From positions 1 through 64,000 of the forward strand of contig PHCB01000005.1 in NCBI GenBank assembly GCA_002842095.1: DNA of 64,000 nucleotides. The letters run 5' to 3'. The DNA is from a candidate division BRC1 bacterium HGW-BRC1-1. Lineage in GTDB: Bacteria > Sumerlaeota > Sumerlaeia > Sumerlaeales > Sumerlaeaceae. The position numbers and the translations under genes were made by a program. Position 1 is the stretch's first letter, and each line of letters opens with the position of its first letter. Shown here one piece after another: positions 1 to 64,000 of this stretch. The notes below the pieces were generated by a model that was not told the origin of the DNA, ran no database searches, and was given only the letters and a program-made list of their open reading frames with translations.

Positions 1-30
1 AGGACCGCGCGCTCCTCGGGGAGTAGCGTG

Positions 31-660
31 ATGGAGGGGGCTATTCGGCTCATGCCCCATAACAAATGTTACTTACGGCCAAGAATGCAAGAGAATACTC
101 GGGTGGGAGGCACTGCATGCGACAATTGCCCGCCTCACCCCAGGCACTTCACCCGCGCCCGTGCCGCCACAGGGTTTCATTCCACGGCCCGCACCTTGGT
201 GGAGCGCGTAAAATATCACGAACGGACGGAATACGTGCCGATCCTTGGCGAATTGATGGCACGGGTTTTTGAGCGGGAATTCCTCCGTGTGCCGCCGGAC
301 CTCCTCGTGCCGGTTCCCCTTCACCGGGTCCGGATGCGCGAGCGGGGCTTTAACCAGGCCGAGCGTCTGGCGCGCCATCTGGGTGGGCTTTTTAACACGC
401 CTGTGGCACCCCGGGGCGCATTGATGCGTATTCGGGCGACTCCTTCGCAAACGCGCTTAACACGCGAGGACCGGGCCGAAAACATCCGCGGAGCTTTTGA
501 GGTTAAGGCACCCGAAATCTTTGCGGGAAGAAGCGTGCTTCTCGTGGATGACGTCTACACAACGGGAGCGACGCTAAACGAGGTGGCGGGGGCATTGGCG
601 GTTTGTCGGCCCGATGACATCAACTGCATCGCCTTTGCGAGAACTCTGCTGGACGATTGA
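31..660 (+). CDS. comF: ComF family phosphoribosyltransferase-like protein
   Basis: ComF proteins have a type I phosphoribosyltransferase fold and are linked to uptake of transforming DNA; a ComEC homologue lies at the other end of this window. The PRPP-binding loop VLLVDDVYTTGAT is at about residues 169-181, and the family block PVPLHRVRMRERGFNQAE is at about 94-111. The ATG at 31 has a GGGGAG ribosome site at 18-23; a GTG at 28 is also possible, and the frame stays open to base 1. Only the last CxxC (ACDNC) of the usual N-terminal zinc knuckles is seen, so the N terminus is short, or the gene begins outside the window, or a frameshift lies near 60-120. The family call is secure; the start is not. 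Confidence 0.85.
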   Translation: MEGAIRLMPHNKCYLRPRMQENTRVGGTACDNCPPHPRHFTRARAATGFHSTARTLVERVKYHERTEYVPILGELMARVFEREFLRVPPDLLVPVPLHRVRMRERGFNQAERLARHLGGLFNTPVAPRGALMRIRATPSQTRLTREDRAENIRGAFEVKAPEIFAGRSVLLVDDVYTTGATLNEVAGALAVCRPDDINCIAFARTLLDD

Positions 661-874
661 ATCAGTGAGCGATGATCAATCCCCTATACGCGGATAACGT
701 TTAACCCAGATCCACTGCTCAGCACCCAAAATTAAATTTGCTTCTGCTGCATGCCCCCTTCATTTGTTCTGTTCAGATGGTGGACGCCGCCACTTGATGA
801 GGGTAAGTGTTTTTTTATTATATCAATCTTTCTCACTTTCGTAACGGCGACAATGGAGGTTCGATACACTTGCC
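661..874. other. Intergenic region between comF and the DUF3891 gene
   Basis: I see no convincing gene, RNA or terminator in these 214 bases. It is somewhat AT-rich near 800-840. A GGAGG lies at about 854-858, but that is rather far (16 nt) from the ATG at 875. Confidence 0.4.
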
Positions 875-1702
875 ATGATTCGTAGACAGTGGCCCCCGGA
901 CAAATGGCTTTTGATCCCGCAGGTTGAACACTCGCGCGTGTCAGGATTGATCGCCGCCTCATGGAATTTTTCCGGGAGCAAACCCCACCGGGACCTCCTT
1001 CACGCAATCTCTCATCACGATGACGGTTGGCGCGCCTTCGATGAAGAGCCGTCAACCAACGCCGCCGGCGCCCCCGTCTCGTTTATGGAAATGGCCCCGG
1101 AGGTCTCAACCATGCTTTGGTCCGGGAGCATCCGCAGTCTTGAGAAAGACAAGAAATTTTATGGCGCTCGCGTAGTCGGGCAACACTTTTGCGAGTTATG
1201 TAAGCTGAACCATGACATTAAGCGGACTTCCGCGCGAGGGGCGGCTGCGCTTGGGGGCTTCATTGGCGCTCAAAATTTCGCCCTGAGGCGTTACCGCGCC
1301 ACCGCCTCCCAGGAATTGCACGATTCTGCCACGGTCTTTGAGGACAGTGTTGACATGCCTGCCATAGAACCGGATCCCCTCGAAGCCTTCGATACCGATG
1401 TACGTTTTTTGCAGGTTGTCGACATGATCTCACTTCTCCTCTGCACCGAGTTCACGGGTGAAACCGTCATCGAGAACGTTCCCTATCTAGAGGGTACCGA
1501 CTCCCTCACAGTCTCGCGAAATGGCGATGGGAAGTTGGCGCTGAAAATTGACCCGCTCCCCTTCCGGCGCAATCTCAGGGACCACGTGACTGGTCTCGTT
1601 GTGCCACGAAAGCACTACGCGGTGGACGATGAATTGCGCGAAGCCTGCGCGGCAGCCAAACCTCTTGTAGTGGAGTGGCATATCGGAGCGATTTCGGGAT
1701 AA
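875..1702 (+). CDS. DUF3891 family protein
   Basis: A 275-residue protein resembling the DUF3891 family, whose function is unknown. The visible family marks are the N-terminal PQVEHSRVSGLIA block (about residues 15-27), the HHDDGW block at 47-52 and the GAPVSFMEM block at about 65-73. The clustered His and Asp residues recall metal-dependent HD-type enzymes, but no activity can be assigned. There is no signal peptide or membrane segment, so it should be cytoplasmic. It stands alone between comF and tRNA-Gly, with no operon partner. The ATG at 875 is the first good start. Confidence 0.75.
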   Translation: MIRRQWPPDKWLLIPQVEHSRVSGLIAASWNFSGSKPHRDLLHAISHHDDGWRAFDEEPSTNAAGAPVSFMEMAPEVSTMLWSGSIRSLEKDKKFYGARVVGQHFCELCKLNHDIKRTSARGAAALGGFIGAQNFALRRYRATASQELHDSATVFEDSVDMPAIEPDPLEAFDTDVRFLQVVDMISLLLCTEFTGETVIENVPYLEGTDSLTVSRNGDGKLALKIDPLPFRRNLRDHVTGLVVPRKHYAVDDELREACAAAKPLVVEWHIGAISG

Positions 1703-1792
1703 TTTTTTCCCGCAAATCCACCTCCAACGTCGAATAAACCCAACGCTCCAAACATAATACCAAGCGCGCGCGCATGCTTGCGCGGTCCGAGA

Positions 1793-1868
1793 GCGGGAAT
1801 AGCTCAGTTGGTAGAGCGCCACCTTGCCAAGGTGGAGGTCGCGAGTTCGAGCCTCGTTTCCCGCTCCA
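1793..1868 (+). tRNA. tRNA-Gly (GCC)
   Basis: A 76-nt cloverleaf with acceptor GCGGGAA pairing with TTCCCGC, a D-arm with AGCTCAGTTGGTAGAGC, anticodon stem CCACC/GGTGG and anticodon GCC at 1826-1828. The T-arm carries GTTCGAG. The discriminator is T and the CCA end is encoded (1866-1868). Confidence 0.97.
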
Positions 1869-1993
1869 TTTTTCCCTCCCGCTCCCCCGTTAAATTTCCG
1901 GATTGCCTTCCATTTGGCTTTGAGTTCCTCTCGGCGCCATTAACTGGGTCGGCCTAATTCTAAGTCCACCCCCCAATCGAGAGGAATTTACTT

Positions 1994-3919
1994 ATGATCC
2001 GGACCGGCCTTCTTGCCGCCATTTCTGCCGCCACCATCGCTGTCGCTTCGGGTGTCGCCTCAGCGCATTCTGACGCAGCCACTACCGGAAGTGAAGTTCT
2101 CCCTCATTTTCAAACCGATGCAGATGGCGAAAAGAAACCCTTCACGGATGTGGACTTCAAAAACGAGGCGAAGGACTTTCAGTTCATTGTCATGTCAGAC
2201 CGCAACGGGGCCAATCGTGCCGGCGTGTTTGAAGACGCAATCAAGAAGATCAACTGGCTCCAACCCGAATTTGTGATCAGCGTCGGCGACCTGATCGGTG
2301 GTTACAAGACCGACATGAAAGAAATCGAAGGCCAGCGGGAAGAATTCGACGGCATCATCAAGCAGCTAAACATGCGCTATTTCTACGTTCCCGGAAATCA
2401 TGATCTCTCGAACCCCGGACAGGAGCGCACCTGGGAAGAGCGTTACGGCCACCGCTACTACCACTTCCTTTATCACGATGTTCTTTTCCTCGTCCTCAGC
2501 ACCGACGACCCATTCCCCGTTCAGATGGGTGACGAACAGGTGGCTTACTTCGAGAAGGTGTTGAAAGACAACCCCTCCCCCCGCTGGACCATGGTCTTCA
2601 TGCACAACCCCACCTGGCGGCTCGACCCGACCAAGCATCAAGCATCCAAGAAAAAGGCTTACGAGAACCGTTTCAGCGATTTCGATCGCATGCTGAAGGA
2701 TCGCAAGTACACCGTGTTTGCCGGTCACACGCACAACTACACCCACGCCCGCCGCAACGGGGGGCATGAGCACATCGTCATGGCCACCACGGGTGGCGGA
2801 AGCAAGATGCGCGGGGCCCGTAACTACGGAGAATTTGATCACATGGCATGGGTCACAATGACCGATAATGGTCCCATCATCGCCAATCTCGATCTGGACG
2901 GAATCCTGCCCCCCGACGTTCGCACTTCGGAAACCGCGGCGCAGGTTTCGCAAATGGAAAGAGCCCGACCCACCAGCGAAATGGTGAAAGTTGAACGGGA
3001 CATATTCACCACCGGCGAGGCGAAAATCAGCGTAAAAAATCCTCTGCAAATCCCCATCGAAGTCAGCTTTGATTTCGAAGTTCCCACACCGCTCACTGTT
3101 GATCCAAAATCCGTAACCCGCGAATTGGAACCAGGGGCCAAGACGGATATCAAAGTCAGTCTCAGGGCTCCGGCCGGCACCCGAACCGATAGCCTGAACG
3201 AGCCGGTCACCGTAAAATACAAGGGTGAATGGAATCAGGGAGATGCCGAGGCTTCGCCGTTTGCGGTCACCTCGGAATTCACAATTGGCGTCGACCGTCA
3301 GCGCGCCATCAAGCGCGCAAAGGGCACGGTTACGATCGATGGAAACCTGAGGGAATGGGGTGAACTTCCATTAAAGGTCGCGGGCACGGAACCTCCCGAC
3401 CCGAAATGGAAGAGCCCGAAGGACGCCTCTTACAAGATGGGGCTCTCTTACGACGACCAGTTCCTCTATATCGCCGTCGAGACCCGCGACAACAAGCTGT
3501 TCCTGGATGCCAGCCGCGCTCCGCACGAGCAGGATGGCATTGAAATTCGTATAGACGCACGCCCCGATCCCGAGCGCAGCAAAGGCCGCGCGTTGTGGAA
3601 CTATACGGACCACGGCATTGTGATGGTGGCCCCCATTGTGAAGGACGACCAGCAGACGACCTATGTCAGACCAGCGTCACTGGACGAAGTCGCTCAGGTT
3701 AAATCCATTGTAAGCGAGAATGGCATCACCGCCGAAATAGCGATTCCGACAGCCTGGCTGGACGCCCAGCAAAAAGGCCCATGGAAAGCGATCCGCCTGA
3801 ATGCCGTCATGCACGATTACGACTCGAGCGTTGGTCGCAAGGCCAAGCACCTGTGGTGGCGGCCCGACTGGCGCTTCGATCGGAACATCGAAGGCTCGGG
3901 AACTTTCACCAAAGAATAG
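1994..3919 (+). CDS. Secreted calcineurin-like metallophosphoesterase with C-terminal CBM9-like domain
   Basis: A 641-residue exported protein. Residues 1-24 form a signal peptide ending in ASA. The metallophosphoesterase signature runs in order: MSDRNG (D69), GD at 98-99, GNHD at 134-137, FMHNP (H204) and GHTH at 244-247, which is the dinuclear-metal set of the family. The middle is a beta-rich linker. The last 200 residues (from GTVTIDGNLREWGELPL) look like the CBM9 carbohydrate-binding fold found at the end of many secreted glycan enzymes. The likely role is periplasmic or extracellular phosphoester cleavage, substrate unknown. A GAGAGG site at 1979-1984 precedes the ATG. The kinase gene follows after about 120 bases. 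Confidence 0.88.
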   Translation: MIRTGLLAAISAATIAVASGVASAHSDAATTGSEVLPHFQTDADGEKKPFTDVDFKNEAKDFQFIVMSDRNGANRAGVFEDAIKKINWLQPEFVISVGDLIGGYKTDMKEIEGQREEFDGIIKQLNMRYFYVPGNHDLSNPGQERTWEERYGHRYYHFLYHDVLFLVLSTDDPFPVQMGDEQVAYFEKVLKDNPSPRWTMVFMHNPTWRLDPTKHQASKKKAYENRFSDFDRMLKDRKYTVFAGHTHNYTHARRNGGHEHIVMATTGGGSKMRGARNYGEFDHMAWVTMTDNGPIIANLDLDGILPPDVRTSETAAQVSQMERARPTSEMVKVERDIFTTGEAKISVKNPLQIPIEVSFDFEVPTPLTVDPKSVTRELEPGAKTDIKVSLRAPAGTRTDSLNEPVTVKYKGEWNQGDAEASPFAVTSEFTIGVDRQRAIKRAKGTVTIDGNLREWGELPLKVAGTEPPDPKWKSPKDASYKMGLSYDDQFLYIAVETRDNKLFLDASRAPHEQDGIEIRIDARPDPERSKGRALWNYTDHGIVMVAPIVKDDQQTTYVRPASLDEVAQVKSIVSENGITAEIAIPTAWLDAQQKGPWKAIRLNAVMHDYDSSVGRKAKHLWWRPDWRFDRNIEGSGTFTKE

Positions 3920-3925
3920 GCGGAA

Positions 3926-3947
3926 GGGGGCGCTAAACCACGCCCCC
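3926..3947. other. GC-rich hairpin without T-tract
   Basis: GGGGGCG at 3926-3932 pairs with CGCCCCC at 3941-3947 across an 8-nt loop, 6 bases after the metallophosphoesterase stop. No T-run follows, so it is not a classical intrinsic terminator; it may still stabilise the 3' end of the transcript. Confidence 0.4.
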
Positions 3948-4037
3948 GGCCCCCCACCATAATTTGGTTTGTCATACGGCGAATGCCGTGATGGAGTGGC
4001 GTTTGGTTTGAAAAAGCCAAACTGACCGAGAGTGACC

Positions 4038-5876
4038 ATGCCCGAAGCCAACGAAAACATTGAAGGTTTTGACCGTCCCGACCAGACGCAACTGGTAGAT
4101 GTGCCCAAGCAACTGGGCATCTACCGGCTATCGCGACTTCTTGGCCGTGGTGGCATGGGCGAGGTTTGGCTTGCCCATGACACTAAACTCGAACGCGACG
4201 TAGCCGTGAAACTCATGCGCCGCGAATTGCTGGCCAACGAGGAAGCGGTTAAACGCTTTTATCGCGAGGCGCGTGCCGTCGCGCGGTTGAATCACCCAAA
4301 CATCGTGCAGGCTTACAGCATCGGTGAAGAGCATGGCTTAATTTATTATGTGATGGAAATGGTGGAGGGTGAAACCGTTACCGAGCGCCTGCGGCGGGTG
4401 GGTCCATTCCCCCTTGCTGACGCCATCAACGTCGTGTTGCAGACCATCAACGGCCTCGATTACGCCTTTGTGCGGGGCGTGGTCCATCGCGACATCAAGC
4501 CCAGCAACCTGATGCTGACCGAAGATTTCCGCATTAAAATTGCCGACTTCGGCCTGGCCAAATTGTTGGAGACGGACACCCACATGACCGCCACCGGCGT
4601 GGCCATGGGCAGTCCGAATTACATGTCACCCGAACAGGCCCGCGGCGAAGAGGCCGACCACCGCAGCGACATCTATGCGCTGGGCATCACGCTCTTTCAG
4701 GTGCTGACAAACGAGTTACCCTTTACGGCATCAACCCCCATTTCGGTTTTGCTGAGACAGATTCAGGACCAACTCCCCGAGCCTGAGATACTGCGGGAGA
4801 TGTCGGGGGGCGCGGTGCTGGAAGCGATCAAAAAGATGACGGCCAAGTCGGCTGATGATCGTTTCCAAACCTACGGTGGTCTGGCCGCTGCGCTGAACGT
4901 GTTGGCCCCGGATATCCACGTGCCCATGTCGGGCCATTCGATCACGACCACCCTGTCTGCATCTCAAGAAGGTCAGAGCCGCTCCCCCGCCAGCGATGCT
5001 TCTGCCGCCAGCGAAAGCCTGGCCGGCGAAACCGTGGCACAGGGCCCGACCCAAATCGGAGGGACGAGCGAGCAACTCGCAAAAAAGTCAAATTTGTCCC
5101 TGATAGCCATTCTTGGTTCGGTGGGATTGGTTGCTCTGATTCTGGTGGCTGCCATTACTTATTTGCTGACCCGAGGGAATGGCACTGGCGAAGTTCCGCC
5201 GCTTCTTCCGCCTGAGATAGAAGTGTCTCAGGGGCCGGCGACGGTGGCACAACCACCTCAAGTTGCTCCCACGGTCGTTGCGCAACCGGTCGCGACGCAA
5301 ACTCCTGCGATCTCCGTAACGCCTGCGACCTCTGTTCCCACCCCTCAGACTGCTGCACCCGCGACACCAGCCCCCACCGTTGTGCCGACCATGTCTTTCA
5401 CACCTGTGCCCACACCAGAACCTGTTAAAGAGGTTCTGGTGGGACCAAACCTGCCTCGCGGCGCGAAGGTGAATTTGCTGGACGAAAATAACACGCCCAT
5501 CGCTTCGGTGGAAGCAGGCTCTTTCCTGACTGTGGTTCGTCTCGATAAGGGACCCAACGGTAATACCCGCTTCGTCGTGCGCAACGGCGAACAATTGGCC
5601 TACCTTCCCTTCAGCGATGGTTCTCCTCAATATGGCACCGCAGCCGTCAGCGCCTCTGCCCTTCCGACGGTTGAGACCCTGAAGGTGGTTCTCGGCACGG
5701 GAGACGGGAAGGCCATCACCATTTACACCGACAAAAATCTGCGACGTAAAATCAAGGAACTGCCGTCGGGAACCAAGCTCACGGCAACCGAAGAGCCACC
5801 CATCGGATTCAGAGTGGTACTGCCCGACAATCGCGAAGGTTTCGTGATTAAGGGCGACGCCAAACCCGTGCAGTAA
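4038..5876 (+). CDS. Transmembrane Ser/Thr protein kinase with SH3-like external region
   Basis: A Hanks-type kinase of 612 residues. Counting from the GTG two codons upstream, the glycine loop GRGGMGEVW is at 38-46, the ATP-binding lysine K60 is in VAVKL, the catalytic loop HRDIKPSN has D154, DFG is at 172-174 and the activation segment ends in GSPNYMSPEQARG. All catalytic residues are present. One membrane helix at about 356-379 separates the cytoplasmic kinase from a Pro/Thr/Val-rich spacer and two beta-rich blocks at the C terminus that resemble SH3b or PASTA-like sensing modules; I cannot settle which. The ATG at 4038 is preceded by CGAGAG and is preferred over GTG 4032. It probably senses the envelope; its substrates are unknown. 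Confidence 0.92.
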   Translation: MPEANENIEGFDRPDQTQLVDVPKQLGIYRLSRLLGRGGMGEVWLAHDTKLERDVAVKLMRRELLANEEAVKRFYREARAVARLNHPNIVQAYSIGEEHGLIYYVMEMVEGETVTERLRRVGPFPLADAINVVLQTINGLDYAFVRGVVHRDIKPSNLMLTEDFRIKIADFGLAKLLETDTHMTATGVAMGSPNYMSPEQARGEEADHRSDIYALGITLFQVLTNELPFTASTPISVLLRQIQDQLPEPEILREMSGGAVLEAIKKMTAKSADDRFQTYGGLAAALNVLAPDIHVPMSGHSITTTLSASQEGQSRSPASDASAASESLAGETVAQGPTQIGGTSEQLAKKSNLSLIAILGSVGLVALILVAAITYLLTRGNGTGEVPPLLPPEIEVSQGPATVAQPPQVAPTVVAQPVATQTPAISVTPATSVPTPQTAAPATPAPTVVPTMSFTPVPTPEPVKEVLVGPNLPRGAKVNLLDENNTPIASVEAGSFLTVVRLDKGPNGNTRFVVRNGEQLAYLPFSDGSPQYGTAAVSASALPTVETLKVVLGTGDGKAITIYTDKNLRRKIKELPSGTKLTATEEPPIGFRVVLPDNREGFVIKGDAKPVQ

Positions 5877-5944
5877 TCGGGCGGTTTTATCGGTCGCAAG
5901 GCCATGAATAATCGCCCCCGCGCCCCCTATAAGCATCCGTGTGT

Positions 5945-6021
5945 CGGGGCGTAGCGCAGCCTGGTAGCGTACCTGAATGGGGTTCAGGTGGTCGCTGGTT
6001 CGAATCCAGTCGCCCCGACCA
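5945..6021 (+). tRNA. tRNA-Pro (GGG)
   Basis: A 77-nt cloverleaf with acceptor CGGGGCG pairing with CGCCCCG, anticodon stem CCTGA/TCAGG and anticodon GGG at 5979-5981. The T-arm has GGTTCGAATCC, the discriminator is A and CCA is encoded at 6019-6021. The AT-richer accessory stretch starts directly behind its 3' end. Confidence 0.97.
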
Positions 6022-6203
6022 TTTTTCTGCCTACGTCCGTCCGCGTATAAAGGCCACTCGCTGGCTTGGAAGCTGGATTGTTGCGGTCTTCTTGGACACG
6101 ATCTGCTTAAAGCTGCATTATATAAGCATGCAAAGCACGTTTCATAGGCAAGTGACCATTGTGTTGCACGTGCAAATTCCTTTAAAATGTAGATTTTTTA
6201 CTC

Positions 6204-6254
6204 TTGACAGCCGTTGCTCGACGCAATAATGCAAGTACATCCTGCGTATATAAT
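6204..6254 (+). promoter_or_regulatory. Possible sigma-70 promoter for the 6301 gene
   Basis: A perfect TTGACA at 6204-6209 is followed after 15 bases by AATAAT (6225-6230). A perfect TATAAT also occurs at 6249-6254 but lacks a good -35. The surrounding DNA is AT-rich, so chance matches are likely; the position 50-100 bases upstream of a Shine-Dalgarno-led gene is what favours it. Confidence 0.35.
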
Positions 6255-6300
6255 CGCAATATTGTCACTAATCAGTTTATCATAGAGGGGGATCAGAAAA

Positions 6301-6804
6301 ATGAACCGAACCCTATTATTATTAGGCGGCGGATTCCTCATCACCGCGGTCGTATTGTATCTTATACACACTACAAATAGCAGATACTACCTAGAGACCA
6401 CCCCTAAAGGTATAGCATATCGAATTGATAAGAAAACAGGACAAACTTGGCTGCTCGCGGGCGAGAGCATGACCGAGATCAAACAACCTGGACTGGGACA
6501 CAGTTTTCCAGAAGAAGAAAAGAAGAAAGTCACAGGGACTGCTAACCTTTCCTACGGTACTCTTTTCACGGGTACCATCTACAACGGCAGTACATGGTAT
6601 GCCAGTAAGTTGGTCTTGTCAATAACAACAGAAGAACCTGATGGTACAATTCGATGGACGCGACAGTTTGTTGATGATATCTCTATCGCTTCATTTACCA
6701 CAGGTACATTTAGCATACCCGTGTCTGAAATCAAGGATGCCACGTTCCGATGGGCTATCGTTGATGTGCAAGGATACCTCGAGAAACCGACTGGAAAAGA
6801 ATAG
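6301..6804 (+). CDS. Membrane-anchored hypothetical protein
   Basis: A 167-residue protein I do not recognise. Residues 4-22 (LLLLGGGFLITAVVLYLI) form one N-terminal membrane anchor or uncleaved signal. The rest is a polar, beta-rich domain with the segment YRIDKKTGQTWLL, resembling phage-type or small periplasmic proteins. AGAGGGGG at about 6282-6290 gives a strong ribosome site 10 bases before the ATG. Codon use is AT-richer than in the flanking housekeeping genes, which with its position behind tRNA-Pro suggests acquired DNA. No partner gene is coupled to it. Confidence 0.7.
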   Translation: MNRTLLLLGGGFLITAVVLYLIHTTNSRYYLETTPKGIAYRIDKKTGQTWLLAGESMTEIKQPGLGHSFPEEEKKKVTGTANLSYGTLFTGTIYNGSTWYASKLVLSITTEEPDGTIRWTRQFVDDISIASFTTGTFSIPVSEIKDATFRWAIVDVQGYLEKPTGKE

Positions 6805-7068
6805 CCAGACTTTCCTTTTCAAAGAAGCGGACAATTGGCTGCTCGAACACCAAGTCCTGGCTCTCAAGCAAGATTGAAGTTCCCTCAAGCGCTCTGGCCA
6901 GCAACGAAAAATTGGGAAAGCCGTCTGCCTTACGAATTCAGTCACTCCGATCGTTTTCTGCTGACCTCCATTGACCCGATCGAAACTCGTGCGATCAAGA
7001 TTACTGCACTATGTATCGACCGGGGCAATGGACCGCGAAGATCAAGCCGATAAAGCGGTCTACCCCTC

Positions 7069-8151
7069 CTAGTTGATTGGAAGGGGGATTGGACTTTTTG
7101 AGCATTCGTCGGTCGTGACATACTTCCATCCTTCAAATGGAAGTATGTATTTTTTTAGTAACTCTATATGACGCAGATGAGGATAGAACATGCCATTGAA
7201 AGGTGAGCGCAGGTAATCTATTCGACCATCCACCACAAGAACTCCCGCGATTCGCGAGTTCGCTTTGGGCTTAAAGATTCCTCTGTCTCCCCTAATTCTG
7301 CATGGTACACGTCTTCCCGTTTCCTTCTCTAGGAAATTCTTAATGGACTCTGTCCCATAAAAGATGTCAAGCATGTCACAATGTTTCAGAAACAAGTCTG
7401 ACACCGGCTGCAACACCACCATCGAACAACTGTCCGGAGCCAGATTTTTCAGTGTCTTGCTTGCGTCCTTCAATTTTGCTGCAATGGATTTCCGTGCAGG
7501 CTTGTGTCGCGCATCATCGATCACACCCGAGTTATCATAGAATACCATCCCCAACGCAAATCTTTCTTCAGGGTTTCTCTCCATGAACGAGTATTTTACA
7601 AGTGGGACACCGTCTTTTTTCCACACGTAATCTCCAGCCAATTGGATTTCGCTCTGGCGTCGTGGCTGAAAGGTATTGGCGTTCGCCTTTAGATACTCTC
7701 TGAACTCCTTAAAGTATTTTCTATGGAAGCAAGGCGAGAGTGTAATATTAATGACCCATGGTTTCGCTAAAGGCGGCTCTTCATCAATAGTTCGAATAAA
7801 ATTCCTCTTATCAGCTTCTGCCACAATATTCAAGACCCGCTTCACCTGCAGGTTGAACTCCACCCCCTGAAAACTAAATCGGAAGTCCGGTTGCTCTGGT
7901 TTAGGCTCGTACTCCAAATCGCAAATGCCGTCCTGTTGCAGTAGGCCACCTCCAAACCACATCTCAAACAGGTGATCAGCGGCACGATCGCATTCAGCCT
8001 GATCGAAGAAACACTTCACCAGGTTCCTCATGCCAGATACCGACAACTTTTCTGCAAGCTGCTCCAACAGCGCAACGTTCTCTGGCAGGCTGAAGTAATC
8101 GTCATTCAACAGCCACTTTTTCACCTTGTATCCAGCAATCTCCGGTTTCAT
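7069..8151 (-). CDS. Hypothetical protein with restriction-endonuclease-like E...D...QxK pattern
   Basis: A 360-residue soluble protein that I cannot place in a named family. Residues 58-104 match the core of the PD-(D/E)XK nuclease superfamily: E63 in a helix (ADHLFEMWFGGG), then D89 in EQPDFRF, then Q102-V-K104 at the end of the strand GVEFNLQVKR. A Q in place of the second acid is known in Mrr-type enzymes. The remaining two thirds show no motif I know. The gene is AT-richer than its neighbours and reads against them. Nuclease activity and any defence role are inference; a decayed or structural member of the fold is equally possible. The ATG has no strong Shine-Dalgarno. Confidence 0.65.
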   Translation of the reverse strand: MKPEIAGYKVKKWLLNDDYFSLPENVALLEQLAEKLSVSGMRNLVKCFFDQAECDRAADHLFEMWFGGGLLQQDGICDLEYEPKPEQPDFRFSFQGVEFNLQVKRVLNIVAEADKRNFIRTIDEEPPLAKPWVINITLSPCFHRKYFKEFREYLKANANTFQPRRQSEIQLAGDYVWKKDGVPLVKYSFMERNPEERFALGMVFYDNSGVIDDARHKPARKSIAAKLKDASKTLKNLAPDSCSMVVLQPVSDLFLKHCDMLDIFYGTESIKNFLEKETGRRVPCRIRGDRGIFKPKANSRIAGVLVVDGRIDYLRSPFNGMFYPHLRHIELLKKYILPFEGWKYVTTDECSKSPIPLPIN

Positions 8152-8534
8152 AATGCGCTAGTCTTTCGAATTGTTCAATGCTTCTAAACCAAGGAGCCAA
8201 TCATTTCGGATCCTTTGTATAGTCCAAGGGTCAACTGACCACAGCCTGAACAACTTTTTTAATGCCCCCCGACGAACACTCCCGGTCCGAATGGGGGGGG
8301 GCGAACCTCGATTGTTGAGACCGACACTCTGCGATGGGCATAGAAGAGGGTTATTAGCGATTTCAGGGAGCCTCCTTGAAATCACTGAATAAAAAGCCAC
8401 AATAGTTGTATGTTTATCGTCGTTGGTTTTGCTCGGTTTCCGAGTCTCGATTCAGCGCAAGAACTACCGAGTATGTCTGTAGGCTTTCCACGAGAAGTCA
8501 AATGCTACTTCATGACAATATTAAGGAGATTCCT
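8152..8534. other. Gap with weak minus-strand ORF and G-run
   Basis: A minus-strand frame covers 8158-8400 (80 codons) and ends 7 bases before the start at 8151. Its last 30 codons (LWSVDPWTIQRIRNDWLLGL) look protein-like, but its first part spans a 9-G run (8293-8301) that can pair with GCCCCCC at 8264-8270. No ribosome site supports it. It may be the remains of an upstream gene; I do not call it as a CDS. Confidence 0.3.
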
Positions 8535-8696
8535 ATGGCAAAAAACAACAATATAGTTCGTTTTATTGTTTCAAGCATCAAGAGGCGCGAACGAGTTTTC
8601 GTTCTTGCAATGTCTTTGTTTCACGTCTTCTTGGTCTACACTCATACTCGGGAATCGAGCAAAACCAACCATTTTTCTGCTCATCTGAACAGGTAG
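8535..8696 (+). CDS. Small hypothetical ORF (53 aa)
   Basis: A 53-codon frame whose ATG is preceded by AAGGAG at about 8523-8528, a near-ideal ribosome site. The product starts MAKNNNIVRFIVSSIKRRE, is basic, and contains a short hydrophobic stretch (VFVLAMSLFHVFLVY) that could be a membrane helix. The same frame is open upstream to 8406, but the Shine-Dalgarno marks the inner start. No homologue is recognised; it could be a small membrane peptide or chance. Confidence 0.4.
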   Translation: MAKNNNIVRFIVSSIKRRERVFVLAMSLFHVFLVYTHTRESSKTNHFSAHLNR

Positions 8697-8770
8697 AATT
8701 TTCTCCGTCTTGGGCCGGCACATGCTTTTTCCGTTCGTAGTAAATGGGACGTGATCTTGGCCCCCGAAAC

Positions 8771-8883
8771 CTACTCGGTCCGCACCGGACTCTTGCCGGT
8801 CTTCTCGCCATAAATTTCGTCCATCGTGACATCTTCGATTTCACCCACAAGATTCGAACCGATGCAGATTTTTATCACCCCAT
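8771..8883 (-). pseudogene. Possible decayed coding fragment
   Basis: Read on the minus strand, this stretch encodes about 36 residues with natural-looking composition (CIGSNLVGEIEDVTMDEIYG) and then stops. The next reading frames (8578-8850) continue with protein-like sequence such as RPIYYERKKHVPAQDGE, which suggests a frameshifted remnant. No family is recognised and no start is clear, so this is only a candidate. Confidence 0.25.
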
Positions 8884-8924
8884 TGTAGAGCCCTGTTGAA
8901 CGGGTTGCTTGGCAAGGAGTTGAT

Positions 8925-9560
8925 ATGATCGAGTCTGAAGAACGTCTCAATGTCCTCACCCACGGGGTGGGAGCGGTGCTATCCCTTGCGGGTCTGGTGG
9001 CGCTGACAGTGGCCGCCGCGAGAAGCGGTTCTGCCTGGCATGTGGTGAGTTTCAGCATATTCGGCGCAACGCTTCTGCTGCTCTATCTTGCGTCCACCTT
9101 TTACCACGCCACACGCCACCCCAGAGCAAAGCGTTGGCTGCAACGGCTGGATCACTCCTCCATCTACCTCCTGATCGCAGGCACCTACACGCCGTTCGCC
9201 CTCGTGGCGTTGCATGGCACGCTGGGTTGGGTGACTTTCGGTATCATCTGGGGGCTGGCTTTCACCGGAATCATTCTGGAAACGCTGGCCAAGAAGCGCC
9301 ACGAACTTCTGGTCACGTCGTGCTACCTGGCCATGGGGTGGCTGTCCATCTTCACGGTGAAGCCGTTGTTCGAAGCCCTCTCCACCGGAGGCATCGCGTG
9401 GCTGGTGATAGGCGGCCTGTTCTACTCCGTTGGAGCTGTAATCTATCTGCTGGAACGCATGCCTTACAACCACGCCGTGTGGCACCTTTTCGTCATGGGC
9501 GGCAGCATCGCCCATTTCATAGCCATCTTTGCCTACGTGCTACCGGTTGTGGTGGGGTGA
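8925..9560 (+). CDS. Hemolysin III family (PAQR-like) membrane protein
   Basis: A 211-residue, seven-helix membrane protein of the HlyIII/YqfA branch of the PAQR superfamily. Visible marks are the N-terminal E-R-LN-LTHGVGA block, STFYHATRH after helix 2, LDHSSIYLLIAGTYTPF in helix 3 and the C-terminal HAVWHLFVMGGSIAHF, whose histidines form the proposed metal site. Despite the family name, a hemolysin role is not established; bacterial members are linked to membrane-lipid homeostasis. AAGGAG at 8914-8919 sets the start. It converges with the DUF4091 gene. Confidence 0.92.
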   Translation: MIESEERLNVLTHGVGAVLSLAGLVALTVAAARSGSAWHVVSFSIFGATLLLLYLASTFYHATRHPRAKRWLQRLDHSSIYLLIAGTYTPFALVALHGTLGWVTFGIIWGLAFTGIILETLAKKRHELLVTSCYLAMGWLSIFTVKPLFEALSTGGIAWLVIGGLFYSVGAVIYLLERMPYNHAVWHLFVMGGSIAHFIAIFAYVLPVVVG

Positions 9561-9610
9561 CTAAGCGAACCTCGCGCGAAGCTCGCTGAACTCCACCTCT
9601 GTAACCGGGC

Positions 9611-12600
9611 CTATCTTTTCGCCAGACCGGCGAGGCTTTCGATGGCTCGCGCCAATTTCTCGCGGTGGATCTCCAACAGTTCAGGATTTTTCGTATAGTC
9701 CTTGAGGCTCTGACTAATGTTGTCTGGAACCTTCAGAAGTTCAATCGCCTGCTGAAGACGCAACGACCCGGGCTCGGTTTTCTCGAGCTTGCGAATCAGC
9801 TTGTCCAGCATATGGAAATACTCCCAATCCTGCACGCCGATCGATAGCAGTTCCCAGCGCAGCGAGTCCACCGGCCCGCCCAAATATTCCTGCCCCCGGC
9901 TTGCGGGGTCCCTCCAGTTCGCGGGGTAGAAGAATCTTCCGTCTCCATTCCCCCATAAGTTTCCGGCTTGGCTGGCGTAGCTCATGGGATCTTCGTAGGG
10001 ATTCTGCACGGCCTGTTCTGCCGGGCGCGCCGTGCTGTTCCACCAGCACGTTTCCCAAATCAGAATGCCATCCACCCCATACTTCCACGTTTGCCAAAGC
10101 CACATCCGGGGTTCGATGGCCGGGTGATCGATGAACTCGCCGACGAACGGTTCATGCGGCACACAGCAGATGTACCACCACACTTCTTCGCCCTTTGCCT
10201 GGCGCGCTTTTGCCGCCTCCTCCGAATAATTGGAGATCAACGGACACCATAGCTCCACACTGTCCAGCAGCGAGGTCTGAATCTCCTCAGTCAGCATGCG
10301 TTTGAACTTCGGGAAATAGGTCTTGAGCCGCGCCATCCCCTCATTGACGAACTCATAATCCTCCGTTGTTGGCTCGTCGAACCAGTAAACGTACCCCTTC
10401 TTGAGCCAGCCACGCTCCTCCAGGTGTTGCTGGTACTGCTGGCCATACTGGCGCATCAGCGTGTCATAGTCTGGCGTGCCGGCTGATTTTCCCAGGAACT
10501 GGCCCTGGCTGTAACCCGAATAAGAGCACGAACCCAGTCCTTCCACCGGGATGGTGAATGCGATAAATCCAAGTCCGTCGAGATACCTGACAGCGGCTGC
10601 GTCGAAGGCATCGAAGTTCATGTTTACCGTCAGGGATGTTCGGGATGAATCTAAGTTCGTGGTGACCGGGGCCAACTTCATTGGATTGTATGGGTTCAGC
10701 CTGTGCTCTGCAAAATTTTTCATATACGCGTCCCAGACCTTCGCCATGGCTCCGGGGCTTGTAAGGTTCTGGTAACGGCGGATTTGATTCGCCGAACAGC
10801 CCAATCCAGAACGCAATTCTGTGGTTGCGGACAGTTGGAAATCCCATACATGCACGACCAGCGGCACCTCGACGTTCCATGCAGACCCTGAAAGCGTGAT
10901 CTTGCCCGAGTAATCGCCCGCCTTTGCATCTGGCGGGATTGCGACGGTTATCCAGACCGGGTTGTTACGGCCCGCCTGCGGCTTCCAGAATCCGTCGATG
11001 GACAGAAGCGGATCGGGCCACTCGCCGGCAAATCCAATGGAGTCGGTGGGAGTCTCAACGGGAACATACGCCACCTCGCGTAGCCGCACAGAGCCGGCCT
11101 CTACCTTGTCCCCGGTTGGCGACTGTAAATCGGATGCCACAATCTTGACGTCACCCGGATTCGTGCTGAAATTCAGAACCAACTGTGCATGCACTCTTTC
11201 CCGTCCCGCCCCGCTCATCCTGATCGCCGAATCTTCGAGGTCCGGAGAAGCTCTGTGAGGCGATACCTTGTACGTGCTTCCACACCACCACACCTCGCCA
11301 AAACCCTTGATGGACCCGAGGCGCGCCCCAAAACTCGCCGCGTAATAATCGGGCAACCGTGCCTTTCCACGCGCTTCATACTGCGAAACCGACTGACCTT
11401 GCTCACGAATGCTGAACTTGAACGAGAGCTTACCGGACTGTGTCCACTTGTAGGGCAAGACGACTGAAGCCGAACTCCCCTTCAGAACGTTTACAGGAAC
11501 TCTGAATGATTGCGTCGTGCCGCCCTCGTGAGACAAAACGAGTTCTGCAATGAAGCGCTCTCCTGAGCCGGGTTTCGGAGTAAACTGCAGCTGCAGGCTG
11601 TCGGAATTTCTCCGTCCGAAAGAGCCGAGGCTCCGCCATGTTGCCACGGTACCGTCGTCCTGCTTTGTCACAGCCACGTAATTCGTCATGCCTTCTGCAA
11701 CAGGGAAGCTCTTGTCTAAAACGCTCTCATACCGATATTTACTGACGTGGAATCCGGACTTTTCCGGCTCCGCCCCCCTGCTCGTGGTCTCAACACGCAG
11801 ACGGACATATACACGCGGCGAAGGGAATGCGCCCGAAGGCAACTCGAAAGCGTGAGGCCCGTTTGTGGAAAGACGCGCGACCTCATTCCACTCCTGCCCG
11901 TCGCCGCTTACAGAAACCACGCAAACCCCGCCCTCATAATTGCTCAGCAAAAGAGACACAGTACCGGACGTTTGACTGGTTCCTCCTAACTCGTGGCAAT
12001 AGACCACCTCGTTGCCGGCTTGGAAAGTCCAACGGTCGCTATTGAAACTGGCTGTGTGCGACGCAAGCGTGCGCGCGCAGTTGCCATGCTCCCCGCCTTT
12101 CATCCCCTCGTAGATGTAACGGTGTCCTGAAACGGTTTCACCCTCGCCGAGAACAAGACTGCCGGAAGTCAGATAAACTGGCGTTACGGGCGTCAACCGA
12201 TAGGAGGCAAATTGAACGGCTGTCGGAACCTGCCACCGACCCAATCTCAGTCGAGCTTGGGAGATGTCGTCTCCGGTCGTGAAAGCAAACCACTTGTCTG
12301 CCCAAGAATCATCCGCCCCGAAATCCATTGTGTGCGACTGCAGACCTGCGAAGACGACTCCCTTCGAGGGCTTGGCCGCACATCGGACGCGAAACGCCAT
12401 TGCGTACGTGGCCCGTGGTTTCAGATCCGGAACTGCCCGTGTCCAGCTCGCAATGTCATTGGAATCAGGGTCCAGCTCAAGGTGAGCAGGGTTCGGGCCT
12501 GAGGCCGGGCGCCAACTGCCAGTTCCCGACAGCTTCCATTCCGGCGGCACGGCGGAGTTTCGAGCGAAATCCTCCGACAGAAGATCCCCGCAAAACCCGA

Positions 12601-12658
12601 GGGATGAGACGAGGAGAAAGGACAAGGAAATGCAGGCAACACGGACGAAGCGGTTCAT
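9611..12658 (-). CDS. Secreted glycoside hydrolase-like protein with DUF4091 domain
   Basis: A 1015-residue exported protein. Residues 1-24 are a signal peptide (VACISLSFLLVSSLGFCG). The N-terminal half is beta-sandwich, probably carbohydrate-binding; the C-terminal half carries the DUF4091 barrel related to GH123. Marks are YWFDEPTTEDYEF (candidate catalytic acid pair), the Trp-rich EVWWYICCVPHEP and DGILIWETCWWN segments, and the closing SLRWELLSIGVQDWEYF block typical of the family. It probably degrades glycans outside the cell; the substrate is unknown. The ATG at 12658 is chosen over GTG 12670 because GTGGAG just upstream forms the ribosome site. It follows the PAP2/GT gene by 78 bases on the same strand. 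Confidence 0.85.
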   Translation of the reverse strand: MNRFVRVACISLSFLLVSSLGFCGDLLSEDFARNSAVPPEWKLSGTGSWRPASGPNPAHLELDPDSNDIASWTRAVPDLKPRATYAMAFRVRCAAKPSKGVVFAGLQSHTMDFGADDSWADKWFAFTTGDDISQARLRLGRWQVPTAVQFASYRLTPVTPVYLTSGSLVLGEGETVSGHRYIYEGMKGGEHGNCARTLASHTASFNSDRWTFQAGNEVVYCHELGGTSQTSGTVSLLLSNYEGGVCVVSVSGDGQEWNEVARLSTNGPHAFELPSGAFPSPRVYVRLRVETTSRGAEPEKSGFHVSKYRYESVLDKSFPVAEGMTNYVAVTKQDDGTVATWRSLGSFGRRNSDSLQLQFTPKPGSGERFIAELVLSHEGGTTQSFRVPVNVLKGSSASVVLPYKWTQSGKLSFKFSIREQGQSVSQYEARGKARLPDYYAASFGARLGSIKGFGEVWWCGSTYKVSPHRASPDLEDSAIRMSGAGRERVHAQLVLNFSTNPGDVKIVASDLQSPTGDKVEAGSVRLREVAYVPVETPTDSIGFAGEWPDPLLSIDGFWKPQAGRNNPVWITVAIPPDAKAGDYSGKITLSGSAWNVEVPLVVHVWDFQLSATTELRSGLGCSANQIRRYQNLTSPGAMAKVWDAYMKNFAEHRLNPYNPMKLAPVTTNLDSSRTSLTVNMNFDAFDAAAVRYLDGLGFIAFTIPVEGLGSCSYSGYSQGQFLGKSAGTPDYDTLMRQYGQQYQQHLEERGWLKKGYVYWFDEPTTEDYEFVNEGMARLKTYFPKFKRMLTEEIQTSLLDSVELWCPLISNYSEEAAKARQAKGEEVWWYICCVPHEPFVGEFIDHPAIEPRMWLWQTWKYGVDGILIWETCWWNSTARPAEQAVQNPYEDPMSYASQAGNLWGNGDGRFFYPANWRDPASRGQEYLGGPVDSLRWELLSIGVQDWEYFHMLDKLIRKLEKTEPGSLRLQQAIELLKVPDNISQSLKDYTKNPELLEIHREKLARAIESLAGLAKR

Positions 12659-12736
12659 TGACGACTCCACGAGAACTGATATTACGTAACGGTGATGCGC
12701 CTGTTGTGCTCGAGTTCTCAGGTTAGTTTTAATCCG

Positions 12737-15556
12737 TCAGAACAGTCGTGAGAAGGTCGGCTTCAGGTCGTATCTCGGCATGTAGGGTTTTCCGTTCGCC
12801 GGAAGCCAGAGAATCCAGAAAACACTGCGGCTTCCTGTATACTCGACTGTGTGTTCACCTTCATCGAGCGTGAAAATCGGCTTCTCCACCACCTTCCCGT
12901 CAATGCGCAGTTGCCCCTGAACGAACCCCTCGGCAGGCGCGAAGAAGTACTCGTCGTCGCGGATGGCGCGGAACGCAAGCGGCGCCGTACTCGTCGCATC
13001 GGAGAGAAACTGTCTGCCATAAAGATGGATGTCTCCATCATACGGTTGGTAGTTCGCGGACAGGTAGTCGCGCAACGGTTGGGGCAGGTCATCATGACGA
13101 CTATCGATGAAATGCATCACGCACTTGTTGCGAGCCAGTTCCTTTGGAACTTCCTCGCTAAGGATACGGTCCATCTGGCGGCGCATGAGAGCATCGGTGT
13201 GAAAGTACCAGAAACTGTGCGGTCTGCTGACGTAACTTCCTGAGTTATCGTACGCTGCGTCGCCCGGCGCAGTGAGTTCCTGGATCCGGTCAAACGTGGC
13301 ATGCTGGTGTTCGTTACTGAAAAGCGGGCTGGAAAGCTCGGCGAGGGCAAAGGCAGCCATGATTGCCAGTCCCCCCGCTGCGGCGGCTGACAGAATAAGG
13401 CGTAGTTTCGGTCTGCTGAAACTCGTTGGCAGTAGCCACGTCACCGCGCCCATCGCGCGTACGACGAAAATCACGCCAATAACGAAGAACGGCACGAAAC
13501 TGTATGGATAGGCCCCCTTCTGAATCACACAGGAGATGAAGGTCGTGCCCAATGCGAGCAGCACAAGAATGTCGTTCCGCGCTTCCCGGCACGTCAGCCA
13601 TTTCCCGCGGTTCCGAACAAAGGTGGCCAAGATGCCAAGTCCGGCAAGTCCCGGCATCCACCACCAAATGACGGCAATAGGCATCAGGTACTTTGACCAG
13701 TGGAAGCCAGGGTATTGGCTTTGATGATCGATAGCCCACACGACCGTGTGCTGCCACCAGCCATTCCATGAACCGGTGACGGTCAAGTAGGCGGCTGGTG
13801 GTAGCAAACCCGCCGCAAATCCGACAATGAACCAGAGGGGACTTCGGAGACAGCGTGCCCGCGTGCGCCGAAAAAACAGGTCCACGATCAGGCCGCCAAG
13901 CAGAGCTAATTCGTGGAAGCCCGCCTTCTGGGAGCCCCATATCGCAAGCGCGGCCAGGGCACCCGCGATGACTGCCGCTGCACGGTCGCCCAGCCACCGC
14001 GAACGCAACACGGCAAGGCTCGCGATGAACAGCGCAAACGCTGCTGTATCGGGGCGGATCTCCACCAAGAAAATGGATAACGGAACGAACAGCGCGATAG
14101 AAAGTGCTGTTCCGCCTGGCGCAAGCCTACCATGACCAGTATTAATGCGCCAAGCGGCGATACAAATGATGGAGGCAAAGATCATCATTCCCAAACGCAT
14201 CAGCCGGGCAGTGCCGGGGTGGTCTCCCCCCAGCAAAAAAACGGGTGAGAGAACTTGGTAGACCAGCGGGTGGTGGCACTCAAAGAAGTCACGGTAGGGC
14301 ACCTGCCCCTTCGCGATCTCCCACGCGGAGTGTAGGTACTGGAACTCGTCCAGCGAGTACGACTTCGTAGCGCACAGCAGTGCGAGAACAAGCAGCGCCA
14401 CTGCCAGCATGGCGCCATTAATCCAGTTCCACGGATGACCGAGTTGCATCCCCGTGGGCTCCGGTGCGTCGATCTGCCGAGCAGCGGGGAATGTCAACCG
14501 ACCACGCCTGAGCAGCAGTTCGCTGCCAACCAGAAGACGTCGCGCAATTCCGATAGCCAATAGTCCGAGCAGGCCGCCGGCGATCACGTCGGCAACGTAG
14601 TGAATGCCGAGCCACACGGTCGAAAATGTGAGCATGATGTTGAGTGGAATATATGCGATCAGTAGCCATCGGACGTACCGCCGCGCAAAGTAAATTAACA
14701 GCACGCTCTGGGCAACATGGAGACTCGGGAACGCCGCGATCCCCTGCCAGGGCGTGGCCTGCCATTGGTCGGGATGATTGACTAATATTCCCCTCTGCTC
14801 TTCGAGGAAGATCATGATGGTCTTAGCCAACTGAGTCTCGGGGATATTCTCGTAGAGATCCTTGAATATGAAGATGTCGCCCAAGCTCGGCAGGGCGTAG
14901 TACAGGACTTGGCCGATCAACTGCGCGACCACGATCGAAGTGAGAAACAGTCTGAGGCCGTAGCGATGTCTCTGCGCAAAGAGCACGCTGGCGGTGATCA
15001 GGATCATATAGAAGAGGGACGTATAGCTGAAACTCATGATGGAGGTCAGCCATGACGGGCGGTAGCCGGCAAACCACGCGTAGAAGTCAAACCCGCCAAA
15101 CAGCAGCAGATCGAAAGTCCGCAGACTTTTGTCGTACTGTGCCGTGTTGAAAAGCGGGACCATCGGCTTGATGTGGGAGATGGCGACCGTTAGCAGGAGG
15201 AAGATCAGGATACACCGCCCCATAAGGGCGACGTTCGAAATGGCCAGGAACGATTCGCGAATCATCCCGCTCAGTTGGGTCCAGGTGAGCTGCTGTTTCA
15301 AATCCCGGGTCTTGCTCAGCCGATACATGTGCAGGCCAAGCGCTACCAGACAGACCCACATGAAGCTAAGGTTATTGAAAACCGTGGACACATGGACGAA
15401 GCAGTCCTTCAGTATCCAACTGAAATGCAAGCCCTTCATGCGGCACATGGCCATGGCCACAACGAGGCTTGCAGCAACGAGCGCCCCTTCCACGCCGATA
15501 ATGCGGAACATGAAGAAACGCCAAGGGTGGCGTCGGAATAGGAGGGGCAGCCTCAT
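12737..15556 (-). CDS. PAP2-type phosphatase/transferase fused to a GT-C membrane glycosyltransferase
   Basis: A 939-residue polytopic membrane protein with two parts. Residues 1-350 resemble the Aur1/inositol-phosphotransferase-like PAP2 group: AFPSLHVAQS has the catalytic His280, and HYVADVIAGG at 319-328 holds the second His-Asp motif. Residues from about 380 form a second membrane bundle starting DEFQYLHSAWEIAKG (D403, the acidic first-loop motif of GT-C enzymes) with PYRDFFECHHPL close behind, as in ArnT/PMT-like glycosyltransferases that use polyprenyl-phosphate sugars. The fusion suggests sugar or phospho-head-group transfer to a lipid on the outer face of the inner membrane. The ATG overlaps the upstream stop as ATGA. 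Confidence 0.85.
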   Translation of the reverse strand: MRLPLLFRRHPWRFFMFRIIGVEGALVAASLVVAMAMCRMKGLHFSWILKDCFVHVSTVFNNLSFMWVCLVALGLHMYRLSKTRDLKQQLTWTQLSGMIRESFLAISNVALMGRCILIFLLLTVAISHIKPMVPLFNTAQYDKSLRTFDLLLFGGFDFYAWFAGYRPSWLTSIMSFSYTSLFYMILITASVLFAQRHRYGLRLFLTSIVVAQLIGQVLYYALPSLGDIFIFKDLYENIPETQLAKTIMIFLEEQRGILVNHPDQWQATPWQGIAAFPSLHVAQSVLLIYFARRYVRWLLIAYIPLNIMLTFSTVWLGIHYVADVIAGGLLGLLAIGIARRLLVGSELLLRRGRLTFPAARQIDAPEPTGMQLGHPWNWINGAMLAVALLVLALLCATKSYSLDEFQYLHSAWEIAKGQVPYRDFFECHHPLVYQVLSPVFLLGGDHPGTARLMRLGMMIFASIICIAAWRINTGHGRLAPGGTALSIALFVPLSIFLVEIRPDTAAFALFIASLAVLRSRWLGDRAAAVIAGALAALAIWGSQKAGFHELALLGGLIVDLFFRRTRARCLRSPLWFIVGFAAGLLPPAAYLTVTGSWNGWWQHTVVWAIDHQSQYPGFHWSKYLMPIAVIWWWMPGLAGLGILATFVRNRGKWLTCREARNDILVLLALGTTFISCVIQKGAYPYSFVPFFVIGVIFVVRAMGAVTWLLPTSFSRPKLRLILSAAAAGGLAIMAAFALAELSSPLFSNEHQHATFDRIQELTAPGDAAYDNSGSYVSRPHSFWYFHTDALMRRQMDRILSEEVPKELARNKCVMHFIDSRHDDLPQPLRDYLSANYQPYDGDIHLYGRQFLSDATSTAPLAFRAIRDDEYFFAPAEGFVQGQLRIDGKVVEKPIFTLDEGEHTVEYTGSRSVFWILWLPANGKPYMPRYDLKPTFSRLF

Positions 15557-15936
15557 TCAGTCTTTCCTTGTGTTGCCAACTGCTTCATCACGTTCTCAAG
15601 ATTGTGATGCAACGATGGGGGTCGTGAAAAGCGAGTCAGCCCCTTGCTCCAGATGGCCATGCCTCTCTTGCCCGCCACCTTTGCAGACTCGATCCAGTCA
15701 TTGGGTGCGCCGTCCCGCCGCGTCATCCCACCGAACAAAGTCTCACCCGTGCCCCAATCCATGTAAAACCACGCGGAATATCTGCAGAGTGAATAATGCC
15801 CCCAAAAACGGATGGTGATTGGGTTAAAGTCCCAAAAAGGGATCATCGGGTGCACAATGAAACCAAAGGAACCGTCGGAGTCCCTCCGGTGGCATCCACC
15901 CCGCATTTGGATATGGTTTGCATTCCCCCCATTCAT
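15553..15936 (-). CDS. Small hypothetical protein coupled to the PAP2/GT gene
   Basis: A 127-codon frame whose TGA overlaps the ATG of the PAP2/GT gene, the arrangement of translationally coupled genes. The C-terminal 95 residues look like real protein (WFYMDWGTGETLFGG, then a basic tail), while the first 30 are low in hydrophobic residues, so an inner ATG at 15846 may be the true start. No family is recognised and no signal peptide is visible. It lies between the small membrane protein of the sigma locus and the PAP2/GT gene. Confidence 0.5.
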   Translation of the reverse strand: MNGGNANHIQMRGGCHRRDSDGSFGFIVHPMIPFWDFNPITIRFWGHYSLCRYSAWFYMDWGTGETLFGGMTRRDGAPNDWIESAKVAGKRGMAIWSKGLTRFSRPPSLHHNLENVMKQLATQGKTE

Positions 15937-15979
15937 TTAAACCGGCGCGCGCCGTCAAGTCTCATATCCCGGATTGATG

Positions 15980-16390
15980 CTACAGCGGAGATTCGTCCCT
16001 GTCGCGGTTTCGCCTCATCGCCTGTTCCATCAACCCGAAGTCGATGGTTAACGGCCGGGGGATGAACATTCGGGCATAGGCTGCAAGGCTCACTTGCGCG
16101 CGGGCACTGACGCGCTCCACACGAACCGGTTGCCAGCCTGCCTCGGCGAAAATGTCCGTTTGTGGTGCAGCGGGGGAAAGTGGAATTAGCGCAAGCGAGA
16201 GCATCCAGCAGATAAACGCCCCGGCGACGACCAGCGCCAGAACCGCGTACTCAGGATGGCGCGCGAGGAACGTGCCGCCGGCACCATCGTCATATCGCCC
16301 CCACAGTTGAGTTCGAAGGTCCCGGCGATGTTCCGCACGCGAAGTGACCGCAGGGCGCGACGTCTTGAGTAGGTGCTCGATTCGGCTCAT
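15980..16390 (-). CDS. Small single-pass membrane protein, possible anti-sigma factor
   Basis: A 136-residue protein with a charged N-terminal half (about 1-48), one membrane helix (YAVLALVVAGAFICWMLSLA, about 48-67) and a periplasmic tail. Its ATG overlaps the TGA of the ECF sigma gene by ATGA. That layout, cytoplasmic segment then single helix directly after an ECF sigma gene, is the usual one for a membrane anti-sigma factor. It has no zf-HC2 or other known anti-sigma motif, so the role rests on context. Confidence 0.65.
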   Translation of the reverse strand: MSRIEHLLKTSRPAVTSRAEHRRDLRTQLWGRYDDGAGGTFLARHPEYAVLALVVAGAFICWMLSLALIPLSPAAPQTDIFAEAGWQPVRVERVSARAQVSLAAYARMFIPRPLTIDFGLMEQAMRRNRDRDESPL

Positions 16391-17118
16391 CGTTTTTTTA
16401 CCTCATGGTCTGCTGCGGTGTATCGTTCTTCCAGCATCCGCAGGCCCCGAACGATGCGCTGTCGCACGGCGCTGTTGTTCAGCGTCAGCACCTCCGCGAT
16501 TGCTGCAACCGTGAGTTCCTCGTCGAAACGCAGAACGAGAACCGTTCGGTACTTCTCCGGGATGGTCTGCAGGCACTCACGCACCCTGACATGCTCTTCC
16601 CTGCTTGAAACAGCCGCGTCGGGTCGCACCTGCGTTTGCGCTCTTTGCAGCCAGTGGCGGCCGATTTCTTCGATGCGCTTGCGCAATACTGCAAGACTGC
16701 GGAGATGGGAAACGTGGGCGTTTGTGGCAATCCGGTAGAGCCACGGGGCAACCCAAACCGGCCGGTTATGGTGGCGAAGCGCGTCCATCGCCTGCAGGAA
16801 TGTGCGCGACGTCAGGTCCTCCGCAAGGTCGCGGTCCATGGTGCGCCGGTACAGGTAGTTTAGGATTCGGTCGTAGTAGCGCTCATAGAGAATCTCCATC
16901 GCCGAGGGGTCTTGCCGGACCCGTGCGGCGATACGGGTTTCCTCTGCCCGCATATCATCCTGTTCCGCGGTTGCATCCGCCGGGTCGGATTCGATAGATT
17001 CAGCGCAAGCTATCCCCCACAAGTTGGGGCGGACATTCCTGTCTGCCAGCGACGCGGACAGGAATGTCTGCGCTCCCATACTCACAAAGCGGTTTGCAGA
17101 TGTGGTCAGGGTGCTCAT
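16387..17118 (-). CDS. ECF-type RNA polymerase sigma factor
   Basis: A sigma-70 family protein. Region 2 is seen as ILYERYYDRILNYLYRRT followed by DLAEDLTSRTFLQAM, and region 4 as LQTIPEKYRTVLVLRF then LTVAAIAEVLTLNNSAVRQR, a helix-turn-helix. From ATG 17118 it has 243 codons, and the first 55 are unlike any sigma factor: they include the translated palindromic repeat at 17032-17068. A second ATG at 16953 would give the usual length, about 188 residues. The 17118 start overlaps the upstream stop by ATGA, which supports coupling. The gene sits between a large membrane protein and a candidate anti-sigma factor. Confidence 0.88.
   Translation of the reverse strand: MSTLTTSANRFVSMGAQTFLSASLADRNVRPNLWGIACAESIESDPADATAEQDDMRAEETRIAARVRQDPSAMEILYERYYDRILNYLYRRTMDRDLAEDLTSRTFLQAMDALRHHNRPVWVAPWLYRIATNAHVSHLRSLAVLRKRIEEIGRHWLQRAQTQVRPDAAVSSREEHVRVRECLQTIPEKYRTVLVLRFDEELTVAAIAEVLTLNNSAVRQRIVRGLRMLEERYTAADHEVKKR
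17032..17068. repeat. Palindromic repeat element inside the sigma gene
   Basis: GACATTCCTGTC (17032-17043) is repeated inverted as GACAGGAATGTC (17057-17068), a perfect 12-bp stem with a 13-nt spacer. It lies in the first 30 codons of the sigma gene and is translated there as GAQTFLSASLADRNVRP. The shape is that of a REP-like dispersed palindrome; I find no second copy in this window, so dispersion is inference. Confidence 0.6.
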
Positions 17119-19001
17119 GGCTTCGACAGTTTTGCTTTCTTCACTTCTTCCAGACTCGACGGCGGGAAGGCAAACAGATCTGCATACGGCTTGCCCGGTT
17201 TGGAGGGGCTGTCGAGCGCGAACTCGTCATCCTTCACGCTATACGTCAGCGGCAGTCCCTTGAAGGGATCGGCGGGCAGCACTCGCAAGTAGTTCGGAAC
17301 GAGTTCCTCCAACTGGGCCGGATAGCTGCCGTGGTCGGCACGGTAGATTTCCAATGCCGTTGCGACACGCAGCGCCTCATAGTTCAGCCAGACTATGTTT
17401 GTGTTCTTCTCTGCCCGAACCCATGGTTGAAGCATGATTTCCGGCATAATAACAACCGGCAGAGTAAAGGGCTCACCGCGTCTCAGCCCCTCCACGCTCA
17501 GAGTTGTGCGCATCTGGGGCGATACCTCGTCGAGCAGATGACCGAGCGCACGCATCTCGTCGGGATCGTTTCGATATCTGACATAGTAGCTGTATGCCGC
17601 ATCGAGTCCGATCCCTCGAACTGCGACGCCAATCATCTGGCCCAGGAGGATCGGATGATCTTTCAGTAATCCACCAAACCGAATATTCGTGCGAATGTCC
17701 GCAAGGGCTTCGGTAGTGCGCCCGTCTCGCATGGACAGAAGCGCATGAATTTTCAACGCGCGCGAACAGTCTCGAACGTTTAGAAAGCTCATGAGGCGTT
17801 TGGGATCAGGCTCCTCGAAGTAGTCCTTCTCCGCACCGGCCTTGTAGGCAGACGTGAACGGAGCGAACTGGTCGATATCGTCATAAATCTGCTTTGTGTC
17901 CAGTTTCGACCAATACTCATCATCACGAATGTCAGCTTCACTTGACGTGATTTCGCGCAACCTGATGGCCGGCTCATTGAAAACTCCGTTTCCCCATTGT
18001 GGGGATCTCACCTTCATAAACATGCGCGACAGATCCGAGTACGCATTCAGAGCTGCATGGCTGCGATATGTGGGACGCCGCTCAACGCTCATCATTTTGA
18101 CCACCTCGCGCTCCGACCAGTTGATCACCGCGGATGCCAGGATCATGGCGCACAGCAGAGCAAGCCCCGCGAGGGAGACGAGCCTATCGAACAGTGTGGC
18201 TGCTCTTGGAGAAAATGGTTCATCCGTCGAAGCCGAAAGACGCAACCCACTTAAAGACTCCAATTGGCGTCGCGAATAGGGAAACACGAGAAGTAGCCTC
18301 GCCACCAATGCAAATAAAAGTGCCTGGAGCAGCCGGCCTGTCAGTTCCACGCCGGTGAACGGAGAACTCAGATAGTAAACCACGAGGGCCCCAAAGAATG
18401 CCCCAAGGAAGTAACGCCATGGTTTCCCTGCCCCACGCGATAAATACAGGCCGCCGAGAACTGCGGCCACGCCCGTGACGTATTCCCGTATTATAGGAAA
18501 GAAAAACGACACCATGATGCGGGGCTTGATAACATCCCATAATTCAGAACCATGCTCAGACGCTTGAATCTCACCGAGCACAGGGAAGAACCTCCACCAG
18601 AGGATGAAGTAGAGGGGCAGTAATGGAGCAATAACTGCTGCCACAAGAAAGAGCGACCTGTTCCTGATAACATAGAAACAGAGAATCAGGGTGGCCAGCA
18701 TGAGATAACCAAAAGCCAAATACGGCGCGAGAAGCCCCATCACATCATGCGAATCAAGCGACGCTCGAAGACTTTGAAGGTTGGCTGGATTCACAACCCG
18801 CAGTAGGAGCAAAAACATTGGCCAAGCCAGCACTGCTAGCGTGGCAACGAGCATGGCCGTTGCCTCGGCGATCCTTGTTAATCGATCGTGCCTCGCCAGC
18901 CACCGCAGGGATGCCTTACCCCGTTGCGAGCGCAAGAGGATAAAACCAACAAGGCCAAGAGCGAGCAACACTGCCGCGAGCAACTGCAACTGATCCGCCA
19001 T
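17115..19001 (-). CDS. Large polytopic membrane protein with pseudopilin-like tail
   Basis: About 628 residues. The first 300 hold roughly eight to ten hydrophobic helices; one more (LFDRLVSLAGLALLCAMILA) leads into a soluble C-terminal region of about 290 residues. That region ends with ALRVATALEIYRADHGSYP and then LVPNYLRVLPADPFKGLPL, a block like the C-terminal part of type II secretion pseudopilins that recurs in membrane proteins of planctomycete-type bacteria. No enzyme motif is recognised. ATG 19001 (MADQLQLLA) is preferred over GTG/ATG codons further out because it opens the first helix; AGAGG lies upstream. Its stop overlaps the sigma gene start, so the two are probably co-translated. 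Confidence 0.75.
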   Translation of the reverse strand: MADQLQLLAAVLLALGLVGFILLRSQRGKASLRWLARHDRLTRIAEATAMLVATLAVLAWPMFLLLLRVVNPANLQSLRASLDSHDVMGLLAPYLAFGYLMLATLILCFYVIRNRSLFLVAAVIAPLLPLYFILWWRFFPVLGEIQASEHGSELWDVIKPRIMVSFFFPIIREYVTGVAAVLGGLYLSRGAGKPWRYFLGAFFGALVVYYLSSPFTGVELTGRLLQALLFALVARLLLVFPYSRRQLESLSGLRLSASTDEPFSPRAATLFDRLVSLAGLALLCAMILASAVINWSEREVVKMMSVERRPTYRSHAALNAYSDLSRMFMKVRSPQWGNGVFNEPAIRLREITSSEADIRDDEYWSKLDTKQIYDDIDQFAPFTSAYKAGAEKDYFEEPDPKRLMSFLNVRDCSRALKIHALLSMRDGRTTEALADIRTNIRFGGLLKDHPILLGQMIGVAVRGIGLDAAYSYYVRYRNDPDEMRALGHLLDEVSPQMRTTLSVEGLRRGEPFTLPVVIMPEIMLQPWVRAEKNTNIVWLNYEALRVATALEIYRADHGSYPAQLEELVPNYLRVLPADPFKGLPLTYSVKDDEFALDSPSKPGKPYADLFAFPPSSLEEVKKAKLSKP

Positions 19002-19438
19002 TTTATATGTTACCTCTGCACCGTATAACGCACCTGGGGCGGGAAAGTGACAAACGAAGTTTTGCGGCATAGAGCGATTTTGACGCAAGTGTTGACCAAT
19101 TTTGCAATTTCGAAATAGTTAGAGCATAGGGTTAGGGGCGAATGTGCATGTCCGGCAAGCTGGAGGCCGCGTGGAGGCCTGAGACAAACCACTGGATGGA
19201 TAATGGCTTGCCGATTTCGCGCCAATTGCACGGCTTGCACACCGGTTGCACACCGGTTGCACGCCGGTTGCATACCGGAAGGCATGCGCCAGCAAATGGG
19301 CAAGTGGGGGGCGGTTGCATCGTGCACCCGGACGAGGCCCTGGTGGCCACCTACGTCAGGATCGACGGTCACAATTCGACATCCCGGGGTCCCGCAAGTC
19401 TGTAATCTCTTGAATCAAAAACGGTTTAACTATTGCCC
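19002..19438. other. Non-coding gap with tandem repeats
   Basis: No convincing gene is present; the short frames here cross the repeats and have no ribosome sites. The stretch is the leader of the membrane-protein/sigma locus on one side and the end of the GH3 gene on the other. It holds the 11-bp tandem repeat at 19235-19278. Confidence 0.5.
19235..19278. repeat. Four tandem copies of an 11-bp repeat
   Basis: The unit TTGCACACCGG occurs at 19235-19245 and 19246-19256, then as TTGCACGCCGG (19257-19267) and TTGCATACCGG (19268-19278). A degenerate fifth copy (TTGCACGGC) starts at 19226. The 11-bp period is about one helical turn, so identical faces would be aligned. It lies about 230 bases upstream of the membrane-protein gene start. 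Confidence 0.85.
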
Positions 19439-21226
19439 CTATTCGACAGAGAACTCCGACAACCTCACCGGGACGGTCACGGGCCAGGGTTGGCTTGCTT
19501 CCCCATAGCCAGCCAGCTCGCGCGCGACCTCGCGCTGCGATTCAAAGTGGCTGGAGAAGGTGCAGATGAAGTTGTTCATGTCAGAGAATTGAAGCATGGA
19601 TTGGTAGGGGCTGCCAAAGGAGACATAGGTGGGGTTCACTCCGGCGGATCGCAGGGTGTTTACAAATGCAGCCTGACTGCTGTAAATCGTGGGGGCCTTA
19701 TCCACGCCAGCGACGATAACGTGGTCGTACCCGGCGCACATGTTTTTGTAGTCGTTGATGGTTGTTCCGCTCAACGAGGTGGCAACGGGCTGGATATCAA
19801 CTCGTCCGGGCATATCCGATGTGAGTTCGTCGGTGAAATACGTTAGCGGGTATCTGTAGAAGATCGAGTTGTTAGTCGCCAGCGTGAACACGAGGGCGTT
19901 CTCGGTGGGCCCGATCGGCAGGTGACCCGGTTGAATGTTTCTTTTGGAAACCGCACGCACGCCGATCTCCTTTGCCACTGCCAGATTATCTGGATGCTGG
20001 AGGATGCCGGTATACGCCGTGGTGGACACGGTGGTCATCTCGGGGATGCCTGCCCGGCTTTTCAGTTTCAGAATGCGGCGCACGGAATCATCTATCCGCG
20101 ACATGGGAATCGTGCCTGCGTTCACGGCATCGTGAAGGCCGTTCCAGGCGTCTGCCATGGAGGCCGGCGTGAGAATAATATCCAGGCCAGATAAAACCGC
20201 GGAGGTGACACCATCGTAAGTATTCGTAATGGCCATCAGGCCGCCCATCGCGAACGAGTCGGAGATGATGCAACCATCGTAGCCCAGTTGGTTGCGCAGA
20301 ATGCCTGTGAGCGCGTTGTACGAAATGGTGGCGGGGATGTCCTGCGTCGGATCGATCGCGGGATACAGCACATGCGCGGTCATCACAAGGTCGACCGTGG
20401 CGGACTGCAGAAGCAGTTCGTAGGGCTTGAGGTGAATGTTCTGGAGGTCGGCCATGGAAATGTTGACCACCTGAAAACCGATGTGGCTGTCGCCGGTGGT
20501 CGGGCCGTGGCCCGGGTAGTGTTTGTAGGTGCAGAGCAGCCCCTCGGCGTTGGCGCCCTGAACGTAGGCCTGGGCCAAGTCGGCCACGCGATACGGGTCA
20601 TCGCTGTAGGAACGGATGCCGATGATCGGGTTCACCGGTTCCGTGTTCACGTCGAGCACGGGACCGAAGCCGATCTGGATGCCGATGGCGCGGCATTCGC
20701 GCGCGGTGGCGCCGCCCTGCTGGTAGGCAAGCGACGGATCGTTCACGGCTCCCGAGGCCATGTTCATGGGGAACTTCGTGGCGTCGGTGAAGCGCGCGCC
20801 GAGGCCGGCCTCGCAGTCCACCGAGAACAACAGGGGCACGGAGGTGATCCCTTGCAGATGGTTAACGGCAGCCACGATCGCCGGCGCAGTGTTCGTGTTG
20901 CCCTGGATGATGAATCCACCGACGCGATAGGTGTTCACCATCGCGTCCGCTGAACCGCCGTAAGCAGGCATCAACATCTGCCCGATCTTATCGTCGAGGG
21001 TCATCTGACCCAGCATGGTTTCCACCCAGGTAGTGTTTACGTCTCGAAGTGCCGGGCCCGAAGGAACTGTGTTACGGCGGACAGGTCTGCGGGCCGCATA
21101 ACCCATCTCCAGGGCGGCGGCAGGCGCAACAGCGTCGGCCGAAGCACTCAGGTCGCTGCTCTCCTGTGAAAAGCAGCAGTAGGGTGCCAGAAGAAGAAAC
21201 AACAAAGTCCATACCGCGAGTCTCAT
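19439..21226 (-). CDS. Secreted glycoside hydrolase family 3 protein (NagZ-like)
   Basis: A 595-residue exported GH3 enzyme. MRLAVWTLLFLLLAPYCC is a signal peptide, perhaps lipidated. Counting from this ATG, the NagZ-type substrate block KHYPGHG is at 235-241, the Asp-His dyad DSH at 246-248, and the nucleophile is Asp323 in IISDSFAMGG. These are the marks of beta-N-acetylhexosaminidases within GH3, which act on chitin or peptidoglycan sugars by a covalent intermediate. The last 180 residues are a second alpha/beta domain. The frame continues 38 codons upstream, but only the inner ATG gives a signal peptide; AAGG lies unusually close to it. It is divergent from the GHL10 gene. Confidence 0.9.
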   Translation of the reverse strand: MRLAVWTLLFLLLAPYCCFSQESSDLSASADAVAPAAALEMGYAARRPVRRNTVPSGPALRDVNTTWVETMLGQMTLDDKIGQMLMPAYGGSADAMVNTYRVGGFIIQGNTNTAPAIVAAVNHLQGITSVPLLFSVDCEAGLGARFTDATKFPMNMASGAVNDPSLAYQQGGATARECRAIGIQIGFGPVLDVNTEPVNPIIGIRSYSDDPYRVADLAQAYVQGANAEGLLCTYKHYPGHGPTTGDSHIGFQVVNISMADLQNIHLKPYELLLQSATVDLVMTAHVLYPAIDPTQDIPATISYNALTGILRNQLGYDGCIISDSFAMGGLMAITNTYDGVTSAVLSGLDIILTPASMADAWNGLHDAVNAGTIPMSRIDDSVRRILKLKSRAGIPEMTTVSTTAYTGILQHPDNLAVAKEIGVRAVSKRNIQPGHLPIGPTENALVFTLATNNSIFYRYPLTYFTDELTSDMPGRVDIQPVATSLSGTTINDYKNMCAGYDHVIVAGVDKAPTIYSSQAAFVNTLRSAGVNPTYVSFGSPYQSMLQFSDMNNFICTFSSHFESQREVARELAGYGEASQPWPVTVPVRLSEFSVE

Positions 21227-21456
21227 CCTTGAAGATTCATAATATGGCAGACGCTTTGGCAACCATTTGTGGTTCAGTTCTGTGGGCAGACCTCCAACGC
21301 GAGATGCTCGCCTCAATCCCGAAAACCAACCTCTATGCAAGACACCCTGCGCAAGGTGGTTACGAATAAACAGAACTTGCCTTCAGCCGTTCCGGATGGA
21401 TGTAAAGGGTGTTCCTTCCGTACATCCGCGCTCTTGCGCAACATCAGAGGTGCATC

Positions 21457-24012
21457 ATGATCCGTAAGCTTCGCTCATTGCTCGTATTGTCTGCTTTGTT
21501 TATGGTGCTGACAACAACCGCCCGGGCGGAGGAGAGGATTCTCTGGTATTCCATCGGCGATGGATTGACCAACACGACCAACATTCAATCGGCCATCAAC
21601 TTTGCGGTGACAAACAACTACAATGCCATCTGCGTGCTGACGCGTTACCGCGCCAACGCCTACTACAAAACGAACCGCGACTACTCAACCTACCCGAATC
21701 CAGAGACGCAAGCCTCCGGGGCTGCGGGGGATACATTGCAGTACGTGATCGATCGCGGCCACGAAGCAGGACTGCGGGTCTATTCCGCGTTCTCATGCTT
21801 CATTGTCAGCGACGGGAGCATGAGTACATACCCGACCTTCCTCAATGCCGACTGGAAGACTTGGTGTTACAAGGGGGACAACGCGAGCAACACGGTTTAC
21901 AGCCCTGCCGCCGGCTATCCGCGGGCCATGGTGCTCGGGACCGATCTCTCCGATGGGTACTGGGTCGACCCAGGCATGTCGGCTGTCCGCAATTATACGA
22001 TCCAGATCCTGAAGGATCTGGTGCAGAACTACGACATCGATGGCATCATGCTCGATCGCGTGCGCTATCCCGGAGATGATTTTCCCCACTACAACGGCGC
22101 GTTCGGTTACAATCCCACGGCTCTCAGCGAAATGGGTCTGACCAATCCCGGCCCCGGCAGCACGACGTTCCGCGACGCCCGACGCGGCGCGATTACAACC
22201 TTCGTGAAAGACGCCAGCACCGCAGTTGCCGCCCTCAAGCCATGGGTCATCATGGGAGCCACGCCTGTCGTCTACGGCACCGACCTGATAAGCACCGAAG
22301 ACTACGTGTTCCAGTATTTCCCCGGCTGGAATGCCGCAGTAAACTCCCGCCACACCAGTGGCTACGGAGCACTTGATCTGATCGCACCCCAGTACTATCG
22401 ATCCACGGCAAGCGTGAATGGTGACCTGATGGACCTCGTGAATGGCAAGATCGACGAGGTGAACCGTATTTTCCACCAAGGAACTTTTGGCTCGGCCTAT
22501 TCGGCTGCCACTGAGATGGCTGGAAATATTCGCGCGACCCGTGACGTCAGCCGCAACATGAACGGCTGGGGCATTTTTAACTACTCCAGTTGCGATGGAA
22601 CCTACAACACCGACATGCGGGCCAACTCACCAGACGTGCTCGGTTCGACCAGCGCAAAAACCCAGTTCACAATAAAGACCAACTGGGACAGCACCCCGCC
22701 CAATGGCGTGACCAATTTCGCGGGAGTCCAAAGCGGCACCACGATGAACCTCAGTTGGACCGCACCCACGGTTGCCGGTGACGGCGACGGCGCAGCGCAC
22801 TACCTGATATATCGCGGCACTTCTCCGGCTGTGAAAGAGTACTATGCGAATCTGGTGCTGAAGACACCCACGCTCACCGCAACGACCTATGTGGACATGC
22901 CGGGACCGGGAACCTACTACTATCGCGTCGTTCCCGTCGACAACTACAACAACCACGGCACCGCATCGGAAATCGGCCCGTTCGAATTCCTCGCGGAAAC
23001 TGATCTGAATCCGACCCTGAAAATATCAACGGGATCAGGACTGACCGAGTCGCAGATGGTATCGTGGTTCGCGACGGACGGAACCTGCCGCGGGATCGCC
23101 CTCAACAAGGCAACGGGTCACCTGCTCGTCGCCACGCGAAGTGGCGGCAACGCGGTCCGCATCCTTGATACGAATAACTTCACCGAGTTGAACTCGCCCG
23201 GCCTCAGCATGACCGGCGTGTCCGGCGGCACCTATGCCATAAACAAGGTTGTCTGCACCGACAACGGGATCATCTATCTCTGCAACTTGTCCACCACCAC
23301 CGGTTTCAAGATTTACAGGTATGCCAGCGAGGCCGCGGCCCCTGTGGCTTGCACGATCAACTGGCCTTCAGGCACCGAAGCATCGATGCGCAAGGGTGAC
23401 GACGTGGCCATCATGGGAACAGGTGCGGGCACCAAGATCTTGGTGAGCGGTTCTGGTGCCACATCGGTCTTCTCCTTTGTGGCGACCGATGCTAACGCCA
23501 ACGTGTTCAACGCCACGCAAATAACCACGGGACTCGCCAACAGCGGCCAGAACGTGGACTGGGATTCCAACGGCACGAACTTCTTTATGAGGTACAATAA
23601 CAACAACATGTACCGCTATAACCTGAGCGGCACCGTGACCAATACCTGGTCCTCGGTTGGACCCACCGCGACGCCCCAGTACGGCACCGCAGTGATGAAT
23701 GTGCCGGAGACCCCCGCAAGCTATTACGCCTCGTGGAGCGGTTCGAATGCAGCCGCCACCGACCCCATGGTGTATGTGCGTGTACTGACCCCGCCAAGCA
23801 CGGTGGGAGACATCAAGTTCCAGCTGTTGCATACAGCCGCAGGAGAACGAACACTGGCGTGTTCTGCGGTCGCGGATACAACGGGTAGCGGGGATGTGAT
23901 ATTCGACCGCAACAAGAATACCGTCTACACGCTCTGGCCCAACAACTCCATCTGCAAGTTCGCGGATCCGGGAATGGTTCCGGTTGCAGTTAGCTCGTTC
24001 GGTCTCGAGTAG
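21457..24012 (+). CDS. Secreted GHL10-type glycoside hydrolase-like protein with fibronectin III domain
   Basis: An 851-residue exported protein. The signal peptide ends at about ARA (residue 24). The barrel domain matches the GHL10 group (Pfam PF02638): VDPGMSAVRNYTIQILKDL and then YDIDGIMLDRVRYPGDDF at about 193-209, the hallmark segment of this family. A fibronectin type III domain follows (about 405-510: GVTNFAGVQSGTTMNLSW to GTYYYRVVPVDNY), and the C-terminal 330 residues are repetitive beta sheet, perhaps a propeller. The substrate is unknown; the family includes peptidoglycan- and polysaccharide-related enzymes. AGAGG at 21446-21450 fixes the start. Confidence 0.85.
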   Translation: MIRKLRSLLVLSALFMVLTTTARAEERILWYSIGDGLTNTTNIQSAINFAVTNNYNAICVLTRYRANAYYKTNRDYSTYPNPETQASGAAGDTLQYVIDRGHEAGLRVYSAFSCFIVSDGSMSTYPTFLNADWKTWCYKGDNASNTVYSPAAGYPRAMVLGTDLSDGYWVDPGMSAVRNYTIQILKDLVQNYDIDGIMLDRVRYPGDDFPHYNGAFGYNPTALSEMGLTNPGPGSTTFRDARRGAITTFVKDASTAVAALKPWVIMGATPVVYGTDLISTEDYVFQYFPGWNAAVNSRHTSGYGALDLIAPQYYRSTASVNGDLMDLVNGKIDEVNRIFHQGTFGSAYSAATEMAGNIRATRDVSRNMNGWGIFNYSSCDGTYNTDMRANSPDVLGSTSAKTQFTIKTNWDSTPPNGVTNFAGVQSGTTMNLSWTAPTVAGDGDGAAHYLIYRGTSPAVKEYYANLVLKTPTLTATTYVDMPGPGTYYYRVVPVDNYNNHGTASEIGPFEFLAETDLNPTLKISTGSGLTESQMVSWFATDGTCRGIALNKATGHLLVATRSGGNAVRILDTNNFTELNSPGLSMTGVSGGTYAINKVVCTDNGIIYLCNLSTTTGFKIYRYASEAAAPVACTINWPSGTEASMRKGDDVAIMGTGAGTKILVSGSGATSVFSFVATDANANVFNATQITTGLANSGQNVDWDSNGTNFFMRYNNNNMYRYNLSGTVTNTWSSVGPTATPQYGTAVMNVPETPASYYASWSGSNAAATDPMVYVRVLTPPSTVGDIKFQLLHTAAGERTLACSAVADTTGSGDVIFDRNKNTVYTLWPNNSICKFADPGMVPVAVSSFGLE

Positions 24013-24054
24013 GATTGCCTTCCGGTTAAACTGAGAACAACCTGGCAGAAGTCC

Positions 24055-24092
24055 ACCGGCCGGTGCGCAACCCGCACCGGTCGGTTCTGTTT
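24055..24092 (+). terminator. Intrinsic terminator after the GHL10 gene
   Basis: A 13-bp stem, ACCGGCCGGTGCG (24055-24067) with CGCACCGGTCGGT (24073-24085), containing one G-T pair and a 5-nt loop, is followed by TCTGTTT. The strong stem and position 43 bases after the stop support termination; the T-tract is weak. Confidence 0.6.
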
Positions 24093-24140
24093 GCGCCCCC
24101 TCTGCACGAAGTGCACGTCCGCGTGGTATGGTTTCCTGTC

Positions 24141-26045
24141 ATGATTATCCTATCCACGCAGGGCCTTGCTAAAACCCATGGGTTGAAGTTGTTGTTTTCC
24201 GATCTTTCGATGGGGATCGAGGACCGCGAGAGGGTGGGGTTGATTGGGGTTAACGGGTGCGGGAAGTCGACGCTGCTCAAGGTGCTGGCGGGGGTGGAGG
24301 AAGCAGACGCCGGGACGATCACCACCCGCACGGGGGCTCGCATCGAGTATGTGGATCAGAACCCTGTTTTCGCGCCGGGACAAACGATCCTGGAATTTGT
24401 GTTCTCCTCGGCTTCGCGCATCAGCCATGTGGTGCGGGAGTACGAGCGTGCGTGCGCGGCGCTGGGACACGCGCCGCATGACGCGCAGGTTTCGCGCCGC
24501 ATGGAAGAGGCATCGCGGGCGATGGATGCAGCGGATGCCTGGGACTACGAGCATCAGGCGCGAGCGTTGTTGGGGAAGCTGGGCGTGTTTGATCTCGACC
24601 TGCCGGTGGATCAACTTTCCGGCGGCTACCGCAAGCGGGTGGCGTTGGCGCATGCGTTGCTGGCGGAGTCGGATCTGCTGATTCTGGATGAACCGACCAA
24701 CCATCTCGATGCCGACACCGTGGCGTATCTGGAGGAGCACCTGCGCCGCTACACGGGGGCCGTCATTCTGGTGACCCACGACCGATATTTTCTGGATCGG
24801 GTGACCGACAGAATCATTGAGTTGGATGCTGGCCAGTTGCGCGTGTTCCAGGGAAACTTTTCGGATTACATCACCCGCAAAGCCGAGATGGACGCCGCAG
24901 AAATGACGGCTGATTCGCGACGCCTGTCGATCTTGCGCAACGAATTGGTGTGGTTGAAGCGGGGCGCGCGTGCACGCACGACGAAACAAAAGGCGCGCAT
25001 TGATCGAATCCGGGACATGCAGGAAGTGCCCACGTTTCAGCGACAAGAAAACGTTGCCTTCACCATCGAGACGCGACGCCTCGGCGGCACCATTCTCGAG
25101 TTGGACAACGTCTCGAAAACCTTCGAGGGCAAGACCATCCTCTCTCGCTTTACCCACACTTTCGCCCGCGGTGAACGGCTTGGGATTATCGGCCCCAATG
25201 GCTCGGGAAAAACGACTCTGGCGAATCTGATGAGCGGGAGATTGTCGCCCGATGAGGGCACAGTGGTGCGCGGGAAGACGGTGCTGCTGGGCTACTTCGA
25301 TCAGGAGAGCAGCGACCTGGACCCCAACGAACGCGCGCTGGATTATGTAAAGCGCGAGGGTGGCGACATGCTGCGCGGCACCGACGGCACGGCCCGCAGC
25401 GCGGGTCAGGTGATGGAGCAATTCAACTTCACGCCGCAGATGTTATACACCCCGATCGAACGTCTCTCGGGCGGTGAGCGACGACGACTATATCTGGTTC
25501 GGACATTGATGGCGAACCCGAATTTTTTGATCCTCGACGAACCCGCCAACGACCTCGACATCCCGACCCTGCAAGCGCTCGAGGATTTTCTGGACGGTTT
25601 TACGGGCTGCCTCGTGGTCATCTCCCACGACCGGTATTTCCTCGACCGTACCATTGATCAGCTACTGGTCTTCGGCTCCGACGCCTCGCTGCGCAGGATA
25701 CCGGGCAACTTCTCCGTATATGAGCAGATGCGCGAGGACGAGGAGAGCGAGATTTCGGCGGCGAGAAAAACGAAAACCGAGACACCCTCTGACACCAAGG
25801 CGACGAGCGAGAAGACTGCAGCAACGAAATCCGGCAAGCTGGGCTTCAACGAAGCCCGGGAACTGACCAAGCTGGAACTCGATATTCCCCGCATGGAGAA
25901 GCGACTTGAGGATCTGGTCGAAGAAATGGCTACAGCGGCCACCGACTACATGAAGCTCAATGAACTGGCTCAGGAAAACCAGCACACCAAGGCCGATCTG
26001 GAAACAGCTTTGGAACGCTGGATGGAATTGTCGGAACGAAGCTGA
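24141..26045 (+). CDS. ABC-F family ATP-binding protein (Uup-like)
   Basis: A 634-residue soluble protein with two ABC cassettes and no membrane domain. Walker A motifs are GVNGCGKST (36-44) and GPNGSGKTT; signature motifs LSGGYRKR and LSGGERRR; Walker B regions LLILDEPTNHLD and FLILDEPANDLD. The interdomain linker is charged and helical, and the C terminus (from about 545) is a charged coiled coil as in Uup. ABC-F proteins act on the ribosome or, for Uup, on DNA or ribosome quality. The ATG at 24141 (MIILSTQGL) starts the first cassette; frames further upstream cross the terminator hairpin. Confidence 0.92.
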   Translation: MIILSTQGLAKTHGLKLLFSDLSMGIEDRERVGLIGVNGCGKSTLLKVLAGVEEADAGTITTRTGARIEYVDQNPVFAPGQTILEFVFSSASRISHVVREYERACAALGHAPHDAQVSRRMEEASRAMDAADAWDYEHQARALLGKLGVFDLDLPVDQLSGGYRKRVALAHALLAESDLLILDEPTNHLDADTVAYLEEHLRRYTGAVILVTHDRYFLDRVTDRIIELDAGQLRVFQGNFSDYITRKAEMDAAEMTADSRRLSILRNELVWLKRGARARTTKQKARIDRIRDMQEVPTFQRQENVAFTIETRRLGGTILELDNVSKTFEGKTILSRFTHTFARGERLGIIGPNGSGKTTLANLMSGRLSPDEGTVVRGKTVLLGYFDQESSDLDPNERALDYVKREGGDMLRGTDGTARSAGQVMEQFNFTPQMLYTPIERLSGGERRRLYLVRTLMANPNFLILDEPANDLDIPTLQALEDFLDGFTGCLVVISHDRYFLDRTIDQLLVFGSDASLRRIPGNFSVYEQMREDEESEISAARKTKTETPSDTKATSEKTAATKSGKLGFNEARELTKLELDIPRMEKRLEDLVEEMATAATDYMKLNELAQENQHTKADLETALERWMELSERS

Positions 26046-26070
26046 ACCGGCGGCGCATCAGCCTGCGGAC

Positions 26071-26856
26071 TTAATCAGTCTTCTCTGTAAGCAGAGCGAT
26101 GCATTCGTCATGCACCAGTCCGTTGCTCGCCAGAACCTGCTTGTCGTAGGGAGAGAACTGACCACCCGCAAAATCCGTTAAGCGTCCACCGGCCTCTTCC
26201 ACGATGAGCCAGCCTGCGGCGGTATCCCAGGGCAACAAGCCCTCCTGCCAAAAAACTTCAAGGCGGCCGGTGGCCACGGCGCACAGGTCCAGCGCGGCCG
26301 CGCCGAGGCGGAGCATGCCATGGGTTTCATCGAGGAACCGACGCCACCATTCCAGCGTGATGTCCAGCCGATCGCGAACAAAATAGGGGAAGCCGCTTAT
26401 CACGAGGCTCTCGGCCAGCGTGTCGACCTTGCTCACCACGATAGGCTTTCCATTCAGCGTCGCCCCTCCCCCACGGCTGGCGAGGTACATCTCCTCATAA
26501 AACGGTGCATACACACCGGCCGCAATCACCTCACCGCGTTGCTCCAGGGCGATGCTCACACAAAATTGCGGGAACGAATGCGCGAAGTTTGTCGTACCGT
26601 CCAGCGGGTCAACCACCCAGCGATACTCATCATTTTTCCCGTCGTAATCCGCGCCTGTTTCTTCTCCAAGAATCTGATGCGTTGGGAAGTGCGCATGGAT
26701 CATTTGCTTGATCAGCGCTTCGCTCTCGCGGTCGGCGACCGTAACCAGATTCACGTCGCCTTTTTTGTCGATGCTTTCGAGCTTGCCATAATGCTTCATC
26801 AAAACGCCGCCGGCAGCGCGGCAGATTTCTTCAAGGATCGGGAGGAATTTTATCAT
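26071..26856 (-). CDS. suhB: Inositol monophosphatase family protein
   Basis: A 261-residue Mg-dependent phosphatase of the SuhB/IMPase family. The metal-binding marks are GEETG (the Glu of motif 1), WVVDPLDGTTNF (motif A) and WDTAAGWLIVEEAGG (motif B). It probably hydrolyses inositol-1-phosphate or a related sugar phosphate in the cytoplasm; members also include histidinol phosphatases, so the gene symbol is by family only. GGAG six bases upstream supports ATG 26856 over the outer start at 26895. It converges with the ABC-F gene. Confidence 0.92.
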   Translation of the reverse strand: MIKFLPILEEICRAAGGVLMKHYGKLESIDKKGDVNLVTVADRESEALIKQMIHAHFPTHQILGEETGADYDGKNDEYRWVVDPLDGTTNFAHSFPQFCVSIALEQRGEVIAAGVYAPFYEEMYLASRGGGATLNGKPIVVSKVDTLAESLVISGFPYFVRDRLDITLEWWRRFLDETHGMLRLGAAALDLCAVATGRLEVFWQEGLLPWDTAAGWLIVEEAGGRLTDFAGGQFSPYDKQVLASNGLVHDECIALLTEKTD

Positions 26857-27005
26857 GATGGGCTCCACGCAAAGGTGGGGTGGCGACACAATCAAGGTCC
26901 ATTCGTTGCGTTCAGACCCACGTTGTTGCTTGAATAGACATCTGCATCTGTTCTACTAAACTTTTCAGACGCACGGCATCTTCAATTCGCATCGGAGCTT
27001 CTTCC

Positions 27006-27341
27006 ATGGGGTCCTTCAGCATCACCCACATGATCATTCTTTTTCTGATTGTTCTCGTGATTTTTGGGCCCAAGAACCTGCCCAAAATCGGTCAGGCTCT
27101 CGGTCGCGGAATTCGTGAATTCAAAGACGCTGCCCGCGGAATGAACGCCGATCTGGACGATGACGATGATGATCGCCCGGCGCGCAAGCGTGAACAAATC
27201 GCGCAGAAGCCCGAGCCTCTTCCCGAAACGGTAAGCCGCTCGACCACTGTGGCGCCGGACCCGGCCATTCCCGTAACCGCGCCGGAAAACGATCCCATCG
27301 TTTTGCCAACCGACGCAGACGACGAATCCCCTCGCGGCTGA
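27006..27341 (+). CDS. tatA: Sec-independent translocase subunit TatA
   Basis: A 111-residue protein with the TatA/E layout: one N-terminal helix (ITHMIILFLIVLVIFGPKNL), the FGPKNLPKIGQALG hinge and amphipathic helix, then an acidic-basic tail with a run of seven Asp residues after MNADL. It forms the pore of the twin-arginine pathway for folded proteins. It lies 7 bases before tatC. No tatB is present in the window, so this subunit may serve both roles. Confidence 0.92.
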   Translation: MGSFSITHMIILFLIVLVIFGPKNLPKIGQALGRGIREFKDAARGMNADLDDDDDDRPARKREQIAQKPEPLPETVSRSTTVAPDPAIPVTAPENDPIVLPTDADDESPRG

Positions 27342-27348
27342 CGCCGCC

Positions 27349-28335
27349 GTGGCGCCGAACCCCAAACCCAATCCCAAGCGCGTCCTCAGCCTTACCGACC
27401 ATCTGGAGGAGCTGCGCGTTCGCATCATCATTTTACTCGCAGCCCTCATCCCCTGTTTTGTTGTGGGATTTTACTTCTCCCCCTCCCTGCTCGCAATGCT
27501 CAGCACCCCGCTGACACACATGGAGCGCACCACGTTGCAAGCCCCACCGCCGGTGTTCGCGCTGCATAGCGATGGAACTCTTCGACTGAAGGAACCGGCA
27601 CAGCTACTCAACCTTATGGCCGAGCATGATGGCGGATCCACATCCGCGACCGAACAAATGCGCGAGCTGATGGAAAACATGAAAGGGCAAAGCGCACAGA
27701 TTGAGATGCCCGAGGGAACCCGCATCACGCTCGGATCGGGTCGGTCTTCAACCACTCTCTATTATCTCTCCCCCGTTGAGCCGTTTTTTCTCATCATCAA
27801 GGGTGCCCTGCTCATTGCTTCCATTGTCATGGTCCCCCTCACCGTTTACCAACTTTGGCTGTTCATCGCGCCGGGAATGCGCCGTCGTGAGCGCCACATC
27901 GTGAAACCAATTTTACTCTCGGCCTTTCTCCTTTTCCCCCTCGGGGCAGGCTTCGCTTACTTCGTTTCACACTTCGCGCTGCGAGCCTTGCTCGCATTCG
28001 GCGACAGCATCGAGGGATGGCAGCCGAACATTGTCGCATCCAGCTATCTCGGTTTCATCCTCACGCTGATGCTTGCCTTCGGCCTCATCTTTCAATTCCC
28101 CCTGGTGCTCGTTCTCCTCAACCGCATGGGTCTCGTGAGCGTGAAAACACTGACAGAAAAACGGCGCTATGCAATCCTGCTCATCAGCGTCATCGCCGCA
28201 ATCTTTACTCCCCCGGATCCATTCAGCATGCTGGCAGGAATTATCCCGCTCATCCTGCTCTATGAAATCTCCTTATGGATCATCCGCCTTTTCGAGCGTC
28301 GCGATGCTCAGCCCGGGATGATCGTGCGTCCCTGA
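27349..28335 (+). CDS. tatC: Sec-independent translocase subunit TatC with enlarged first periplasmic loop
   Basis: The twin-arginine receptor subunit. LTDHLEELRVRIII at 15-28 is the TatC N-terminal signature, and SPVEPFFLIIKGALL at 141-155 is the second. About six membrane helices are seen. At 328 residues it is longer than the usual 240-260; the extra length lies in the first periplasmic loop (about 50-140), which contains a polar, Met/Glu-rich insert (EQMRELMENMKGQ). A GTG start follows tatA by 7 bases. Confidence 0.93.
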   Translation: MAPNPKPNPKRVLSLTDHLEELRVRIIILLAALIPCFVVGFYFSPSLLAMLSTPLTHMERTTLQAPPPVFALHSDGTLRLKEPAQLLNLMAEHDGGSTSATEQMRELMENMKGQSAQIEMPEGTRITLGSGRSSTTLYYLSPVEPFFLIIKGALLIASIVMVPLTVYQLWLFIAPGMRRRERHIVKPILLSAFLLFPLGAGFAYFVSHFALRALLAFGDSIEGWQPNIVASSYLGFILTLMLAFGLIFQFPLVLVLLNRMGLVSVKTLTEKRRYAILLISVIAAIFTPPDPFSMLAGIIPLILLYEISLWIIRLFERRDAQPGMIVRP

Positions 28336-28381
28336 ATCCTTTTGACCAATGCACGACATCTAATCCATTTACTTTATCATC

Positions 28382-29335
28382 GTGAGCAACAGCACAACCA
28401 AACCAAGCGGCAAGCGCATCCTTATTGTGGAACCGGATACGGTTCTCCGCAATGTTCTGCGCAGTTTCCTCGCTCGCGATCATCATGTCGACACCACATC
28501 CACCGCGAGCGACGCGATGGAGTTTTTGCATAACAGTGCGCCCTACGATCTGGCTTTGTCTGAAGTAAATCTTGCCTCGGGCACGGGAGCCGGCATCGAC
28601 TTTCTTGCCGAGGCCGCCGTTCACCAGCCGGACCTGATCCCAGCGTTGATCACCGGGGTTCGTATAGATGATCATTTCGCCCGCCTTGCCCCGGCGGGAA
28701 TTCGCAATGTTCTGGTGCGAACCATACCCTTCGATTACATCGACTTTTCTCTGGCAGTGGAGAACCTGCTGTTCCCGGAAAAGTGCATGGGCTTGAAGCG
28801 ATACATGAGCGAGCCTTACGAACTGAAAAGTGGGCGCATACGCAGTCTGGATACCCGGCGCAACGTGGTGGAAGATGCCATGCGTTTCTTTCGCAATTAC
28901 CGCCGTTACGACACCGACATCAACAGCACCCGTCTGGCTCTGGAAGAAATCATCAACAATGCGGTTTTTCACGCATTTCGCCTGAAAGACGGATCTGAAA
29001 AATATCGTGCGGGCGAGTTTACGCATCTCGATCCCGGCGAAGAAGTGCTGGTGGAATTCGGCCGCGACACGCGCCAGTTGGGCTTTTCGGTCACCGACAA
29101 TCAAGGCACTCTGAATCCCAGCGTGGCCATGCAGAAGGTGGAACGGCAAATTTCCCTCGACGGCCTCTATGACCTGAACGGAAGGGGTATCTATCTGTCG
29201 CGTAATCTGAGTGACAGGATGATTCTGAATCTCCACCCCGGAGTTGCATCCCAGATCATTTTACTGTTTCGCCACCGTCCCGTCGCTCACCCGCGGCCAC
29301 TTCATATAAACGTTGTGCCCCGAAGTGATGCCTGA
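28382..29335 (+). CDS. Degenerate receiver domain fused to RsbW-like ATPase
   Basis: A 317-residue cytoplasmic signalling protein. Residues 11-130 form a receiver fold (RILIVEPDT), but the phospho-acceptor position reads DLALSEVNL, so Glu61 replaces Asp, and the conserved Lys before PF is Ile (RTIPF). Residues 155-310 match the HATPase_c_2 group used by anti-sigma kinases: N-box ALEEIINNAVFHAF (186-199), VTDNQG (237-242) and GRGIYLSRNLSD (267-278). An anti-sigma or switch kinase with a locked input is the likely role. Its partner is not evident here. GTG start; 3' end converges with the next gene. Confidence 0.85.
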   Translation: MSNSTTKPSGKRILIVEPDTVLRNVLRSFLARDHHVDTTSTASDAMEFLHNSAPYDLALSEVNLASGTGAGIDFLAEAAVHQPDLIPALITGVRIDDHFARLAPAGIRNVLVRTIPFDYIDFSLAVENLLFPEKCMGLKRYMSEPYELKSGRIRSLDTRRNVVEDAMRFFRNYRRYDTDINSTRLALEEIINNAVFHAFRLKDGSEKYRAGEFTHLDPGEEVLVEFGRDTRQLGFSVTDNQGTLNPSVAMQKVERQISLDGLYDLNGRGIYLSRNLSDRMILNLHPGVASQIILLFRHRPVAHPRPLHINVVPRSDA

Positions 29336-29344
29336 CCTCTGCCT

Positions 29345-30235
29345 CTATCGCTGACTTACAGACTGATCCTCGCTCCTAGCAGCAGCATCGGCTATTTTTT
29401 CCGTATCGGTTTTGACGCGCGGTTTCCGAATTCCCATTCCGTCGATTACAATCGGTTCGGAGAGAAGACGCGCTTTGTTGACGGCGCGTTGCACACCTAC
29501 CTGCGTTTGGGCGTTTGGTATTCTCGGACCGTTGCTGGCAGGCTCGCGGTTCGTGCGGGAAAAATCATTCCGGGTAATGTTCACCGCTCCGCCTGGATTC
29601 GAGTCGTTCACTCGCGAAATGCTGACCCTGGCTCCCTCACGATTTACCGGCATGGGATCGTAACCAGCCTGAGAGAAAGCCGCCTGACGCTGAACATTTA
29701 ATCCACCGCTCTGGCGTTTTACCACCCTGGCCTGCACTTCGCGGTTCCATGACGGGTCTTGCAACATCGTGCGAAGGCCTCGAGCGCTGTCGTTCACCAT
29801 CCATTTGTCGGGATATTTCCCGACTAATACGCTCTCGATATTTTCCAACGCCAGACGACGATTTTGTTCCATCAACTCCAGCGTGGGGCTGGCTTCTGTT
29901 TTGCGCGTCTGAACCTCGGCGACAAGATAGTGCGCCACTGCCCGGCGCTCTTCGTTCACATTCGGGGTGCGGTAAATGGCTTCCGCCACACGGATGGCCT
30001 TGTCATAATCCTCGGCCTGAAGGAGCGCCTTGCACAGCTCTTCCTGACAACGGGCTCTTTCGTCGGCGTCGGAGGTTGCATTGACTCTGGCCACGCAATC
30101 ATGTATGCCCCGTTGCAATTCGCGCACATGCTGTGGACTCAAAGCCTTGCTTTGATATACGGGTTCTGCCGCCCACGTCAATGTGACCGTAGCGCACAGC
30201 AGGGCTGAAACAAAACCCTTACACAACCGCACCAT
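29345..30235 (-). CDS. Secreted hypothetical protein with TPR-like helical region
   Basis: A 296-residue exported protein. MVRLCKGFVSALLCATVTL with TWAAEP is a signal peptide. Residues 40-130 are helical and resemble a TPR-like repeat (ELCKALLQAEDYDKAIRVAE); the C-terminal part is basic, Asn/Arg-rich and probably disordered. No catalytic motif is visible. GGGAG six bases upstream of the ATG at 30235 fixes the start. It follows the sensor-kinase gene by 20 bases on the same strand, so the two are probably one transcript. Confidence 0.65.
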   Translation of the reverse strand: MVRLCKGFVSALLCATVTLTWAAEPVYQSKALSPQHVRELQRGIHDCVARVNATSDADERARCQEELCKALLQAEDYDKAIRVAEAIYRTPNVNEERRAVAHYLVAEVQTRKTEASPTLELMEQNRRLALENIESVLVGKYPDKWMVNDSARGLRTMLQDPSWNREVQARVVKRQSGGLNVQRQAAFSQAGYDPMPVNREGARVSISRVNDSNPGGAVNITRNDFSRTNREPASNGPRIPNAQTQVGVQRAVNKARLLSEPIVIDGMGIRKPRVKTDTEKIADAAARSEDQSVSQR

Positions 30236-30255
30236 CTTGGCTCCCACTAAATGTT

Positions 30256-31392
30256 TTACTGCGCAGAACTTTCTCCTATGGGCAGGAAAACCCGGAATGT
30301 TGTCAACTCATTTGGGACCGACTCGGCCAACACGCGTCCACCATGGGCTTCCACCACATATCGCAGGACGTAAGAGCCGATGCCACTTCCCTCGATTCCA
30401 CGATGCGCACGGCTGCGGTGATACTTTTCAAAAATCCGAGGCAAATCTTCCGGGGCGATTCCCGGCCCCGTATTAGAAACTTCGATCAGAACACAGGTAC
30501 GCTCCAGCGGCGTCTGCGCGGATTCTGCAACGGCGGTCCGAAGGTTAACTGTACCGTCGCGGGGGGTGAATTTCACTGCGTTGGACAGCACGTTGCTGAG
30601 CGCACGAAAAAGCAGGTTTTCATCACCCATCACCATGGGAAGGTCTGGAGTCATGTTCGTGTTGAGGTGGAGTTGATTCCGTTCGATGTCCACCTGAAAA
30701 ACGCACATAAGATCCTCCATGAGATAGTTAATGTTAACTTCCCGCGGAAAGATGCTAAGTCGCCCACTTTCAATCTTGCACGACGTCAGAAAGTTGTCCA
30801 CGAGCGAGAGGATTTTGACTCCGTTGGAGTTGATAGTCTGAACGAACTCCCGGGCCCGCGGATTGATCTCATTGGTTGTTTTATCAAAGACGAGAGACGA
30901 ATATCCGATAATCGAGGAAAGGGGGATTTTTATGTCGTGGGTGATCATCGAGATCATGTCATCGCGAAAACGTACCGCTTCAATTTTTTCGAAAGCCCGC
31001 TCCACACTGTTTCGAAGCACTTCGAAATCGAAAGGCTTGATAATATAGTCGAAGCACTGATGGCGCAGCGCCCGGATGGCCGACTCCGTGGAGGCGTGAC
31101 CTGTGATGACAATGAAAGCGATGTTGCGCCGAACTCCGGTAGTGCGAATGACTTCGAACCCATCGAGGTCTTCCATGTGTAAGTCAGTTATTACGACCTG
31201 ATAGTCCTCATCGGAAAGGCGCCGCAAGCCCTCCCGTCCGCTGTATGCGGTGTCAGCCGCAAACCCCGCCGCGGACAACAGCGATTGTATGCCGTCGGCC
31301 ATGCGCTGCTCGTCATCAATGACCAACACCCGGCGCGCTTGCGCAGGCTCGCCGAAACCGATATGGCCGCTGTTGGCGGGTGGCTGACTCAT
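30256..31392 (-). CDS. Receiver-histidine kinase hybrid
   Basis: A 378-residue soluble protein with an N-terminal receiver and a C-terminal kinase. The receiver begins RRVLVIDDEQ, has phospho-acceptor Asp70 in VVITDLHM and Lys119 in IIKPF. The HisKA box MISMITHDIKIPLSS holds phospho-acceptor His152. The HATPase has GDENLLFRALSNVLSNAVKF (N-box), SNTGPGIAPEDLP and EGSGIGSYVL. No membrane segment is seen, so input arrives through the receiver. All catalytic residues are intact, unlike the receiver-ATPase gene nearby. The ATG at 31392 (MSQPP) starts just before the domain. Confidence 0.9.
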   Translation of the reverse strand: MSQPPANSGHIGFGEPAQARRVLVIDDEQRMADGIQSLLSAAGFAADTAYSGREGLRRLSDEDYQVVITDLHMEDLDGFEVIRTTGVRRNIAFIVITGHASTESAIRALRHQCFDYIIKPFDFEVLRNSVERAFEKIEAVRFRDDMISMITHDIKIPLSSIIGYSSLVFDKTTNEINPRAREFVQTINSNGVKILSLVDNFLTSCKIESGRLSIFPREVNINYLMEDLMCVFQVDIERNQLHLNTNMTPDLPMVMGDENLLFRALSNVLSNAVKFTPRDGTVNLRTAVAESAQTPLERTCVLIEVSNTGPGIAPEDLPRIFEKYHRSRAHRGIEGSGIGSYVLRYVVEAHGGRVLAESVPNELTTFRVFLPIGESSAQ

Positions 31393-31823
31393 CGCGCGGT
31401 TACTCGATCCCCCTCGCTTGGATGGGTGGTATGCTCTGGCCGTGCTTTGGTAACGGAGCAGGAAAAGTATTCGCCCCAACTACAGCAAGCCCGGTCAACT
31501 TGGTGAACATGGTCACGCATATACACCCTTGGAGCAAGATGCAATTTTGTTTTGAACGCAAGTCATTTAACCGGCGCTAAATCGCGTCGATGCGCCAAAA
31601 AATCCAGCGCCGTAATAAACCCGACGAGAAAAACGGCACCGTGTCCTCCTGCAAGAAATTGGAAACAACCTTCTTTTCCATTTGACTCGGGTTTCGCCGC
31701 ACAAAAAACCCTTTCACTAGTAACAATTAATGTCCGGACGAAAGGCTTTCTTGCGACGCGCAAGTCAACAAGCTTTCCCGCTCGGCAAAAATACAACATG
31801 TCCGCTTTGGAGGGACTTTCAAC
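31393..31823. other. Divergent promoter region between the kinase and gap
   Basis: About 430 bases with no convincing gene; the short antisense frame at 31563-31799 has no ribosome site. It must hold promoters for both directions. A TTGACT occurs at 31682-31687 but lacks a good -10, so I do not place a promoter. Two short AT-rich tracts occur near 31700-31730. Confidence 0.45.
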
Positions 31824-32828
31824 ATGGCTGTTAAAATCGGTATCAACGGGTTTGGGCGCATCGGCCGCTCCGTTCTGCGAATCGCGATGAAGAACAAAGA
31901 CGTCGAAGTGGTCGCGATCAACGATCTATCTGATGCAAAAATGAACGCATATCTTTTGAAGTACGACTCGGTTCACGGCGTTTATCCGGGCACGGTGGAA
32001 CTGAAGGACGACACTCTGGTCGTCGATGGTAAGGCAATCAAGGTTCTGGCCGAGCGCGATCCGGCGAATTTGCCCTGGGGCAAGCTCGGCGTCGACATCG
32101 TCATCGAGTCGACCGGTGTTTTCACCGCCAAAGAAAAGGCGATGGCTCACATCAACGCCGGCGCCAAGAAGGTCATCATTTCCGCCCCGGCGAAAAATGA
32201 AGATTTCACCGTGGTTCTGGGCGTTAACTGCGACAAGCTGAACAAAGACCAGCAGATCATCTCCAACGCTTCCTGCACGACGAACTGCTTGGGTCCGGTT
32301 GCCAAGGTCATCAACGACAACTTCGGCATCAAGCGTGGCCTCATGACCACGATCCACAGCTACACCAACGATCAGCGCGTTCTGGACATCGTCCACAGCG
32401 ACCCCCGTCGTGCCCGCGCCGCCGCCATCAACATGATCCCCACCAAGACCGGTGCTGCTGCAGCCATCGGACTGGTGCTCCCGGAGTTGAAGGGCAAGCT
32501 GGACGGCATGTCCGTTCGTGTACCGACCCCCAACGTCTCCCTCGTTGACGTGGTTTTCGAGACCGAAAAGTCCGCCACGAAGGAAGAGATCAACGCCGCA
32601 CTGAAGGCCGCTGCGGATGGCCCCATGAAGGGAATCCTCGGTTTCACGACCGACCCCGTGGTCTCCACCGACTTCAATGGCAACCCCCTCAGCTCCATCG
32701 TTGACTCCTCCGAGACCAAGGTCATGGAAGGCACGATGGTCAAGATTCTCAGCTGGTACGACAACGAAACCGGTTACTCCGCCCGCGTGATCGACCTGGC
32801 CGTTCGTCTGGCCAAGGATTACATGTAA
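31824..32828 (+). CDS. gap: Glyceraldehyde-3-phosphate dehydrogenase
   Basis: A complete 334-residue type [19 protein letters not shown] is the NAD-binding loop, [16 protein letters not shown] carries catalytic Cys151, [10 protein letters not shown] holds the catalytic His, and [11 protein letters not shown] closes the protein. It oxidises glyceraldehyde-3-phosphate with NAD and phosphate. GGAGGG precedes the ATG. Its TAA shares a base with the tpiA ATG (TAATG), so the pair is translationally coupled. Confidence 0.98.
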
Positions 32829-33583
32829 TGGCACGTAAGCCGATCATCGCCGGCAACTGGAAGATGTACAAAACACAGAGCGAAGCGGCCGATCTGGCCA
32901 ACGGTCTGGCGTCCGCTGTCGGTACGTATGATAAGGTGGATGTTGTGGTGTGCCCCACCTATACATCCCTTGAAGTAGTTGCTCAGGCCATCAAGGGCAC
33001 CAACATCAAGTTGGGTGCTCAAAACTGCCACTTCGAAGCTGAAGGCGCCTTCACCGGCGAAATCTCTCTGGCCATGCTCAAAGAGATTGGCGTGGAATTC
33101 GTTATCGTTGGTCACTCGGAGCGCCGTCAGTATTTCGGCGAGACCGATGCGGCCATCAATAAGAAGGCCGCCGCCATCTACAAAGCGGGACTCACACCCA
33201 TCATTTGCGTGGGTGAGCGTCTCGAAGAGCGCGAAGGCGGCAAGACCAGTGACGTGGTAACCCAGCAGGTCAAGGGTTGCCTCGCCGATCTGCCCGCGGA
33301 CAAAGTCGCCGCGAGCGTGATCGCCTATGAGCCCGTATGGGCCATCGGCACCGGCAAAACCGCTTCGAAGGAACAAGCGCAGGAAGTGCATGCCTTGATC
33401 CGCAAAGTGGTTGCAGAGATGTTCTCCCAGCAAGTAGCCGACGCCGTGCGTATTCAGTATGGCGGCAGCGTCAAAGCAGAGAACGCTCGCGAACTCATGG
33501 CACAGTCCGATGTGGACGGTGCCCTGGTTGGTGGAGCTGCCTTGAAAGCTGACTCCTTCGCTGGTATCATCAAATACGAGTAG
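32828..33583 (+). CDS. tpiA: Triosephosphate isomerase
   Basis: A 251-residue TIM barrel with all catalytic residues: Asn10 and Lys12 in AGNWKMYK, His96 in IVGHSERR, Glu168 in AYEPVWAIGTGK, and the phosphate loop YGGSVKAEN. It interconverts dihydroxyacetone phosphate and glyceraldehyde-3-phosphate. It begins inside the gap stop codon. In many bacteria pgk sits between gap and tpiA; it is absent here. Confidence 0.98.
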   Translation: MARKPIIAGNWKMYKTQSEAADLANGLASAVGTYDKVDVVVCPTYTSLEVVAQAIKGTNIKLGAQNCHFEAEGAFTGEISLAMLKEIGVEFVIVGHSERRQYFGETDAAINKKAAAIYKAGLTPIICVGERLEEREGGKTSDVVTQQVKGCLADLPADKVAASVIAYEPVWAIGTGKTASKEQAQEVHALIRKVVAEMFSQQVADAVRIQYGGSVKAENARELMAQSDVDGALVGGAALKADSFAGIIKYE

Positions 33584-33635
33584 TTCATAAATCCGCTGGT
33601 TGAAATTTAACCCAGTGGAGAATTGCCCCTCTCAA

Positions 33636-33673
33636 GCGGGGGTGACGCCCAACCGGCTCGCCCCCGCGTTTTT
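33636..33673 (+). terminator. Intrinsic terminator after tpiA
   Basis: GCGGGGG (33636-33642) pairs with CCCCCGC (33661-33667) over an 18-nt loop and is followed by five T bases (33669-33673). It lies 53 bases after the tpiA stop and before the phosphofructokinase gene, so the latter probably has its own promoter. Confidence 0.55.
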
Positions 33674-33744
33674 CCTGCCCTGCCGATGGCAACCGCCCCG
33701 GTCCGGCCCATTACCCCCCAATGTTTCGAGGAGATAAGCGCGTC

Positions 33745-35403
33745 ATGTCCCAGGCAATTTCCGCCCTTCAAAAGGCCCGATTGGCATATTCCCCCAAACT
33801 GCCCGACGTTTTCAAGGGCGAGTTCGCAATTGAATACGGCGAAACGGTTCTGCCCGTCGCCACGCATCAAGATGAAATCAAGATGCTGTTCCCCGGCAGC
33901 TATGGCAAACCCATGGCACGCATCGTGGCAGGCAAATCCAATCTTCCGACCGACGCCATAACAGTTGGTGTGGTACTGAGCGGCGGGCCTGCTCCGGGTG
34001 GACACAACGCCATTGCCGGACTTTTTGACGCCTTGAAAAAGGCCAATCCCGAGAACCGCCTGGTTGGGTTCCTCAATGGCCCCAAGGGTGTTTTCACGGG
34101 AAAATATATTGAGCTGACAAAGGAAGTTGTCGACAGCTACCGCAACACCGGCGGCTTCGACATGATCGGCTCCGGACGCGACAAGATTGAATCGCCGGAA
34201 CAACTGAACGGCTGTGAAAAGACACTGAAGGCCCTGAAGGCCGTTGCGCTGGTTATCATCGGCGGCGACGACTCGAACACCAACGCCTCCATTCTTGCCG
34301 AGCACTTCATCGCCCGCAAACTGCCGGTTCAGGTTATCGGTCTGCCGAAAACCATCGACGGCGACATGCGCAATGAATTCATCGAGGCCAGCTTCGGCTT
34401 CGATACCGCCAGCAAAGTTTATGCGGAACTGGTCGGGAACATCTGCCGCGACTCCATGAGCGGCCGCAAATATTACCACTTCGTAAAACTGATGGGCCGC
34501 GCCGCAAGCCACGTGGCGCTGGAAGTTGCCCTGCAAACCCAGCCCAACTACGCCATCATCAGCGAGGAAGTTCAGGAAAAGAAACTGACCCTCTCCAAGG
34601 TTGTCGACGAGATCAGTGACATGATCGTGCGTCGCGCCGAGGCTGGGAAAAATTATGGTGTCATCCTCATACCCGAGGGAATCGTGGAATTTCTCAGCGA
34701 TTTCGGCGCCATGCTTGAGGACATCGGCCACGCCCTCGGCCAGTATGAATCGGATTTCGATGGCATGACCGACGTTGCCGAACGCTCCGATCTGCTCGCT
34801 TCAAAACTCCGGGCCGACAACGCTGCAGTCTATAAGGGCCTGCCCTTCAACGTGCAGGTGGTTCTGACGGTGCGTGATCCCCACGGCAACCTCCTCGTCT
34901 CCCAGATCGAGAGCGAGCGGGTCATCATCGAAGCAGTGGAACAGCGCCTCGATAAGATGAAAAAAGACGGCAAATACAACGGCAAGTTTGCGGCCCTCGC
35001 ACACTTCTTCGGTTACGAAGGCCGTTGCGTGCAGCCCAGCAATTTCGATGCGGACTACTGTTATGCCCTCGGCTACACGGGCGCTCAACTGATCCGTGCG
35101 GGTCTTACGGGATACACTGTCAGCAGCATGAACCTTGCAGCCCCGGTTAGCCAATGGCAGATGGGCGGAGTGCCCGTCACCAGCATGCTGACTCTTGAAG
35201 CACGCAAGGGGAACCTGAAGCCGGTTATCCGCAAAGCTCTCGTCGAGCTGGATGGCGCCCCGTTCGAGGCGTTCCAGAAAGCCCGCGAAACCTGGAAGAC
35301 GGAAGATGCATACCTCTTCCCCGGCCCCATCCAGTATTTCGGCCCGAGTGATGTTTGCGATGCCATCAGCATGACGCTCGCCCTTGAGAGCACCAAACGG
35401 TAG
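33745..35403 (+). CDS. pfp: Pyrophosphate-dependent 6-phosphofructokinase (long type)
   Basis: A 552-residue enzyme of the long PPi-PFK clade, like plant beta subunits and the spirochaete enzymes. LSGGPAPGGHN is the nucleotide/PPi loop, GGDDSNTNA carries the Asp that selects PPi over ATP, PKTIDGD holds the catalytic Asp, and PEGIVEF lies in the substrate region. It reversibly phosphorylates fructose-6-phosphate. ATG 33745 (MSQAISALQ) is chosen because GAGGAG lies at 33729-33734; an outer ATG at 33721 is possible. A strong terminator follows. Confidence 0.95.
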   Translation: MSQAISALQKARLAYSPKLPDVFKGEFAIEYGETVLPVATHQDEIKMLFPGSYGKPMARIVAGKSNLPTDAITVGVVLSGGPAPGGHNAIAGLFDALKKANPENRLVGFLNGPKGVFTGKYIELTKEVVDSYRNTGGFDMIGSGRDKIESPEQLNGCEKTLKALKAVALVIIGGDDSNTNASILAEHFIARKLPVQVIGLPKTIDGDMRNEFIEASFGFDTASKVYAELVGNICRDSMSGRKYYHFVKLMGRAASHVALEVALQTQPNYAIISEEVQEKKLTLSKVVDEISDMIVRRAEAGKNYGVILIPEGIVEFLSDFGAMLEDIGHALGQYESDFDGMTDVAERSDLLASKLRADNAAVYKGLPFNVQVVLTVRDPHGNLLVSQIESERVIIEAVEQRLDKMKKDGKYNGKFAALAHFFGYEGRCVQPSNFDADYCYALGYTGAQLIRAGLTGYTVSSMNLAAPVSQWQMGGVPVTSMLTLEARKGNLKPVIRKALVELDGAPFEAFQKARETWKTEDAYLFPGPIQYFGPSDVCDAISMTLALESTKR

Positions 35404-35441
35404 TAACACCCAGGAAAAGTCTCAACGGATCATATTTTGCA

Positions 35442-35476
35442 ATGCCCCCGAGTAAGACCTATCGGGGGCATTTTTT
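35442..35476 (+). terminator. Intrinsic terminator after pfp
   Basis: A perfect 10-bp stem, ATGCCCCCGA (35442-35451) with TCGGGGGCAT (35462-35471), a 10-nt loop and a run of T to 35476. It lies 38 bases after the pfp stop. Confidence 0.9.
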
Positions 35477-35577
35477 ATCCATGACGCCCAAAATGCAGCC
35501 CTGAATAGCCACCAATAGCCCTGTATTTAATAGTGATGACCGCGTAAGCCAGACCATTCTGGAAATGGAGAAGGCCG

Positions 35578-36111
35578 ATGAATTCCCCCACTATTAACCA
35601 GATAAGATACTCTTTCACCACAACCACGCTGGGGCTTCTGTGTGTGGGCCAAACCTCCCGCGGGGTATGTGCGGTTGTTTTCGGCGACGATCAGAAACTT
35701 ATGTTGGATGATCTTGCGGGGCGTTTTGCCGGAGCTGAATTGATTCCCGGCGATTGTGACAATCAGGCTGTCGCAGAACAAATCGCCCGCCGGGTCGAGT
35801 CGCCCAATGGTCAGTGCCCCTCCATCCCGCTTGATATCAGCGGCACGGCATTTCAGAAAGCTGTCTGGGAAATTTTAAGGCAAATACCCGTGGGGGCTTT
35901 AACCAGCTACAGCGAAGTGGCAAACCGCCTTGGAAGGCCCACGGCCGTGCGCGCAGTGGCCCAAGCCTGTGGTGCTAACCCCATCAGTGTACTTATCCCC
36001 TGCCACCGGGTTGTGGCCAAGAATGCTGCGTTGACCGGATATCGCTGGGGATTGGAGCGCAAAAGCTCGCTGTTGCAGCGAGAACAGGAAGCCGTCGGGG
36101 GCAAAGTCTGA
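35578..36111 (+). CDS. ogt: Methylated-DNA-protein-cysteine methyltransferase
   Basis: A 177-residue O6-alkylguanine repair protein. The active-site loop ISVLIPCHRVV has the acceptor Cys142, and GTAFQKAVWEILRQIPVG with TSYSEVA forms the DNA-binding helix region. It removes alkyl groups from guanine in a single-turnover reaction. GGAG lies a little upstream of the ATG. It stands alone and converges with nuoC, ending 20 bases away. Confidence 0.95.
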   Translation: MNSPTINQIRYSFTTTTLGLLCVGQTSRGVCAVVFGDDQKLMLDDLAGRFAGAELIPGDCDNQAVAEQIARRVESPNGQCPSIPLDISGTAFQKAVWEILRQIPVGALTSYSEVANRLGRPTAVRAVAQACGANPISVLIPCHRVVAKNAALTGYRWGLERKSSLLQREQEAVGGKV

Positions 36112-36131
36112 GCGGTGCCTCTCTCAGGCGG

Positions 36132-36791
36132 TTACGCCTCGGGAGTCTCACCGCCGGGTGATGGAGGCGTCGCTTTCGGATCATCTTTAGCCACCGCAGT
36201 GGTTGCGGGTTCAGCAGCAGCGGGCGCAGCCTTGGGAGCGGGGGGCGGTTTAGGCGCCTTCCACCCTTGCACGGCCTTTTCGTCCTCATCGGGCTTGGGA
36301 TAATAATCGTCGCCGATTTGTCGCACGTTGGAAATGCCGTGATATTCTTCGGGCTGGCGGTAGTTTTTGCGGAGCGGAAAACCCTCCCAGTCCTCCGGGC
36401 AAAGTATCCGGCGAAGCTGCGGGTGCCCCCGATATTCAATCCCCATCATATCGTAGGTTTCGCGCTCGTGCCAGTCGGCCGCAGGCCAGATGTCTACCAG
36501 ACTATCCACCTCGGGAGCTTCGCGTGGAAGTTCGACTTTTACGGCAAGGGTATGCTTATGAGTCAGGCTGGTCAGGTGAGTTACGCTGGCAAAGCACGTC
36601 GGGTAATCCACGCCTGAGATCATAAGAAGCATGTCGAATTTCATCGCAGGATCATCGCGCAAGAAACGCATTATTACGACAAGGCTGTCGGGTGCCACGG
36701 TAATAAAGGGCGACTTCACGGAAGAATCCACCGAGAGAACAGCATCTCCGAATTTCTGCTTCAAACTATCAAAAATCTGCGCGATTTCCAC
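36132..36791 (-). CDS. nuoC: NADH-quinone oxidoreductase subunit C
   Basis: The 30-kDa peripheral-arm subunit of complex I. MISGVDYP, then ADWHERETYDMMGIEYRGHP and RILCPEDWEGFPLRKNY are the NuoC signature blocks. About 50 C-terminal residues form a Pro/Ala/Lys-rich tail (APKPPPAPKAAPAAAEP) that is not part of the family fold. Start codons are unclear: GTG 36791 is chosen for its spacing from AAAGGG, but GTG 36803 and TTG 36845 are in the same frame. It follows nuoB on the same strand; nuoD is not in the window. Confidence 0.9.
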   Translation of the reverse strand: MEIAQIFDSLKQKFGDAVLSVDSSVKSPFITVAPDSLVVIMRFLRDDPAMKFDMLLMISGVDYPTCFASVTHLTSLTHKHTLAVKVELPREAPEVDSLVDIWPAADWHERETYDMMGIEYRGHPQLRRILCPEDWEGFPLRKNYRQPEEYHGISNVRQIGDDYYPKPDEDEKAVQGWKAPKPPPAPKAAPAAAEPATTAVAKDDPKATPPSPGGETPEA

Positions 36792-36860
36792 GAAGTCGTA
36801 CACCCTTTCTTGAACGAAACTATGACCGGCGCGAGCACCCTGCAATCCGGTGCAGCGTTA

Positions 36861-37514
36861 TTATTTCTTCTTGTCGAGAATCTCGCGCATCCGGGGATCC
36901 ACCGTGGAACGCCCCAGAGCGTCGGGATATAAACCCACGCGACCAGCAACAACCCGTTCGCTGCGGATCTTCTCCTGAATGCGCATCAGGCCTTCCAACA
37001 ATGCTTCGGGCCGGGGGGGGCAACCCGGCAGATAAACGTCCACCGGAACAATTTTGTCCACGCCCTTCACCACATGATATCCATGGAGGGAGTAAGGTCC
37101 GCCTCCCAGAACACAGGCACCCATGGCGATGACATATTTGGGTTCGGGCATCTGATCATAAAGCCGCTTGAGACGCGGCGCCATCTTATAGGTCACCGTA
37201 CCGGCCACGATCATCAGATCGGCCTGACGGGGCGACGGGCGGAACACGCCGGCACCGAAACGGTCCATGTCAAATTTCGCAGCTCCGGCTGCCATCATCT
37301 CAATGGCGCAGCAGGCGATACCGAAGGTGACGGGCCAGACGGAACTGAGACGCGCCCAATTGATGACGGCATCAATGGGAGCAACAATCAACGCCCGCTC
37401 CAAACCCTCACGTTTGATTTCCTCATTGAGATGTTTGCGAATCCGCTCCCGCTCAACATCGGAGTGGTCGGGATCGCCATGAAAATCGGCATCTTTATCG
37501 AGAATGTCGCCCAT
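36861..37514 (-). CDS. nuoB: NADH-quinone oxidoreductase subunit B
   Basis: A 217-residue subunit holding the N2 iron-sulfur cluster. The cluster cysteines are Cys68 and Cys69 ([10 protein letters not shown]), Cys134 (MGACVLGGG) and Cys165 (LPGCPPRPE). N2 passes electrons to quinone. AGGTGAG lies just upstream of the ATG. It is the middle gene of nuoABC, 12 bases behind nuoA. Confidence 0.97.
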
Positions 37515-37526
37515 ATTATTCTGGTC

Positions 37527-37967
37527 TCACCTTACCTGGTTCTGAGGCTCATCTAATGCCTCTGCGGTGGTTTCGGTCGACCGAATCCAGTCGAGGTTGC
37601 CATAGCGCCAGGCATAAGCCAGCCCAACAACCAGTACGCCCACAAACGTTAATATTTCCAAAAAGGCGACCCAGCCCAACCCTTGCGCCGTGAACCAGCG
37701 TAGAACTGTGGCCACGGGAAACAGGAAAACCGTCTCCACGTCGAAGACGAGAAACACCAGCGCGATGGTGTAAAAGCGAATATTGAAACGAACCCAGGAA
37801 CTGCCGATGGTCGGCTCGCCGCATTCATAAATGCGCATCTTGTCCCTGCCATAAATCGACGGACGCAGAAGCCAGCCGAGAGCAAGGTTGCCGTAACAAA
37901 AAGCCACGCCGACAACGACGAATACCAGAACGGCAGTGAAATCGAAAAGGATGGGATTGTTCTGCAT
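37527..37967 (-). CDS. nuoA: NADH-quinone oxidoreductase subunit A
   Basis: A 146-residue membrane subunit of complex I with three helices. YECGEPTIGSSWVRFNIRFY and ALVFLVFDVETVFLFPVA are the family signatures. It is the first gene of the nuo operon. The 250 bases upstream separate it from divergent small lipoproteins. Confidence 0.97.
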   Translation of the reverse strand: MQNNPILFDFTAVLVFVVVGVAFCYGNLALGWLLRPSIYGRDKMRIYECGEPTIGSSWVRFNIRFYTIALVFLVFDVETVFLFPVATVLRWFTAQGLGWVAFLEILTFVGVLVVGLAYAWRYGNLDWIRSTETTAEALDEPQNQVR

Positions 37968-38220
37968 GGGGATTGAACCAGGCTCCTCGCCGTGGAATGA
38001 ACACCAATTCGGGGTCTTGTCGGGCGCAATGCAACATATTTACGACATTTTATCTGTCATCGGATGAGGGCAAAAAATGCAGCCATCAGGGGGTCTCCGG
38101 GGGCAAAATGCCCAAATGTAAAAAGATAGCATTTTGATGCATTATTTGTCTTGATTTCCCCCCAGTGGAGCACGAGAACGTTCCCCGAGGTTACAAATTC
38201 TGTCTATGGAGGCTGAACTC

Positions 38221-38406
38221 ATGAAGTTTGTGAAGATCACTCTGGCTGCTGCTGCAGCCGCAATGTTGCTCGCAGGTTGCTGCTCGACCATGAATGCGAA
38301 GTGCTACCCGTATCCGCTGTATGATTACTCCCCCGCCAAGGTTTGTGGCACGGTTTGCGCGCCTTCTTGCGCAACTCCCTGCGCAGCTCCCTGCCCGGTT
38401 AAGTAA
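38221..38406 (+). CDS. Small cysteine-rich lipoprotein
   Basis: A 61-residue lipoprotein. The signal ends in the lipobox LLAGC with Cys20 or 21 as the lipidated residue. The mature part is only about 40 residues and holds many Cys residues (VCGTVCAPSCATPCAAPC). GGAGG in TATGGAGGCTG lies 7 bases before the ATG, excluding the outer start at 38206. The next gene is a paralogue 3 bases away. No family is recognised; a role in envelope structure or metal binding is guesswork. Confidence 0.8.
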   Translation: MKFVKITLAAAAAAMLLAGCCSTMNAKCYPYPLYDYSPAKVCGTVCAPSCATPCAAPCPVK

Positions 38407-38409
38407 ATC

Positions 38410-38622
38410 ATGAAAGCCGTTAAAATCACCCTGGTCGTTCTCGCTGCCGTGGCCCTTTCGGGTTGCTGCACGTCAGTCCCCACCTGCAACGGACCACAGG
38501 CCATCATCGATGTGTCGCCGGTTCGCATTCAAGGGACCTGTCGTCCAGAGGTGAACAAGAGTTGGGGCTGTGGCAATTCGTACAACTGTGCGGACTGGTC
38601 CACAAATCGCAGCTACTTGTAA
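38410..38622 (+). CDS. Small cysteine-rich lipoprotein, paralogue of the previous gene
   Basis: A 70-residue lipoprotein with N terminus MKAVKITLVVLAAVALSGCC, matching the start of its neighbour (MKFVKITLAAAAAAMLLAGCC). The lipobox is ALSGC. The mature part has paired Cys residues (GCGNSYNC) and a Pro/Val-rich stretch (IDVSPVRIQGTC). It begins 3 bases after the previous stop, and a strong terminator follows, so the two form a two-gene operon made by duplication. Confidence 0.8.
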   Translation: MKAVKITLVVLAAVALSGCCTSVPTCNGPQAIIDVSPVRIQGTCRPEVNKSWGCGNSYNCADWSTNRSYL

Positions 38623-38661
38623 ACGGCTTGATCGTCTGGAGTTTCCAGTCGAACTGCTTCG

Positions 38662-38693
38662 AAAGGCCGCCTTCGGGCGGCTTTTCTTTTTTT
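38662..38693 (+). terminator. Intrinsic terminator after the lipoprotein pair
   Basis: GCCGCC (38666-38671) and GGCGGC (38676-38681) pair around a TTCG tetraloop, extended by AAAG and CTTTT, and lead into a long T-rich tract. Confidence 0.92.
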
Positions 38694-38755
38694 ATACCAC
38701 CCTGCCCGCCTCCCACGCTTGACTTGGGCAAGGTGAAGGGTCACATCTTGGCATC

Positions 38756-39187
38756 ATGACCGAAATCGTTTCCCCCACCCAACCCAGCAATCAGGACAGG
38801 TTAGCTGCTGCTGTCGCGCATCTTGCCGGCATTGTGCCGCTCTTCGGCATGTTAATCCCCGCCGGCATCTGGGCCGCTTCGCGCAGTGACAACAAGTTCC
38901 TGAAGACAAACGCGACCCGCGCTTTGGCAGCCCAGATTTTTCTGCTCGTTTACCTCCTTCTCATTCCGGGTCTGGGCACCATTCTCGCCCTGATCTTCGC
39001 GGCCAACCAGGCGGGGTTCTTTACAGGAATCATTCACACCCTCTCCATTTTCACCCTGCAGGCTGGTCTGGTTCTTTCATGGTTGATGTTCGCATACGCC
39101 GCGGTACGAGTTTACCTTGACGGCGACTTTCGCTACCCCGTGCTTACACTCGCCATTGAAGGACCGCCACCGGCACCAACCAGTTGA
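38756..39187 (+). CDS. DUF4870 family membrane protein
   Basis: A 143-residue protein with three to four membrane helices. The family marks are the N-terminal RLAAAVAHLAGIVPLFG, the KFLKTNATRALAAQI segment and the final DGDFRYPV. The function of DUF4870 proteins is unknown. No clear ribosome site precedes the ATG. It ends 21 bases before pyrB, so they may be co-transcribed. Confidence 0.85.
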   Translation: MTEIVSPTQPSNQDRLAAAVAHLAGIVPLFGMLIPAGIWAASRSDNKFLKTNATRALAAQIFLLVYLLLIPGLGTILALIFAANQAGFFTGIIHTLSIFTLQAGLVLSWLMFAYAAVRVYLDGDFRYPVLTLAIEGPPPAPTS

Positions 39188-39208
39188 CAACCATCGGGAG
39201 AAACCTCG

Positions 39209-40168
39209 TTGCAAACCCCGCCCTCTGCTCCGCTAAGTTCTGCTCCTAACGTCTTCGCTCGCAAACACCTCCTCGGTCTGGAAGATCTGACCGCAGAAGA
39301 AATCACAACCATCCTCGATAATGCCGTCGGCATGAAAGACGTCTTCACCCGCGACGTTAAAAAAGTGCCCACGTTGCGCGGTAAAACTGTCTGCAATCTG
39401 TTTTTCGAGAATTCCACCCGCACCCGAACTTCGTTCGAAATTGCCGCCAAGCGCCTCTCGGCAGACGTTGTGAATTTCAACGTTTCCACAAGTAGCGTGA
39501 CGAAGGGTGAGTCACTTCTCGACACAGCCCGCACCATTCAAGCGATGCACGTCGACATGGTCGTGATGCGTCACAACTGTCCAGGCACCCCCAAGTTGCT
39601 TAGCGAGAGGCTCGACATGGCGGTCATCAACGCCGGTGACGGCGCCCACGAGCACCCCACCCAGGGCCTTCTGGATACGTTCACCATTCGGGAAAAGAAG
39701 GGACGCATCGAGGGACTGAAAGTTGCCATTGTTGGCGACATTCGACATTCCCGTGTTGCGAGATCCAACATCTGGGCGTTGCGAAAACTGGGAGCGCGCG
39801 TTGCCTTGGTTGGGCCATCAACGTTGGTCCAGCGGGAGTTCGAAGGCCTGGGTTGCGAAATCCATCACAACCTGAAGGAAGGCATCGCCGATGCGGATGT
39901 GATCAACATTCTCCGCATCCAGCTCGAACGGCAACGGAAGAATCTTTTTCCGAGCATTCGAGAGTATCGTCTTCTTTACGGCATCACGCGCGAGCGGCTG
40001 AAGTATGCGAAGCCTGATGTCCTCATCATGCATCCAGGACCGATCAACCGTGGCGTTGAAATTTCTCAGGAAGTCGCCGATGGCCCCCGCTCGGCAATCA
40101 CGGAACAAGTGACCAACGGCATCGCCGTGCGAATGGCTGTGCTTTATTTGCTCAGCCTCAACACTTAA
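39209..40168 (+). CDS. pyrB: Aspartate carbamoyltransferase catalytic subunit
   Basis: A 319-residue enzyme that condenses aspartate with carbamoyl phosphate in pyrimidine synthesis. The carbamoyl-phosphate loop is [16 protein letters not shown], followed by [16 protein letters not shown] and the closing [14 protein letters not shown] start with GGGAG about nine bases upstream; the first 25 residues form a Pro/Ser-rich lead typical of longer members. The usual pyrC partner is not adjacent. It converges with ribH. Confidence 0.96.
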
Positions 40169-40207
40169 CAAGTGGCCTGAACTGAAGCACAGGTCTCCGT
40201 TAATTTT

Positions 40208-40687
40208 TTATTTCCCAATAAGTTTAAACAAGTTAGCTAATTCCAAAGCTGCCAGGGCGGCTTCCCATCCTTTGTTGTCGGACCGCTCGCCGCTGCGTGC
40301 GACTGCCTGTTGGAGGTTTTCAACTGTTAACACGGCATTGCCCATGGCCACTTCGGCCTGGAGGGTGAGTGCTCCGATCCCGCGCATGGCTTCTCCAGCA
40401 ACAAAGGTGTAGTGATCCGTCTCGCCGCGAATAACGCAACCACAGCAGACGATGCCATCGTACTGTTGGCCGTCCCGCCCGTGGTTCATCGCGCGCGCGG
40501 CAACAGCTGGCACTTCCAGCGCACCGGGGCACCAAAAGACATCAATGTCATCGGACGCCACGCCGTTCTCTTCAAGGCACTGGCATGCGCCTTGCACCAA
40601 TTTCTCCGTGATAAAATCGTTGTAACGGCTCGACACCACCGCAAACCGCAATCCGTGGCCGTTGGTGCTTTCGTTGAAAACGGGCAT
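40208..40687 (-). CDS. ribH: 6,7-dimethyl-8-ribityllumazine synthase
   Basis: A 159-residue lumazine synthase, the penultimate step of riboflavin synthesis. RFAVVSSRYNDFITEKL is the N-terminal substrate loop, GALEVPAVA the phosphate site, and GETDHYTFVAGEAMRGI holds the catalytic His. ATG 40687 gives the usual family length; the frame runs 43 codons further but that part matches nothing. It is divergent from trpF with 91 bases between the starts. The rest of the riboflavin pathway is absent here. Confidence 0.96.
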   Translation of the reverse strand: MPVFNESTNGHGLRFAVVSSRYNDFITEKLVQGACQCLEENGVASDDIDVFWCPGALEVPAVAARAMNHGRDGQQYDGIVCCGCVIRGETDHYTFVAGEAMRGIGALTLQAEVAMGNAVLTVENLQQAVARSGERSDNKGWEAALAALELANLFKLIGK

Positions 40688-40778
40688 AGCAAATTGTCCA
40701 ATCTTGTAGGATGATCCAATTGGGAAAGTACCCCGGACGAGTTCAAAGTTTTTCAGCAACAGTAAGAAAGAGAGAATC

Positions 40779-41423
40779 ATGGCGAACGTGCGTGTGAAAA
40801 TTTGCGGGATCACCAATCTGGCCGACGCCGAAATGGCATGCCGCGCGGGTGCAGATTTTCTGGGTTACGTTTTTCACGAGCCCAGTCCCCGCAACATCGC
40901 CCTTGAGAACGCGGCTTTTATAATTCGCGCCATGATCCACCGCCACCCGTCTGTGCGCCATGTGGGTTTATTTGTCGATAGATCCGTGGAAGAGATTGCT
41001 GCGGCCCGCGCTCGCACCTCATTCGACATCGCCCAGCTTCACGGCAACGAATCGGTTGAAACTTGCATCGCTCTCACCACGCTCGGTATCCCGATTATCA
41101 AAGTTCTTAAATTTGGCGAAGGCGCTCCAGCCGTCAACTGGAGCGCTTTCGCACCAACCTATTTTCTCTGCGACACATATGATGCCAAACGCGCAGGCGG
41201 CACCGGCCGCACTTTCGATCCGGAAGCCTTACCGCCAGATATGCCCATGGATTGTTGCTTCGTTGCGGGCGGGCTTAACGCCCAAAACGTGGGGGCCATC
41301 GTCGAACAACTGAAACCTTTCGCAGTCGACGCATCATCCTCTGTCGAGGCCTCACCGGGGCGGAAATCACCAGAACTCGTCGAACAGTTTATCGCCGCCA
41401 CCCGGGGGGTGAATGGAGAATGA
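40779..41423 (+). CDS. trpF: Phosphoribosylanthranilate isomerase
   Basis: A 214-residue TIM barrel that performs the Amadori step of tryptophan synthesis. [12 protein letters not shown] has the catalytic Cys, AQLHGNE follows, CDTYD holds the catalytic Asp region, and [11 protein letters not shown] with DASSSVE makes the phosphate site. GAAAGAGAG precedes the ATG. Its TGA overlaps the trpB ATG. Confidence 0.96.
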
Positions 41424-42661
41424 CGCCAACGGTTAGCGATAACACCATGAAAGAGACAACTCTAAAGACCAACCTCCCCGACCCCAGCGGCCACTACGGC
41501 CAGTTCGGCGGCCGCTACGTACCAGAGACCCTCATGCCTGCCTTGGTGGAGCTTGAAGCGGAATACGAGAAAGCTCGCCTCGATCCCTTGTTTCAGGAAG
41601 AGCTGGATTACTATCTGGAGAAGTATGTCGGACGGGCAACTCCCCTGTTTCGCGCCGATCGTCTCTCTGCGACCCTCGGGCGTGGTTGCCGCGTTTATCT
41701 GAAACGCGAGGACCTCGCCCACACCGGCGCCCACAAGATCAACAATACGATGGGTCAGGCTCTGCTTGCCAAACGCATCGGCAAGCCGCGCGTAATTGCT
41801 GAAACCGGAGCCGGCCAGCACGGTGTGGCAACGGCCACTGCCTGCGCGCTGCTCGGGTTGGAATGCGAAGTTTTTATGGGCGAAGAGGACGTTGAGCGTC
41901 AAAAGCTGAACGTCTTCCGCATGGAACTCCTCGGGGCCAAGGTGACCACGGTCATGTGCGGCAGCCGCACCCTGAAGGATGCCACCAGCGAGGCCTTCCG
42001 CGACTGGATGGCGCGCTGTGAAGACACCCATTACATCGTTGGTTCGGTGGTTGGCCCGCACCCCTTCCCCATGATCGTCCGTGATTTTCAGGCAGTGATC
42101 GGTGTGGAAAGCCGCGCTCAGATTCTTGAAGCGGAGGGTCGCCTGCCCGATGCGGTGGTGGCCTGCGTCGGCGGCGGCAGCAATGCCATGGGAATCTTCC
42201 ACCCGTTCCGAGACGATGCCTCAGTGAAATTGATTGGCGTGGAAGCCGCCGGCTTCGGGATCAACACCCAGCAACATGCGGCCAGCATCGGTGGCGGACA
42301 AATTGGCGTTTTTCACGGCGCGAAGATTTATGTCCTGCAAACCGAGGACGGACAAATCACTCCCGCCCACAGTATTTCGGCGGGACTCGACTACCCCGGC
42401 ACGGGCCCCGAACATGGTTATCTCTCCGCCAGTGGGCGTGCCTCATACGAATCTGTGACCGACGAAGAATCCCTTGAAGGCGTGAAGCTTCTCTGTCTCA
42501 CGGAGGGGATCATTCCCGCGCTGGAGACCGCCCATGCCATTGCCCACTTGCACAAGGTTGTGGCAGAACTTCCCGAGGGCGCGCTGATCATTCTGTGTCT
42601 ATCCGGTCGGGGCGACAAGGACGTCTTTAGCATCGCTAAAGGGATCGGGCGGGAGCTTTAA
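41420..42661 (+). CDS. trpB: Tryptophan synthase beta chain
   Basis: A 413-residue PLP enzyme joining indole and serine. [14 protein letters not shown] opens the fold, [10 protein letters not shown] carries the PLP Lys106, [13 protein letters not shown] and GGGSNAMG bind the substrate and phosphate, and LSGRGDKDV closes it. ATG 41420 overlaps the trpF stop as ATGA. The alpha chain (trpA), which usually follows, is not adjacent; an unrelated amidase gene lies on the other strand. Confidence 0.97.
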
Positions 42662-42673
42662 TTTAGCGGGCGG

Positions 42674-43399
42674 TCACTTACCGCCGAGGTAAGCCTTGCG
42701 CAGAGCCTTGCGGATTTCCCCTTCGAAGAAGCCGCTCGCCACGTAGGGATAGAGATATTTGCCCGGGCAGGCCGTGGAGGCATACTCCAGATGTCCGCGC
42801 AGCGTGGCGGGGTCGATGTTATACTTATCCGAAATCCACGCCATGAGATCCACCAGAGCTTTCAACTGCGCCTCATTGGCCGTCTGCAATTCGTAGTTCC
42901 CCATCACGCAGAACAACACGTGTCCGGAGGGATCGTACTTCGTGTTCGTGTCGCCGACTTTTGTCACGTCGCGGGCTTCGTAAATCTTTCCGTTCACGTC
43001 CACCAGATAGTGGTATGGAATGTCTGCCCAGCCCTTTTGCTCCCAACCATATTTCTGCAACCCTTGGAGCGCCTTCGCAAAGTCGTGATCCGCAGCCAGG
43101 GCCTTGTTGGTCCCCTCGTGGTGGAAGGTCAGGAAAGTGGGCGTGTGAGTGCGCATGGTACCGCTGCTCTCGCCACCGCCCCACTCAGCTTTGGTGATGA
43201 TGACAGGCTGTGGCACGCGCGGCGAGGGGTTTACTGTGCCACTGGTCTCGGCACCGAAAGTTCGGCCCATCTCCAATTGCCGCAACGCCATGGGACGGGG
43301 TTCATCGGAGGGTTTGAATTCAGACTGAGCCCAGGACGAACCGACGAAGGTCAGGATAGAAGCCGCTAACACCATGCTTATAAATGGATTCATGGTCAT
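42674..43399 (-). CDS. N-acetylmuramoyl-L-alanine amidase (PGRP/amidase_2 fold)
   Basis: A 241-residue exported amidase that cleaves the bond between muramic acid and the stem peptide of peptidoglycan. MTMNPFISMVLAASILTFVGS with SWAQ is a signal peptide. The fold starts at ITKAEWGGG; Zn ligands are His93 or 94 (TFHHEGT), His203 (LRGHLE) and Cys211 (STACPGK), with GWADIPYHYLVDVNGKIYE between them. The outer start overlaps the TGA of the upstream lipoprotein gene (43396-43399), so the two are coupled. Confidence 0.9.
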   Translation of the reverse strand: MTMNPFISMVLAASILTFVGSSWAQSEFKPSDEPRPMALRQLEMGRTFGAETSGTVNPSPRVPQPVIITKAEWGGGESSGTMRTHTPTFLTFHHEGTNKALAADHDFAKALQGLQKYGWEQKGWADIPYHYLVDVNGKIYEARDVTKVGDTNTKYDPSGHVLFCVMGNYELQTANEAQLKALVDLMAWISDKYNIDPATLRGHLEYASTACPGKYLYPYVASGFFEGEIRKALRKAYLGGK

Positions 43400-43734
43400 T
43401 GTCCCTTTCGCACAGGCATGGCCAAATCAAGGGGATCGACGGGGGCGGAAGCCAGCGTGGTGGACGCCTGACTTACGGTCTCGGCGCGCGGCAAATTATT
43501 AAGGGGCGTGCCGGGTGACGCGGTGATGCGACTGGGGGAAAGCGTGGATTCGTCAGGTAGTGGTGTCCGCGCTGCAAAAGCGGCCGATGGCGATGGCGAC
43601 GTTGACGCCGGGCCAGCTGCCGCTGCGAAGATGGGAGGGGTCTCTCCCCGCCGCGGCGATGGCGTAATCGAAGAACATGCGGTTAAGGCCAGTGCGAGAC
43701 CGCTCAGAGCGATCCCGGCGAGAAGTTTAGACAT
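43396..43734 (-). CDS. Small Pro/Ser-rich lipoprotein
   Basis: A 112-residue lipoprotein starting MSKLLAGIALSGLALALTACSS, with lipobox LTAC. The mature part is low-complexity, rich in Pro, Ser, Ala and Thr, as in spacers tethering to the outer membrane or wall. AGGTGAG precedes ATG 43734, which excludes the outer start at 43797. It is translationally coupled to the amidase and follows the ABC exporter, suggesting a cell-envelope cluster. Confidence 0.7.
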   Translation of the reverse strand: MSKLLAGIALSGLALALTACSSITPSPRRGETPPIFAAAAGPASTSPSPSAAFAARTPLPDESTLSPSRITASPGTPLNNLPRAETVSQASTTLASAPVDPLDLAMPVRKGQ

Positions 43735-43793
43735 GGGAAACTCACCTCGTGATATTAGAGCCGTAAGCAGTTGAACCGCCGCCGAAACAGATG

Positions 43794-45671
43794 TCAAGCG
43801 GTGGCGGAATGCGGAGCGTCCTCATTTTCGCGGGCAAACTGGATCCGGTAATAGCGGAAAAACTCTCCGCCTCGTTGGATCAACTCGTCGAATGTACCTG
43901 ATTCCACGATGCGTCCCTGACGCATCACCATGATGCGATCGGCGTTGCGCACCGTCGACAGTCGATGGGCAATGATGAACGACGTACGGTCCTTGCGCAA
44001 ACTTTCCATGGCTTCCTGAACCGCTTTTTCGCTTTCGCTGTCCAGCGCGCTTGTGGCTTCGTCGAGAATCAGGATGCGGGGGTTCTTGAGGATCGCGCGG
44101 GCAATGGCGATGCGCTGTTTTTGCCCGCCGCTCATGCGCACACCACGATCGCCTATTTCGGTATTGTATCCCTCGGGCAGGGACGAAATGAAATCGTGCG
44201 CATTAGCCAACCGCGCCGCTGCTTCAATCTCCGCCTGACCCGCATTCAAGCGTCCGTATCGGATGTTATCGCGGATGGAACCACCCACCAAAACGTTGTC
44301 CTGGCTCACCACGCCGATCTGCTCGCGCAGGGTTCGCAGGTTCAGCGCACGCACGTCGATTCCGTCCAGCAGAACGCGCCCTGTTGTCGCACGATAAAAA
44401 GCGAGCACCATGTTTACGAGGGTCGTTTTGCCGGCCCCGCTGCCGCCAACCAGTGCGATTTGCTCCCCCGGTTCACACTTAAACGCGATGTCATGCAGGA
44501 TCCCATTTCCGGGAGAATAAGCGAACGACACATTCTCGAATTCAACAGCCCCATGCAGGTCGGCCTCGGGAAGATGTTCGGTTTCCTCTGTGTCGAACAG
44601 ATCCGACAAACCATAGACTGACACCAGTCCCGCACGGCCCGCCAGCATGCTGTCCATGGCTCCGATGAGGGAGTTGATGGGGTTAAGGAACAGCGCCATC
44701 AGCGAGGAGAAAGCCACCACCTCACCCACGGTCAGGTGGTCGCTGATCACCATCCAGCCGCCCACCGTGAAAATGGCCAGCGTGGCCATGCCACCCACGC
44801 ACTGGAGCATGATCTGAAATGCTGCCGATTGTGTGAAGACCTTCACGCCGCGATCGGTGACGCGGTGAAAGCGCTCCTCAACACGACCCTGCTCGTAACG
44901 TTCCATGGCGAAGCTTTTAACCAGCCGGATGGAATGCAGCACCTCGCTGACGATTGAACTCATCTGCTCCATCTCGCGCCTGAACTGACCATGCCCCTCC
45001 TTCAAGCGCGGGCCATACACCCGCTGAATGATGAAGTAAAAAGGCACCATCAAGGCCAGGAGAACAAAAAGTTTGAGATTCATGAGCGCCAGCAGCGTGG
45101 CCGCAGACAACGACAGAACGATAGATACCAGCACGTTGACCACAAGGTTGGCGGCCATCACGTCGATCCGTTCTGTGTCGAGCACAACCCGCGCATGCAG
45201 GTTCGCGGCCTTCTCGTTGTCGTGGAAGCTGAGGCTCATCTGCTGCAGTTTCATGGTCAGGCGCGCCCGCAGGCGTTCGGTGACCGTCTTGGTGCATTTG
45301 AGAGTATGGTGACGACTGCGCACCACCGCCAGCACGTGCATCACCCAGAGCAACATGCCGGCCCCGGTGATATAGAGTATGCCGACGGAATCTTTCTGGG
45401 GGATATAAACGTCGATGATCCGCTTGAAAAAAAGCGCGATGGGAATTAGGGAAAGGGCCTGCAAGATGGCGAAGAAGTTCGCCAGAAAGAGGTCGCGCTT
45501 AAGCGACCGAAACTCGGACAGATACCTTATAAAAACATTGGACCTCAGCGAAACCAGCACCCTGCGAAAGCGGGGGATTCTGAAACGTTTGTGGCTACGA
45601 CTGGGTAAGTCTCCGGAATTACTACTACCACCTGCATCACTACCCACGAAATCTATTTCCTCCAACTGCAT
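43794..45671 (-). CDS. ABC exporter (fused membrane and ATPase domains)
   Basis: A 625-residue half-transporter of the MsbA/lipid-and-multidrug exporter type. Six helices occupy about 60-340; the cassette has Walker A GGSGAGKTT, Q-loop GVVSQDNVLVGGSI, signature MSGGQKQRIAIARA, Walker B ILILDEATSALD and the switch His in IIAHRLST. It should work as a homodimer in the inner membrane; lipids, LPS or drugs are possible cargo. It leads the lipoprotein-amidase pair downstream. Confidence 0.93.
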   Translation of the reverse strand: MQLEEIDFVGSDAGGSSNSGDLPSRSHKRFRIPRFRRVLVSLRSNVFIRYLSEFRSLKRDLFLANFFAILQALSLIPIALFFKRIIDVYIPQKDSVGILYITGAGMLLWVMHVLAVVRSRHHTLKCTKTVTERLRARLTMKLQQMSLSFHDNEKAANLHARVVLDTERIDVMAANLVVNVLVSIVLSLSAATLLALMNLKLFVLLALMVPFYFIIQRVYGPRLKEGHGQFRREMEQMSSIVSEVLHSIRLVKSFAMERYEQGRVEERFHRVTDRGVKVFTQSAAFQIMLQCVGGMATLAIFTVGGWMVISDHLTVGEVVAFSSLMALFLNPINSLIGAMDSMLAGRAGLVSVYGLSDLFDTEETEHLPEADLHGAVEFENVSFAYSPGNGILHDIAFKCEPGEQIALVGGSGAGKTTLVNMVLAFYRATTGRVLLDGIDVRALNLRTLREQIGVVSQDNVLVGGSIRDNIRYGRLNAGQAEIEAAARLANAHDFISSLPEGYNTEIGDRGVRMSGGQKQRIAIARAILKNPRILILDEATSALDSESEKAVQEAMESLRKDRTSFIIAHRLSTVRNADRIMVMRQGRIVESGTFDELIQRGGEFFRYYRIQFARENEDAPHSATA

Positions 45672-45850
45672 TTGATGGACTTGAAATGCTTTGTCCTATT
45701 TCGCACTATACCACCCCTTGGGAAAAGCCTTTCGTTTCTCACAACAAAGTCATTATTATTTTTCAGACGTGCCCATCAAACTTTTGCGCAACGAGTGAAG
45801 GTCTTATGTTAGAGTATGAAACCCACGATGATCAAAGCGGCCACCTCTGA

Positions 45851-46465
45851 ATGCGATTCGACGCGGTGCCCCCCGACCTTTTACGACGCGCAAGCGAACA
45901 GGCTCCCGGAGCCTTCGACGAGCTTTGCACTGCCGTTCAGGTCGATTTGTACGCCTTCATCTTCTCGCACCTGCGCAACCACGATGACACCGATGAAGTG
46001 CTGCAGGAGTGTCTCTACCGGCTCCACCGCCATCTGGTTAAACTCGATGATCTTTCGCGATTCCCCTGGTGGCTTATGAAAATGGCCGTGAATCAATGCG
46101 CCACTTTAAAGGCTCGCTCCCAGAAACACGATACTGTGGAGCTGGAAGATAATCTGGAGCTTCAAGGTGCCAACCATCTGGCTGCGGCAACTCCCCCCGC
46201 CTCGCCGCGCGAAAGCGCCCAGCGAAGCGACATGCGCCGTTGCGTGAACGAGGCCGTGGCAACTCTGCCCCCACGGCAACGCTCGGCCATCGTCCTGTTC
46301 GAATTGGAGCATCAACCCATCTCTGAAATCGCCCGCATGCTCGAATGCTCGGAAGGCACCGTGAAATTCAACCTGCATGAAGGGCGCAAAAAACTGCGCG
46401 TAATCCTGACTGAAACCCTCGCTGACGACGTGACCAGTGCCCCTCGGGAGGTGCGGGAATCATGA
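45851..46465 (+). CDS. ECF-type RNA polymerase sigma factor (second)
   Basis: A 204-residue sigma factor. Region 2 is DLYAFIFSHLRNHDDTDEVL then RLHRHLVKLDDLSRFPWWLM; region 4 is LPPRQRSAIVLFELEHQP with SEIARMLECSEGTVKFNLH. The stop overlaps the anti-sigma start as ATGA. Sequence just upstream has TTGCGC at 45784 and TATGTT at 45805, too weak for a promoter call. Confidence 0.92.
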   Translation: MRFDAVPPDLLRRASEQAPGAFDELCTAVQVDLYAFIFSHLRNHDDTDEVLQECLYRLHRHLVKLDDLSRFPWWLMKMAVNQCATLKARSQKHDTVELEDNLELQGANHLAAATPPASPRESAQRSDMRRCVNEAVATLPPRQRSAIVLFELEHQPISEIARMLECSEGTVKFNLHEGRKKLRVILTETLADDVTSAPREVRES

Positions 46466-47763
46466 TGAACTGCGAACAGATTCAGGAATTATTAGACGAG
46501 TATCGCATGAAACGCCTCGCCCCCGAGGAAGCCGCAACCGTTGCAGAGCATTTGGCCGGATGTACCGCGTGCGCCGAAGAACTGGCAATGCTCCAAAGGC
46601 TGAATGCTACCTTGAATTCCAGTGGTCCCGAAGATCCGGGAACAGAATACTTCGCGGCGATGCGGAAGAAACTCAATCAACGCATTGCCGCAGATGACGT
46701 TACCATAAGCCCCGCCTCGGAAACCTCACCGCAAGCCAAGGTTATGGATGTTAAGGAGCGTAACCCGAGACGTTATCGTTGGATGGAAATCGCCGCCGCT
46801 TTCCTCATCGGCGCGTCAGCCATGTTGTTGCTTCAATCCATTGAGCAACAACAAGTGGGTCCAGATGAAACCCATCTGTCCTTGAGCCGCAAAAAAGAGC
46901 TGGCTTTCGCGGACGATGAAACACGTCTGAATTTCCCCGCAACCGAGGCCCGATCCGAGATCGGAAATACTGACAGAATTCAGCAATCGGCAAGTTCGAA
47001 AGCTTTGCCAGCCGCTGCAAGTCTGCCTGCAACCTTTAAGGAATCATCATCCTTGGAGGGTAAAAACGTGGAGCAACAGACCAAAGACTCTGAACTGTTA
47101 TGGTCCTTTAGTGATGCGCCAAAAGCTGCGCATGTGGCCTCCGCCCCATCAGCAGCACCCGCGCCACCGGCGCCAACCGATAAAAATATGATGGCTATGG
47201 CATCTCCAGAAATCACGGTGCAAATTCTTTCGATACCCGTCAAGGACGGGGCCTCCGTTGAAGAAAGATACTCACGCACCACCACAGAAACACGCATTAA
47301 CCCCATGGCCATCTTGCAGGAGATTAATCGAAATGCTGAAAACGAGAGGTCTGCTCCTGCGCCCACCGTCGACATCGCAGGTGCCATGGCTGCAGCCCAG
47401 GCCTCCACGCCGGCACCAGGATCAGTGCATGTCTGGCGGTCGAAGACTATCGACTCAGCAACCACATCGATAACAACGCAGACAGACGCTCTTCCAAACT
47501 ATCTGGCTGCAGAGGACATCGCCTCGGCGGGAAGCACTTCTGAAGCGATCATCAAGTTTAGTGAGATCGCCACAACCAATCCCAAAAGCCACGTTGCCTT
47601 ACGGGCTACGTTGCGCATAGCCGAACTGCAAGAAGCCACTGGAGACGCCGCTGGAGCTCTCGAAACCTATCGCAAGTGCCTTCAGCCACCCCTGCTCGTC
47701 CATGCGTCTCCCACACTTCGTGACGAAATCGAACGGCGCATTGCGCGTCTGGCTGTCAGGTAA
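46462..47763 (+). CDS. zf-HC2 anti-sigma factor with large periplasmic domain
   Basis: A 433-residue membrane protein. Residues 1-50 are a zinc anti-sigma domain with His-x3-Cys-x2-Cys (EHLAGCTACAEEL), which holds the cognate sigma factor at the membrane. One helix (AAAFLIGASAMLLLQSI, about 112-128) follows. The periplasmic part has a long Ala/Pro/Ser-rich linker and a C-terminal TPR-like helical region (AALRATLRIAELQEATGDAA), which may sense an envelope signal. It overlaps the sigma gene by ATGA. Confidence 0.88.
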   Translation: MMNCEQIQELLDEYRMKRLAPEEAATVAEHLAGCTACAEELAMLQRLNATLNSSGPEDPGTEYFAAMRKKLNQRIAADDVTISPASETSPQAKVMDVKERNPRRYRWMEIAAAFLIGASAMLLLQSIEQQQVGPDETHLSLSRKKELAFADDETRLNFPATEARSEIGNTDRIQQSASSKALPAAASLPATFKESSSLEGKNVEQQTKDSELLWSFSDAPKAAHVASAPSAAPAPPAPTDKNMMAMASPEITVQILSIPVKDGASVEERYSRTTTETRINPMAILQEINRNAENERSAPAPTVDIAGAMAAAQASTPAPGSVHVWRSKTIDSATTSITTQTDALPNYLAAEDIASAGSTSEAIIKFSEIATTNPKSHVALRATLRIAELQEATGDAAGALETYRKCLQPPLLVHASPTLRDEIERRIARLAVR

Positions 47764-47772
47764 CCTCACCAC

Positions 47773-49119
47773 ATGATACAACCCGAACGGATCTCGGAGC
47801 TAAACCAGAAACCGCTGCGCGAGAACGCGCGTTATGTTCTCTATTGGATGCAACAGGCCCAGCGAGCAGAATGGAATCACGCCCTCGAATTTGCCATCAT
47901 GCAGGCAAACGATCTGGCTCTTCCTCTTCAGGTAAGTTTCGCGCTTACCGACAACTACCCCGAGGCCTCCGAACGCCATTACGCTTTCATGTTGGAGGGC
48001 CTGAGCGAAACCGCATCCCGGTTACGGGACCGAGGCGCAACCTTCCTCCTTGAAACGGGGCAGCCGACCGAGGTCGTTATCCGCCACGCCCGCCAAGCCG
48101 CCCTCGTGGTAACTGACCGCGGCGGCACTCGCGTTCAAGCATCCTGGCGCGTCGGCCTTGCGAAGAAACTCGATTGCCGCTTGGTCCAAGTCGAAACTGA
48201 CGTGGTGGTTCCTGTCGAAACGGCCTATCCCAAAGAGGCCTACACGGCCGCCGTGCTGCGCCCGAAAATCACCCGTTTCTTAGGGCAATTTCTCACGCCC
48301 CTCAAGCCCACCGCCCTTCACTGCATGGCGCCTGAATCCTCGTTCGTCCTTGAAACGGAACACATTCTCCAAAGTTTAAATATCGACCGGGCCGTATCTC
48401 GGTCGCACCATATCCTCGGCGGCCGTAGTGCAGCAAAGCAGTTGCTGGACAATTTCATCGCCACGAACCTCTCCTGCTACGCAGAGCAACGTAATGATCC
48501 ATCCACGGATTTCGCCAGCCACATGAGTCCCTATCTGCACTTCGGGCAAATCTCCCCGCTGGAAATTGCGCTGACGGTGAAAGGCTCGGGTGACAATCCG
48601 AATGTTTCTTCCTATCTCGAAGAGCTAATCGTCCGCCGCGAGCTATCGTGGAATTTCACTCACTACAATTCAAATTATGACACGTACGAATCCCTGCCCA
48701 ACTGGGCTCGCGCCACCCTGGAAAAGCACGCCAACGACCCGCGCGAGTTTCTCTACTCGCAAGCAGATCTTGAGGAAGCTTCAACCCACGACCCCTATTG
48801 GAATGCAGCCCAGCGCGAGATGATGCTGACCGGCAAGATGCACAACTACATGCGCATGTACTGGGGAAAAAAGATTCTCGAATGGTCTGCTTCTCCCCAA
48901 GAGGCTTTTCACACGACCCTCGCGCTCAACAACAAATGGTGTCTGGATGGCCGCGATCCGAATTCCTTCGCGGGAGTTGCCTGGTGCTACGGCAAACACG
49001 ACCGACCGTGGGGAGAGCGCGAGATTTTCGGAAGCGTACGTTACATGAACGCCGCCGGCTTGCGCCGGAAGTTCGACATGGATGGCTACCTGAAGCGCGT
49101 TGCTGATTTAAACCGCTGA
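47773..49119 (+). CDS. phr: Class II deoxyribodipyrimidine photolyase
   Basis: A 448-residue photolyase of the class II branch. The start RYVLYWMQQAQRAEWNHALE, the FAD region DFASHMSPYLHFGQISP and ELIVRRELSWNF, and the C-terminal MHNYMRMYWGKKILEW and PNSFAGVAWCYGKHDRPW are class II marks. It reverses UV pyrimidine dimers using light and reduced FAD. Class II enzymes can bind a deazaflavin antenna, relevant to the CofG-like gene at 55.8 kb. Its 3' end overlaps plsC by 12 bases tail to tail. Confidence 0.96.
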   Translation: MIQPERISELNQKPLRENARYVLYWMQQAQRAEWNHALEFAIMQANDLALPLQVSFALTDNYPEASERHYAFMLEGLSETASRLRDRGATFLLETGQPTEVVIRHARQAALVVTDRGGTRVQASWRVGLAKKLDCRLVQVETDVVVPVETAYPKEAYTAAVLRPKITRFLGQFLTPLKPTALHCMAPESSFVLETEHILQSLNIDRAVSRSHHILGGRSAAKQLLDNFIATNLSCYAEQRNDPSTDFASHMSPYLHFGQISPLEIALTVKGSGDNPNVSSYLEELIVRRELSWNFTHYNSNYDTYESLPNWARATLEKHANDPREFLYSQADLEEASTHDPYWNAAQREMMLTGKMHNYMRMYWGKKILEWSASPQEAFHTTLALNNKWCLDGRDPNSFAGVAWCYGKHDRPWGEREIFGSVRYMNAAGLRRKFDMDGYLKRVADLNR

Positions 49120-49746
49120 CCGCCTGGCAATTGCATCGTCACGCAACTCCGCAATGCGTCGCATGATTTCCGCCGCCAGTCGTTCGTAACGATCCTTGCG
49201 ATCACCCGCCGCAAGAATTTCTGCCGTATCAAATGGCTTGCCATAATACACCCGCACCTTCGTGCGACGAGGCCATGACTTCCCGCGAGGCATCGCTTCA
49301 AACGATCCATCCACATAAATAGGCATCACCGGCACCCCCGCTTGCGCGGCTATCATGGCAGCACCGGTTTTTGAGGTTTGCAGATTACCGTCAGTCGTTC
49401 GCGTCCCTTCGGGAAAGATAATCAATGCTCCTCCCCCCTTGAGCACGTCCAGATACTCGCGCAAAGTTTTGCGATCTACCCCATCGCGCTTCACGGGATG
49501 AGCGTTCAGAGCCCGGATAATGCGACCAAACAGTGGATTCGAAAACAGCTCCGCTTTCGCCATGAAATGCAGTTCCCTCGGCACCTGAACGGCTATCAGC
49601 GGCGGGTCAAGATTGCTTGCATGGTTTGAACACACCAACAATCCCCCCGTGATCGGCAGGTTTTCCGGCGTTACCGCTTCCGCACGAAACAGGAGTTTGC
49701 AGAGCAGACCAAACGTAAAATGGACTAACCGGTAAAACGGACGCAT
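49108..49746 (-). CDS. plsC: 1-acyl-sn-glycerol-3-phosphate acyltransferase
   Basis: A 212-residue PlsC-type enzyme making phosphatidic acid. The catalytic motif is NHASNLDPPLI (NHx4D), followed by FPEGTRT in the substrate loop and VPVMPIYVDG near the end. It begins 6 bases after the aroK/cmk gene, so the two are co-transcribed; the gene order cmk-plsC is common in bacteria. Confidence 0.95.
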   Translation of the reverse strand: MRPFYRLVHFTFGLLCKLLFRAEAVTPENLPITGGLLVCSNHASNLDPPLIAVQVPRELHFMAKAELFSNPLFGRIIRALNAHPVKRDGVDRKTLREYLDVLKGGGALIIFPEGTRTTDGNLQTSKTGAAMIAAQAGVPVMPIYVDGSFEAMPRGKSWPRRTKVRVYYGKPFDTAEILAAGDRKDRYERLAAEIMRRIAELRDDAIARRSAV

Positions 49747-49752
49747 AAAGCC

Positions 49753-51018
49753 TTAATCCCCGGCAGACGATGGGGACAATGACCTGTCCTCGGTTTCGAT
49801 CATGGCGGCGAGGGTTGTCACCACCTCATCCAGATCGATGCCTGTGCTGTCAAAAATCATCGCATCGGGCGAAAGTTTTAATGCCCCCTGTGCACGGTCA
49901 CGGTCCCGGTTGTCTCGCATAATCACATCCGCGCGAAGGTCCTCGCGGGTTTGAGACATACCACGTCGCACGTTTTCGGCGTAACGCCGTTCAACGCGTT
50001 CTTCCAGCGAAGCCACCAGATAAATCTGCCATCGCGCCTCGGGGACCACCACCGTGGAAATGTCCCGTCCCTCCAATACGCTTCTACCGTGCAGAGCGAG
50101 TTGCCGTTGCAACCTCACCATCTCTCCGCGCACACCCGGGGTGTCGGCTACCGGACTCGTGTTTCGGCTCACGTCCGTGTCGCGAATGGCCTCGGTCACA
50201 TCCTCACCATTCAGCATCACCCGCAAGCCACCGGGCTCGGATGCTTTCCCCTGTGGAGCATCGTCCAACTCAGCAGCATCAACGAAGCGAATATCCACGG
50301 CATGAGCAAGCGCCGTCAATTCCGCGGCGTCGGTCAGGGAAGTCCCCCGTCGCATCGCCTCCAGAGTGACGCAACGGTACATTGCCCCTGTGTCCACGTG
50401 AACGTATTTCAGGCGCTTTGCGAGAGCCTTGGCCAGAGCGCTCTTGCCCGACCCGACAGGACCATCAATGGCAATGATCGTGTCGAAAACGTCCTCATCC
50501 TTCAGGCTCTTATCGCCAAGTTCCTGCACGATGCGGTCGACGATTTCCTCGGGGGTGAGTTCCGTCGTGTCCAGATGAACATGAGATGTCTCGGCATAGA
50601 ACTCGCGGCGGCGCGCCATCAGTTCTGTCAGCTTCTTAAGTGGATCGCCCCCCTGGATCATCGGTCGGTTTTTGTCCTCCCCGATCCGATCATACAATAC
50701 CGCCGGCGGCGCATCCAGCCAGAACACCGTGCCAAGCTGTTGCATGATAGCCCGATTTTCCGGGCGCACCACTGCCCCGCCCCCCGTGGCGATAACCGCA
50801 TAGGTTGCGGCCTTCAGTTCGTTGAGACTTTCCGTTTCCAAATCGCGAAAAGCATTCTCTCCACGATCCGCGAAAATCTCTGGAATGGTTAATCCCGTGC
50901 GATCACAGATGGCCTGATCCACGTCGATAAACTCACGCCCTGTGCGCTGCGCAACCAGCCGACCCACACTGGTTTTGCCACTACCCATCAAGCCAATTAG
51001 TACGATATTTTTTGCCAT
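49753..51018 (-). CDS. aroK-cmk: Fused shikimate kinase - cytidylate kinase
   Basis: A 421-residue protein with two complete P-loop kinases in tandem. Residues 1-170 are shikimate kinase: GLMGSGKTS (9-17), DVDQAI, the LID region with DKNRPM (shikimate binding) and GGGAVV. Residues 180-410 are cytidylate kinase: GPVGSGKS (186-193), VDTGAMYRCVTLEAMRRG and the GRDISTVVVPEA segment with RDxxD-like NRDRDR. The join is short and charged. The domains act in aromatic synthesis and CMP/dCMP phosphorylation. The start overlaps the aroC stop (TAATG). Confidence 0.95.
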   Translation of the reverse strand: MAKNIVLIGLMGSGKTSVGRLVAQRTGREFIDVDQAICDRTGLTIPEIFADRGENAFRDLETESLNELKAATYAVIATGGGAVVRPENRAIMQQLGTVFWLDAPPAVLYDRIGEDKNRPMIQGGDPLKKLTELMARRREFYAETSHVHLDTTELTPEEIVDRIVQELGDKSLKDEDVFDTIIAIDGPVGSGKSALAKALAKRLKYVHVDTGAMYRCVTLEAMRRGTSLTDAAELTALAHAVDIRFVDAAELDDAPQGKASEPGGLRVMLNGEDVTEAIRDTDVSRNTSPVADTPGVRGEMVRLQRQLALHGRSVLEGRDISTVVVPEARWQIYLVASLEERVERRYAENVRRGMSQTREDLRADVIMRDNRDRDRAQGALKLSPDAMIFDSTGIDLDEVVTTLAAMIETEDRSLSPSSAGD

Positions 51019-52229
51019 TACCAGGCCTTCAGATATTCCACGTAGGAGTCGTAGTTACGGCGCATCTCAGCCAGTGAATCTCCACCGAACTTTTCCTGAA
51101 ATGCTTTCGCCAATATGAAAGCCACGATCGCTTCTCCGACCACACCGGCGGCCGGCACTGCGCAAACATCACTGCGTTCACGCACCGCTTCGAAGGGTTC
51201 TTTCGTGTGCAGGTCCACGCTGGCCAGCGGTTTCATCAAAGTCGCAATGGGTTTCATGGCCGCGCGTATGATGATGGGTTCCCCGTTACTCAGGCCGCCC
51301 TCAATGCCGCCGGCGTTGTTTGACATGTGATAGAACCCACCGGTTGGTCCGCGTCCTGAAGCAGTTCCACCCACAACCTCGCCTCGCGATGTCGCATCAA
51401 AACCGATGGGATCCTGCACGCCGCTGCCCGGTGTGCTTGCCACGTCGAACGCCATTCCAAACCCAACGCCTTTGATGGCCTGACAACTGATGATCCCCTG
51501 GGCCAGGCGGGCGTCCAGTTTTTCGTCCCAGTTCATGGTGCCACCCAAACCAATGGGCACGCCCAGCACAACCACTTCGTAGACGCCGCCGACCGTGTCG
51601 CCCTCAGACTTGGCATGATCGACCAGGTCCTTCATGCGGCTTTCATCATCGGGACGCGCAACTCGAAAATCGCTGGCCTCGGCGGCCTGCCGAATCTCGT
51701 CGTGGGTCATGCCCCGGGCATCCACTGTTATTCCGCCCAGATTGATCACGTGACTGTAGATAGTGACGCCAAATTCTTCCAGCATGCGCTTGCACACTGC
51801 GCCAACCGCCACACGGGCCGCCGTCTCGCGCGCGCTTGATCGCTCGAGGATATTGCGCGCATCGTGATGGTTATACTTCAGCGCCCCCGCCAAATCCGTG
51901 TGGCCGGGCCGCGGCCTGGTGACGACTTTGCGATCATCAAGCGGGCCGGGTTCCGGCGCCATCTGGTCAATCCAAACCTGATAGTCCCGGTTCTCTACCA
52001 CCAGAGTTACGGGAGAACCCAGGGTGATCCCCTTCCGGACTCCGGAGCGTATCTGAACCGTATCCTTCTCGATCTTCATCCGTGCACCGCGGCCGTAGCC
52101 CCCCTGGCGACGCGCAAGGTCGAGATTAATTTCTTCTGCGGTAAGTGCGAGACCCGAGGGAACCCCACGGATAATCGCGGTCAGTTGTGGTCCGTGGCTT
52201 TCGCCTGCGGTAATATAATCGAGTGCCAT
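51018..52229 (-). CDS. aroC: Chorismate synthase
   Basis: A 403-residue FMN-dependent enzyme making chorismate from EPSP. AGESHGPQLTAIIRGVPSGL, RRQGGYGRGARMKIEKD, RPGHTDLAGALKYNH and the RSSARETAARVAVGA segment are family signatures. GGGAG lies four bases before the ATG. It overlaps the next gene's start by one base, making aroC and the shikimate kinase a coupled pair. Confidence 0.97.
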   Translation of the reverse strand: MALDYITAGESHGPQLTAIIRGVPSGLALTAEEINLDLARRQGGYGRGARMKIEKDTVQIRSGVRKGITLGSPVTLVVENRDYQVWIDQMAPEPGPLDDRKVVTRPRPGHTDLAGALKYNHHDARNILERSSARETAARVAVGAVCKRMLEEFGVTIYSHVINLGGITVDARGMTHDEIRQAAEASDFRVARPDDESRMKDLVDHAKSEGDTVGGVYEVVVLGVPIGLGGTMNWDEKLDARLAQGIISCQAIKGVGFGMAFDVASTPGSGVQDPIGFDATSRGEVVGGTASGRGPTGGFYHMSNNAGGIEGGLSNGEPIIIRAAMKPIATLMKPLASVDLHTKEPFEAVRERSDVCAVPAAGVVGEAIVAFILAKAFQEKFGGDSLAEMRRNYDSYVEYLKAW

Positions 52230-52330
52230 TTGCTCCCTGAATTATGCGGAACGCCTCAAGGGCGCAACCGGATTCTTTCCTGCGTTCATGAGTGTCGTTG
52301 TCTGCGGGTGGAATTACCCAGCCGCTGAAT

Positions 52331-54052
52331 TTAGTTCAACTCCAGAGCCTGCGACACTTTTTCCACAAGCGGCGCAATCAGAGCCTCATCGAATGCAAAA
52401 CGAATTCCTGCGGTTTCAAACAACTCCGGCAGGGGTCGACTGTTACCCAGGGCCAACGCCTTTCGATAAGCAGCCACTGTTGAAGCTGCATCCATTTGGT
52501 AATTCACCCACAGTTGCAGCGCACCCAACTGGGCGATGGCGTACTCAATATAATAAAGTGGCACGCAGAAGAAGTGCAGCTTGGAGACCCATGATGCGCC
52601 ACGCCACTCGGGGTGAACACTCCAATCCAGATCGTCGCCGAAATCCGCGTCCAGCTTCAACCAATGCTCCTCACGTTGGGCGCGCGTGTGGTCCGGATTG
52701 GAATACATCCATTGCTGCATCGCATCCACACGCATAATCCAGGGCAGCAGAATTACCACGTCGGTCAGGTGCATCAATCGCGCCCGGCGAGCATCCACAT
52801 GATTGTAAAAAGCGTCCAGACGCTCACAGGCCATCATTTCCATGCCCATGCTTGCGACCTCACAAAACTCAATGGGTGCGCCGCGATAAGCTACCAGTGG
52901 CTCTTTACGAGTGGCCAGGGCATGGAACGCATGGCCTCCCTCGTGCAGAAGGGTGAACACATCCTGGTTGCGGCTGGTGGCGTTCATAAAGATGAAAGGC
53001 AACCGCGCTTCGTCGAGGGTGCTTTGATAACCACCCGGGGCCTTCCCCTTGCGGCTGTCCAGATCCAGCAACGAGTTTTTGCGCAGGACATCAAAATCGC
53101 TGGTGAACGAACCATCGACGTTCGCGAAAATCCGACTGGTTCCCTCGATCAACTGCTCCGAGGTTTCAAAGGGCCGCAGAGGTTCGCGTCCCTGCAGGTC
53201 CACTTCCAAATCCCAGGGAGCCAACTTCTCCATCCCCAAAGCGGAACGACGCTTCTCGCGAAGCATCCGCTTCAGTGGCATCACAACCTTTTTCACCGTC
53301 TCGTGGAAGCGGTGGCAATCGCCCGGTGTGTAATCAAAACGACCCAGGCGGTCGAACTGATATTCGATGAAATTCTCAAAACCGGCGTTGCGCGCCATTT
53401 GAGTGCGCAGTCGAACCATCTCATCGAAGATAGTTTCCAGTTTCTCCCGGTCCTGCTTCTGGCGACCGATCGAAGCAGACCACGCCCCCCGTCGCACGTC
53501 GCGATTTGTCTCTTCAACGTAGCGCGCCAGCTGAGGCAACGTCTGCTCGCTTCCGTCAAATTCAGCACTCATCTCGCCGCAAATCTTTTGATACTGTTGC
53601 GACAGAACCTCGTCCTGGGTTTGTAGCGGAATGTTTTCCTCGCGGAAAATCGCCACCTCTTTTTCCTGCGCACGATCATAAACGAAGAACCGTTTGGAAT
53701 CCAACCCAGCCCGACCCGGCGAGGCCAGATACTTGCGCGACAACTCGAAATACTCAGGCTCGCACCGGGGCATGATGTTTTCCACGTAATCGAGATACGC
53801 CTTCTCGCGTGCGGGGTCATCGGTGTGACAGGTCATCTCGATGTATCGCGCCGAGAACTCCTCGGAAATAGCCGCCTGCAGTTCGGAAAGATCGTCCAGC
53901 CACTTTTCCAAATCTGCCGGGGAGGTAAGGTCGCGTGCGCGAAGATCTGTAAAGTAACCTTCCAGTTGATTCCAATCGCCCAGATTGACATCGGCCGAAA
54001 GGAAGGTCCGTGCAAATTCGCGCGATTGGCGCTGATCCTGGATGCTGGTCAT
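52331..54052 (-). CDS. M3 family oligoendopeptidase
   Basis: A 573-residue zinc peptidase of the thimet/oligoendopeptidase F group. The Zn motif is LLHEGGHAFH (370-374 for HEGGH), with the third ligand in APIEFCEVASMGMEM about 25 residues on. The N-terminal 300 residues are the helical lid. It should cut short peptides in the cytoplasm. AAAGG six bases upstream supports the ATG. It precedes aroC on the same strand with about 100 bases between. Confidence 0.92.
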   Translation of the reverse strand: MTSIQDQRQSREFARTFLSADVNLGDWNQLEGYFTDLRARDLTSPADLEKWLDDLSELQAAISEEFSARYIEMTCHTDDPAREKAYLDYVENIMPRCEPEYFELSRKYLASPGRAGLDSKRFFVYDRAQEKEVAIFREENIPLQTQDEVLSQQYQKICGEMSAEFDGSEQTLPQLARYVEETNRDVRRGAWSASIGRQKQDREKLETIFDEMVRLRTQMARNAGFENFIEYQFDRLGRFDYTPGDCHRFHETVKKVVMPLKRMLREKRRSALGMEKLAPWDLEVDLQGREPLRPFETSEQLIEGTSRIFANVDGSFTSDFDVLRKNSLLDLDSRKGKAPGGYQSTLDEARLPFIFMNATSRNQDVFTLLHEGGHAFHALATRKEPLVAYRGAPIEFCEVASMGMEMMACERLDAFYNHVDARRARLMHLTDVVILLPWIMRVDAMQQWMYSNPDHTRAQREEHWLKLDADFGDDLDWSVHPEWRGASWVSKLHFFCVPLYYIEYAIAQLGALQLWVNYQMDAASTVAAYRKALALGNSRPLPELFETAGIRFAFDEALIAPLVEKVSQALELN

Positions 54053-54096
54053 GAGATGCCTTTCGTGAGGAGGGGAGTTAGGATCGCAGCGACCTG

Positions 54097-55548
54097 TCAG
54101 TCGATGCGTACGGATGCGTTGGTCAAAGCCGTGGCGCGATCATCGGGCCGGCCGACCAGGTTGAACCCGAGAAACGAAACCGTGGTTTTCGCGGAACGCG
54201 ATCCCTCATCGGCGTCGAAAATAATTTCTGTCACTGTTGCAGGGGCAATTGCCTTGAAGCGAACAGTTGCCAACACTCCCGCGCTCGGCACTGAAACCTT
54301 TTGAGAGAAACCCATCTCGTAGGAAATCAGACCCGTATTATTGTAGGCCTTGTTCCTCATGTGGAAATCGAAGGGCAATTCCTCATGATAAGGCCCGTCG
54401 AGGATGTTCACTCCATTGGTGATCCAGTTGTCCTCGTCGTAATCCACCACCTGAAGGACGGTGGGATCGAATCGAACGGCAACGCGCATGGAATCAATAT
54501 CCACCCCCTTGGGATTGGCGTATACGATATCCACGAGGAAATCTTCTCCGGTGGTCACGGCGGAACGGCGGGGCCTTAAAGCCAGAGTGACATCACCCTC
54601 GGCAGTTCCCTCGCTGATCTCCCGCGCCAGGGCCATCCCGGTCACCGCCCCATAACCCGCGTCTTCCATTTCGAGCAGCGATTCCCGATTCGGCGTCACG
54701 GAAATGGCGGCATCCACCAAACCCGAACTGGACAGATCACCAGAAAAATCCTCACTATCAGAGGACCTCAGTAATACGTTTTCCTCACCATTCATCACGC
54801 GACTGGGGAAGTCGTCGGTGTTCAAAAACACCATGGGAGAATGCTCGGACGGTTGCAGAGCTCTCCATTTAAGCTTGAACAGGGCCGTAAGATCACGTTC
54901 CTGCGGTTGCGAAAACTCGGCATGGTAGGCAAAAATGCCCCGTCGTGCATCAATCTTGGCGATGGCAGGTTGTTTTAACAACGGAGCAATCTCGCTGTCA
55001 TCTATGCCCGTCAACCCCACAACAGAGGGCTCGTACCGCAGCGCGACATCCACACTCGTAAAGCGACTTTTTCGCGCATTGCGATAAACGGTCTTGGTGG
55101 CAAAACCACCGCCCTGCTCCACCACTATGTTCATGGTAGGGGCAACGCTGACACTTTCCACATACAGCAGGTTGGCCGACGGATCGGCTTTCATCTTGAA
55201 TTCAACGGTGGTTGTGGGCCGGGCCTCTTCACCCCCCGACTTCTTGGTGGGGGCTTCTTTTCCCTTAACAGTCTTCTCATCTTTTTTCGGGGCTGCCTTG
55301 GCTCCCTTGGAGCCAGGCTGATTGCTGTTTTTTTCCCGCGCCTTGTCCGTATCCTTCTGGTTGCGCTTGGCATCGGACTCTTTGGGGTTCTTGGCGTCGT
55401 TCGTACGCGAACTTTTGAACAAGCTTGTGCGACTTGTGCGGGAACTGCCGATCTGATTCGAATCATTGGAATTATTCTGCGCAACACAGGGAAATCCCAC
55501 AAAGGCCATCGCCACAGTCGCAAACACGACCATCCATTTACGTTTCAT
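54097..55548 (-). CDS. Secreted protein with cohesin-like beta domains
   Basis: A 483-residue exported protein. MKRKWMVVFATVAMAFVGFP with CVAQ is a signal peptide. A Lys/Ser/Asn-rich low-complexity stretch of about 100 residues follows, then two beta-sandwich segments. The second contains VAVRFDPTVLQVVDYDED and GVLATVRFKAIAPATVTEI, the pattern of cohesin-type domains; the first has VALRYEPSVVGLTGIDD. Cohesins anchor dockerin-bearing enzymes in cellulosomes but also occur elsewhere. No dockerin was noticed in the window. The inner ATG at 55548 is chosen for the signal peptide. Confidence 0.7.
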   Translation of the reverse strand: MKRKWMVVFATVAMAFVGFPCVAQNNSNDSNQIGSSRTSRTSLFKSSRTNDAKNPKESDAKRNQKDTDKAREKNSNQPGSKGAKAAPKKDEKTVKGKEAPTKKSGGEEARPTTTVEFKMKADPSANLLYVESVSVAPTMNIVVEQGGGFATKTVYRNARKSRFTSVDVALRYEPSVVGLTGIDDSEIAPLLKQPAIAKIDARRGIFAYHAEFSQPQERDLTALFKLKWRALQPSEHSPMVFLNTDDFPSRVMNGEENVLLRSSDSEDFSGDLSSSGLVDAAISVTPNRESLLEMEDAGYGAVTGMALAREISEGTAEGDVTLALRPRRSAVTTGEDFLVDIVYANPKGVDIDSMRVAVRFDPTVLQVVDYDEDNWITNGVNILDGPYHEELPFDFHMRNKAYNNTGLISYEMGFSQKVSVPSAGVLATVRFKAIAPATVTEIIFDADEGSRSAKTTVSFLGFNLVGRPDDRATALTNASVRID

Positions 55549-55839
55549 ATCCAATATGAGCATCACGATCGAAATCCTTAGCGTCGATGTCGATGGTTGT
55601 CGACGAAGTTTTTTGTTTGCATCCCTTCCATCCTCCAAGCAACTCACATTCCAGTTTCGAGGGAAACTTAAGGTCCAGACGATTCCTTTATCAGGACTCT
55701 TCGTAGAGAGAAAACCAACTCATCTGGAATCCGTTGATTAGTTCTGACACATCTTCTGGTATGACCTATAATTGGGTTGCGGAGATATTAACTCACGCCC
55801 TTGTTTCATCAAGTCCGCCTGAAGATTTTTAAGAGAGGA

Positions 55840-56934
55840 ATGGGTGTCCCATTGGCAGAAATCACCTTCATAAGTGATTATCGTGTTTATCTCTCGCGGC
55901 GGTGCGCCCATCGGTGTGGCTATTGCAACTTTCAGCAAACACCCGCCAATTTGCCACCATCCCGCAAAGCCGTTCGCGCCCTGCTGCACACGGCCGGCCG
56001 AATCGGCGCTCATCAGATCACCCTGACATCTGGTGAGGGTATCGATCAATGGGATGAAATCTCATCGGCCTGCCGCTATATGGGTTATCGCGGATGGTAT
56101 GATTACGTACATGCCATGGCACGCTTCGTCTTGCAACAGCGGGGCCATCACCTTTTTTTCCCCTCACTCGATGTAGGTGCCATGCCGTGGCATGAGCTAC
56201 GGAAAATGCGCGATGCGGTGGCCAACGTCCGCATGATGCTGCATTCCATCGACAACAATCTCCAGACCGAGATTGCACACCGCGATGCGCCGCACAAGTG
56301 TCTAGAAAGGCGTCTGGCCGCTCTGGAAGAAATGGCATCCGTGGGTATCCCCATGGTCACAGGAATCCAGGTGGGTATCGGGGAGAGCGAAGAAACCTGG
56401 GGGCAGACCGCGCGCATCGTTTCCGACATTCATCGGCGCCATGGCAGCATTCAGAATTTTGTGGTTTCGCCCTTCGAACCCCAACCTTATTCCCTGATGG
56501 CAGCCTATCCGCCCGTATCGGCGGAGGTCTTTCTGCGCGCTGTGCGGACGGTCCGGGACAATCTTCATTCGTCCATCCTGCTGAGCCCCGAAATTGGCAG
56601 GAGCATCGAGCTTCTGCCCGATCTCGATCAAATGGGCATCTCTGACATCGGGTCTGTAACTCTGGGAAATTCAGAGCATCTGGACCTCGATATCCGGTCC
56701 GCCATTCATCACATCATGATCGATCCAAGCGGAGTGGACCTCAAACAACGCATGGCACTATGCGAGGATTTCATAGCGCGGCGGGCTCTTCCGGAAGATC
56801 TGACTAATAATATCCAGCGGTTCTCGCGATTCATGGAGCAAACCCGCGGGCTTGACCATCAACGCCCCACAGACAGTCAGACCGGTTTGGGCGGCAACGA
56901 TGCGCGAGCATCGAATCACGACACCGTGGCCTGA
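55840..56934 (+). CDS. CofG-like radical SAM enzyme
   Basis: A 364-residue radical SAM protein. RRCAHRCGYCNFQ is the CxxxCxxC cluster motif, followed by TLTSGEG. The later blocks GIPMVTGIQVGIGESEETW, HRRHGSIQNFVVSPFEPQP and ISDIGSVTLGNSEHLDLDI closely resemble CofG, the half of FO synthase that makes the deazaflavin 8-HDF. CofG needs a CofH partner, not seen here. An in-frame TTG at 55801 extends the N terminus by 13 codons; GAGG lies very close to ATG 55840, so the start is uncertain. Confidence 0.75.
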   Translation: MGVPLAEITFISDYRVYLSRRCAHRCGYCNFQQTPANLPPSRKAVRALLHTAGRIGAHQITLTSGEGIDQWDEISSACRYMGYRGWYDYVHAMARFVLQQRGHHLFFPSLDVGAMPWHELRKMRDAVANVRMMLHSIDNNLQTEIAHRDAPHKCLERRLAALEEMASVGIPMVTGIQVGIGESEETWGQTARIVSDIHRRHGSIQNFVVSPFEPQPYSLMAAYPPVSAEVFLRAVRTVRDNLHSSILLSPEIGRSIELLPDLDQMGISDIGSVTLGNSEHLDLDIRSAIHHIMIDPSGVDLKQRMALCEDFIARRALPEDLTNNIQRFSRFMEQTRGLDHQRPTDSQTGLGGNDARASNHDTVA

Positions 56935-56975
56935 CACTCCCCACCCCGACCACTGACGGTACTTCTGAACGCCTC

Positions 56976-57113
56976 TCAGATATTTTTAACTGCGCGCCCA
57001 CCTTTGGAAATCATCTTACCGGCACCATCCACAACGCCGCCCATGGTCGCGCACCCGCTCAGTACACACAGCCCAACCAGAATTGCCACTATCATCATCG
57101 AGAGTCGTTTCAA
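56976..57113 (-). CDS. Entericidin-like small lipoprotein
   Basis: A 45-residue lipoprotein starting at TTG with GGAG about 10 bases upstream. The signal KRLSMMIVAILVGLCVLSGC ends in the lipobox LSGC. The mature part ATMGGVVDGAGKMISKGG resembles entericidins (Cys-x-Thr...Gly-x-Gly-x-x-Ile-x-x-Gly-Gly), small outer-membrane lipoproteins of the EcnA/EcnB type. An ATG at 57098 is an alternative start but has no ribosome site. It is downstream of comEC on the same strand. Confidence 0.7.
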   Translation of the reverse strand: MKRLSMMIVAILVGLCVLSGCATMGGVVDGAGKMISKGGRAVKNI

Positions 57114-57209
57114 CGCTTCACATCTCCATGCAATTAATGGTGCCAATTCCAAAGGATGCGGGATTGTGTCTGCAAGCCTTTCCTTGCCTGACTTAATTTT
57201 TATGCGGCA

Positions 57210-59654
57210 TTACCAAACCCGCCCGGCCTTCACACCCTTTACAGTTTGAACACTGAAGCGGCCCCGGCTCGCTTCCACCAATACCGCGCCCTGTTCGTCG
57301 GTTCGGCAAACCTCGCAACCAGCCGTCTTCAGGCGTTCAAGTGTTTCCTTATTGGGATGGCCGTAACTGTTGTTTTTTGCGCAACTCACGACGGCAACCG
57401 ACGGACGAACCTTCCGCAAAAATTCCTCGCTGGTGGAGCCTTTACTTCCGTGATGGCCGACCTTCAGCACATCTGCCTGACAGACTTCCTCAGCCATGCC
57501 AGCCTCCGCCAATATCCCCGCGTCTCCTGTCAGCAAGATTCGAAACTCCCCATAAACGATCCGCAGCACCACGGAACGCTCATTGTCGTTGAGATCAGAT
57601 GTGTCCGCCGGCGGCCATACAACTTCCGCCCTCGCCCCGCCGCCTCCATCCAGCACCATTCCCGCATGAAGGGCGAGAGGCTTAACGCCATTGTTCACCG
57701 CGACACTCCAAGTTTCTCCCAGATCTGTTCCCTCCCCCGCAAACCCGATCTCCCGCACCGGATGACTACGCAACAGTTCGGGCATACCACCCGTGTGGTC
57801 GTTGTCGGCATGGGTGGCCACCATCATCCCGAGGGGTACAGCACCCCGTGCCATGAGGTGGGGCTGAATGACGTATCGCGCGACGTTGGGCGATGGCCTT
57901 CCAGCATCAATCAGAAGCGTACGCCCATTCGGGAACTCCACCAGCGCGGCGTCGCCCTGTCCGACATCGAGAAACCACACACGCAGTTTGCCTCCGGAGA
58001 AGCGCAACCCCAGCGAAAGCATTAACACAACCAGCGCTGCTCCGCCATGAACGGCTAATCTCGCGCGGCTCTTCGGCAACCATTCCGGCGTATCGCGCAC
58101 CACAACATAAAACCCCGCAAGCAACACGACATAGTAGGCTATGACCGCCCACGCCGGCAGCGCCCCGGGCGTAACGATAGCCCACTTGGCCGATGCCGTG
58201 GCATACGCAATGGCACGCAACAACTCCATGCCGCCCGACGTGGCTGCACCGAAAACCAGACCAAGGGGAGGAATCAAAGTCCCCACGAAGATCGTAGCGA
58301 GGGCGCCCCCCAGCACCAAACCCGAAATTGGACACGCAACGAGGTTCGCCAGCGGAGAGAGCAGGTTGACCTGACTGAAATAATGCAATTGCAGGGGAAG
58401 CACCATGATCGTGGCGGAGAGGGAAACGACGAACGCTGCCCACACGAACCTCCCTACCCGTCTTGATTTGCTGATCTCCCCGTTGATTTCGCCGAGCAAT
58501 TCTCGCAGTGGACGTTCGAAAATAAAAATTCCAGCCACACCGGCCAGCGAAAGCTGAAGACCGGGATGCCAGAGCGAAAGAGGATTGACCGCAACGATTA
58601 TGGCAAAAGCGAGCAACAGCGCAGTCCATCCATCCACTTCTCGCCGCAGCCACCAACCCGCAGCAATGGCTGCTGTAATGAGATACGCACGAAGGGGTGC
58701 CGGGGACATCCCGATCATCAGGATATAAACCGACAATATGACCATTAGAACCAACATCCCCGCACGCCTGCGGACTCCGGCTACCCCCAGCAGCACACCA
58801 ACAATCAGCGAAAACATTGCCACATGCATTCCGCTCACGGCAAAGAGGTGGATGGTGTTACTGTCACGAAAGGCACGCGCATCTTCATCGCTCATGACAG
58901 ACCGATCGTTGAACACCATGGCGGTCGTCAAAGCTGCAGTGGTGGGCGGCATTTGACTGCGAAGCACGGCCGTGCAATGCTCCCTGATGGACGCGGTCAC
59001 CTGTCTGACCACAGACCACAGGGCGAGCCCCAAACCCTCCGAAGAACCATCGGGGATCAGCGGTGCATCCAATAGCGCTCTGATATAAACCCCACGCCCT
59101 GCCAGACTTTCTCCCATATCATTCCCAAAAAAATTGTGCAAAAAGGCTGGTTCGGAAAACGAGCCATGGAATCGGACCCGATCACCAATGCCTAACGTCA
59201 GCGGGATAAGGCCTGAACTTTTGGAAGATACCTGAACTCTGCCGGGCAACGTGACTGGCGATTGTTGCGGGAATTGCAGTGACACGTCGGTCAACACAAC
59301 CTGTCGACGCTCACCGGATGCGGTATCTGCAACCTCCGCGACACAGCCCGTGGCCGGATAATAAACCCCATCCACAGTTTGATCAAGGATATGGATTGCG
59401 AGCGCCCGACGTTCCGCTTCGAACTGCACCACAACAACTCCCACAACCCCACATGCCACCAGCCACCAAACCCATTTTCCCTCGCCTCTTCTATAGGCCC
59501 ACGCCGCAGCGACAAGAGATGCGATAAGAAGAATCCACACCACCCCCTCCCCCATCAGGGGGGCAAAATCATGTACAACGCAGCAACCAGCCACGTAGGC
59601 CAGAACAAATGGAAGCAGCGGGCGTTTAAATCGTTGCACCTTCACATCGCTCAC
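57210..59654 (-). CDS. comEC: ComEC/Rec2 DNA-uptake channel protein
   Basis: An 814-residue polytopic protein. An N-terminal DUF4131-like region (30-200) is followed by the competence core, with HLFAVSGMHVAMFSLIVG and the Ala/Leu-rich helices to about 520, and a C-terminal metallo-beta-lactamase domain (VWFLDVGQGDAALVEF, ATHADNDHTGG, GHHGSKGS). It forms the inner-membrane channel for single-stranded DNA in transformation. With comF at the left end, the window has two parts of a competence system; no comEA or pilus gene is seen. Confidence 0.93.
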   Translation of the reverse strand: MSDVKVQRFKRPLLPFVLAYVAGCCVVHDFAPLMGEGVVWILLIASLVAAAWAYRRGEGKWVWWLVACGVVGVVVVQFEAERRALAIHILDQTVDGVYYPATGCVAEVADTASGERRQVVLTDVSLQFPQQSPVTLPGRVQVSSKSSGLIPLTLGIGDRVRFHGSFSEPAFLHNFFGNDMGESLAGRGVYIRALLDAPLIPDGSSEGLGLALWSVVRQVTASIREHCTAVLRSQMPPTTAALTTAMVFNDRSVMSDEDARAFRDSNTIHLFAVSGMHVAMFSLIVGVLLGVAGVRRRAGMLVLMVILSVYILMIGMSPAPLRAYLITAAIAAGWWLRREVDGWTALLLAFAIIVAVNPLSLWHPGLQLSLAGVAGIFIFERPLRELLGEINGEISKSRRVGRFVWAAFVVSLSATIMVLPLQLHYFSQVNLLSPLANLVACPISGLVLGGALATIFVGTLIPPLGLVFGAATSGGMELLRAIAYATASAKWAIVTPGALPAWAVIAYYVVLLAGFYVVVRDTPEWLPKSRARLAVHGGAALVVLMLSLGLRFSGGKLRVWFLDVGQGDAALVEFPNGRTLLIDAGRPSPNVARYVIQPHLMARGAVPLGMMVATHADNDHTGGMPELLRSHPVREIGFAGEGTDLGETWSVAVNNGVKPLALHAGMVLDGGGGARAEVVWPPADTSDLNDNERSVVLRIVYGEFRILLTGDAGILAEAGMAEEVCQADVLKVGHHGSKGSTSEEFLRKVRPSVAVVSCAKNNSYGHPNKETLERLKTAGCEVCRTDEQGAVLVEASRGRFSVQTVKGVKAGRVW

Positions 59655-59754
59655 GATTGAAATTTGTCACACCTGAGAGAGATTTCAGGGAGTGATCATT
59701 TGTAATTGTAAAGGGCGCAATGCTTCGCGCGCATCCGCCCGGGAGCAGGGATAG

Positions 59755-60987
59755 TTGTTTCTCTGGACTGTTTTCAAAGTGGCCTTCAAGAGCATCTGGG
59801 CCAATAAGATGCGCTCGTTCCTCACGATGTTGGGCGTCATTATCGGCGTTGGTGCAGTCGTGGCGATGATGGGCCTGGGCACTGGTATTCGTGAGTCGAT
59901 CATTCAAAACGTGCGCGGCATGGGTGCCAACCTGCTCACAGTACGAGCTGGTTCACGCGGGTTTGGCGGCGTCCGCTCGACGACTCAGCAAAATCTGAAA
60001 ATTGAAGATGGTGAAGCGATCCTGCGCGAAGTGCCCGAGATCCAAATGGCGGCACCGGAAGTTTCCAACAGCTATCAGGTCAAGTACCTGAACAAAAACA
60101 CCCGTGTCACCGTGCGAGGCAGCAGCGTTACCTATTTCCCCGTGCGAAATAACGAAGTAGAAAAAGGACGAGGGCGCCCCTTCACAGAAACCGAGGTTAG
60201 CCGCAACGCCCGCGTAGCCGTAATCGGCCCGACGACCGCCACGGACCTCTTTGTGGCCCAAGACCCCATTGGGGAGACCATTAAGATTGCGGGAATTAAC
60301 TTCATGGTCATTGGCGTGACAAAACTCAAGGGCGACCAGGGATGGTACAACCCCGATGATGTGGTGATCATACCCTACACCACGGCCATGTCGCAGCTCA
60401 TGGGTCGCGACAACCTGAGCAACCTCTACCTTCAGGTTAAAGAAGGCGCCGACATGCAGGAAGCCGTCGAAAAAGTGAACGTCGTCATGCGTAGACAACA
60501 CCGCATCCAAGCCGGTAATCCCGACGACTTCTCCGTCAGCAATCTTCAGGAGATAGCAGACTCGCTCGAAATGGTTGGCAATCTCTTGACCGCACTTCTC
60601 TCCAGTGTGGCGTTCATCTCGCTCATCGTCGGCGGCATCGGGATCATGAACATCATGCTCGTAACCGTGACCGAAAGAACCAGGGAGATTGGCGTGCGCA
60701 AGGCTCTGGGCGCACGAAACCGCGATCTGCTGAGTCAATTCCTTCTGGAAGCGGTGGCCATCAGTCTTACGGGTGGTGCCCTTGGTGCGGCGCTCGGCGT
60801 TGGTACCATTCTTGGTTTCAATCGATTAGCCACGAGCAACCCCAGCATCACCTTCCGTGCTCAGTTGGATGCGTGGCCCATCATCCTTGCCTTCGTGGTT
60901 GCCGTGGGTATTGGCATTTTCTTTGGGTGGTACCCCGCCCGCAAAGCTGCAAGGCTCGACCCCATCGACGCTTTGAGATACGAATAG
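59755..60987 (+). CDS. MacB-type ABC transporter permease (FtsX family)
   Basis: A 410-residue permease. The N-terminal helix SFLTMLGVIIGVGAVVAMMG leads into a MacB periplasmic core domain (about 45-260) and then three helices with the FtsX motif, including IVGGIGIMNIMLVTV and ERTREIGVRKALGAR. No ATPase domain is present and none lies upstream, so the ATPase is probably beyond the window. TTG start with GGGAGCAGGG just upstream. It leads the tripartite efflux operon. Confidence 0.9.
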   Translation: MFLWTVFKVAFKSIWANKMRSFLTMLGVIIGVGAVVAMMGLGTGIRESIIQNVRGMGANLLTVRAGSRGFGGVRSTTQQNLKIEDGEAILREVPEIQMAAPEVSNSYQVKYLNKNTRVTVRGSSVTYFPVRNNEVEKGRGRPFTETEVSRNARVAVIGPTTATDLFVAQDPIGETIKIAGINFMVIGVTKLKGDQGWYNPDDVVIIPYTTAMSQLMGRDNLSNLYLQVKEGADMQEAVEKVNVVMRRQHRIQAGNPDDFSVSNLQEIADSLEMVGNLLTALLSSVAFISLIVGGIGIMNIMLVTVTERTREIGVRKALGARNRDLLSQFLLEAVAISLTGGALGAALGVGTILGFNRLATSNPSITFRAQLDAWPIILAFVVAVGIGIFFGWYPARKAARLDPIDALRYE

Positions 60988-61067
60988 TTCATTCAGGATC
61001 AAGCAGGTCTTCCCTGCACATCAGACTTTGACGAAAAAAATTAAACCAACGAGAAACCATAAAAGCT

Positions 61068-62933
61068 GTGATTAATCATCAAATTAAATCAGCACTCACC
61101 TTGCTGACTCTCACGTCCGCCCTTTGGGCGGCAATGCCTGTCCAGACAGGTCATGCGCAAGACGCCGTCACCACAGTCAGCGTTGCCGACACATCCTTTT
61201 CCTCTCCCGAGATCATGAACGGTCTTAACAATAAGGGTGTGGAAGAAACCCTGACTGCACCAGCCCCCGAACCTTACACCATCACTCCCAGCGATACGAC
61301 ATCCGAAACCACAGAATTGCCTGCGGATTTCGCTAACATTCTTCCCAAAGATTTGCGATCCCCTGACACAGATTTACTGGGAGCCACAACCTCCACACAG
61401 GAAACCCGGTACTTTGACCTCCCCGCCTCGCCACTGAATGAAGCCGAGCGCGACGCCATGACATCCACCGCAGCCAACGCCGTGCGCCTCAATCTATTGC
61501 CCGCCGTTTTCCGTGCGCTGGAAATGAACCAGTCGCTCAAGATCAGCAAAATTTCTCCAGAAGTCAGCAACACGAGCATCGACAGTGCCCTGTCGGAATT
61601 CGATCCCACCGTCCGGACCGGCGTGAACACCGGTGCGCGGGAAAGCGGTTCTCTCAGCGCTCGTGCAAACAACACACCCAAGGGTGATCGGGATCCCCGC
61701 GAGAGTAATTCCCGCAGCACGGACCTCAACGCCAGCATTGGCGGACGACTCCCAACCGGAACCGATTACACTCTGGGTTTTGCCGGTGGTCGTTCCGACA
61801 CAAACCGTACACATCCCTTTTATGATGCCGCGCTGAATCTCAACATCACCCAGAACCTTCTGCGTGGTGCCGGTTGCGAGGTAAATTACATCCGGGTCTG
61901 GACCGCCCAGAACAACTTTGTCATCTCCCTCTATCAGCTCCAGCAGGTCACCATCGATCTCGTCACCAACGTTCAAAACTCCTATTACGACCTCTACCTG
62001 GCCGCCCGTTCCCTCGACATCAGCCTGAACGCCCACGATATTGCCCGCCAGCAACGCCTTCGCACCGAAGAATTCGCACGCGTGGGCAGGGTTCCGTCTC
62101 TCGATGTGCTGGCCGCGCAGGCCGAGGAAAGCTCGCGCATCAGCGAAGTCATTAACTCAGCCGAGACATTACGCCGCCGGCAGCTCGATTTGTTGCGGCT
62201 TCTGAATCCAGACTTTTTCCCACTGGGATGGAAAACCCGCCTATTCGCACAGCATGGACCAATTCTACCCAATGAAAAGGTGGACCCCGATGACCGTGTG
62301 AAGGTTGCCCTCAAATGGCGACCCGACCTGCGACAAGCCCAGATTGATCTCGCCAACAACGAGCTTGAAGTGGTGCGTTCCGAAAATGGTCTTCTCCCCG
62401 TTTTGGATTTCGTTTTGAACGCCGGCCTCAACGGGTTGGGAGACAGTCCCGGCCAGGCACTCAAGTACATTGGCGGCACTGATTTTCCCAACTACAACGT
62501 GGGGCTGCAATTTTCCTATCCCCTGCAGAACCGCGCCGCCAAGGCTTCCCACCGCCGGGCAACATTCCAACGCCAACAGGCAGTAGAGGCCCTCACCAAT
62601 TTTCAGCAAATTATTGAATTCGACGTTCGCGCGGCAGCCATCGAAATTGAGCGCACTCGCAAATTGATCGATTCCACAAAGATCACTGCAAGTTTACGTA
62701 TCGAAGAACTTCGTGCTGAAATGGAAAAATATCGCGTTGGCCGGTCAACACAACTTCTGGTCAACCAAGCCCAACGCGACACCATCAATGCTGCACTGAA
62801 TCAGGTGTCGGCTGAGGTTGCACACATGAAAGCCTACATTGCCCTCTATCGCGTGGAAGGCACCACCCTCCAGCGCGCAGGAATATCCCCCATCATGATC
62901 ACACCCGAAAGTGGAGTTGGTATCGCACGATGA
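61068..62933 (+). CDS. TolC family outer-membrane efflux protein
   Basis: A 621-residue exported protein. A signal peptide ends at about GHAQ; about 120 residues of Thr/Pro/Asp-rich sequence follow before the TolC fold. Helical repeats such as NVQNSYYDLYLAARSLDI and AAAIEIERTRKLIDSTKI form the periplasmic tunnel. GTG start with no clear ribosome site. Its TGA overlaps the adaptor ATG as ATGA, so the pair is coupled. Confidence 0.88.
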   Translation: MINHQIKSALTLLTLTSALWAAMPVQTGHAQDAVTTVSVADTSFSSPEIMNGLNNKGVEETLTAPAPEPYTITPSDTTSETTELPADFANILPKDLRSPDTDLLGATTSTQETRYFDLPASPLNEAERDAMTSTAANAVRLNLLPAVFRALEMNQSLKISKISPEVSNTSIDSALSEFDPTVRTGVNTGARESGSLSARANNTPKGDRDPRESNSRSTDLNASIGGRLPTGTDYTLGFAGGRSDTNRTHPFYDAALNLNITQNLLRGAGCEVNYIRVWTAQNNFVISLYQLQQVTIDLVTNVQNSYYDLYLAARSLDISLNAHDIARQQRLRTEEFARVGRVPSLDVLAAQAEESSRISEVINSAETLRRRQLDLLRLLNPDFFPLGWKTRLFAQHGPILPNEKVDPDDRVKVALKWRPDLRQAQIDLANNELEVVRSENGLLPVLDFVLNAGLNGLGDSPGQALKYIGGTDFPNYNVGLQFSYPLQNRAAKASHRRATFQRQQAVEALTNFQQIIEFDVRAAAIEIERTRKLIDSTKITASLRIEELRAEMEKYRVGRSTQLLVNQAQRDTINAALNQVSAEVAHMKAYIALYRVEGTTLQRAGISPIMITPESGVGIAR

Positions 62934-64000
62934 AAAAATTGATCCTTCTGATTGTTGTCATCGCCCTCGTTGGAGGTGGCGTCTGGTTCTACCGCCAGCG
63001 GGCAGCCAAGGCTGCAGCTGCCGCCGAGAATGGTGAGCAACTCAAGGCACCGCCCATCACCGTCATGAAGGGCAAAATTGATCTGCAGGTTCCCACCACA
63101 GGGAAACTCATTTCCAACCTCGACGTCGAAATTAAATCCAAGGCCAGCGGCCAGATACTTCGCCTGCCCTTCGACGTCAGCGACAAAATCACCTCGGGCA
63201 ACCTGCTGTGTGAGCTCGACCCGGTCGACGAAAAACGCAACGTTTCCCAACGTGAGGCGGCGCTTTCTTCCTCCCAGGCTCGCTTGATTCAAGCCCGTGA
63301 GGAATTAAAAATATCAGAGCTGGATCGCGACACACGTACTTCCTCCACACAAGCGGATCTGGCGAACGCAGTCATCCGAAACCGAGATGCTCAGGCTCGT
63401 CTGGAGCGGGCCAAGGAGTTGTACGACCGCCAATTGGTGAGCAAGGAAGAATTTGATGCGGCCCGCACTGAAGCGTCCAACGCATCAAATTCATTACTCA
63501 AAGCCCAGTTAGCCATTACTGACATCAAAAGTCTCAGTAACACGATTGAGATTCGCCGTCAGAGTATCAAATTGAACGAAGCCAGCTTGCAGCAATCTTC
63601 AGTCGATCTGGAAAACGCCCAACAGCGCCTGCGCGAAACAAAGATCTTCGCACCCATGAATGGCGTTTTGACGTCGCGACCGGTTCAGCCTGGCCAGATC
63701 ATCGCGTCCGGCGTTTCAAACGTTGGCGGCGGCACAACCCTCATGACCCTCAGCGACATGTCGCAACTATTTGTCATGGCGAACGTGGACGAATCGGACA
63801 TCGGCAAGGTGAAACCGGGCCAACGGTGCATCATCACAGCGGATGCCTTTGCTGGAAAACGCTTCAACGGAAAGGTTGTGCGCATTGCAGCCAAAGGCGT
63901 GAACAATAGCAACGTTGTGACCTTTGAAGTAAAAATAGAGGTGACCGGTGAGGGTGTCAACGTCTTGAAACCGGAGATGACAACGAACGTTATTATACAG
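62930..64000 (+). CDS. MacA/HlyD-type periplasmic adaptor (truncated by window end)
   Basis: The frame is open for 357 codons to the last base. An N-terminal membrane anchor (LILLIVVIALVGGGVWFYR) leads to the biotinyl-lipoyl-like hairpin: VPTTGKLISNLDVEIKSKAS and GQILRLPFDVSDKI, a long coiled coil (about 105-235), then APMNGVLTSRPVQPGQIIAS and DMSQLFVMANVDESDIGKVK, as in MacA-like adaptors. It should bridge the FtsX permease and the TolC protein. The C-terminal end is outside the window. Confidence 0.9.
   Translation, partial: MKKLILLIVVIALVGGGVWFYRQRAAKAAAAAENGEQLKAPPITVMKGKIDLQVPTTGKLISNLDVEIKSKASGQILRLPFDVSDKITSGNLLCELDPVDEKRNVSQREAALSSSQARLIQAREELKISELDRDTRTSSTQADLANAVIRNRDAQARLERAKELYDRQLVSKEEFDAARTEASNASNSLLKAQLAITDIKSLSNTIEIRRQSIKLNEASLQQSSVDLENAQQRLRETKIFAPMNGVLTSRPVQPGQIIASGVSNVGGGTTLMTLSDMSQLFVMANVDESDIGKVKPGQRCIITADAFAGKRFNGKVVRIAAKGVNNSNVVTFEVKIEVTGEGVNVLKPEMTTNVIIQ

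Follow-up and report, generated by a model that had tools for sequence, protein, structure and literature searches.

A putative membrane-signalling ECF sigma factor operon shared by three genomes of the phylum Sumerlaeota

Results and Discussion

A conserved three-gene unit

Positions 15980-19001 of the window, i.e. of the whole 64,000-nucleotide stretch of DNA that was analysed, probably constitute a single, autoregulated operon that encodes a membrane-signalling ECF sigma factor; we give this reading a probability of about 0.68. The comparison of sequences supports the view that its three genes, which code for a large membrane protein, the sigma factor and a single-pass membrane anchor, are one conserved unit with a common ECF-type promoter. 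No more than three complete units are known.

The listing of open reading frames (ORFs) contains five frames on the minus strand, at 12737-15556, 15553-15936, 15980-16390, 16387-17118 and 17115 to either 19088 (TTG) or 19001 (ATG). ATGA junctions were read in the sequence at 17118-17115, 16390-16387 and 15556-15553; the five frames and their three overlaps are thus present as an earlier note on this DNA had described them. The anchor and the small ORF that follows it are 43 bases apart, so that the five genes fall into two overlapping sets of three and two. Codon scores give positive support to the membrane protein, the sigma factor and the PAP2/GT-C enzyme, and are near zero for the anchor and the small ORF. 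The anchor is accepted as a gene despite its score because homologues exist; the small ORF has no such rescue.

Conservation was examined in 40 genomes of the phylum, and the search with the membrane protein covered 41 genomes. The order membrane protein, ECF sigma factor, single-pass anchor, tightly packed, also occurs in genomes G025 and G015, which belong to other families; this makes three genomes from three families. The junction between the membrane protein and the sigma factor is an ATGA overlap in the window and in G025 and a 9-base gap in G015, and the genes of sigma factor and anchor overlap by 4, 8 and 4 bases in the three genomes. In both relatives the anchor is the last gene of the unit and is followed by convergent genes. 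The earlier note had linked all five genes and proposed a search for the same order in related genomes. This search bears out the linkage of the first three and leaves the small ORF and the PAP2/GT-C gene outside the unit, which stops at the anchor in the relatives.

Among the genomes of the phylum that were searched, the sigma and anchor subfamilies are confined to the three with a complete unit. The strict membrane protein family was found in this phylum only, in a wide search of 386 genomes of which most came from other phyla; the tree of this family is too deep and unresolved to show a single origin of the linkage with sigma. A search of contigs with the sigma profile yielded general ECF factors, mostly from Chloroflexi and Actinobacteria, and no locus that matched the membrane or anchor profile, in a search from which records near the genome of the window may have been left out. 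Glycoside hydrolase-type genes (GH123, GH3 and GHL10, at 9611-12670, 19439-21340 and 21409-24012) flank the unit in the window, and directly upstream of the unit in G015 there is a GH5 gene; both neighbourhoods could be due to chance.

The sigma factor

The product of the gene at 16387-17118 on the minus strand has 243 amino acids and contains sigma regions 2 and 4 (Sigma70_r2, 2.7e-11; Sigma70_r4_2, 1.9e-12). These two, at residues 77-142 and 177-229, are its sole sigma domains, as in members of the ECF group, and the protein scores 79.6 bits against the model of the sigma70-ECF superfamily (TIGR02937; cut-off 42.9). All of the NCBIfam equivalogs shown for the sigma factor score below their own cut-offs.

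The sigma factors of G025 and G015 are 45% and 38% identical to that of the window. In a search with a profile built from the three orthologues themselves, these reach at least 370 bits, versus no more than 109 bits for any other ECF factor of the phylum. A search with the single sequence repeats this gap among the loci compared (3e-42 and 2e-34, versus 6e-11 for the next best). In each of the three orthologues an N-terminal extension reaches back to the membrane protein gene, which is why an alternative start at ATG 16953 is not the first choice.

Open frames with lengths of 450-966 residues contain many ECF sigma domains of the phylum (in G009, G005, G018, G020 and others), an indication that sigma factors have here been joined to large C-terminal parts.

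The promoter

A candidate ECF-type promoter, TTTGTCAC-N15-GCGTT, is located on the minus strand at 19027-19054, 53 bases upstream of ATG 19001. Its layout, AC-N16-CGTT, is typical of promoters of ECF factors. A comparison of the 200 bases that precede each of the three membrane protein genes showed the boxes TTTG(C/T)(A/C)AC and GCGTT in all of them at a spacing of 15, with 11 of the 13 box columns identical; the boxes lie 53-99 bases ahead of the first gene of each unit. Only 6 of 8178 dinucleotide-preserving shuffle sets, scanned with all spacers from 11 to 20, equalled the real match, a result that is moderately strong and not a formal probability since the box sizes were picked after the match had been seen. 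The whole pattern occurs once in G025, once in G015 and twice in G000, where the second copy is antisense inside pilN/pilO-like genes. A scan for sigma-70 promoters gave no more matches than chance.

The core TGCAAC-N15-GCGTT also occurs 38 bases before the start of a sigma-less homologue of the membrane protein in G037, as one of two core sites in that genome. Four genomes together contain 24 core sites: four of these stand directly before genes of the membrane protein family and only one other directly before a gene of more than 150 amino acids. The counts in this search for a regulon were not above those of a reversed-pattern control and establish no regulon beyond the operon. One intergenic core site precedes a secreted glycosidase-like gene (G000:C21:180001), which is within chance expectation.

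The large membrane protein

The first gene of the unit, at 17115-19001 on the minus strand, codes for a protein of 628 amino acids with about eight predicted transmembrane helices, as judged from a family of eight homologues, an AlphaFold model and a positive-inside count. Its start is most likely ATG 19001 rather than TTG 19088: the ATG is preceded by AGAGG and the 29 codons upstream of it score as non-coding. The model, computed from eight sequences with a mean pLDDT of 63, has about eight membrane helices in the N-terminal part, at low confidence, and a better modelled helical part from about residue 400 to 630. Loops alternating to one side of the membrane contain 13 lysine and arginine residues, those to the other side 3; by the positive-inside rule this places the C-terminal ~330 residues, including the C-terminus, outside. 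The outward part is predicted to consist of helical repeats with a module like pseudopilin G (T2SSG) at its end.

Over 49 residues this end, which has the motif ALEIYRADHGSYPAQLEELVPNYLRVLPADPFKGLPLTY, shares 55% identity with the end of a G008 protein of the M56/BlaR1 type, and it is the latter that matches T2SSG above the cut-off (34.5 versus 21 bits). The protein of the window has no direct match to T2SSG (PF08334), and two of the eight family members match weakly (best E 0.018). The G008 gene (L052:6819-10057) encodes an M56/BlaR1-type receptor with the T2SSG module at its C-terminus, and a BlaI-type repressor gene adjoins it. Searches with the membrane protein against Pfam, NCBIfam and PHROGs returned no family and no enzyme domain; its profile found nothing useful among PDB sequences, and a fold search with the model of mean pLDDT 63 recovered generic helical repeats only, with no clear match.

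In the reading that we prefer, the short N-terminal tail of the anchor would keep the sigma factor silenced at the membrane, and the eight-helix protein, with its large outward domain, would detect an envelope condition or help to release the sigma factor. Once released, the sigma factor would fire TTTGYMAC-N15-GCGTT promoters, that of its own operon first; presumably it is this sigma factor that recognises the conserved promoter. A more specific version is speculative, and we consider it rather doubtful: the outward pseudopilin-G-like module of a polytopic receptor would read the condition of secreted or pilus-like fibres or of their substrates and signal through a minimal, zinc-free anti-sigma factor to an ECF sigma factor, in a phylum-specific system whose module would be reused on BlaR1-type receptors of relatives.

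The chief rival of the sensor reading takes the membrane protein for the main target of the sigma factor rather than for a sensor: it would be an envelope protein with a large outward domain, produced when needed, and in some genomes the sigma/anti-sigma pair would have been placed behind it. ECF operons are often headed by a target gene. Five further homologues of the membrane protein stand alone, with no sigma gene nearby, so that the protein may be a target or act by itself, and the ECF-type core ahead of the G037 homologue points the same way; a promoter without an adjacent sigma gene is, on the other hand, compatible with both readings. Against a mere target, the membrane protein gene directly precedes the sigma gene and is closely packed with it in all three genomes that have the sigma factor, as expected of a working partner, and the protein has no enzyme domain. 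We regard the target reading as a possibility to be taken seriously, with odds well short of even.

The anchor, a probable anti-sigma factor

The third gene of the unit (15980-16390, minus strand) encodes a single-pass membrane protein of 136 amino acids, which has orthologues with overlapping starts at the same place in the other two units. Its predicted layout comprises about 45 residues inside, a transmembrane helix at 46-68 and about 68 residues outside. All three anchors have the motif [SA]RP-x7-HR-x2-L-x3-L ahead of this helix, and in leave-one-out tests a profile from any two found the third as its top outside match (E 6e-5, 2e-4 and 8e-9). No orthologue was detected in the other genomes of the phylum. 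The anchor belongs to no family in Pfam, NCBIfam or PHROGs; its profile has no useful match among PDB sequences and none to the solved anti-sigma structures.

Class I anti-sigma domains (ASDI) have at least 50 residues, often with an Hx3Cx2C motif, and shorter domains are counted as possible class II members, with CnrY as their model (PMC7406223). The anchor does not conform to class I: about 45 residues precede the helix, none of the three members contains Hx3Cx2C, and there is no Pfam match. Its length and single helix agree with the CnrY-like class II, without a sequence match in the PDB. The anchor is likely to be a short, zinc-free anti-sigma factor of CnrY-like build, a fit of size and build only; its position and build are those that one expects of an anti-sigma factor, the role for which the earlier note had nominated it.

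We think it improbable that the anchor is a small membrane protein of some other use and that control of the sigma factor comes from its expression or from the membrane protein alone. The lack of likeness to known anti-sigma domains and the cytoplasmic part of only ~45 residues would be in line with this idea. However, a single-pass protein sits in the same overlapping position behind the sigma gene in all three genomes; a single-pass membrane protein likewise comes next downstream of many further ECF genes in the phylum, a comparable arrangement; and CnrY acts with two helices only, which wrap sigma2 and sigma4 (PMC7406223).

The neighbouring PAP2/GT-C gene and the small ORF

The gene at 12737-15556 on the minus strand encodes a fusion of a PAP2_3 domain (3.9e-24) with a GT-C glycosyltransferase, 939 amino acids in all, and lies outside the conserved unit. 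The fusion that the earlier note had recognised is real. PAP2_3 scores 85.9 bits (cut-off 27) and PAP2 34.6 bits (cut-off 27.2), and the motifs FPSLH and HYVAD align with FPS(L/S)H and H-x-x-x-D of relatives. GT-C enzymes are defined by a membrane fold in which the first outer loop bears an acidic motif. A model of the C-terminal half is closest to ArnT (E 1.1e-5) and also matches Pmt4 and PglB, and the pair D403-E404, just past the first helix of this half, is invariant. PMT_2 is matched by 7 of 14 aligned homologues, and a search of PDB sequences gave no useful match. Elsewhere in the phylum the two parts occur in separate proteins, GT-C or PAP2; none of the homologues aligned has both halves. 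The small ORF (15553-15936, minus strand; 127 amino acids) is a doubtful gene outside the unit: its codon score of -0.001 falls between coding and non-coding, it has no family in Pfam, NCBIfam or PHROGs, and the best other match (E 0.01) does not convince as a homologue.

That all five genes form one envelope-sensing, lipid-glycan modifying system, as the earlier note had proposed, is in our view very unlikely: the single strand, the short gaps, the ATGA that joins the small ORF to the PAP2/GT-C gene and the frequent control of envelope enzymes by ECF factors speak for it, but neither G025 nor G015 has the PAP2/GT-C gene beside the unit, its GT-C relatives lie elsewhere and without sigma factors, no convincing relative of the small ORF was found, a 43-base gap divides the two gene sets, and nothing was found that gives the regulatory unit a role in lipid-glycan modification. 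The PAP2/GT-C gene probably encodes a separate enzyme of envelope glycans or lipids, and may be reached by read-through from the operon in this genome alone.

Relation to known systems

The regulator is of an ordinary kind in an unusual combination, an ECF-signalling variant that is confined to one phylum in the data examined. The CnrYXH operon contains a third, membrane-associated sensor gene, a layout shared by the present unit if its membrane protein is a sensor. In both, an ECF sigma factor is paired with a small single-pass protein whose cytoplasmic part is very short (for the binding mode of CnrY see PMC7406223). They differ in gene order; moreover, the third protein here has eight helices and is not a periplasmic metal sensor, and the anchor lacks sequence similarity to solved anti-sigma structures. 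RpoE/RseA and SigW/RsiW, of class I, also have an ECF sigma gene followed by a single-pass anti-sigma gene and an autoregulated promoter of the AC/CGTT type. Unlike theirs, the present anchor has no Hx3Cx2C, and its cytoplasmic part is below the 50-residue limit of class I (PMC7406223).

The likeness to BlaR1/MecR1 (M56) with BlaI is in the G008 relative, which has the same pseudopilin-G-like C-terminal module and the adjoining BlaI-type gene; the protein of the window, however, has no M56 domain and is partnered by a sigma/anti-sigma pair, not by a repressor. The product of 12737-15556 resembles the GT-C enzymes ArnT and PMT in the fold of its C-terminal half and in the PMT_2 matches of its homologues, but differs from them in carrying a fused PAP2_3 domain.

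In this poorly studied phylum the unit would be a defined ECF switch for which both a promoter and an anti-sigma factor are predicted; the pseudopilin-G-like module becomes a possible outward sensing part common to it and to M56/BlaR1 receptors. The comparison also sets the regulatory unit apart from an adjacent envelope enzyme, which a reading of a single genome would include in it.

Repeats in and near the unit

At 17033-17067, in codons of the unconserved N-terminal extension of the sigma factor, two copies of a dispersed REP-like hairpin of this genome, GCRGACATTCCTGTCYGC, form an inverted pair. The pair is in frame with the sigma gene and predicted to fold, and the exact pair is unique. 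The hairpin family has at least 11 matches within 3 mismatches in G000, versus none in the reversed control; a second pair is found at G000:C24:46665-46736. At 19150-19420 lies an interspersed element, about 270 bases long, with four copies of the 11-base unit TTGCACACCGG (19235-19278). Copy numbers of both repeats are lower bounds. Longer copies of the element occur in G000 near 96 kb of C25 (80%) and near 75 kb of C16 (73%), and partial copies in at least four other sampled stretches.
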